Shown: positions 1 to 42,628 of the stretch, one piece after another
Layout: the number at the start of each line of letters is the position of its first letter
Position numbering within the stretch: the stretch's first letter is position 1
Source of the DNA: Gammaproteobacteria bacterium
GTDB taxonomy: Bacteria > Pseudomonadota > Gammaproteobacteria > Pseudomonadales > Pseudohongiellaceae
Reading direction: 5' to 3'
Length of the DNA stretch: 42,628 nucleotides
Assembly (NCBI GenBank): GCA_030147705.1
Contig: JASBUV010000258.1
Location: 1 to 42,628, forward strand
Notes under the pieces: generated by a model
Database searches by the model: none
Told to the model about the DNA's origin: nothing
Seen by the model: the letters and a program-made list of their open reading frames with translations, nothing else
Translations under genes and position numbers: made by a program

Positions 1-777
<777 letters not shown>

Positions 778-952
778 AATATCAATCAGATAAGAATTGA
801 ATGGAGATCAGAGGCAGAATTTTCTGATCATTGGAGAAGTGGAATCCTTCTTCAGGGGTAAAGCTCTTTACATGCGACACGTGTACGACCTGTCGTACCA
901 ACAGAAATCAAACCTGTACCGAACAGGTTAATGACGCACAAAGAGTTTGATA

Positions 953-1612
953 ATGGACGCTACAACAAATTTTACTCAGCACTTTTGCATTGCTGTGCTT
1001 AGGAGACCAAGCAAGCTGCTGCTCACCCTCAGCCTGTTGGGACTGGTTTCCTGTACTGCTTCCCAGCCCCGTGATACTGCCAATGTGTGCAGCATTTTTG
1101 AAGACAGGCGCTCCTGGTATAAAGCGGCGAAAGCCTCAGCCGATCGCTGGAATATTCCAATAGCCGTAAACATGGCTTTTATCTATCAGGAGTCCAGCTT
1201 TCGGGCCCGCGCCAAACCTGAGCGCTCACGCATCTTGTGGATATTGCCAGGGCCGAGGCCATCGACAGCGTACGGTTATGCGCAGGCACTGGACAGCACC
1301 TGGTCCGAGTACGAACAGCGCTCTGGAAATTCACGTGCATCGCGAGCCAATTTTGCTGATGCCATCGATTTTGTCGCCTGGTACAACGCAAATTCCCGGC
1401 GCATAAGCAGCATTCCAGGCAACGATGCAAGAAATCTTTATCTTGCCTATCATGAGGGGAATGGAGGCTATCAGCGAGGCACCTACCGTGAGAAACGGTG
1501 GCTTCTGGATGCGGCAGCCAACGTGCAGGCCAATGCCGATCGCTTCGCAGTACAATTGAATTCCTGTCAAAGAGAGCTTGATAAAAATTGGTTTCAGCGA
1601 CTTTTCTTTTGA
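953..1612 (+). CDS. SLT-type lytic transglycosylase lipoprotein
   Basis: Lipobox-like LGLVSCTA, catalytic-type YQESSF and AYGYAQALDSTW motifs; ATG at 953 preferred over TTG at 947. Confidence 0.85.
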   Translation: MDATTNFTQHFCIAVLRRPSKLLLTLSLLGLVSCTASQPRDTANVCSIFEDRRSWYKAAKASADRWNIPIAVNMAFIYQESSFRARAKPERSRILWILPGPRPSTAYGYAQALDSTWSEYEQRSGNSRASRANFADAIDFVAWYNANSRRISSIPGNDARNLYLAYHEGNGGYQRGTYREKRWLLDAAANVQANADRFAVQLNSCQRELDKNWFQRLFF

Positions 1613-1673
1613 GTGTTCCGCTTCCGGTAATACTGACAACAATCCAATCTCTGTTTAGCAAGGCGAATGCATT

Positions 1674-2459
1674 ATGAACTGGTGGGGCAAAGTAGTGGGT
1701 GGCGCCTTCGGGTTCATGATGGGCGGTCCAGTGGGAGCTATTCTCGGAGCGGCGCTGGGTAATTATTTTGATGATGGCCTGGGCGGCATTCGTTCGAATG
1801 ACGGGCTTGATCTCGGTCAGACCGAGAGAGTGCAGTCAGTGTTCTTCACGACCGTATTCGCGGTAATGGGCTATATCGCAAAATCCGACGGCCGGGTAAC
1901 GCGTGATGAAATCGCAATGGCTGAGCGGGTCATGCAGCAAATGCAGCTGAATGCCGATCAGCGCAAGGTTGCAATTAATCTCTTCAATCAGGGCAAGCAA
2001 ACCGGATTCCCGGTCCAGGATGTACTCACGCAGTTTCGCCGTGAAGTACAGCGTCGCACGAATCTGGTTCAGATGTTTCTTGAGATCATTATTACCACCG
2101 CACTGGCCGATGGAAGTCTGCACGCCAACGAGCGCAAGATACTGGAAGATCTCGCCCGGCAATTGGGTCTCAGTCAGACGCAATTCACAGAGCTGCTAAG
2201 TCGGATTACGGGACAGGCACGATTTGCGGAACAGGAGTCTCTCGCCGATCGATTGCAGGCAGCGTACAAATTACTGGGTGTCACCAGTAGCACCGACATG
2301 GACGAGGTGAAGAAAGCTTATCGCAAGCAGATGAACCAGCATCATCCCGACAAACTGGTAGCGAAAGGCTTGCCTGAAGAGATGATCGACATAGCGACGA
2401 AAAAAGCGCAGGACATCAAAGCCGCGTACGAACTTATCAAGTCACAGCGCGCGGGGTAA
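1674..2459 (+). CDS. djlA: DjlA-like co-chaperone (TerB-like domain plus C-terminal J domain)
   Basis: N-terminal glycine-rich membrane segment, TerB-like middle, C-terminal YKLLGVTSSTDMDEVKKAYRKQMNQHHPDK J domain. Confidence 0.9.
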   Translation: MNWWGKVVGGAFGFMMGGPVGAILGAALGNYFDDGLGGIRSNDGLDLGQTERVQSVFFTTVFAVMGYIAKSDGRVTRDEIAMAERVMQQMQLNADQRKVAINLFNQGKQTGFPVQDVLTQFRREVQRRTNLVQMFLEIIITTALADGSLHANERKILEDLARQLGLSQTQFTELLSRITGQARFAEQESLADRLQAAYKLLGVTSSTDMDEVKKAYRKQMNQHHPDKLVAKGLPEEMIDIATKKAQDIKAAYELIKSQRAG

Positions 2460-2494
2460 TGTCAGGGCACCCTCAAGACACTCTCAAGAGACTC

Positions 2495-3658
2495 TCAAGA
2501 AGAGAGTACTGGCTGCAGCCTCTTGCCATAGAGTGTGTTGTACACCTTCAGACCCGACACGTAGCCCAGCTCAGTTAATACCGATTCAAGCTGTTGCGTC
2601 AGCTCGCGCGGAATCGTGTCCAGTTTGACAAAGAGTTCAATATCGATGCCGTGTTCGAAATAGTGCAACGCGACCCGGTCTATTGCTGACTCGTCGAGCA
2701 CTTTTCCCCAGCGTTCGCGGATGGTTGCCAGCACGGTATTTCTATCGGGCAAATCTTCCCGCTGGTCCACTGCAGCCTTGTCGATATCTTCTGGATCGAT
2801 ATGCACAATCACGTCACTGATATCGCTGAATCGCCCAAGCAAGGCTCTGGTGACTCGCTGACCGAGCTGGTGTCCTTCTGATACCGAAATCAGAGGATTA
2901 ACCAACAGGTGAAGTTCGAGAATCATCTTGCCGCCAGAGAGTCTGGAGCGTAGTGCCGTAATACCTCGCACACCCTCAACACTCTTGATGCAGCGCCTGA
3001 GTTGCTCCTGGCGATCCGGTGGTACTGCCGTATCGACCAGTTCCCTGATGCTATCGATACAGAGATCGAATCCGATCTTGGCAATGAACAGCGCTACAAA
3101 TATCGCCGCTACGATGTCCATCCAGGCGAGGCCTTGCTGGGCTGCAAAGATGCCAATGAAAACTGCGATTGAAGTAATGGCATCAGAGCGGCTGTGCCAG
3201 GCATTCGCTTTCAACAGGCTCGAATTGAGTCGTCTGGCGACGCGCATGGTGTAATGGTAGATCCATTCTTTACCAGCGATGGACAAGCCCGCGAAAATCA
3301 ATCCGGCGAGTGCAGGTGTAGGTATGGCTTCGCTGCTCAACAGGCGCTGATAACTGTCGTAGAGCAGCACGCCCGCCGTTGCGAAAAACACCATGCCCAT
3401 GGCCACCGTACCCAGTGTCTCGAAGCGTCCGTGACCGTAAGGGTGTTCGGCATCGGGCTCGTCGTGCGCCAGGCGAGCGACGATCAGAACAAAGGTATCA
3501 GTGAAGGCGTCGGAGAGCGAATGAATGCCGTCGGTGACCAGTGCGAACGATTGGGCATAGATGCCGCCGACGATCTTGCCGACACCAAGAACGATATCCA
3601 GAACCATCCCGATAACGGTCACGCGTGTGGCTTCCGTTTTCGCTTGCTTCTGATCCAT
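2495..3658 (-). CDS. Cation diffusion facilitator family transporter
   Basis: LVTDGIHSLSDAFTD and HPYGHGRFE motifs, multiple TM segments, cytoplasmic C-terminal domain. Confidence 0.92.
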   Translation of the reverse strand: MDQKQAKTEATRVTVIGMVLDIVLGVGKIVGGIYAQSFALVTDGIHSLSDAFTDTFVLIVARLAHDEPDAEHPYGHGRFETLGTVAMGMVFFATAGVLLYDSYQRLLSSEAIPTPALAGLIFAGLSIAGKEWIYHYTMRVARRLNSSLLKANAWHSRSDAITSIAVFIGIFAAQQGLAWMDIVAAIFVALFIAKIGFDLCIDSIRELVDTAVPPDRQEQLRRCIKSVEGVRGITALRSRLSGGKMILELHLLVNPLISVSEGHQLGQRVTRALLGRFSDISDVIVHIDPEDIDKAAVDQREDLPDRNTVLATIRERWGKVLDESAIDRVALHYFEHGIDIELFVKLDTIPRELTQQLESVLTELGYVSGLKVYNTLYGKRLQPVLSS

Positions 3659-3712
3659 TATCGCGATTATTGAGTCTGAGGAGCCCAGGTTGGGCGGGTG
3701 AGGGTTAGGCAG

Positions 3713-3744
3713 AAAAAAGCCCGACAGCGAGAACTATCGGGCTT
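3713..3744 (-). terminator. Intrinsic terminator downstream of the M16C protease gene
   Basis: AAGCCCGA (3717-3724)/TCGGGCTT (3737-3744) arms with A-run at 3713-3718, i.e. U-run on the minus strand. Confidence 0.7.
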
Positions 3745-3919
3745 AAATATACTATCAAGGGAGAGATAAATGAAACAAAACCCACAATTTTGTATGACAT
3801 CTACCTACACTTAATCAGACTGCGGCTATCCGGATAAGTTCCGAAGTTTCCAATTTTTTTTATTATTTTTTTGCGCGCTGTAAAAAATTCCCAATGCAAG
3901 TCATAACATGCTGATATTA

Positions 3920-6900
3920 CTATAGATTTACGATATTCAGCTGATCAATAGTGAGTGCATCCGCGGCATTTTTATTGGTAATTATGCCGATACTGGCCTG
4001 TTCGGGACGCAAATAACGCTCAGCAATATCACGTAAATCCTGCCGTGTTGTGGCCAGAACCTGACGCCGGAATGCCATCCTGTGTTCGAGGGTTCTGCCA
4101 AACAGATGGTTGTAGAAAGCCTGCTTTGCTTCACCAGCGGGTGACGTCGGCTTGTCCATGGTTGAGATGACGCTCAGTATCGCTTCCTCAAGCTGATGCT
4201 CAGGTTGCTCTTCATTAATCACCCACTCGACGGCCTTGTCGAAATCCGTGAGGGTCTCTTCAAGCCGCGGATCGCGGTAGGAGAAGAAACGGAAAGATGC
4301 TGAATTGGCATCCTGGCTGGCGCCACCGCCGTAAGCACCACCGCGTTCACGAATTGCCTGATGCAGAAAACCATTGCGCAGGTATGAGGCGAGTACGTGC
4401 AAGCGGGCATTGTCAGGATGGCCGGAGGGCACGGTCGGGAATGCCTTGGCGCAGAAGTTGACCTGTGTCGCGGTCGTCCAGGCCTCTCTGATCTGCTGGC
4501 GAACTGGCTCGAAAGCAAGAGCAGACTCGATGGGTCCCGCGGTTTGCCCCCAATGTTGATCCAGATGTTCAAGCAGGGAAGGTTCATCCTCTGCTTCACC
4601 GATCAAGAGGAATTGCGGCTGCGCGGCAAGTACTTGCGCATGCAGGCGTGCGAAGTCTGCCAGCAGCTTCTCCCGCGCGCTTTCTTCATTGAGGGCATCG
4701 CGTAGAGACTTCATATACTGGATGCCTTCCAGCCCGGCATAGCGATGCGATAACTGTGCTACCGGACTCATGCCGCTGGACGCCAGGCTCATGGCAAGAC
4801 TATGGCCCTGACCTGTAATGCTGCTTTCCTTGCGGGCGCAGATCTGGTCAACGATCTCCTTCAGACGTTGCGACTCATCAAAGCGAACCTGATGAATCGT
4901 GTCGTAGAGCAACTCGGTGAGCTGTGCATGATTACGCACCAGCGCCTTGGACGAGAAACTCAGCAGGGATTTGCTTTGCTGCACATCGTTAATATCACTG
5001 CGAATGCTGGTGAAACAATTCAGGCCGCCACTGATCTGTGCCTGTCGGGTCTGCATCTCGCTGTAGTCTTTGTCGCCAACGCCAAACTCGGAAATGCAGC
5101 TGGTGTATAACGGCAAGACATGCAGCAAGTCTTCTTCGAGATGCGGAAGATCGAAAATAATCTGTTGATAGGCCAGACCGTTGGTACCTTGCTCGTAAAA
5201 ACTGACGGGTAAACCCGAGTTCTTGAGCTTGAACTCTTTGCGCTCCGGCACACTGATACTGTCAGGCACATCTGCCAGACCCACCTTGGGTAGCAGTGAG
5301 GGGTCGTCAACCTGCGCCTGTCTTTCGCTGAGCGCTTTAGCCTGAGCAACAAGTGTTTCGATCTGGGAATCCTGCAGCTGTGAGGAGAGGGCGGCCAGGC
5401 GCTGTTTTTCGGCCGCTACCTTGCGTTCCGCCAGTTCACTATCCGGTTGCAACGTAACCGTGACCCGATGTGGGTTGTTCAGCAGCAATTCCCGAATCAG
5501 ATTCGGAATGAATGCCTCGTCTTTGATCCACTCACCGAGTTTTTCCAGCACGGGATCCATATTGAGTAGCTTGATTGGATCGCCACGATGCAGGGCAGTG
5601 GAAAGGCCGGTGAGAATAAGCTGCAATCCATAAGGATAGCTGTCACCGGAAATTTCCCGCTGATTGAGTTCCAATTGATGCAGGGCTGCTTCTACCTGAT
5701 TCTGGTCAATGCCTTCATCAGCAATCTGTTGCAGAGTATCGATTATCAGCGCTTCAACGGCGGCAGTAGATTGAGCATCACAGCCTTCCAGTCCTGCCAT
5801 GAAAGTCATCTCCCGGTTGGAGTCTTCCAGGCCACACATGGGTGATGGCGCGCTACCCAACTCGGAGGTTTCCAGCACTCTCAACAGCGGGCTCGCACTA
5901 TTGTCCAACAGGACACTGCTCAGCAGCTGCGCTTTGAACAGATCTGTCAGCTCGGTGCTTCGTCCGAGTAGCCACCCTACAACGACATGAGTCTTGTTGC
6001 CTTCAGTTTCATCAACTGAATAATGTTCCTCAACCCGCACCGGAGCGAGGTAGCGCTTCTCATCCTGAACTTCTATGTGTACAGGGAGTTTATCGAACTC
6101 TTTAAGTGCCAGCTCTTCAAAATTCTGATGGTGTTCATAAGCTGGAATATCACCAAACGTCATGAACACTGCATTGCTGGGGTGGTAGTGGCTCTTGTAA
6201 AAGTCGACCAGTTCCTCATAGCTCAAATCGGGAATGTGATCGGGCTCGCCACCGCTGTTAAAGTGATAGGTGGTAGTGGGGAAAATGTATTTGGTAAGCG
6301 TGTGCCACAGTACGCTATTAGTGGAACTCATGGCACCTTTCATTTCGTTAAAGACCACGCCCTTGTACTGAAGTTCGGTGGTTGGATCGTCGCCGGTTGC
6401 AAACTCGAGCCGATGACCTTCCTGCGCAAAATCCAATTCATCCAGTCGCGCGAAAAACGCAGCATCGAGATACACGTTCAGCAGATTGTTGAAATCTTTC
6501 TTGTTCTTGCTGGCGAACGGATAGGCAGTCCAGTCGCTACTGGTGAACGCATTCATGAAAGTATTCAGCGATCGCCTGATCATCATGAAGAACGGGTCAC
6601 GAACAGGAAAGCGCTTGCTGCCGCAGAGAGCCGTGTGCTCAAGAATATGGGCAACGCCGGTTGAGTCCATGGGCACTGTCCGAAATGCCACCAGAAACAC
6701 GTTTTCCTCGTTGTCGCTAGCGAGATGGAAATGCTTCGCTCCTGTCTTCAGATGCTCGTATTCCTCGATGACAAGATTCAGGGACGCAATGTATTCACTG
6801 CGCTGCCACTTGAATGCTTCGTGTACCTTGTCGGGTGCCTGTACAGTGGGGGTTGTTGCCGAAGTATCGAGGTGTTGAGTACTGCTTGCTTGCGCCATGC

Positions 6901-6970
6901 TTGACTGCCTATTGGGAGCGTTGCTGAATCTAACCAATTCAGGGAGATGATTGTTGCCGGAGGCCCACAA
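3920..6970 (-). CDS. M16C (presequence protease/PreP-like) insulinase family metalloprotease
   Basis: HILEHTALCGSKRFPVRDPF (inverted zinc motif HxxEH), about 1000 aa two-lobe architecture; start possibly MAQASSTQ a little downstream. Confidence 0.93.
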   Translation of the reverse strand: MWASGNNHLPELVRFSNAPNRQSSMAQASSTQHLDTSATTPTVQAPDKVHEAFKWQRSEYIASLNLVIEEYEHLKTGAKHFHLASDNEENVFLVAFRTVPMDSTGVAHILEHTALCGSKRFPVRDPFFMMIRRSLNTFMNAFTSSDWTAYPFASKNKKDFNNLLNVYLDAAFFARLDELDFAQEGHRLEFATGDDPTTELQYKGVVFNEMKGAMSSTNSVLWHTLTKYIFPTTTYHFNSGGEPDHIPDLSYEELVDFYKSHYHPSNAVFMTFGDIPAYEHHQNFEELALKEFDKLPVHIEVQDEKRYLAPVRVEEHYSVDETEGNKTHVVVGWLLGRSTELTDLFKAQLLSSVLLDNSASPLLRVLETSELGSAPSPMCGLEDSNREMTFMAGLEGCDAQSTAAVEALIIDTLQQIADEGIDQNQVEAALHQLELNQREISGDSYPYGLQLILTGLSTALHRGDPIKLLNMDPVLEKLGEWIKDEAFIPNLIRELLLNNPHRVTVTLQPDSELAERKVAAEKQRLAALSSQLQDSQIETLVAQAKALSERQAQVDDPSLLPKVGLADVPDSISVPERKEFKLKNSGLPVSFYEQGTNGLAYQQIIFDLPHLEEDLLHVLPLYTSCISEFGVGDKDYSEMQTRQAQISGGLNCFTSIRSDINDVQQSKSLLSFSSKALVRNHAQLTELLYDTIHQVRFDESQRLKEIVDQICARKESSITGQGHSLAMSLASSGMSPVAQLSHRYAGLEGIQYMKSLRDALNEESAREKLLADFARLHAQVLAAQPQFLLIGEAEDEPSLLEHLDQHWGQTAGPIESALAFEPVRQQIREAWTTATQVNFCAKAFPTVPSGHPDNARLHVLASYLRNGFLHQAIRERGGAYGGGASQDANSASFRFFSYRDPRLEETLTDFDKAVEWVINEEQPEHQLEEAILSVISTMDKPTSPAGEAKQAFYNHLFGRTLEHRMAFRRQVLATTRQDLRDIAERYLRPEQASIGIITNKNAADALTIDQLNIVNL

Positions 6971-6977
6971 AACGGGC

Positions 6978-7799
6978 TTATGGGCTTTCCAGCGAGATGC
7001 GGCCTAGTTTACCGGAGCGGAAGTCATTTAGTAACAACTCTGCGGTTTTATGCCAGTCGACGCCGCCACCTTTGCCTCTGGCGCCGCGGATCGATGCGAT
7101 ATGCGTCAGGCAAGATTCAACATCAGTGGCCTGTGCCGGTAGCTGGTAGCGTTTCTGCAACGCCTGGGGATGTTGTTCGAGCAAAAATTCAGCGGCAAAC
7201 CAGCCAATATCTTCCAGATCAATCGCGGTGTTGCGAATCGTCCCGGTGAGGGCAAGCTTATAGGCGCCATTCTGATCTTCCAGCTTTGGCCATAGCAGCC
7301 CGGGGGTATCAACCAGGAACCAGTCTGCGTTGAGCCTGATACGCTGCTGTCCTTTGGTCACGGCGGGCTCATTGCCGGTATTCGCCAACTTGCGCCCGGC
7401 CAGGAGGTTCATAAGCGTGGATTTTCCGACATTTGGAATGCCGACTATGACGAGCTGTCGCGCCCGGTCGCTGCTGCTTTGACCGCAAAGCCGATTAGCC
7501 GCCGCGATAATGTCGTTCTGGGTAACCGGGGTCGCAGGTTCGCTCTGCAGACACACACAATCCGGCTGTCGATTGAAGCTTTCCTGCCAGGCTTTGGTCG
7601 CTTCAGGGTCCGCCAGATCCGCCTTGTTGAGAATCTTGATTCTTGGAATTTCGGCGTCAAGACTCCCGATGACGGGGTTGCTACTGGAAACCGGGATGCG
7701 GGCATCAAGGACTTCCACTAGCGCCTGCGAAGCCGGCAAAATCTTGCGCAGCTCCTTGGTCGCTTTGTGCATATGTCCGGGATACCAATTGATAGCCAT
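6978..7799 (-). CDS. YlqF/RbgA-type circularly permuted GTPase, ribosome biogenesis
   Basis: MAINWYPGHMHKATKEL start, NKADLAD (G4), GIPNVGKSTLMN (G1), DTPGLLWPK (G3) in permuted order. Confidence 0.93.
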   Translation of the reverse strand: MAINWYPGHMHKATKELRKILPASQALVEVLDARIPVSSSNPVIGSLDAEIPRIKILNKADLADPEATKAWQESFNRQPDCVCLQSEPATPVTQNDIIAAANRLCGQSSSDRARQLVIVGIPNVGKSTLMNLLAGRKLANTGNEPAVTKGQQRIRLNADWFLVDTPGLLWPKLEDQNGAYKLALTGTIRNTAIDLEDIGWFAAEFLLEQHPQALQKRYQLPAQATDVESCLTHIASIRGARGKGGGVDWHKTAELLLNDFRSGKLGRISLESP

Positions 7800-7969
7800 G
7801 CTGAATTAAGTCGGCTGTTCCTGATTTGGCTGAATGCTCAGCAGCTTGTTTATTGGGGGTTGTTTCCAGGGAATTAGTTTCCGCGCAAAAATCCCGAGGC
7901 TATCTCTGATCAAGCAGTGTTGTTAAAATCTGCGCTACGATAACCCAAACAGCTTCAGGTAGTCAGCAG

Positions 7970-8275
7970 ATGCGTATTCAGCAGTCCATTGAAACAAAAA
8001 TCCAACAGCAGCTTCAGCCTGTGCACTGGGCCGTTGAAAACGAAAGCCATCGGCATAGCGGTCCTGCCCAGGAATCCCATTTCAAACTGACTGTGGTATC
8101 GGATCTGTTTAACGGTTTAAATCTGGTCAAACGACATCAGCAACTCTATGCATTGCTGGCGGAAGAAATGGCCGGCGAAGTGCATGCACTCGCATTGCAT
8201 TTGTATACCCCCGATGAATGGCAAGCACGTCAGGAGCAGGCGCGTCCTAGTCCCAATTGTGCCGGCGCCAACTAA
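7970..8275 (+). CDS. bolA: BolA family protein
   Basis: ESHFKLTVVSDLFNGLNLVKRHQQLYALLAEEMAGEVHALALHLYTPDEW signature. Confidence 0.9.
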   Translation: MRIQQSIETKIQQQLQPVHWAVENESHRHSGPAQESHFKLTVVSDLFNGLNLVKRHQQLYALLAEEMAGEVHALALHLYTPDEWQARQEQARPSPNCAGAN

Positions 8276-8517
8276 GTTTAGTACTGGACTGACCGTTCCG
8301 TTAACGGGCTTCTGGAATTGAATCATAAGTTCCGGCAATGCATGAATCGTCCCCTGGATGAAGACGTATTAGCTGGCACCTAATACGGCCCCAAACCTTC
8401 CGAAAGTAATCCCTGCATACTGTTATCCAGCGCACAATTCTGCAGGAAAGCGCGCAGATGACGATAGTCTAGTTATGGTATATTTGACGCCAGAAGCATT
8501 GGAGCCAATGCCGGAAA

Positions 8518-8529
8518 TATTGGTATAAT
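8518..8529 (+). promoter_or_regulatory. Extended -10 promoter element upstream of the Bax-like gene
   Basis: ATATTGGTATAAT: TG-n-TATAAT with perfect -10 hexamer at 8524-8529, 64 bp upstream of ATG 8593. Confidence 0.6.
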
Positions 8530-8592
8530 GCCTTTAATTACATAGAGTTAGATGTTTCTCGTTGAGAAAAACTTTAGCTTGAGAGGCGGTCT

Positions 8593-9393
8593 ATGGAGCC
8601 TGATAAGGCACGTAAAATCGAGTTATCAGTAGCGGGTTTAACGGCTCTTGCTATGGTGGCGCTCATTGTCAGCGTAACCTCCATCGCGACTGCTGAACGC
8701 AACGCAGTACCCGTAATGGCACCGATTTCCGTGTTTCCGGACTTCGCCAATATTCCTGATGTTGAGGTAAAGAAACAGCAGTTTTTTGATTACCTCGAAG
8801 ATTATATCGTGGCGGAAAACGAGTCGATCGCCGCGGTGCGAGAAGAGCTGAGACCCTATCTCGACATCGTCAATTCAGGTGTGGCGTTAAGCCCCCGCGA
8901 GCGTTCCTGGGTTTTGCAGTTGGCCGACAAGTATCGAGTGGATACGACTGAGCTTAGTGATCGGGGCATCGTCAACGTGCTCTGGCGACGCATAGATATC
9001 GTGCCAGTATCTCTTGCGCTCGCACAGGCCGCCAACGAATCGGCCTGGGGTACGTCCAGATTTACTCTGGAAGGCAATAATTTATTCGGGCAGTGGTGTT
9101 ATGAGGAAGGCTGCGGCATCGTACCAGCCAGGCGGCCGCGTGGCGCTACTCACGAGGTGAAACGTTTCGAATCTGTCAGTGAGGGAGTCGCTGGCTATCT
9201 GCTCAATATCAACAGCCATCCTTCCTATCAGGACCTCAGGGAAATACGACAGGATATGCGCAACAGAGGCGAATCAGTCGATTCCTTGTTGCTTGCACGA
9301 GGTTTGTCCCGCTACTCCCAGCGCCGCGACCGTTACGTCGATGAGGTGCAGAACATCATTATCCAGAATGATTTACAGGCTCGCGATAGCTGA
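8593..9393 (+). CDS. Bax-like/glucosaminidase-domain protein, membrane anchored
   Basis: N-terminal TM, LAQAANESAWGTSRFTLEGNNLFGQWCYEEGCGIVP typical of the Bax family. Confidence 0.88.
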   Translation: MEPDKARKIELSVAGLTALAMVALIVSVTSIATAERNAVPVMAPISVFPDFANIPDVEVKKQQFFDYLEDYIVAENESIAAVREELRPYLDIVNSGVALSPRERSWVLQLADKYRVDTTELSDRGIVNVLWRRIDIVPVSLALAQAANESAWGTSRFTLEGNNLFGQWCYEEGCGIVPARRPRGATHEVKRFESVSEGVAGYLLNINSHPSYQDLREIRQDMRNRGESVDSLLLARGLSRYSQRRDRYVDEVQNIIIQNDLQARDS

Positions 9394-9427
9394 TCACCAG
9401 ATCTTCCTGGGCTGAATTAACTCAGGC

Positions 9428-10504
9428 CTACAGCCTTATCCACTGCATGCTGTACCAGTAATAGCGATTGCTTCCCGGCACCGGTGCAGTGCAGATATAG
9501 CGCCATCTTCTGCCAGTAAAATCACGTTGCGCTTGCAGCTCAACAATTCCCTGATCCCGATCAACCCAATTCATTGTCAGAGGTTCGCCGTCAGCGAAAC
9601 AGCCAATCTGATTGAAATTGTAAGGGCCGGGTAAAAACTGCAGGGTGGTTGCTGGCCGCGTAGATTCGGTCACCGGACCTGTTGGAGAAAGCTGTCTGAC
9701 ATTAAACGACTTCGTACTCAATTTGGTCGCTGCCGTATCCAGGTTGGCATAGATACTTGCGAGTGGATAGCGCGGCAGAGCCAGGAAGTCCGAGTAATAG
9801 CCTACTGCACCAGAGTTCTGCGCCAAGCCTGTGAATCCTTCTTCGGCTACCATCGCCTTCAGACGCTCGTCGTATTCCCCATAGGGATAGGCAAGCAAGC
9901 GATGAGATTGGCCAGTGTGTTCGGCGATCGTTTGCTCCGCTTCGAGTAGTTCCGCGCGCATGCGGCTGATCCAGCTCTGCTCATCTTCACCTGCGCGGCG
10001 CTCGAGCATATAGGGGTGTTCGACCATATGATTGGCGATGGTTACCCCGGCGTCCGACATGACTTTCACCTGATCCCAGCTCATGTAGTTGGCTTGATTG
10101 TTGTTGATTGGATCAGTGCTCAGGAAAAGCGTAAATGGATAGCCGTATTCCTGAAGCATCGGAAAGGCCGTGTCATAGATCGAAATATAGCCATCGTCGA
10201 AGGTAATCGCGACAGCCTTGTCCGGCACGGACCTGCGATTCTGCAAATCATCAAGCAGCTCGGGCAGGGAAACAACGCTGAAATCATTGTCCCGCAGGTA
10301 ATCCAGATGCGCCCGGAAGTCCGTTGGTGAAATGGTGGTGGAGGGCGGCGTATCGGTCGCCACATGGTGGTAAACAAGAATGACACCGTGTTCTTCCGCT
10401 AGCAAGACACCCGGGGTGAGGCAAAGACAAAGCAATAGAGCGTGAAAGAGTGTGCGCAAGGGCTTGTACATCGCGGTTCGCATACTGGGACTACCTGAAT
10501 CCAT
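9428..10504 (-). CDS. Polysaccharide deacetylase family protein, secreted
   Basis: Signal peptide, VILVYHHVA, ITFDDGYISIYDTAFP, NHMVEHPYM; start may be an internal Met (MRTAMYKPL or MYKPL). Confidence 0.88.
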   Translation of the reverse strand: MDSGSPSMRTAMYKPLRTLFHALLLCLCLTPGVLLAEEHGVILVYHHVATDTPPSTTISPTDFRAHLDYLRDNDFSVVSLPELLDDLQNRRSVPDKAVAITFDDGYISIYDTAFPMLQEYGYPFTLFLSTDPINNNQANYMSWDQVKVMSDAGVTIANHMVEHPYMLERRAGEDEQSWISRMRAELLEAEQTIAEHTGQSHRLLAYPYGEYDERLKAMVAEEGFTGLAQNSGAVGYYSDFLALPRYPLASIYANLDTAATKLSTKSFNVRQLSPTGPVTESTRPATTLQFLPGPYNFNQIGCFADGEPLTMNWVDRDQGIVELQAQRDFTGRRWRYICTAPVPGSNRYYWYSMQWIRL

Positions 10505-10563
10505 GACACACTAATGTTAACCCCAATCTGGCCTGCCAGTCAGCCAGGTGCATCGACTGAGGT

Positions 10564-10591
10564 TTGTGGCAACCCGCTGCACAGGTATAAT
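10564..10591 (+). promoter_or_regulatory. Putative sigma70 promoter of fadBA
   Basis: TTGTGG (10564-10569), 16 nt, TATAAT (10586-10591); about 50 bp upstream of fadB ATG 10641. Confidence 0.5.
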
Positions 10592-10640
10592 GCTCCACCT
10601 TGCAGGTGACAGGACGTTGCCGATAAATACGGAGAATACA

Positions 10641-13969
<3,329 letters not shown>

Positions 13970-13981
13970 GGGCTTGTTATC

Positions 13982-14884
13982 GTGAGCAACAAGAGCAAGG
14001 ATCAATTCAAGCTGAATCGCTGTCGCAAGAACCTGCGCAGGGAAGTAGGCCGTGCCATTGCCGATTTCAACATGATCGAAGAGGGCGATCTGGTAATGGT
14101 TTGCCTGTCTGGAGGCAAAGATTCCTATGCCATGTTGGACATTCTGCAAAACCTGCAGAAGCATGCTCCGATCAGTTTCAGACTACACGCCGTGAATCTG
14201 GATCAAAAACAGCCGGGCTTCCCGGAGGACGTATTGCCGCGCTACCTCGAGAGCATCAATGTTGACTACAAGATTCTCGAGCAGGATACCTATTCGATCG
14301 TGACCGACAAGATTCCGGAAAACAAAACCTATTGCGGGCTTTGTTCACGGCTCCGAAGGGGAATTCTCTACAACTATGCAGAATCGATTGGAGCGACAAA
14401 AATCGCTCTGGGCCATCATCGCGACGATATCGTGGAAACGCTGTTTCTCAACATGTTCTATGGTGGCAAACTGAAAGCCATGCCGCCAAAGCTGCTGAGT
14501 GACGACAAGCGTAATGTGGTGATTCGGCCGATGGCCTATTGCAAGGAAGCTGAAATTGAACGCTATGCGGAGATGATGGAGTTTCCAATCATTCCCTGTA
14601 ATCTTTGTGGTAGTCAGGACAACCTGCAGCGCCAGGCCATCAAGTCGATGCTGCAGGATTGGGAGAAGCAGTTTCCCGGTCGAGTAGAATCGATATTCCG
14701 CAGCATTGCCAACGTATCGCTGTCACAGCTTGCGGACACCAAGTTGTTCCCTTTTGCCGAATTGCGCAAGGGCAGCCATCCGGGCTCAGACGCTTCATCA
14801 GACACGACGTCCGCAGAGGCAGCGAAAGTTGCTGCGCATCTTGCGGCAGAGCAGCAGCGCCTCGACGTGGTAGAGCTTATCTGA
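13982..14884 (+). CDS. ttcA: tRNA 2-thiocytidine(32) biosynthesis protein TtcA
   Basis: PP-loop [39 protein letters not shown]. Confidence 0.95.
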
Positions 14885-14900
14885 TCGCCATAGCATAGCC

Positions 14901-15107
14901 ATGGAAATACCTTTTCGTTCCTTGCCTGAAGATACGCTCACTGCGGTCATTGAAGACTATATTACTCGCGAGGGAACGGAGTACGGTGAACGGGATTATT
15001 CCCTCGAAGAAAAAGTCGAGCAGGTCAAGAAGCAGCTGGAGCAGGGTAAGATACTGATTACTTTTGATCCTGAGACCGAGACTTGCACATTAACCCCTGC
15101 ACGCTGA
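14901..15107 (+). CDS. YheU family protein (UPF0270)
   Basis: MEIPFRSLPEDTLTAVIEDYITREGTEYGERDYSLEEKVEQVKKQLEQGKILITFD. Confidence 0.9.
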   Translation: MEIPFRSLPEDTLTAVIEDYITREGTEYGERDYSLEEKVEQVKKQLEQGKILITFDPETETCTLTPAR

Positions 15108-15134
15108 ATGCTACAAATCAGGCAGACCTTATTC

Positions 15135-15404
15135 ATGAGTCATAACGATACCGAAGCTGAACTCACAGTTGCTCCCGAGCACATACTGGATGCGCGCGGT
15201 TTATACTGCCCTGAACCCGTTATGATGCTGCATAACAAGATTCGCGAAATCGAAGAAGGGGAAGTCCTCGAGCTTCGAGCAACCGATCCTTCGACAACCC
15301 GGGACGTGCCCAAGTTCTGTGTTTTTCTGGGCCATGAATTGATCAAGGATGAGCAAAACGACGATCTCTATGTGTACTGGATCAGAAAGAAATCTGACGA
15401 ATGA
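15135..15404 (+). CDS. tusA: Sulfurtransferase TusA
   Basis: [48 protein letters not shown] 15135 preferred over upstream M. Confidence 0.92.
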
Positions 15405-16348
15405 CCAAGCAGGCAGAGTCGCCCACTGTTTATCTCATTGATGCGTCGATCTACATTTTTCAGGCGCATTTCTCACCCTACGTCGAGTGTTTTGATACCA
15501 ACGGAGAAGACCTCAGCGCCGTGTACGGCTTCTCCCAGTTTCTCTTGCAGTTTCTGAGCCGAACCTCCGCGACTCACATCGCCATTGCACACGATGAAAG
15601 TCTGTTTTGTGGATTCCGCCACGAGTTGTGCCCGAATTACAAATCGAATCGGGAGTTGCCTGACGAGAATCTTGAGATGCAGCTACGCGCTTGCAGGGAA
15701 ATCTGCGCAGTGCTCGGCCTGGCGAGTTACTCCAGTAAGCGTTTCGAAGCTGACGACATAATTGGCACGCTTGCCATGCGGTGCAGAACCACCGCGCGAG
15801 ATCACACGCCTCCAGTGATCGAAATAGTGTCCCGCGATAAGGATCTGGCCCAGTTGCTGGTCAACGAGGATGACGTGCTCTGGGATTATCAGGGCAATAG
15901 ACGCCGCAACAAGCAGGATATCTATACGGAGCTTGGTATTCGCCCTGATCAGCTCCCTGATTATCTTGGCCTGATCGGTGATGCAGTCGATTGTATTTCA
16001 GGTGTCCCCGGGGTCGGGCCTGTCAAGGCGCGCGCACTACTGCAAGCCTTCGACTCGATCGAAGGCGTCTATGCCAATCTTGACGCTATTGCTGGTCTCG
16101 AATTGCGCGGCGCAAAAACCTTGCAACAAAAACTCCTCGACCACAAACCCCAGGCCGAGCTCAGCAAACTCTTGGCAACCATTATTTGCGATAGCGTAGA
16201 ACCAGTTGAAGATTTCGCCTCCGCAAGTTTGAAGTCACTACAGAAGTCACCGCACAAAGCGGATGAGTTCGCGGCGTTTCTTGCGCGCTATCAGTTCGAT
16301 GAGCGTGCCAGTCGTCGCTTGAATACTCTGGCGCAGCGGCTCGCCTGA
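15401..16348 (+). CDS. 5'-3' exonuclease/flap endonuclease Xni-like
   Basis: [51 protein letters not shown] overlap with tusA stop. Confidence 0.88.
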
Positions 16349-16404
16349 AAGCCTCGCCAGCGACTCACTACTGACTCGATACGCAAGCAGGAACTAACAG
16401 GGAA

Positions 16405-17601
16405 ATGAAAATCATCGCGGACAAAAATCTGGCTGATATTGAAGCCATGCTTGCCGGTCTCGGCGAAGTGACTCTGGTCGCTGGGCGCGATATCAATGAA
16501 AGCAATGCCAGGCAATTTGATGCGTTACTGATCCGTTCGATTACTCCTGTAACAGAGCGTCTGCTTGATGGCAGTAATATCCGCTTTGTCGGCACTGCAA
16601 CAAGCGGCCTCGATCACATCGACCTGAAATACATCAAGGAGCGAGATATTCGTTTGGCGCATGCAGCTGGCAGCAATGCGGATGCGGTAGTGGATTACTG
16701 TCTGGCGGTGATGGCAGTGCAGGGCTTCTTTTCAGGAAATAGCGCTCCCGTGGTAGGCATTGTTGGCTTCGGCCAGGTTGGCAGCAGATTATATGCCCGA
16801 CTCAATGCGATGGGTGTGGCAACGCGAATTTGCGATCCCCTGATTGAAGCCGCAATCAGAAATTCTGGTCGTAATCAGGGCTCAGCAGATTTGATGAATA
16901 AATTTTCCACACTGGAGAATCTCGCGGATTGCGATGTGGTGTCACTTCACGTGCCTTTGACGAGCGAGGGCCAATACGTGACCCGCGGACTCATCGGCGC
17001 AGAGTTTCTGGCGGCAATGAAGCAGGGGGCGTTACTGATCAATACCTGTCGGGGTGGCGTGGTCAATGAGGATGCGCTGCTGCAACAACTCACGAAGAAC
17101 AATACACCACTGTGCGCATCCGATGTCTGGGAAACCGAACCTGCTGTGAATGCACAACTTGTTGCGCGGCTGAATATTGCGACACCGCACATCGCCGGTT
17201 ACAGCGCACGAGCCAAACTCACCGCCAGCCAAATGATAGTCTTCCAGTTGCAACAATTCATGGAGCGAGCAATCAACACTGCCGTGACAGCGGACTCGCT
17301 GAGTGCGATCAATTACGAAACAATCTTGTCCGCCCCTGGAGGAACCTGGCCTGAAAATTCGGATCAACTCGCGTCTGTCATCGCACAGGCTTTTCAGCTA
17401 CCGGCATTGAGCAAGCGGTTCAAACAAGCGGTGGCAGAGGCTGAGCCTGAACCGCTTCCTGCGGAGGTATTCGATGGATTTCGCACTGAACTACGCAGTC
17501 GTCTGGAATTCAGTGAGATAAACGCTCAAGAGTTGCTGGGTAGAGAGCCCGGGCCGGACGAGCAGGCATTCTTGCTCGCAGCCGGATTTGTATTGCGCTA
17601 G
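16405..17601 (+). CDS. pdxB: 4-phosphoerythronate dehydrogenase PdxB
   Basis: MKIIADKNLADIEAMLAGLGEVTLVAGRDI, TSGLDHIDLKYI, GIVGFGQVGSRL, HIAGYSARAK. Confidence 0.95.
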   Translation: MKIIADKNLADIEAMLAGLGEVTLVAGRDINESNARQFDALLIRSITPVTERLLDGSNIRFVGTATSGLDHIDLKYIKERDIRLAHAAGSNADAVVDYCLAVMAVQGFFSGNSAPVVGIVGFGQVGSRLYARLNAMGVATRICDPLIEAAIRNSGRNQGSADLMNKFSTLENLADCDVVSLHVPLTSEGQYVTRGLIGAEFLAAMKQGALLINTCRGGVVNEDALLQQLTKNNTPLCASDVWETEPAVNAQLVARLNIATPHIAGYSARAKLTASQMIVFQLQQFMERAINTAVTADSLSAINYETILSAPGGTWPENSDQLASVIAQAFQLPALSKRFKQAVAEAEPEPLPAEVFDGFRTELRSRLEFSEINAQELLGREPGPDEQAFLLAAGFVLR

Positions 17602-18845
17602 TTGCGATAACCTTCCAGTACTCGGGCGATGCCCTGAACCGCCTGAATAATTTCGTCATCTCTCGGCAGGAACACAACGCGTAGATGTTGAGTGTCTTTG
17701 ATATTAAAGGCGCTGCCTTGTACGACAAGAATCTTCTCTTGCTCCAGAATGTCCAGAACGAGTTTCACATCGTTGGCAACTTTGAGTTGCTTGGGGTCGA
17801 GACGCGGAAACGCATAAATCGCGCCGCGCGGTTTGACACAGGAGACGCCTGGAATCTGGATAAGCATCTCATGAATAATATCCCTTTGCTGTTTCAGGCG
17901 CCCGCCAGGCAATACCAGATCATTGATACTCTGATAGCCGCCAAGCGCTGTCTGGATTGCAAACTGTGCTGGAACGTTGGCGCAGAGACGCATATTGGTC
18001 AGGATTTCCAGACCCTCTATATAGCTTTTCGCTTTGTGTTTCGCACCACTCAGAATCATCCAACCTGAGCGGAAACCAGCAAGCCGGTAGGATTTTGAGA
18101 GGCCATTAAACGTCACGATAAACAGATCGTCACACAGTGAAGCGATAGGTATATGCTGGGCATCATCGAAGATGATCTTGCTGTAAATTTCGTCTGCGAA
18201 AATGATCAGATTGTGTTTGCGCGCCAGGGCGATCAGGTCTTCGAGGAGTTCTTTCGAATACACTGTGCCCGTCGGATTGTTCGGGTTGATGATGACAATC
18301 GCTTTGGTGCGGCTGCTGATCTTCGCCTCGATATCATCCAGTGCCGGGAACCAGTCTGCTTCCTCGTCACACAAGTAGTGCACTGGCGTGCCACCGCCAA
18401 GGCTTACCGATGCAGTCCACAGCGGGTAGTCTGGTGCAGGAATTAACACCTCGTCACCGTTATTCAATAACGCCTGCATAGCCATGGTAATGAGTTCGCT
18501 GACACCATTGCCCAGATAGATGTCGTCAATTTCAACACCGTCGACATTCAAGCGCTGACACTCTTGCATGATTGCCTTGCGGGCAGAGTAGAGGCCTTTG
18601 GAATCACAATAACCCTGAGCATTGGCGAGATTGTGAATCACATCGTAAAGAATCTCGTCAGGCGCATTGAAACCGAAAGGGGCGGGGTTACCGATATTCA
18701 GCTTGAGGATTTGATGCCCTTCCTCTTCGAGACGCTTGGCTTCTTCCAGCACCGGGCCGCGAATGTCATAGCAGACATTGCCAAGCTTGTTCGATTGAAC
18801 AATGCTGTCTGAGTAAATTTCATGTACCTTCTTCGAGTGATCCAT
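17598..18845 (-). CDS. alaA: Pyridoxal phosphate aminotransferase, AlaA-like
   Basis: KLNIGNPAPFGFNAPDEI, NPNNPTGTVY, FNGLSKSYRLAGFRSGWM. Confidence 0.9.
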   Translation of the reverse strand: MDHSKKVHEIYSDSIVQSNKLGNVCYDIRGPVLEEAKRLEEEGHQILKLNIGNPAPFGFNAPDEILYDVIHNLANAQGYCDSKGLYSARKAIMQECQRLNVDGVEIDDIYLGNGVSELITMAMQALLNNGDEVLIPAPDYPLWTASVSLGGGTPVHYLCDEEADWFPALDDIEAKISSRTKAIVIINPNNPTGTVYSKELLEDLIALARKHNLIIFADEIYSKIIFDDAQHIPIASLCDDLFIVTFNGLSKSYRLAGFRSGWMILSGAKHKAKSYIEGLEILTNMRLCANVPAQFAIQTALGGYQSINDLVLPGGRLKQQRDIIHEMLIQIPGVSCVKPRGAIYAFPRLDPKQLKVANDVKLVLDILEQEKILVVQGSAFNIKDTQHLRVVFLPRDDEIIQAVQGIARVLEGYRN

Positions 18846-19084
18846 TTACCTATTCCAGTGGTACTATCAACGTGATGACCAAACTGACCAATCTACCAAG
18901 TAGTGTGCTGACCGGCCGGTTTTGGATGACCAGGCCATTCTAGCCAGCAAAGTGAGCTGGGAGGGGTGGCCAGAACTTTCAGTCGCCGCCCACGAAACTT
19001 GAAAAAACCCTATTCTACAGTATGTTATGGACGGCACCAAAGCAGATTACTTGAGTACTACGATAAGCAGGAACCAGATCGAAT

Positions 19085-19519
19085 ATGAGCGAACAGAGTA
19101 AAACTGAAAACCCCGAGCAAAACCTCCCCAAATCAGACGATGAGTGGCGCGAGAATCTCGATGCAGAGCGCTACCACGTACTCCGGGAAAAAGGCACGGA
19201 GCGTGCGTTTACTGGCAAGTACTGGGATCTGAAAGATGACGGTATGTACCACTGTGCTGCCTGCGGCGAAGCGTTGTTCTCGTCAGACACCAAGTATGAT
19301 TCCGGTTCCGGCTGGCCGAGCTTTGACCAGCCTGTCTCGGGCGAGAGCGTCGGCGAGATCAGCGATCATTCACACGGCATGATTCGAACCGAAGTCGTTT
19401 GCAAAAAGTGCCAGTCGCATCTTGGCCATGTGTTCCCGGACGGTCCGCAAGAAACGACAGGACTCCGTTACTGCATCAATTCAGCCTCACTCGATTTCAA
19501 GAAATCCGACGATGATTAG
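19085..19519 (+). CDS. msrB: Peptide-methionine (R)-S-oxide reductase MsrB
   Basis: [52 protein letters not shown]. Confidence 0.96.
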
Positions 19520-19535
19520 ATGACGAGCAAGGAAC

Positions 19536-19562
19536 AAAAAAGGGGCAGATGCCCCTTTTTTT
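19536..19562. terminator. Bidirectional intrinsic terminator
   Basis: AAAAAAGGGGCAGATGCCCCTTTTTTT between convergent msrB and the Slam-like gene. Confidence 0.9.
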
Positions 19563-19584
19563 GTAGTCGGTTGCAGGGCACTTT

Positions 19585-20934
19585 CTAGAATTGATAACGG
19601 ATGCCAGCCTGATACTTGAAGCGCGAATAATCAAACAGGGGAATATTGCTGGTGTTATCCGTGTAGGTAGCTTCGGCAGTGACCATCAGGCGTCGCTGAG
19701 CCTGCCAGAACCAGCCAGCTGTGAAGCTGCGTGTATCGTCTTCCCGGACAGTATTGAAAAACACCGGATGCGTACTGTCATGCTCAACGCTCTGCAAGGA
19801 AGCACGGAGGAACGGAGTGTGTCCAGCATTGAGGCGATAGAGCAGGCTGTATGCAGCGCCGAAATACTCTCGACCGTTATGCTTGCCCGCCGTGGCAGAT
19901 TCCGGAGACTCATCGCCTCGATAAATATTGCCTGTGTGAGTTACAGGCCCATTGATCTTGGTCAGACCAGCCGTCAGGAGTAATTGGTTGACATCGCGCA
20001 GGGCATTTTGGGGATTATTGCCATCCTCGTAGCGAATGCGTGAATAGGAACCCGACAAGCTATTATAGAGGCCCTGGCCCCAGCTTCGTTGCCAGGAAGA
20101 ATTCAGGCCCATGCTGGTCTGGAAACTGCTGCCATCGAGATTAACCTTGCTGGCAACCACGCCGTGGCGAAAGCGATTGGTTTCGTCGCCCCAGGCATAA
20201 GCCGCAGTCCCGCGCAGATTGTCGATATCGAACTGGTCAGTGTCGAAATTATCCAGATGCACCAGATTCACGTTGAAATTGAGTGAGCGATCTCTAGTAA
20301 ACGGATACACATAAGCGAAGCCTAATGTGGTGTTGGAGTAGTTGTCTTCAGTCTGCTGACCATCGGGATTCAATTCGATCTGGCCAACCAGAGGCGTATC
20401 GATCAGGCCGTCGCTGGTAGCGCTGTTGATGTTGTCGTCCGAGCCTATCACTGTCGCGATGGTCCAGTTGGCTGTCGGTGCCTGGTTGTCGCGCCGGGTC
20501 TCGATCAGCTGCAGAAATGCCTCGATGTTCTGGCGTACGTTGGCAGGAGGATTATTCTGTAAAACGATATTGAAGAGATTTTCAGCGGCGTTGAGGTTAT
20601 TGGTGACGAAATAGGCGCGCGCCAGTTCGAGTCTCGCTCGCTCCCGGCGGACACCTGTACCCGTTGCCGTCGCCCGTTCCAGAGCAAACACCGCATCATT
20701 GGGGTAGCCAGATTCCAGCGCCGCCAGACCAAACAGGAAGTCGAATTCGGGATCTATCCCTTCCCAGTATTCCAGCCCGCCTTCTCCTAACTCGTAAGCC
20801 GCTTCGTAGTCACCGGCTTGAATCAACCGGTTCATTTCAGCCAGTGGCGGAGGGGGCTCATTTTCAGCCGCGAACAGTGACGCAGGCAGATAGAGCGATG
20901 AGGCGAGGAGCAGGAACGGTGCAAGCTTTTTCAT
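19585..20934 (-). CDS. TPR plus C-terminal outer-membrane beta-barrel protein, Slam-like (DUF560-type)
   Basis: Signal peptide, TPR-like helices (LIQAGDYEAAYELGEGGLEYW..., ARAYFVTNNLNAAENLFNIVLQNNPP), about 300 aa of alternating beta strands ending ...YQAGIRYQF. Confidence 0.7.
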   Translation of the reverse strand: MKKLAPFLLLASSLYLPASLFAAENEPPPPLAEMNRLIQAGDYEAAYELGEGGLEYWEGIDPEFDFLFGLAALESGYPNDAVFALERATATGTGVRRERARLELARAYFVTNNLNAAENLFNIVLQNNPPANVRQNIEAFLQLIETRRDNQAPTANWTIATVIGSDDNINSATSDGLIDTPLVGQIELNPDGQQTEDNYSNTTLGFAYVYPFTRDRSLNFNVNLVHLDNFDTDQFDIDNLRGTAAYAWGDETNRFRHGVVASKVNLDGSSFQTSMGLNSSWQRSWGQGLYNSLSGSYSRIRYEDGNNPQNALRDVNQLLLTAGLTKINGPVTHTGNIYRGDESPESATAGKHNGREYFGAAYSLLYRLNAGHTPFLRASLQSVEHDSTHPVFFNTVREDDTRSFTAGWFWQAQRRLMVTAEATYTDNTSNIPLFDYSRFKYQAGIRYQF

Positions 20935-21089
20935 ACGAATGTCCGGTTCTCGTTCTAATTGTTGGTCCTGATTCGGCGCTCACTACAGACCGGTTAGGCA
21001 GAATCCCTGTCATTGTAACAAAAAGCCCGTGAGTGTCTTGCTTTACTGGGGTTTTCGCCGGGATTCGATTCGTGACTCCGTGATCAAAT

Positions 21090-21153
21090 AGTAACCGTCA
21101 GATTCAGTAATCGCCAGAAACAGTAACAACCATAAGGCGCGTAAGCGGCAGTT
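21090..21153. repeat. Imperfect tandem repeats, 16-bp period (3 copies plus a degenerate fourth)
   Basis: AGTAACCGTCAGATTC / AGTAATCGCCAGAAAC / AGTAACAACCATAAGG at 21090, 21106, 21122; CGTAAGCGGCAG at 21140. Confidence 0.55.
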
Positions 21154-21337
21154 GTAGCGGTTCTGTACGAATTTTGAGCAATTGGCTTCGTTTCAGACCT
21201 GTTATTGCTATCGGCCACTGTCGCTGAATGCCCATTACTGTTCCGCAAACTGTGACCCGGTCTGGATTTATCCATCATATGCCTCTATCTTGCACAGCCT
21301 GCTCAGTCTTTGTAGCTGAAGCAGTCTCTTCCCGCTT

Positions 21338-22159
21338 ATGACAGGTGTTCAGACAGTGGCACACACGCAGTTCTCGTTTGCTCCGGCCTCGCTGGCCGGC
21401 CTGATAGCGCTGGCTGTGGCGTGGCCGACGGCCAGTCTGGCGCAGATGCCCGAGCACTCACAGGCGATCAGCGTTGGTAGTTACTTTGCAAGAGGGGATT
21501 TCGGTGCCGACGTGGAAACCCGCATTCGTTACTTTCCCTTGAGTTACGAATACAGCAACTCGAAATGGACGCTGCAGGCCACCGCTTCACGTCTCAGCGT
21601 GTCGGGCCTTGGTAATGTACTGGTCAACGTGGGCGGAGTTACCCAGGCTGTCGCGGGCACAGAACTGGTTACCCAGAGCGGCGCGGGGGATACGGTACTA
21701 ACGGGGATCTATCATCTGGCCCCCATAGGACAGGTGTTTTTCGATCTGCGCATTGATGCGAAGCTGCCAACTGCCGACGAATCCAGAGCGCTCGGCACAG
21801 GAGAATTCGATGCCTCTGTACAGCTGGACGCGTCGATGAGCCTTACTAATACAGCTGTGTTTGCGAGTCTCGGATACAGCGATCGGGGTAAATCAAGTCT
21901 CTATCCCGGCTTGCAAGACTCGGTCTATACCCAACTCGGTTTCGCAAAGCCGGTGAACGAATCGGTCTCAATTGGCGCGTTCTACAACTATCGTCAGGCG
22001 GCGTCGGCCTTCTCAACAGAGAGTCATGAATTGAGCCCATACGTCAGCTGGCAGTTAACCGGGAACTGGAGTTTTACCGCATTGGCCGTTTTCGGGATGA
22101 CAGATGCCAGTCCTGATACTGCAGTCATGGGCCAGCTGCGTTACAGCTGGGCACGCTGA
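21338..22159 (+). CDS. Putative outer-membrane beta-barrel (MetA-pathway/transporter-like) protein
   Basis: Signal peptide ending SLAQ, amphipathic beta-strand pattern, PLSYEYSNSKWTLQATASRL, LPTADESRALGTGEFD, C-terminal QLRYSWAR. Confidence 0.65.
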   Translation: MTGVQTVAHTQFSFAPASLAGLIALAVAWPTASLAQMPEHSQAISVGSYFARGDFGADVETRIRYFPLSYEYSNSKWTLQATASRLSVSGLGNVLVNVGGVTQAVAGTELVTQSGAGDTVLTGIYHLAPIGQVFFDLRIDAKLPTADESRALGTGEFDASVQLDASMSLTNTAVFASLGYSDRGKSSLYPGLQDSVYTQLGFAKPVNESVSIGAFYNYRQAASAFSTESHELSPYVSWQLTGNWSFTALAVFGMTDASPDTAVMGQLRYSWAR

Positions 22160-22177
22160 GTAGCAGCAAATCTGCTT

Positions 22178-23110
22178 TCAGAGTTTGAGAGGTTGTATGC
22201 GCGGTGGCAGCAGACCAGCACGCTGCACAGGGCGAACCCTCTGCATTGTGGGTAATTCAGGCCGTTGTACCCGATCTGGTCGCTGAGTACGTGCAGCGAA
22301 GTCACCGTGTTCCTCTGTGGGTGACGATTGCAGCGAGCGTTGCGTATCAAGCGAGTTTGATTCCCCAGCTGTAGTGAGAGACAGAGCGGCCAGTTCCGAC
22401 TCGTTGCCAGTACTGCTCACCGTACGCTCCTGAGCCAGAAATTGACTCAATGCTGGCCAGGAAACCGTGTCATCAACTGTGTCATCAAGGCTCGCCGGCT
22501 CAGCGTGTGGAGATGCGACTGCTAATGCGATGAACTCGTCAGAAACCGGACTCGCACTCGAAGCTGCAGACTCAGACGAGGTGGCGAGGGCAACAGAGTC
22601 AGTGCTATCTGCCGGAATTGACTCGAATGCTTCGTCGTTTAATGCGATCGCCAGTTCATCCATTTCAAACTGAATTTGTTCTGTAATCAGAATCGCAGAA
22701 GAATCTCGTGTTATCTCGCCTGCTCGGACGAACTTGGCCGGGGAGGGAAGTGGCTTGCTCTCTACCGGGCGCGCAGCAGGAATATCCAGGTCGAGTGACT
22801 TGCCGATCGCGCGATCAAGGTCAGCTGCACGATGATAAATTGTCAGTTCTGACGCTGGCTCATCAGTGCGCGAAGCGGGTTCGCTATAGCCAAGAAAGGG
22901 TCTGAAACCCGTTCCGCCCAGACCGCTTTCACTTCCCGGCGCAGGAACACGACCCGTGCCACCAAAGCCACTGCCCTCATCATCGCCGCCACCGAAACGG
23001 ACAAAGCCGGCACTGGGGAGGTTGATGAGTAGCAATGCCAATAGCAGGCCTGCCAACAGCAAACGATGGCGAGTACTGAGTTGTTGAGCTGATTGCAAGA
23101 ACTGGATCAT
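22178..23110 (-). CDS. Membrane-anchored hypothetical protein with repeated SG[FL]GGTG motifs and Arg/Pro-rich C-terminus
   Basis: N-terminal TM (LLLAGLLLALLLINLPSAGF), GSGFGGTGR and ESGLGGTGF, acidic Ser/Ala-rich middle, RPDRVQRPELPTMQRVRPVQRAGLLPPRIQPLKL tail. Confidence 0.7.
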   Translation of the reverse strand: MIQFLQSAQQLSTRHRLLLAGLLLALLLINLPSAGFVRFGGGDDEGSGFGGTGRVPAPGSESGLGGTGFRPFLGYSEPASRTDEPASELTIYHRAADLDRAIGKSLDLDIPAARPVESKPLPSPAKFVRAGEITRDSSAILITEQIQFEMDELAIALNDEAFESIPADSTDSVALATSSESAASSASPVSDEFIALAVASPHAEPASLDDTVDDTVSWPALSQFLAQERTVSSTGNESELAALSLTTAGESNSLDTQRSLQSSPTEEHGDFAARTQRPDRVQRPELPTMQRVRPVQRAGLLPPRIQPLKL

Positions 23111-23142
23111 AGTTGTCTGGGTTCAGAGTTGTCTGGGTTCAG
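23111..23142. repeat. Perfect 16-bp tandem duplication
   Basis: AGTTGTCTGGGTTCAG twice (23111-23126, 23127-23142), abutting the minus-strand start codon of the GGTG protein. Confidence 0.9.
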
Positions 23143-23178
23143 AGTGTTCTCGAGGGAGTCTTGAAGCCCTGGAATCTC

Positions 23179-24072
23179 TCAAGAATCATTCACCTCGTTA
23201 TTAGGCTTTTGATCAGCCTTCTCATTACGCTTGCCCGAATCACTCAATTTGGCGTGGTAATTAAAGACGCCGAAATTGATCCTGTGGTTTGCAGTTTCGT
23301 TATTCTGATCCTGTTGCTGTAGTCGCAGCGCCGCTTTGTTCATTTCGGTCAGGGCCTGCATGCCCAATTCTTCCGCTAACTGTCGCAGCTGTTCGACGGA
23401 GGCCGGAGACAAGCCATCATAATAAACACTCCTGTCAAAATAGGAAGGTTTATGCCCCGTCAGGTTATGCGCGCCGGCGGCGATATGATCGTGCAGGTTT
23501 TTGCCAAAGAAGAAGGCTTTCTCATCGAATCCCGTATCAGGGGTAAATGCACCGGTATTGAGCGTGACATGATCATCCGTTACCTGGGCGACTCCAAGAC
23601 GCAACCACTCGTCCAAAATCACACGTGGTCGAATGTCCTGGCGCACCACGCGAGTCACCAGCTGGTCAAACTCGGAAGGGCTTCCTTCCTGACTTTTGAT
23701 TGTGAGAGGGCGAGGTGAGCCGTCGTCATTCTGAAGTGCAGGTTCACCCATCCAATGGCCAATCAGCTGTGCACCAATTGAGATGTTACTTGGCGTGCCT
23801 GAAGTGTCTTCTGGCTCAGCGCGAAGACGCTTTACATCTTTACGATGGATGCCGGTAAGCAGGTTGATGCGGCTGTCAGACTGGCGCTTGCCGGGTACCT
23901 GCATTTCTTCCTCCGCAACCGAGACGTAGATCGGTTTCAGCATGGCAGCCAGTTGCGGATAGGTGATTTGCTTATGCAAAAGAAGACGCACCATCGGGCG
24001 CAGTAGTTTCTGCAAGGCTTTGAGCAGAGAGGCTGGTGGAGAGCCCGGCGAATTGTCAGTGCTGCTGTTCAT
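23179..24072 (-). CDS. DUF6502-like protein, putative HTH DNA-binding regulator
   Basis: LLRPMVRLLLHKQITYPQLAAMLKPIYVSVAEEE...SRINLLTGIHRKDVKRLR; SxxxLTGIHRKDV resembles an HTH; family name assigned from memory. Confidence 0.7.
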   Translation of the reverse strand: MNSSTDNSPGSPPASLLKALQKLLRPMVRLLLHKQITYPQLAAMLKPIYVSVAEEEMQVPGKRQSDSRINLLTGIHRKDVKRLRAEPEDTSGTPSNISIGAQLIGHWMGEPALQNDDGSPRPLTIKSQEGSPSEFDQLVTRVVRQDIRPRVILDEWLRLGVAQVTDDHVTLNTGAFTPDTGFDEKAFFFGKNLHDHIAAGAHNLTGHKPSYFDRSVYYDGLSPASVEQLRQLAEELGMQALTEMNKAALRLQQQDQNNETANHRINFGVFNYHAKLSDSGKRNEKADQKPNNEVNDS

Positions 24073-24093
24073 GAATTGCAGTATATCGAATTG

Positions 24094-24110
24094 GTGGGAA
24101 AATATCCCAC
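24094..24110. promoter_or_regulatory. Operator-like palindrome copy 1
   Basis: GTGGGAAAATATCCCAC: 6-bp arms, 5-bp spacer. Confidence 0.75.
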
Positions 24111-24141
24111 ATTAAATTTGCCCAAACTGTGATGCAGTCTA

Positions 24142-24170
24142 TTGACGTGGGAATTATTCCCACCTATGAT
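24142..24170 (+). promoter_or_regulatory. Near-consensus sigma70 promoter for the alpha/beta hydrolase with operator palindrome in its spacer
   Basis: TTGACG (24142-24147), 17 nt, TATGAT (24165-24170); perfect palindrome GTGGGAATTATTCCCAC at 24147-24163. Confidence 0.75.
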
Positions 24171-24214
24171 GAGTAAACCTGAAAACCTGTGGTTTGTCAC
24201 CAGGAACCGGCCAG

Positions 24215-25207
24215 ATGTCGACGCATACAGTTTCTTCACCAGTTATTACCCCGCAGATCCTGGATGCAGCGCTGCCAATGGATTCGATGCAGAAAGCAAA
24301 ACCCGATCAGGCTGATTCATCCTCTCCGGAGTATTTTTACTATAAAGACTATCGGCTGGCTTACGCAGAATATGGGGCTGCAAAGGGCACGCCTGTTTTC
24401 TATTTTCATGACAGCGGCAGCTCCCGCCTGGAAGCCGAGCTGTTTCATCAATCAGCGCAGCGCAATGGCTTTCGGCTGATCGTTCTCGATCGTCCCGGCA
24501 TCGGTAAATCAGACTTTTTCGTCTGTGCGCGCCCTGATGATTTCTGTGCCGCAGTAGCAGCATTCGCAGATGCAAAAGGGCTCAAGCACTATGGTGTGAT
24601 GTCTCTTGGCGCTGGCGGAATCTATGCGCTGACTCTTGCGCATATGAACCCGGATAATGTCCTGTTCAAACTGAGTCTCGCCGGCGTGCCCGGGAGTGTG
24701 TTCAACGAGCAGGGGTCTGTGTCCTATTCTGCGACTTGCTGGAATGAGTTGACCCCCATGCTGGTGAAGCTCCTGGTGCGCATCAAACACCGTTTTATGC
24801 GTGCTGATCCAGTCTCCTCGATCCGGCACCTGGAGCAGCATCTTTGCGCCGCTGATCGACACTCACTCGCTGATGACAGTCTATTCCATACGCTCGCGCG
24901 AGATCTTGAAGAAGCAATAAGCAGGGGCTATGAAGGGATTGCACAAGACATTGCCCTGAGTTACAGAAAACTCGATTTTCGTCTGCAAGAAGTCACTGTG
25001 CCTACGGAGATCTGGCAAGGCGAAACAGACCGGCTGTCGCAACGATCAGATTGTGAATTTATGACGGCTCGATTGCCGAATGCCCGATTTCACCGGGTAC
25101 CTGGCCGCGGCCACTTCTTCTTCATGCACCGGATGGATACGGTGTTCGGCGAATTGCGCAGTGCGCTGTCAACCTTCTCTGGCAGGCTCGCTCGCCACGC
25201 AGCATGA
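24215..25207 (+). CDS. Alpha/beta-hydrolase fold protein
   Basis: VFYFHDSGSSRLEAELFHQSAQRNGFRLIVLDRPGIGKSD, MSLGAGGIYALTLAHMNPD, WQGETDRLS, VPGRGHFFF; ATG 24215 with AGGAA upstream. Confidence 0.85.
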   Translation: MSTHTVSSPVITPQILDAALPMDSMQKAKPDQADSSSPEYFYYKDYRLAYAEYGAAKGTPVFYFHDSGSSRLEAELFHQSAQRNGFRLIVLDRPGIGKSDFFVCARPDDFCAAVAAFADAKGLKHYGVMSLGAGGIYALTLAHMNPDNVLFKLSLAGVPGSVFNEQGSVSYSATCWNELTPMLVKLLVRIKHRFMRADPVSSIRHLEQHLCAADRHSLADDSLFHTLARDLEEAISRGYEGIAQDIALSYRKLDFRLQEVTVPTEIWQGETDRLSQRSDCEFMTARLPNARFHRVPGRGHFFFMHRMDTVFGELRSALSTFSGRLARHAA

Positions 25208-25270
25208 GTTTGCGGGGCCTGAATTTTTTAAACCCAGGGTCAATCTGATCCTCAAACCTTGATCCCCAAA

Positions 25271-25303
25271 AAAAAAGAGCCTCCGTATTAGGGAGGCTCT
25301 TTT
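25271..25303. terminator. Bidirectional intrinsic terminator
   Basis: AAAAGAGCCTCC...GGAGGCTCTTTT hairpin with flanking A- and T-runs. Confidence 0.9.
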
Positions 25304-25451
25304 CTTGAAGCGTTTTATTCAAGATCTTTGCTCAAATCTCTCTCAGTTCGATTTACTCAGAACGCTTTTTACTGTGCAACGATTTCGCTAGCGGGTGAAA
25401 CCCAATTCCAGCTTGAGATTGCTGTGCGCGATGTTTATCTGATCCTGAGCC

Positions 25452-25643
25452 TTATCTCTCTCCATTGAGCCGCTGAAATCCCGTCACTGCTTCCGAGCGG
25501 TAGCGAAAGGGGCCCACTTCGCGGCCATCGCTGGTACGGAAATACCAGAGATCGCGCTGGCTATAGATTGGATGTTGGTCGTTCGGGTTCTCCACGAGTG
25601 AAGCATTTTCCAAAGTCATTGAGTCAGACATAGCCGTTTCCAT
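25452..25643 (-). CDS. Small DUF6316-like protein
   Basis: RDLWYFRTSDGREVGPFRYRSEAVTGFQRL resembles small WYFxTREGxxGPFxSxxEA proteins. Confidence 0.6.
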   Translation of the reverse strand: METAMSDSMTLENASLVENPNDQHPIYSQRDLWYFRTSDGREVGPFRYRSEAVTGFQRLNGER

Positions 25644-26518
25644 TCCGGGCTCTTGTGGGAGGAGCCTGATTATCAGTTTTGAAAGTAAGAGGTTTCCAGG
25701 TCGCGACAGAGCATCATCCCGTCCGGGGACGTGTCGCCAGCTGCTTTGTTATTGTCGTAGTACTCTGCTTGTCAGTTATTGTTATTGGTTTGCTTATTAT
25801 TCTTCAGGCTTATACGCCCTGCTCAGGAAGCGTACCGTCACCGCCGGTAACTGCCTGCGAGTCCAGATCTGACAGTAAATGTATTCTCCACTTCGATTCT
25901 GGTCTCCGCCAGCCCGGGGCTGCTCCCGGCAATGCCGGTCTGAGTCGCTCAGTAAACAACCCCGGAGCCGACGAGTGAGCATACAGTAATTGCACATTTC
26001 AGCACGGAAAAGAGCGCAAAATTTATGCCATTGGCGCTCAGCAATCCCGCTGAACAATAATCATACAATCTCTTTTATTGCATAAATAACAGTAACTTAG
26101 AGTCTTTTTTGAAAACTCGCGGGGTTCGACTTTTTGATGCTCAAACAATGGCTTAGGTGGCAAATTTAACAGCCAAAATTTTTTGAACCGTGACCTGGCG
26201 TGAAAATATTTTTTGAAATTTTTTAATTTTCCGTAAGGCACTAGCCCTGAAATGCAGGATTTGGAGAGCGCACGGCGGCCCATTTGGGCTGGCAGGCCCC
26301 GAGACAGGCAAATTCATTGAAGTTGCAAAATTGATATGGGAAAATCGCGCTCTTTTCGAGCTCACCTGATTCAAGTACCCAGTTGATTTAGCTGAAAATA
26401 TGCCCCAAACAGAGGGCGCTCTCCCGACTCTCAAGGTTTCGCATTGTAAGTCCTGCTTTGCACCTGACGATGAAGGCGGTGAGCTTCAACATCCAGAATT
26501 TTTTTAAGAGGTTTGACC

Positions 26519-27859
26519 ATGCAGGTTTCCATCGAAACAACTCAAGGACTTGAGCGAAAAATGACCATCACTGTTCCCAGCGACAGGGTGGACTCGGCTG
26601 TTAATGCGCGCCTGCAGGAGGCCGCGAAGACAGTTCGGCTGAACGGTTTTCGCAAAGGCAAGGTTCCGTTGAAAGTTGTCAAGAATCGCTTTGGAGCAGG
26701 TGTGCGTCAGGAAGTTGCGGGCGAGCTCATGAGTCAGACTTACTATGAAGCCCTGACAGAGAAAAGCCTTAAGCCAGCAGGTCAACCGCGTATCGAAGCA
26801 ACCAAGATGGATGAAGGACAGGATCTGGAATTCACTGCTGTATTCGAAGTCTATCCCGAGATCAGCCTCCCGGACTTCAGCAAACTGAAAGCCAAGCGTC
26901 TGCAAGCAGAAGTAGAGGAAAGCGACATTGACGAAATGATCGAGACTCTGCGGCAGCAGCGCCAGACCTGGCAAGAAGCTGATCGTGCCGCCAAGAAAGA
27001 CGATATGGTGAATATCGATTTCGTCGGCCGCAAGGACGGTGAAGAATTCGCTGGCGGTAAAGCCTCAGGCACCAATCTTGTACTCGGTTCCGAGCGCATG
27101 ATTCCAGGTTTTGAAGATGGAATCATTGGCAAGAAGGCGGGCGAAACCGTGACTCTGCCCCTGTCTTTTCCAGAGGATTATCACAACAAGGAGCTGGCCG
27201 GTGCGGATGTTGAATTCGACATCACGATCAACACCGTGAGTGAGAAGGCCTTGCCGGAAGTGAATGACGAGTTCTTTGCGAGCTTTGGCGTGACCGAAGG
27301 CGGCATGGACGCGTTCCGTGAGGAAGTGGCGAGCAATATGCGTCGCGAGATGAAGAGCGCAAGCCGCAACAAGCTCAAAAATCAGATTATGGATGCAGTG
27401 TTGAAAGAGGTGGACGTAGCGGTTCCGGCAGCCTTGCTGGCCAGCGAAGTCGATCAACTCCGCAATCAGACACTGCAGCAAATGGGTGGCGGTCAGAACA
27501 TCGACAAGAGCATGCTGCCCGATGAGTTATTCTCAGAGCAGGCACAACGCCGCGTTGTACTTGGTCTCGTGCTCGGCGAAGTTATCCAGCAACAGAATCT
27601 GCAGGCTGATGCCGTAAAGGTTCGAGAAGCGATTGATGAGCTGGCAGCGACTTACGAATCTCCTGAAGAGGTCGTCAAGTGGTATTACAGCAATCAGGAG
27701 CAACTCTCAGCGGTTGAGTCTTCGGTACTTGAAGATCAGGTATTCGACTACATAATTGAACAGGCGAAAGTCGAAGACAAGAAAGTGAGCTATCAGGAAG
27801 TGATCAAACCCGAGCCAAAAGCCGGCGAGGGTGACGCCAGTGAAGAAGCGGGCGCATAA
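26519..27859 (+). CDS. tig: Trigger factor
   Basis: MQVSIETTQGLERKMTITVPSDRVDSAVNARLQEAAKTVRLNGFRKGKVP; ATG 26519 with AAGAGG RBS; PPIase FKBP domain GRKDGEEFAGGKA. Confidence 0.97.
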   Translation: MQVSIETTQGLERKMTITVPSDRVDSAVNARLQEAAKTVRLNGFRKGKVPLKVVKNRFGAGVRQEVAGELMSQTYYEALTEKSLKPAGQPRIEATKMDEGQDLEFTAVFEVYPEISLPDFSKLKAKRLQAEVEESDIDEMIETLRQQRQTWQEADRAAKKDDMVNIDFVGRKDGEEFAGGKASGTNLVLGSERMIPGFEDGIIGKKAGETVTLPLSFPEDYHNKELAGADVEFDITINTVSEKALPEVNDEFFASFGVTEGGMDAFREEVASNMRREMKSASRNKLKNQIMDAVLKEVDVAVPAALLASEVDQLRNQTLQQMGGGQNIDKSMLPDELFSEQAQRRVVLGLVLGEVIQQQNLQADAVKVREAIDELAATYESPEEVVKWYYSNQEQLSAVESSVLEDQVFDYIIEQAKVEDKKVSYQEVIKPEPKAGEGDASEEAGA

Positions 27860-27932
27860 GCGTTCTCGGCAAGACAGTCAGAGAACAATCACGACTCGCA
27901 TACTGACCAGGAAGTAATAGAAGGAATCAAGC

Positions 27933-28559
27933 ATGGCCAGCAACACAATCGCGCCCAGCGCGGCACTGGTGCCTATCGTCGTTGAGCAAACAGCTCGCGG
28001 TGAGCGCTCCTACGATATCTACTCCCGCCTGTTAAAAGATCGTGTGATTTTCATGACCGGACAGGTCGAAGATCACATGGCCAACCTGATCGTGGCGCAG
28101 ATGTTGTTTCTGGAGTCCGAGAATCCTGACAAGGATATTCACCTCTATATCAATTCTCCCGGGGGCTCTGTGACTGCGGGACTGTCGATCTACGACACCA
28201 TGCAGTTCATTCAGCCAGATGTCAGCACTATGTGCATCGGCCAGGCTGCCAGCATGGGAGCCATGCTGTTGGCAGGGGGCACGAAAGGTAAGCGTTTGGC
28301 CTTGCCTCATTCCCGGATGATGATCCACCAGCCCAGCGGCGGAGCCCAGGGGCAGGCCTCGGATATTGAAATTCAGGCCAATGAAATCATTAAGATACGA
28401 AAGAAACTTAATGTTTTGCTCGCGGAACATACCGGTCAACCGGAAGAAGTGATTCAGCGTGACACCGAGCGCGATAACTTCATGAGCGCCCAGGAAGCGC
28501 TGGCTTACGGTCTGGTCGATAAAGTAATCGAGCAAAGAGTAGATAAAAAGGGTAAGTAG
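27933..28559 (+). CDS. clpP: ATP-dependent Clp protease proteolytic subunit
   Basis: [44 protein letters not shown]. Confidence 0.98.
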
Positions 28560-28591
28560 GGAGCCTGTAGACTACTTGCCTCCCTGACTGG

Positions 28592-28642
28592 CTAAAATGG
28601 GCACTATTGGCTTGCAATTATGCGGCAATGGCCTCATTTTAG
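28592..28642 (+). other. Long-arm hairpin in the clpP-clpX intergenic region
   Basis: CTAAAATG (28592-28599)/CATTTTAG (28635-28642), extendable by GGC/GCC with a bulge. Confidence 0.5.
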
Positions 28643-28771
28643 GCATGGTCGGTCTGAACGTGCAGATAATCGGCTCCAAGCCGCTGCATTGCTGGCGTGC
28701 AGCAGATCCGGCTAACCCAAAATTACGGTTAGTTGGCCATCTCCACTGAATTATTTCTCACAGGCCGACGT

Positions 28772-28797
28772 AGTAACTCACAGCAGTAACCCACAGC
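28772..28797. repeat. 13-bp tandem repeat before clpX
   Basis: AGTAACTCACAGC/AGTAACCCACAGC followed by a degenerate AGTTAGCTGC. Confidence 0.75.
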
Positions 28798-28838
28798 AGT
28801 TAGCTGCAGTAGACTGTAAGCAGTAAGGCAAACCTGAA

Positions 28839-30125
28839 ATGTCAGATGATCGATATAACAAGGGCGACGACAACGGCAAGTTGTTGTACTGCTCTTTTTG
28901 CGGCAAGAGCCAACATGAAGTTCGCAAGCTTATTGCTGGCCCGTCAGTTTTCGTTTGTGATGAGTGCGTGGATCTGTGCAACGACATCATTCGCGAAGAG
29001 ATCCAGGAAAAGGAATCTGAGACCACCACGCGCAAGCTGCCAATTCCTGAAGAAATCAAGAATACTTTGGATGAGTACGTCATAGGCCAGGAAGCGGCCA
29101 AGAAAGTACTCTCTGTCGCGGTATACAACCACTACAAGCGCCTCAATTACGATAAATCCAGTGATGATGTCGAGTTGAGCAAGAGCAATATCCTGATGGT
29201 AGGTCCTACCGGTACCGGTAAGACGCTTCTGGCGGAGACGCTTGCTCGCCTGCTTGATGTACCGTTTACGATTGCCGATGCGACCACGCTCACCGAAGCG
29301 GGATATGTCGGTGAAGATGTCGAGAACATTATTCAGAAGCTACTGCAGAAATGTGATTACGATGTTGAGAAAGCTCAAATCGGAATCGTGTACATCGATG
29401 AGATCGACAAGATTTCCCGCAAGTCGGATAACCCCTCGATCACACGGGATGTTTCCGGTGAGGGTGTGCAGCAGGCCTTGCTGAAGCTCATCGAAGGAAC
29501 CGTTGCCTCCGTCCCTCCACAAGGTGGTCGCAAGCATCCGCAGCAGGAATTCCTGCAAGTGGATACGTCCAATATCCTGTTCATTTGTGGCGGTGCTTTC
29601 GCCGGCCTGGACAAGATTATTCGCGACAGGTCTTCAAAGAGCGGCATTGGCTTTACCGCCGAGGTTCGCAGTCAAATGAATGAAGACCGCGTTGGCGAAA
29701 CGCTACGCGATGTCGAGCCGGAAGATCTGGTGAAATACGGGTTGATCCCCGAATTTGTCGGTCGACTGCCAATGATAGCCACGCTGGACGAATTGGATCT
29801 GGACGCGATGGTACGCATTATCCGTGAACCGAAGAATTCATTGACCAAACAGTACGCAAAATTGTTTGAAATGGAAGGCGTTGAGATTCAGTTCCGTGAC
29901 GATGCCTTGCGCGCGATCGCACGCAAAGCACAGGAAAGGAAAACCGGTGCACGTGGACTGCGCTCGATCATGGAAGCGGTATTGCTGGATACAATGTACA
30001 AAATTCCATCACTGGAAAAAGTTAGCAAGGTCATCATTGATGCTGCCGTAATTGAAGGTGAGTCTGAGCCTTTGCTGATGTATGAGAATATCGAGCAACC
30101 AAGTAAGTCCGCCGTTGACGAATAA
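28839..30125 (+). CDS. clpX: ATP-dependent Clp protease ATP-binding subunit ClpX
   Basis: Zinc finger [11 protein letters not shown]...[29 protein letters not shown]. Confidence 0.98.
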
Positions 30126-30138
30126 GCTCATGTCAGAC

Positions 30139-30166
30139 CTTGATTTAGCAAGGTTTGGCTCCATGT
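30139..30166 (+). promoter_or_regulatory. Putative sigma32 (heat-shock) promoter of lon
   Basis: CTTGAT (30139-30144), 14 nt, CTCCATGT (30159-30166), close to CTTGAA-N13-15-CCCCATnT. Confidence 0.6.
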
Positions 30167-30202
30167 CCTAGAAACGCGTTACTTGATATCAAGAGCATTC
30201 CT

Positions 30203-32644
30203 ATGAGCAACCCAGTTGACGAATCAGCCCCTGCAACTTTTCCACTTCTGCCACTGCGCGATGTCGTAGTCTATCCGCAAATTGTCCAGCCGCTGTTCGT
30301 CGGTCGTCCCAAGTCGATCAAGGCATTGGAACTCGCCATGGCGAGTGACAAGCAGGTCTTGCTGGTTGCGCAGAAGAACGCATCTGACGATGAACCAGGG
30401 GTTGATGATCTTTTTCAGATCGGCACCGTGGCCACAATCCTGCAATTGATTCGCTTGCCTGACGGTACTGTGAAAGTATTGGTAGAAGGGCTGGATCGTG
30501 CTCGCATCAAGGAAGTCTTCTTCGATGAAGATCACTTCCGCGCTGCAACAAACATCCTGGAACCTGAAACGGTTCCCGAGAAAGAGTCTGCACTGTTGAT
30601 TCGCTCCTTGCTGTCGCAGTTCGACCAGTACGTGCAACTCAGCAAGAAAATTCCACCCGAGGTCATGACCTCAATCTCCAGCATCGATGAACCGGGCAGG
30701 TTGGTAGACACCATTGCCTCGCACATGTCTTTGCAGTTGGAAGAAAAGCAAAACCTGCTTGAACTCGCCGGCTTACAGGCGCGGATTGAACATCTGATGT
30801 CCCTGATCGAAGCGGAAATTGATCTGTTTCAGGTCGAAAAACGCATCCGTGGCCGCGTTAAAAAGCAGATGGAGAAAAGTCAGCGTGAGTACTATCTGAA
30901 TGAGCAAATGAAGGCCATTCAGAAGGAGATGGGCGAACTGGATGACGTTCCCAATGAAACCGAGGAACTGAAACAGAAGATCGAAGATGCTGGCATGCCA
31001 AAAGAAGCCAGAGACAAAGCACAGCAGGAATTGAACAAGTTGAAGATGATGTCACCCATGTCTTCAGAAGCGTCCGTGGTTCGCACCTATCTCGACTGGA
31101 TGATCAGCATCCCATGGAAGAAGCGCTCACGAGTCCGGCTTGAACTCCCCAAAGCGGAAGAAATTCTCGAACACGATCACTATGGCCTCAAAGACGTCAA
31201 GGAACGAATCCTCGAGTATCTCGCGGTGCAAAAGCGCGTCAAGAAGCTGAAGGGGCCGATACTCTGTCTGGTTGGTCCTCCAGGTGTTGGCAAGACATCT
31301 CTGGGTGAGTCAATTGCTCGAGCAACCAATCGCAAATTCGTGCGCATGGCACTCGGTGGAGTACGCGACGAAGCGGAAATCAGAGGCCATCGCCGCACCT
31401 ATATAGGCTCTTTGCCGGGCAAACTGTTGCAGAAGCTCTCCAAAGTCGGCGTGCGTAATCCGCTGTTCCTGCTTGATGAAATCGACAAAATGGGTATGGA
31501 TCATCGCGGTGACCCGGCTTCGGCACTGCTTGAAGTACTCGACCCGGAACAGAACAACAGCTTCAACGATCACTATCTGGAAGTAGACTACGACCTGTCT
31601 GAAATCCTGTTCGTGTGTACTTCCAATAGCATGAACATCCCGGAGCCATTGCTTGACCGCATGGAAGTCATCCGGATTCCCGGCTATACAGAGGACGAAA
31701 AGGTCAATATTGCTCTCCGTTATCTGGTTCCCAAGCAATTGAAAAACAACGGCTTATCCAAAGATGAACTGGTCTTCGGTGAGGCGCCTGTCAGGGACCT
31801 GATTCGCTATTACACGAGAGAGGCAGGTGTCCGCGGGCTCGAACGCGAAATTGCCAAGGTATGCCGAAAGGTCGTTAAGGAGCATGCGCTGGCAGAAGGA
31901 AAAGCCAACGACAAAACCCGTGTGGAACTGACATCCGAACTGCTGGAGAAATATTCCGGTGTGCGCAAGTTCGACTATGGCAAGGCTGAAGAAGAGAACC
32001 AGATCGGTCAGGTCAACGGTCTGGCCTGGACTCAGGTCGGAGGCGAATTGCTGACTATTGAAGCCATCGCCGTCGAAGGTAAAGGCAAGACAATCAAGAC
32101 CGGATCGCTCGGCGATGTGATGCAAGAATCTATTCAGGCTGCCTTGACCGTGGTGCGCAGCCGGGCCAGGGCGCTCGGACTGAAACCCGATTTCCATGAG
32201 AAATTCGATTTGCACATCCATGTACCCGAAGGTGCCACTCCCAAAGACGGTCCCAGCGCTGGCGTTGGAATGTGTACTGCGCTGGTTTCTGTTCTCACCA
32301 ATATTCCGGTACGCGCTGATGTCGCGATGACTGGAGAGATCACCTTGCGCGGACAGGTATTGCGAATCGGTGGATTAAAGGAAAAATTGCTGGCCGCACA
32401 TCGTGGCAAGATTAAAACCGTGATCATTCCTGCCGACAATGAAAGAGACTTGACAGAAATTCCGGATAACATCAAAGCCGATTTGAAGATTGTTCCTGTC
32501 CGCTGGATTGACGAGGTACTGGAACATGCATTGCAGTATCAACCTACGCCTTTGAGCAGTGAAGAAAAGGTCGAAGAAAAGAAGGAAGGAAAAGCTGAAG
32601 ATATCGATCAAAGTGGTGACGAAAAGCACATAAATACCCACTAA
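30203..32644 (+). CDS. lon: Lon protease
   Basis: [68 protein letters not shown], catalytic DGPSAGVGM. Confidence 0.98.
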
Positions 32645-32660
32645 ACCCGCATGTTTTCAG

Positions 32661-32690
32661 TTGACACGGCTTTCTGGCACTTGGTATAAA
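32661..32690 (+). promoter_or_regulatory. Sigma70 promoter of hupB
   Basis: TTGACA (32661-32666), 18 nt, TATAAA (32685-32690) preceded by TGG. Confidence 0.75.
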
Positions 32691-32851
32691 GATTCGGTCG
32701 CGCGGCACGTGCGACCTACATTTGGGGAACATTTCCAGATCGAATCACGACTTGAATTCAAAGAAATTTTGCGTAGGCTCCGGAAGCTCAGGTCATCGAA
32801 TTCAAGAACCAATCTTGATAAAAACAACTTAAATACGTAAAAGGGGATAAT

Positions 32852-33127
32852 GTGAATAAATCAGAACTTATAGATGCAGTTGCCGCAGCAGCCGATCTTC
32901 CCAAAGCAGCAGCTGGTAGAGCAATTGACGCAACAATCGATGCGATAACTGATTCTTTGAAGAAAGATGACCCTGTAGTTCTGGTAGGTTTTGGAACTTT
33001 CCAAACCAAGAACAGAGCTGCGCGCACCGGCCGCAATCCTCAAACAGGCGCTCCTATTGAAATCAAAGCGGCGCGCGTACCAAGCTTCAAGGCAGGTAAA
33101 GCATTAAAAGATTCTGTCAACTCGTAA
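32852..33127 (+). CDS. hupB: DNA-binding protein HU-beta
   Basis: [66 protein letters not shown]. Confidence 0.97.
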
Positions 33128-33329
33128 GACAGATTAAGGTAAATAACGAGTATAAGACCAGGCGGTCAAGAATTTATCTTCGAAGTGTATGCGATGAATT
33201 TTGAGCCGGTAGAGACTCCGAATCGAATAAGCAAAATTCTGGAGCATTAATCTGAACGCCGATCTCTCTGAGTGTATTCGCTGGAATAATTGAAATCGGC
33301 TTTCAGAATCTGATCCGAGATCTAAACAG

Positions 33330-33354
33330 GGCGCATCTTCGATGCGCCTTTTTT
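33330..33354 (+). terminator. Intrinsic terminator
   Basis: GGCGCATC TTC GATGCGCC TTTTTT. Confidence 0.93.
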
Positions 33355-33446
33355 GCTTTTAAGCTGAAGCCTAACAATCACTTTCACGCTGATGGCTCTC
33401 AGACTATTAACGGCACTGCAAAGTGCAGCCAGGAATTAGTAAGACT

Positions 33447-35339
33447 ATGTTGCAAGATATTAGAGACAATTCACAGGGTGTAATCGCCAAAGTCATTATC
33501 GGCCTCATTGTTGCCGTTTTTGCGCTGTTTGGCGTTGAGTCGATCATAGGCGGCTTCGTCACTGCGCCACCCGTTGCGGAGGTTAATGGTGAAGAGATTA
33601 CTGATATCGAGCTGCAACAAAGCTCCCAGAATCTGCTGACATCGTTCGGTGGGAATATCGATGGCATCGATCAGGGACTGGTGGAGCAACTTGCCCTGAA
33701 CCAGCTTATTGAAGAGCTTGTGCTGCGTCAGGCAGCGAACAGGGCAAACCTGGGTGTATCCAGCGATACAATCGACCGTGCAATCGTGAATACCCCACAG
33801 TTTCAGATCAACGGCAGATTCGACCCCGATCTGACCCGCCGTACTCTGGCAGCTCAGGGATTTACCGTAGCTGCCTATCGAGCAGATCTCTATCAGCGCA
33901 TGGTAATCGGTCAGATGGCAAATGCCTTCAGTGGCTCCAACTTCGTGACCGATGCGGAGCTGGAACAGCTTGCCAGACTGACTCGCCAATCCCGTGATTT
34001 CCGATATGTCTCCGTGCCAATGGGTACAAGAACACTTGATCGAGCCATTACTGATGCGGAAATCCAGGAGTACTATGAGGCAAATCAGGAGCAATTCAGA
34101 GAAGATGAATCGGTAGTTGTCCGCTATGTTGTGCTGGATCAGGCCAACATAGCCGAAGAAATTACGGTGCCTGAATCCGAATTGCTGGCACTTTATGAAG
34201 AAGAGCGGGCATCGTTCGAAGGGGCTTCGGAAAAACGCGCGGCGCATATCCTGTTCGAAGTAGGCCCGAGCATGTCAGAGGCCGAGGCACTTGAGGCCGC
34301 GAGCAGCGCATACGAGCGAGTGCAGGCGGGCGAAGATTTTGCAGCTTTGGCTGCTGAACTTTCCAGCGATACAGGATCCGCACAACAAGGCGGTGATATC
34401 GGCTATACCGATGGCTCAGCGTTCCCCGATGCGATTGAAGAGGCGTTAGAGGTTCTTACGCTTAATGAGGTGTCCGAGCCCGTCGTTTCCGAGTTCGGTG
34501 TCCACCTGGTAAAGCTGACCGAAGACGCGCAAAACGTGTTCCCGAGTTTTGAAGAGTCACGTGCAAGACTGGAACGCGAAGCCAAAGCGGCAGAGGTTGG
34601 CTTGGCATACTCAGAACGACTGGAAACTCTATCCAATCTGGCGTTCGAAACAGGCGACCTTACCACCATCTCTGAACAGCTCGGATTAGCGGTTGTTACC
34701 AGTGATGCGCTGACCCGGGCTGGGTCAATTGGTATCTTCGCCAACCCGGCCGTTATCAATGCGGCATTCTCCGATTCTGTGCTGCTTGATGGCAATAACA
34801 GTGATGTCATCGAAATCAGCGATACCACTGCGGTCGTGCTTCGTGTTGAGCAGTTCAATGAGTCAACGATTTTGCCGCTCGAAGAAGTTGAGCCAGAGAT
34901 TGCAGTTATTCTGCGGCGCCAATATGAGCGTGAAGCCGTTCAGGAGATAGGCGAACAGCTACTGGCCGCTGCGACATCAGGGGAGGGGCTTGATGAGTTG
35001 CTCGCTGCCAACTCATTGAGCTGGATAGAACAAACCGGTGTTGAGCGCAATTCAGCTGCTGCCAATCGTGAGATTATTCAGGAAGTCTTTTCACTACCTG
35101 AGCCAGCGCCTGGTGCTTCTGAGCTCAGCGGCGTGACGCTCGCCAATGGAACGTTTGTGCTACTGGAATTAAATGCGGTAACCCAGGGTAGCCTCGCTTC
35201 ACTGTCCGAAGAAGAGCGCGAAAATATGCGCGCTTCCATGGCCGATGATTTTGGCCGCAATGACTTCAATGCCTATCTGGGAACACTGCGAGCGAATGCC
35301 GATATTCAAACCAATCTGGTGTCAGCCGACGGATTCTAG
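33447..35339 (+). CDS. ppiD: Peptidylprolyl isomerase PpiD/SurA N-terminal domain protein
   Basis: MLQDIRDNSQGVIAKVIIGLIVAVFALFGVESI anchor, parvulin domain (RAAHILFEVG...GGDIGYTDG...FGVHLVKL). Confidence 0.95.
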   Translation: MLQDIRDNSQGVIAKVIIGLIVAVFALFGVESIIGGFVTAPPVAEVNGEEITDIELQQSSQNLLTSFGGNIDGIDQGLVEQLALNQLIEELVLRQAANRANLGVSSDTIDRAIVNTPQFQINGRFDPDLTRRTLAAQGFTVAAYRADLYQRMVIGQMANAFSGSNFVTDAELEQLARLTRQSRDFRYVSVPMGTRTLDRAITDAEIQEYYEANQEQFREDESVVVRYVVLDQANIAEEITVPESELLALYEEERASFEGASEKRAAHILFEVGPSMSEAEALEAASSAYERVQAGEDFAALAAELSSDTGSAQQGGDIGYTDGSAFPDAIEEALEVLTLNEVSEPVVSEFGVHLVKLTEDAQNVFPSFEESRARLEREAKAAEVGLAYSERLETLSNLAFETGDLTTISEQLGLAVVTSDALTRAGSIGIFANPAVINAAFSDSVLLDGNNSDVIEISDTTAVVLRVEQFNESTILPLEEVEPEIAVILRRQYEREAVQEIGEQLLAAATSGEGLDELLAANSLSWIEQTGVERNSAAANREIIQEVFSLPEPAPGASELSGVTLANGTFVLLELNAVTQGSLASLSEEERENMRASMADDFGRNDFNAYLGTLRANADIQTNLVSADGF

Positions 35340-35400
35340 TACCGGCTGAAGACATTTGAGCAGTGTGCTTAAGACGCGCAAGAGCTCGACTAAATGGCAA

Positions 35401-35438
35401 AAAAAAGAGGCGATCCCTGTGGATACGCCTCTTTTTTT
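35401..35438. terminator. Bidirectional terminator between convergent ppiD and fabI
   Basis: AAAAAAGAGGCGATCC CTGT GGATACGCCTCTTTTTTT. Confidence 0.92.
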
Positions 35439-35455
35439 CTGTCTGGATTATGCAA

Positions 35456-36259
35456 TCAATCTTCATCACCGAGATCATTCAGTGATCCCATTGCGGTGGT
35501 GTTGAAGCCGCCATCGACATAAAGAATTTCACCCGAGATACCCGAAGCAAGATCAGAAGACAGAAACGCTGCTGCATTGCCAACTTCTTCGATCGTGACA
35601 TTGCGACGCAAGGGTGTCTGGCGCGCATTGTGGTCGAGCATCTTGCGGAAACTCTTGATACCGGAGGCTGCCAGCGTGCGTATCGGGCCTGCCGAGATCG
35701 CATTGACTCGGGTACCTTCCGGACCAAGGCTGCTCGCCATGTAACGTACATTCGCTTCCAGGCTCGCTTTTGCGAGGCCCATCACGTTGTAATTGGGCAG
35801 GCTGCGTACGGCACCAAGATAGCTCAGGGTGAGCAGGGAGCCCTGACGGTTGCGCATCAACTCTCTGCCACCCTTGGCCAGTGCAACAAAGCTATAAGAG
35901 CTGATCTCATGGGCGGTGATAAAGCCTTCACGAGTGGTGACATCCACGTAGTTGCCATCCAGCTCATTGCCCGGAGCAAACGCAACACAATGCACGATGC
36001 CGTCGAGTCCATCCCAGCTTTCGGAAAGCGCTGAGAACACATCATTTATCGCATTGTCGTCAGTGACATCGCAGGGATAGATGAGGGAAGAGCCCCAGGA
36101 TTCTGCAAACTTGGCTACCCGATCCTTGAGCTTGTCGTTTTGATAGGTAAAGGCCAGCTCGGCGCCTTCACGATGCATGGCGGCGGCGATACCGGAGGCA
36201 ATTGAGAGCTTGCTGGCTACCCCCAATACAAGAATTCGTTTGCCCGCTAAAAATCCCAT
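35456..36259 (-). CDS. fabI: Enoyl-ACP reductase FabI
   Basis: [61 protein letters not shown]. Confidence 0.97.
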
Positions 36260-36327
36260 AGTGTGCTTCCCTGATTATTCAAAAGGCGTATTTTACTGCA
36301 AAAGTGGCGCGCTTCGCCAAATCGGGT

Positions 36328-37884
36328 TTAGCGAATGCCGTGCATGAAATGCTTGAGCAAAGGGACAAGCAGCATAGCGAAAACGCCGACTCCGATACTG
36401 TACCAGCCGGCTGTACTATAGACGTCCATGTAGGTCGCCAGAGCGGCCGCTGGATCGGCAACTTCTCCACCTATGGTGTCGGAGCCTGTCATGGCGGCAA
36501 TGGTACCGGAAATATAGTTGCCTGCAGCCATCGCCAGGAACCAACAGCCCATCATCATGCCAACAACCTGAGGGACAGAGAGTTTGGTTGTCATGGAGAG
36601 TCCAACAGGAGAAATACATAACTCGCCGGACGTGTGAAAGAAGAACAGCAAAATGAGCCAGATCATGGCGACCTGGGTCGGATCAGTTGCAATGGACGAG
36701 CCGTAGACCAATACCAGAAAGCCAAGGCCTAGCTGGATGAGCGACAGAGCAAACTTCATCGGAGTGGAGGGTTCCCAACCACGACGAGCCAGGCCAATCC
36801 ACATCATGCTGAATAAGGGGGCTAGGGTAATAATGAAGAAGGCGTTAACCGACTGAAAGGCGGCGGCAGGAATCTCGAGCCCCATTAATTCACGATCAAT
36901 ATTGCGATCCGCCATCAGGTTGAGTGAGCTTCCTGTCTGCTCGAACAACGACCAGAACAGTACTTGATAACTCATCAGGAACAGGCAAACCAGCATGCGG
37001 TTCCGGTCATGGGGCTCACATCGCAATATGGCATACGCGATCACCACCAGTACCATAACAATCAGGGACAAGCCCAGCATGCCGCTCACCAGCGCCTGTT
37101 GCTGCATGAGCTGCCAACAAACAATCACACCGAGCAGAGAGAGCAGGTAAATTGCCCACTCCACGTTGATGCCTGGAACAACTGGCTTTTGCAGAAGATC
37201 GGGAGATTTGGGTTTACCCGCTTCCCCGAAATGATGCTGGCCACGAAGAAAGACGAGCAAGCCGAACAGCATGCCAATTCCGGCTACACCAAAACCCCAG
37301 CTGAAGCCCAGATACTGGAGCAGAAAGCCGCAAACGATTGCGCCAAGAAAAGAACCGAGATTAATGCCCATATAGAACAGGGCAAAAGCACCATCACGTC
37401 GGATGTCCTTGCGCTCGTACATGCTACCCACGAGGGTTGAGATGTTCGCCTTGAGAAAGCCAACCCCCATGATGATCAAACCCAGGGAGAGATAGAAAAT
37501 CTGCAAATAGAACTGATCGCGCTCGACGATTCGCTCTCCACCGACGAAGGTCTCTACAGCCTGGGCGCCTTCGATTGCCATGCCCAGATGGCCAGCTACC
37601 AGCAGAATTGCCCCGAGCACAACTGCTTTGTTAGGCCCGAGATAACGATCGGCGACGATACCGCCGATAACGGGAGTGATATAAACCAGTGAGATATACG
37701 CAGCGTAAATGCCAGCGGCGGCTTCATCCGAAAACAAAAAATGCTGGGTCAGATAGAAAATCAGCAGAGCCCGCATTCCGTAGTAACTGAAGCGTTCCCA
37801 CATCTCGGTGAAGAAGCAGGTCACCAGGCCTCGCGGGTGTCCCAAAAATTCTGGAGCGCTGTTTATTGTTGTTGTTGTGCTCAT
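36328..37884 (-). CDS. POT/PTR family proton-dependent oligopeptide transporter
   Basis: LGHPRGLVTCFFTEMWERFSYYGMRALLIFYLTQ, multiple TM helices, FFFHTSGELCISPVGLSM. Confidence 0.93.
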   Translation of the reverse strand: MSTTTTINSAPEFLGHPRGLVTCFFTEMWERFSYYGMRALLIFYLTQHFLFSDEAAAGIYAAYISLVYITPVIGGIVADRYLGPNKAVVLGAILLVAGHLGMAIEGAQAVETFVGGERIVERDQFYLQIFYLSLGLIIMGVGFLKANISTLVGSMYERKDIRRDGAFALFYMGINLGSFLGAIVCGFLLQYLGFSWGFGVAGIGMLFGLLVFLRGQHHFGEAGKPKSPDLLQKPVVPGINVEWAIYLLSLLGVIVCWQLMQQQALVSGMLGLSLIVMVLVVIAYAILRCEPHDRNRMLVCLFLMSYQVLFWSLFEQTGSSLNLMADRNIDRELMGLEIPAAAFQSVNAFFIITLAPLFSMMWIGLARRGWEPSTPMKFALSLIQLGLGFLVLVYGSSIATDPTQVAMIWLILLFFFHTSGELCISPVGLSMTTKLSVPQVVGMMMGCWFLAMAAGNYISGTIAAMTGSDTIGGEVADPAAALATYMDVYSTAGWYSIGVGVFAMLLVPLLKHFMHGIR

Positions 37885-37890
37885 AAGCTT

Positions 37891-39510
37891 TTATCGGGTT
37901 GCGGGTGGTTGAATGCGTATAATCTGATCCGGATATATCACTTCTTCGCCGCTGAAATTGTTCCAGCGCAGCAAGTCGTTAACGGCGAGGCCATGTTTGG
38001 CAGCGATCGCCGCCATCGTGTCGCCAGGCAAAACGCGGTAGTCCGCAGCCGAACGTGGCAGCGAGCTATCTGTCTCAGCCAGTGCGCTTCTCTCCACATA
38101 AGCCAGATCCAGCACTTGACCCGGCATGAGCAGATCATTGATTGAGAAGCCGTTGTGTGAGGCTATGTCGGACGAGCGCAGTTGAAAGCGGCGTGCAATG
38201 CTCCACAGATTGTCTCCAGACTGAACGCGATAGCTGGAAGGGATAGTGGCAGGCAGGGCAATCTCGGGGGCCAGTTCAGCAAGCTCAGTCATATTCTGGT
38301 CGCCATTCAAGCCGCGCGGAATCAACAAGGAGCGACCTGCGATGATCCGGTTGCCGCTTAAACGGTTAACAACCCGCAGGACGTCGACCTCGGTGCCAAG
38401 CCTGCTGGCGATGCCGCTCAACGTATCGCCCGGCTGAATCTCGTAGCGATCCCAGGTTAACAATTCACTGGATGGTATTCTGGCGACAGCCTGACTGAGC
38501 TGCTCGGCTTTGTCGACCGGCACATACAGGAACTGCGGGCTGTCAGGGTGAGTTGCCCACTGCCTGAAGCCTGCGTTGAGGTGGCGGAGTAACTCGTAGT
38601 CGGTATCAGCCAGTTCAGCGGCTTGCCGCAGGTCTATCTGGCCTGAAATCTCAACTCTGGAGATCTGCGGTGCATTGTCAATTGGCGGCAGCTCAATACC
38701 AAATGCCTGAGGGTTCTGGATGATTTTCGCTATCGCGAGCAATTTGGGAATGTGCGCACGGGTTTCGCGAGCCAGCCGCAAATCCCAGAATTCGACTCCA
38801 TCATCGAGCGATGAGCCGCTGCGCTCAATCGCCCGTCGCATGTTTGGTGAGCCCGTGTTATACGCAGCGAGAGCGAGCAGCCAGTCACCATCGAACTGAC
38901 CATGCAGGCGCTTTAGATAACTGATCGCCGCTTCTGACGAGGCGATCGCGTCACGACGGCCGTCGTACCACCAGTCTTGCTGTAAGCCGAAACTGCGCCC
39001 CGTGCTGCTGAGGAACTGCCACAGACCTACAGCGTGATCCACAGAATAGGCATTCGGATCGTAGGTACTTTCAATCACTGGTAGCAGGGCGAGTTCGAGG
39101 GGCAGCCCGTCCGCTTCGAGCAGTTCGACGATGGTATAGAGGAAAGGGGATGCTCTTTCGGTAACGACATCGAAGAAACGCTGATTGCCGGCATAGTCAT
39201 CCAGACGTGCCAACACAGTTTCATGATCATAATAATCGGTGAGTTGCAGGCCTTGCCGAATGCGTTCCCACATATCGGTGACCGGCAGCACTTCCTCTTC
39301 TTGCGGAGCAGGAATGCTGACAGTGGTGGCGCGGCGCTGCGAATTTACCGCTCGCGTCCGCGGCGATTCAGATTGTGCGGAGGGATTATCCGTATCACTT
39401 TCCGGGATCGTGCTACAGGCTTGAATAATAACAACAAGCCCAATACATAACAGGCGAAGCAGTCTGCTTGAACTGCCCCAGGACATTGACTTTCCTTGAT
39501 AGAGAAACAT
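37891..39510 (-). CDS. mltD: Membrane-bound lytic murein transglycosylase D with three LysM domains
   Basis: LLPVIESTYDPNAYSVDHAVGLWQFLSSTGRSFGL, AAYNTGSPNMRRAI; three LysM repeats; real start may be MSWGSSSRLL. Confidence 0.93.
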   Translation of the reverse strand: MFLYQGKSMSWGSSSRLLRLLCIGLVVIIQACSTIPESDTDNPSAQSESPRTRAVNSQRRATTVSIPAPQEEEVLPVTDMWERIRQGLQLTDYYDHETVLARLDDYAGNQRFFDVVTERASPFLYTIVELLEADGLPLELALLPVIESTYDPNAYSVDHAVGLWQFLSSTGRSFGLQQDWWYDGRRDAIASSEAAISYLKRLHGQFDGDWLLALAAYNTGSPNMRRAIERSGSSLDDGVEFWDLRLARETRAHIPKLLAIAKIIQNPQAFGIELPPIDNAPQISRVEISGQIDLRQAAELADTDYELLRHLNAGFRQWATHPDSPQFLYVPVDKAEQLSQAVARIPSSELLTWDRYEIQPGDTLSGIASRLGTEVDVLRVVNRLSGNRIIAGRSLLIPRGLNGDQNMTELAELAPEIALPATIPSSYRVQSGDNLWSIARRFQLRSSDIASHNGFSINDLLMPGQVLDLAYVERSALAETDSSLPRSAADYRVLPGDTMAAIAAKHGLAVNDLLRWNNFSGEEVIYPDQIIRIQPPATR

Positions 39511-40289
39511 TAAAAATTATCTTTCCATTGTCGAAGTGCGGCAAATGTTGAAGTCGCGTTGTCCAGCGACAGTTGGCTTTGACCTGCTACCCGCTCCCTA
39601 AGTTCCTGATTTTCACATCGCAGAAATGGATTGGTTGCCAATTCAAGACCGATATTCGAGGGTAGGGTAGGTATGCCTTGGTCCCGCTTCTGTTGTTCTT
39701 TTTCCGCCCGCTCTTGTAGTGCCATATTGGCGGGCTCGGCTGCCAGTGCGAATCGAAGATTGGCGAGCGTGTATTCATGGGTGCAGTACACCAGCGTTTC
39801 TGGAGGCAGACTGCTTAATTTATTCAGTGATACGAGCATTTGCTGCGGAGTTCCTTCGAAGAGACGACCGCAACCGGCAGCAAAAAGGGTGTCGCCACAA
39901 TACAACACGGGTTGCTTCGGAGTAGTGCTGTAGTACGCAATGTGATCAAGTGTGTGACCCGGCACCTCAAGAACAGAAAAACTGGCACCGAAAAGCTCAA
40001 GCTCATCACCTTCTTGCAGGGGATGAGTAATACCAACAATACGAGGGTTGCGGGGGCCGTAGACCGGCGCTGAAAACCTGTTGCTCAATTCAACGAGCCC
40101 GCCAGTGTGGTCAGGATGATGATGAGTAATCAGAATGCAACGCAGTGATAATTTTTCGCTGACCAGAAACTCCAACACTGGCGCGGCGTCACCCGGATCA
40201 ACAACACAGGCCTCAGCCGCATCGGTATCGATCAATGCCCAGATATAGTTATCTGTAAAAGCAGGTATTGGATGAACTCTGTCGAACAT
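39510..40289 (-). CDS. gloB: Hydroxyacylglutathione hydrolase (glyoxalase II)
   Basis: MFDRVHPIPAFTDNYIWALID, THHHPDHTGG, CGDTLFAAGCGRLFEGTPQQM; start at 40289, not the extended ORF start. Confidence 0.95.
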   Translation of the reverse strand: MFDRVHPIPAFTDNYIWALIDTDAAEACVVDPGDAAPVLEFLVSEKLSLRCILITHHHPDHTGGLVELSNRFSAPVYGPRNPRIVGITHPLQEGDELELFGASFSVLEVPGHTLDHIAYYSTTPKQPVLYCGDTLFAAGCGRLFEGTPQQMLVSLNKLSSLPPETLVYCTHEYTLANLRFALAAEPANMALQERAEKEQQKRDQGIPTLPSNIGLELATNPFLRCENQELRERVAGQSQLSLDNATSTFAALRQWKDNF

Positions 40290-40456
40290 CGTAAAAGTAC
40301 TTCTGAAATGGCGCACAAAGTCGACATAATATAGGGAAATCAGCGCATTACAAGCGAAAGCGCTGGCCCTTTGCGGCATGTCTGGTGCTCGCAAAGTCAG
40401 GGGGTTAGAATCTCTCTTCAAGCTCATTTCAGTGCCCGGGAAGCGTCGCTGCCGCC

Positions 40457-41251
40457 ATGAACATTCTTTCCAAACATCAGACCCGTCGCAGGCTGCTGCG
40501 TGGCATGCCAGACCCGGATTTGCTACAGCTCCGCATCGGGCAGTGGTTTCAGTCGCCACAGGGCAGGGAAGTCTGGCAAGTCGAGCGGGAGCACGTAGAG
40601 CCCATCATCAGCAGGCTGTTCGGGTATCACATCCTGCAAATCGGCTGTCATGAAGAGTATTCACTAATCGACAACAGCCCAGCGGGCCACAAGATTCAAT
40701 TCTCGCCAAGTTGGCGCAGTGGCAGTCAGCAGGCAGTAGCTGACAATGAAGAGCTCCCGCTTGCCAATGACAGCATGGACGTTGTGGTTTTGCACCATGC
40801 GCTTGATTTCACAGAAGATAATCATCGCCTTCTGCGCGAAGCAACGCGTGTTCTCAGGCCCGGAGGGCAGATGCTGATAGTGGGCTTTAACCCGGTCAGC
40901 TACTGGGGCTTCTGGAGGATTTTCAAGCGCAAGATTCATGTGCCCTGGCGGGCCCGGTTTATCTCCCGGCGCCGGCTGACTGATTGGCTGCATTTGCTCG
41001 ACCTGAAGATTGACAGGGTCAGCTATGGACTGCACTTTTCCCCGCTCAAGTATTCGCGGCTGCTCAAACATGCAGCTCGCTTTGAAAGATTGGGTAACCG
41101 GCTCTCCAGCCCTCTGGGTGGAGCCTATTTTGTGCTCTGCGTGAAACAGGTCGCCACAATTACCCCGATCGTACCTCGTTGGCAGGCTATACCCAGCAGA
41201 GCCACTGTGATTCCCGCTGCAGAAAACGTACGCGCCAAGAAGATACACTGA
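40457..41251 (+). CDS. Class I SAM-dependent methyltransferase
   Basis: [47 protein letters not shown]; divergent from gloB. Confidence 0.88.
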
Positions 41252-41265
41252 ACACAGGAAGGGTT

Positions 41266-41700
41266 TTGGCTGACATAGTAGAGATTTTTACGGATGGTGC
41301 CTGTCGTGGCAATCCGGGCCCCGGCGGCTGGGGAGTGCTCCTGCGCTATGGAGACGTTGAGAAGCGCCTGTATGGCGGAGAGCCAGACACGACCAATAAC
41401 CGCATGGAATTGCTCGCCGTTATCAAAGCACTGGAAGCGCTGAAAAAGCCCTGTCGAATCCGCCTCTCGTCTGATTCCAAATATGTTCTGGGCGGCATTA
41501 CCGAATGGATGCCGAACTGGAAGAAGCGTAACTGGAAAACAGCCAGCAAAAAACCGGTGCAGAACGTTGAACTATGGCAACGCCTGGACGCACTCGCGGC
41601 CGAACACGATATTGATTGGCAGTGGGTAAAAGGGCACAGTGGGCATCGGGAGAATGAGATCGCTGACCAGCTGGCTAATCAGGGGATAGATGAGCTGTAA
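41266..41700 (+). CDS. rnhA: Ribonuclease HI
   Basis: [47 protein letters not shown]; likely TTG start at 41266 after AGGAAGGG. Confidence 0.95.
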
Positions 41701-41726
41701 CAGCTGTCGCCATTAATGGAAGCACT

Positions 41727-42455
41727 ATGCGTCAAATAGTATTGGATACTGAAACAACCGGACTGGATCCGGATCAGGGTCACCGCGTGATCGAAATCGG
41801 TTGTGTTGAGATTGAGAACCGAAGGCTCACCGGGAAACATTTTCACTACTATCTCAACCCGGATCGCGACATTGATGAGGCTGCCATAGAAGTGCATGGG
41901 CTCACCCGCCAATTCCTCGCTGACAAGCCACGCTTTCGCCAGATCGAGCGCGAGTTTCTGGATTTCGTCAGGGGCGCCGAACTGGTCATTCATAACGCAC
42001 CATTCGATATCGGTTTTCTGGACGCTGAATTGCGCCTCAACGCTTCCAGCGTGAGTAGCATGAGCGAAATATGTACGGTACTCGATAGTCTGGTGCTGGC
42101 AAGGGAGAAACATCCTGGCCAGCGCAACAATCTTGACGCTTTATGCAAACGCTACGGCGTCGACAATACACAGCGTGATCTGCACGGCGCCTTGCTCGAT
42201 GCGGAAATTTTGGCTGATGTATATCTGATAATGACCAGCGGTCAGTCCAGTCTGTCACTTCGCGCAGACGATGACGACGACCAGCATAATCAACAAAGCG
42301 TGCGAGCGCTGGACCCGAACAGGGCACCACTTCCAGTAATCAAGGCCAGTGATGAAGAACTGGCGGCACATCAGTCACGGCTCGAAGCTCTGGCCAAGTC
42401 GAGTTCCAAAGGATGTCTGTGGCTCGATCTCGACAAAGTCGCCACAGACACCTGA
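41727..42455 (+). CDS. dnaQ: DNA polymerase III subunit epsilon
   Basis: RQIVLDTETTGLDPDQGHRVIEIGCVEIENRRLTG, NAPFDIGFLDAEL, LDALCKRYGVDNTQRDLHGALLDAEILADVYL. Confidence 0.97.
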   Translation: MRQIVLDTETTGLDPDQGHRVIEIGCVEIENRRLTGKHFHYYLNPDRDIDEAAIEVHGLTRQFLADKPRFRQIEREFLDFVRGAELVIHNAPFDIGFLDAELRLNASSVSSMSEICTVLDSLVLAREKHPGQRNNLDALCKRYGVDNTQRDLHGALLDAEILADVYLIMTSGQSSLSLRADDDDDQHNQQSVRALDPNRAPLPVIKASDEELAAHQSRLEALAKSSSKGCLWLDLDKVATDT

Positions 42456-42472
42456 CAGGCCAGCGAAGCGCA

Positions 42473-42628
42473 ATGACTTTCATACTGAATGCGAATGAAC
42501 TCCTGGAAGACGACCAGATCTACCTGTTTAGCGAAGGACGATTACTGACGCCGCGAAACTCCCTGCATTGGCGCACAGAGCAGGTGTGGGCCGATATTCA
42601 AAATCTGGAACAGCTGCATCTGATCAAT
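42473..42628 (+). CDS. N-terminal fragment of a hypothetical protein, possibly NADH pyrophosphatase-like (3' truncated)
   Basis: MTFILNANELLEDDQIYLFSEGRLLTPRNSLHWRTEQVWADIQNLEQLHLIN runs off the window; NudC-like assignment is weak. Confidence 0.45.
   Translation, partial: MTFILNANELLEDDQIYLFSEGRLLTPRNSLHWRTEQVWADIQNLEQLHLIN

Follow-up and report, generated by a model that had tools for sequence, protein, structure and literature searches.

Autoregulated helix-turn-helix repressors, as known from TetR, MarR and GntR loci, are encoded divergently from their target gene, have palindromic operators inside both promoters and control a local regulon. The DUF6502 locus described here, located in the 42.6-kb stretch of DNA that was analyzed as a whole (hereafter, the window), shares this arrangement, although the overall architecture of the DUF6502 protein differs from that of the three families and the protein had no match to any of them in Pfam or NCBIfam. 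The entry of the DUF6502 family (PF20112) gives nothing on function, and our literature searches returned no paper naming DUF6502, PF20112 or IPR045445 and no title about a GTGGGA/TCCCAC motif. Likewise, no solved structure related by sequence to DUF6502 was found. Here the family is assigned a predicted role as a helix-turn-helix autorepressor with a decoded operator.

A second described system that invites comparison is HetR, the cyanobacterial heterocyst regulator, which is inhibited by an RGSGR peptide and controlled by peptide precursors. The two proteins are similar in length. The target of HetR is a 17-bp G-rich inverted repeat, GAGGGGTCTAACCCCTC (PMC4192349), with a required GGG-N5-CCC core (PMC4192349; PMC4649674), whereas the corresponding bases of the DUF6502 operator are spaced as GGG-N7-CCC.

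Organization of the DUF6502 locus

The DUF6502 gene of the window (23179-24072, minus strand; 297 aa) was assigned to PF20112 with 116.4 bits against a cut-off of 27 (E = 1.4e-33), the alignment covering positions 5-260 of the 268 in the model. A helix-turn-helix was predicted at residues 66-85, DSRINLLTGIHRKDVKRLRA (23818-23877, minus strand), corresponding to helices 66-73 and 77-85 of an AF2 model with a pLDDT of 82 and block means of 81-93 at this element. The same helix-turn-helix was present in the AF2 model of an Aromatoleum protein (pLDDT 85). Residues G74, H76, R77 and K78 were invariant in the family alignment, and H76-R77-K78 belong to the recognition helix.

The preliminary description of this DNA had reported two GTGGGA-N5-TCCCAC sites with centers 53 bp apart, and the window sequence bears this out exactly. 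The DUF6502-proximal operator O1, GTGGGAAAATATCCCAC, lies at 24094-24110 (center 24102) and reads GTGGGATATTTTCCCAC on the DUF6502 strand; its 6-bp arms are perfect and its spacer is asymmetric. The hydrolase-side operator O2, GTGGGAATTATTCCCAC, lies at 24147-24163 (center 24155) and is a perfect palindrome about a single central base. The distance between centers corresponds to 5.05 helical turns. No other match to the motif occurred in the window even when two mismatches were allowed; since shuffled versions of the window gave on average 1.4 matches at two mismatches, it is the exactness of O1 and O2 that is informative. A genome-wide search had also been proposed, and it revealed that the motif is not common: the 2.66-Mb draft genome (78% complete) contained three exact copies, and no exact site for a reversed control pattern. 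The third copy (C32:4354-4370, or L001:1501-1517) follows a cytochrome-c-type (CcoP-like) ORF and immediately precedes another ORF, which starts with MDEYTEITKVW and is truncated by the contig end.

Both operators are embedded in promoter-like sequences. The divergent hydrolase-fold gene is preceded on the plus strand by TTGACG (24142-24147), a -35 hexamer conserved in orthologues that overlaps the first G of O2, and by the -10 hexamer TATGAT (24165-24170), which together form a TTGACG-17-TATGAT promoter (24142-24170, 10/12) whose spacer is filled by O2. On the opposite strand, O1 lies just upstream of the -10 hexamer TATACT (24080-24085, minus strand) of a DUF6502 promoter with a poor -35 element. 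This hexamer is placed 7 bp before the ATG, and the DUF6502 mRNA is therefore predicted to be nearly leaderless; a similar distance was seen in many relatives. Among the orthologous distal sites, 32 of 42 had an abutting TTGAC and a TANNNT hexamer 1-3 bp after the operator. Most of the remaining distal operators are situated directly after a TATACT hexamer. One sub-clade has its distal site immediately behind a -10 element instead of in a spacer, a position still compatible with repression. The proximal operator was followed after 6-8 bp by a -10-like hexamer in all loci compared (41/41).

The divergent gene (24215-25207, plus strand), the predicted target of O2, encodes a protein with an alpha/beta-hydrolase fold (PF00561, E = 5e-12). 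According to an alignment with PDB relatives, the position of the nucleophilic serine is occupied by glycine (SLGAGG). Serine was absent from this position in all 27 family members aligned, most of which had glycine or alanine, and the catalytic histidine varied among them. This protein is thus probably a non-catalytic pseudo-enzyme, to judge from its residues, and perhaps acts as a ligand binder.

Downstream of DUF6502, a gene for a Gly-rich membrane or secreted protein with the motifs GSGFGGTG and ESGLGGTG (22178-23110, minus strand) probably forms one operon with it; the intervening DNA contains two tandem copies of a 16-bp unit, GTTGTCTGGGTTCAGA (23112-23143). The Gly-rich protein appears to be the counterpart of the DUF5666 proteins (PF18914) with GGTG motifs that are encoded beside DUF6502 in many proteobacteria, and it shares these motifs but has no Pfam DUF5666 match. 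The DUF5666-type counterparts (D2/D3 proteins, loci L105-L205) had one to eight copies of G[IFLM]GGTG each. A further conserved neighbor, convergent with the Gly-rich gene, encodes an outer-membrane-protein-like product (21338-22159, plus strand; Phenol_MetA_deg/DUF3187-like).

Conservation of the operator and its covariation with the recognition helix

A contig scan recovered 80 DUF6502 loci labeled as gamma-, beta- and alphaproteobacteria and as metagenome-assembled genomes of Myxococcales and Marinimicrobia. Between -300 and +30 relative to the DUF6502 gene, GTGGGA-N5-TCCCAC was exact in 52 of these loci, within one mismatch in 71 and within two in 78, so that the motif is indeed present in orthologous intergenic regions, as the regulatory role suggested earlier for the two sites would lead one to expect. 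Each of 29 permuted-arm controls gave 0/80 loci at up to one mismatch. More distant loci, mostly with 44-55% protein identity, still carried the motif, 11 of the 33 exactly and 14 with one mismatch. Across orthologous sites the A/T spacer was variable and the arms were near-invariant.

The motif and the gene also occur together. Of 137 genomes of the family to which the window belongs, where the named relatives are Pseudohongiella, 64 had DUF6502, 57 had the exact motif and 56 had both, that is, 56/64 genomes with DUF6502 against 1/73 without it (Fisher p = 1.9e-28, without phylogenetic correction). In the sole motif-bearing genome without DUF6502 (G094) the motif is at contig position 41 and is followed by the hydrolase gene; because the site is at a contig end, the absence of DUF6502 is most likely explained by a gap in the assembly. 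The DUF6502 genomes without an exact motif came mostly from two genera, and separately recovered loci of these genera carried one-mismatch variants such as GTGGGATTTTTTCCCTC. In the same genera (L069, L073 and L149), an MMPL/RND-type transporter replaces the divergent hydrolase gene. More broadly, DUF6502 was found in 90/321 sampled genomes of the class Gammaproteobacteria, about a quarter, and in none of the viral contigs searched.

Sites are few in each genome. Only two exact copies, both at the DUF6502 locus, were found in Pseudohongiella nitratireducens, and 15 distant genomes had 0-3 copies of GTGGGA-W5-TCCCAC, nearly all at this locus, and never the reversed control. Since most genomes have one to three sites, nearly all of them at the locus, DUF6502 appears to act locally on a handful of targets. 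Its small regulon nevertheless extends beyond the DUF6502 locus in some genomes. Additional exact sites were observed in some Pseudohongiellaceae (L085-L087, L089, L090, L092 and L094), where they precede either a gene for a GNAT acetyltransferase or one for a member of a small family of secreted proteins. In three alphaproteobacterial genomes (L250, L251 and L252), an exact site and a TTGGGA-type site lie between genes that we call MetY-like and ureidoglycolate-lyase-like, names read from the sequence alone.

The identity of the regulator was addressed by comparing residues 76-78 of DUF6502 with the upstream palindrome in 172 loci pooled from several surveys. Loci with the triplet HRK had GTGGGA-N5-TCCCAC at up to one mismatch in 102 of 121 cases (75 exact), and four further loci had an exact ATGGGA-N5 site, leaving 15 of the 121 without a site within one mismatch of either form. 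Proteins with QRR were associated with exact ATGTGY-N5-RCACAT (9/9, the QRR loci of the dense sample all coming from one family), those with QRK with ATGGGT-N5-ACCCAT (2/2), and those with TRK or SRK with TTGGGA-N6-TCCCAA (17/26), GTGGGA being found in 0/26. The operator predicted from the helix was present in 130/158 loci, compared with a maximum of 93 in 2000 label permutations, and in 28/37 non-HRK loci, compared with a permutation maximum of 22; the non-HRK operator classes were derived from the same loci on which they were counted, and related loci are not independent. In shuffled upstream DNA, the HRK operator was encountered in 2/605 cases and those of the other classes in none. The cleanest contrast was offered by a single family (f56), in which HRK members carry one operator and QRR members another, each the one typical of its triplet. 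At the level of sequence, therefore, operator specificity follows the recognition helix of DUF6502 with almost no cross-over, and this covariation makes DUF6502 the likely binder of the sites.

Predicted autorepression and alternative readings

Taken together, conservation, co-occurrence, near-uniqueness per genome and helix-operator covariation strongly support the earlier proposal that both genes are under a dedicated regulator, which is very likely DUF6502 itself. In the mechanism that we favor, to which we give a probability of roughly 0.85, DUF6502 would be a dimeric helix-turn-helix repressor of its own unit and of the divergent gene through O1 and O2. Each half of the dimer would read one GTGGGA arm by means of the recognition helix HRKDVKRLR. 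A dimer on O2 would cover the spacer between the -35 and -10 hexamers of the hydrolase-fold gene, and a dimer on O1 would cover the -35 region of the promoter that drives DUF6502 and the Gly-rich gene, keeping both units silent until a signal releases the protein. The operators lie inside two divergent promoters, where a bound dimer would exclude RNA polymerase, which makes autorepression of both units the best explanation. Physical binding, dimerization and a releasing signal are inferred here, as is repression rather than activation, which is deduced from promoter geometry.

A protein bound at a promoter is usually, but not always, a repressor, and DUF6502 might instead activate one or both promoters or act as a dual regulator. 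This appears unlikely. The weak -35 element of the DUF6502 promoter is of the sort often seen in activator-dependent promoters; however, the -35 and -10 hexamers on either side of O2 are good ones, and a dimer occupying the spacer between them should obstruct RNA polymerase. Spacer-binding activators of the MerR type are the exception to such blocking, and their promoters have lengthened spacers of 19-20 bp, whereas the spacer of the hydrolase promoter is 17 bp and not lengthened.

The preliminary description had further suggested that the two operators act jointly, by looping or by cooperative binding on one face of the DNA. The 53-bp spacing of the window, close to five turns, would suit this idea, as would the spacings of 41, 52-53 or 63 bp in several relatives and a phasing to 10.5 bp over all 31 loci with paired sites (p ~ 0.003, relatedness not corrected). 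Nevertheless, the spacing in these 31 loci ranged from 30 to 101 bp, including values of 55, 58, 88 and 91 bp, and the phasing dropped to p ~ 0.22 when the 19 distinct spacings were considered. Many loci have a single operator, and each site is tied to its own promoter. Because one site per promoter already explains the presence of two sites, looping is not needed, and joint action of the operators is improbable.

A further question is whether DUF6502 is related to HetR, as a proteobacterial protein with the same fold and a related G-rich palindrome, and whether the neighboring GSGxGGTG protein gives rise to a peptide that would free the regulator from DNA. HetR (3qod) was the top PDB hit of both AF2 models in Foldseek, at non-significant values (E = 0.05 and 0.1, probability 0.72 and 0.69, TM ~0.33). 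Besides, the Gly-rich protein loosely resembles the precursors that control HetR, although its motif is GSGxGGTG and not an RGSGR of the HetR type. The hhalign profile comparison with HetR scored below shuffled HetR controls (probability 0.1), and none of 54 DUF6502 members matched the Pfam HetR domains (Peptidase_S48/HetR_C). Despite the two Foldseek hits, membership of DUF6502 in the HetR family was rejected on the profile comparison, and we retain the wider kinship, including the peptide precursor, as a lead of low probability; if true, it would represent a HetR/PatS-like peptide-controlled switch outside cyanobacteria.

Binding of DUF6502 being a prediction, the sites could in principle be recognized by an unrelated regulator encoded elsewhere, with DUF6502 as merely a conserved target gene. 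This is very improbable, considering that the operator changes with the recognition helix of DUF6502 over the 172 loci and that relatives without the gene essentially lack the motif as well. Finally, O1 is scored as a stem resembling a terminator on the plus strand, but the idea that the palindromes function in RNA, as hairpins or terminators, and not as sites for a protein carries next to no weight, given that the spacer varies between near-invariant arms, that the arms change only together with the protein helix and that O2, lying inside a promoter spacer, is not transcribed from that promoter.

Implications for the DUF6502 family

Autorepression by DUF6502, as proposed above, would link a regulator to a conserved and so far unexplained gene set that includes the Gly-rich/DUF5666 secreted protein and the outer-membrane protein. 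The correspondence between helices and operators amounts to a specificity code, in which a few residues of the recognition helix are matched by defined base changes in a fixed palindrome of 17-18 bp, and the family is predicted to be a source of compact orthogonal repressor-operator pairs. Overall, these results turn DUF6502 from a family of unknown function into a testable family of transcription factors with predicted operators.
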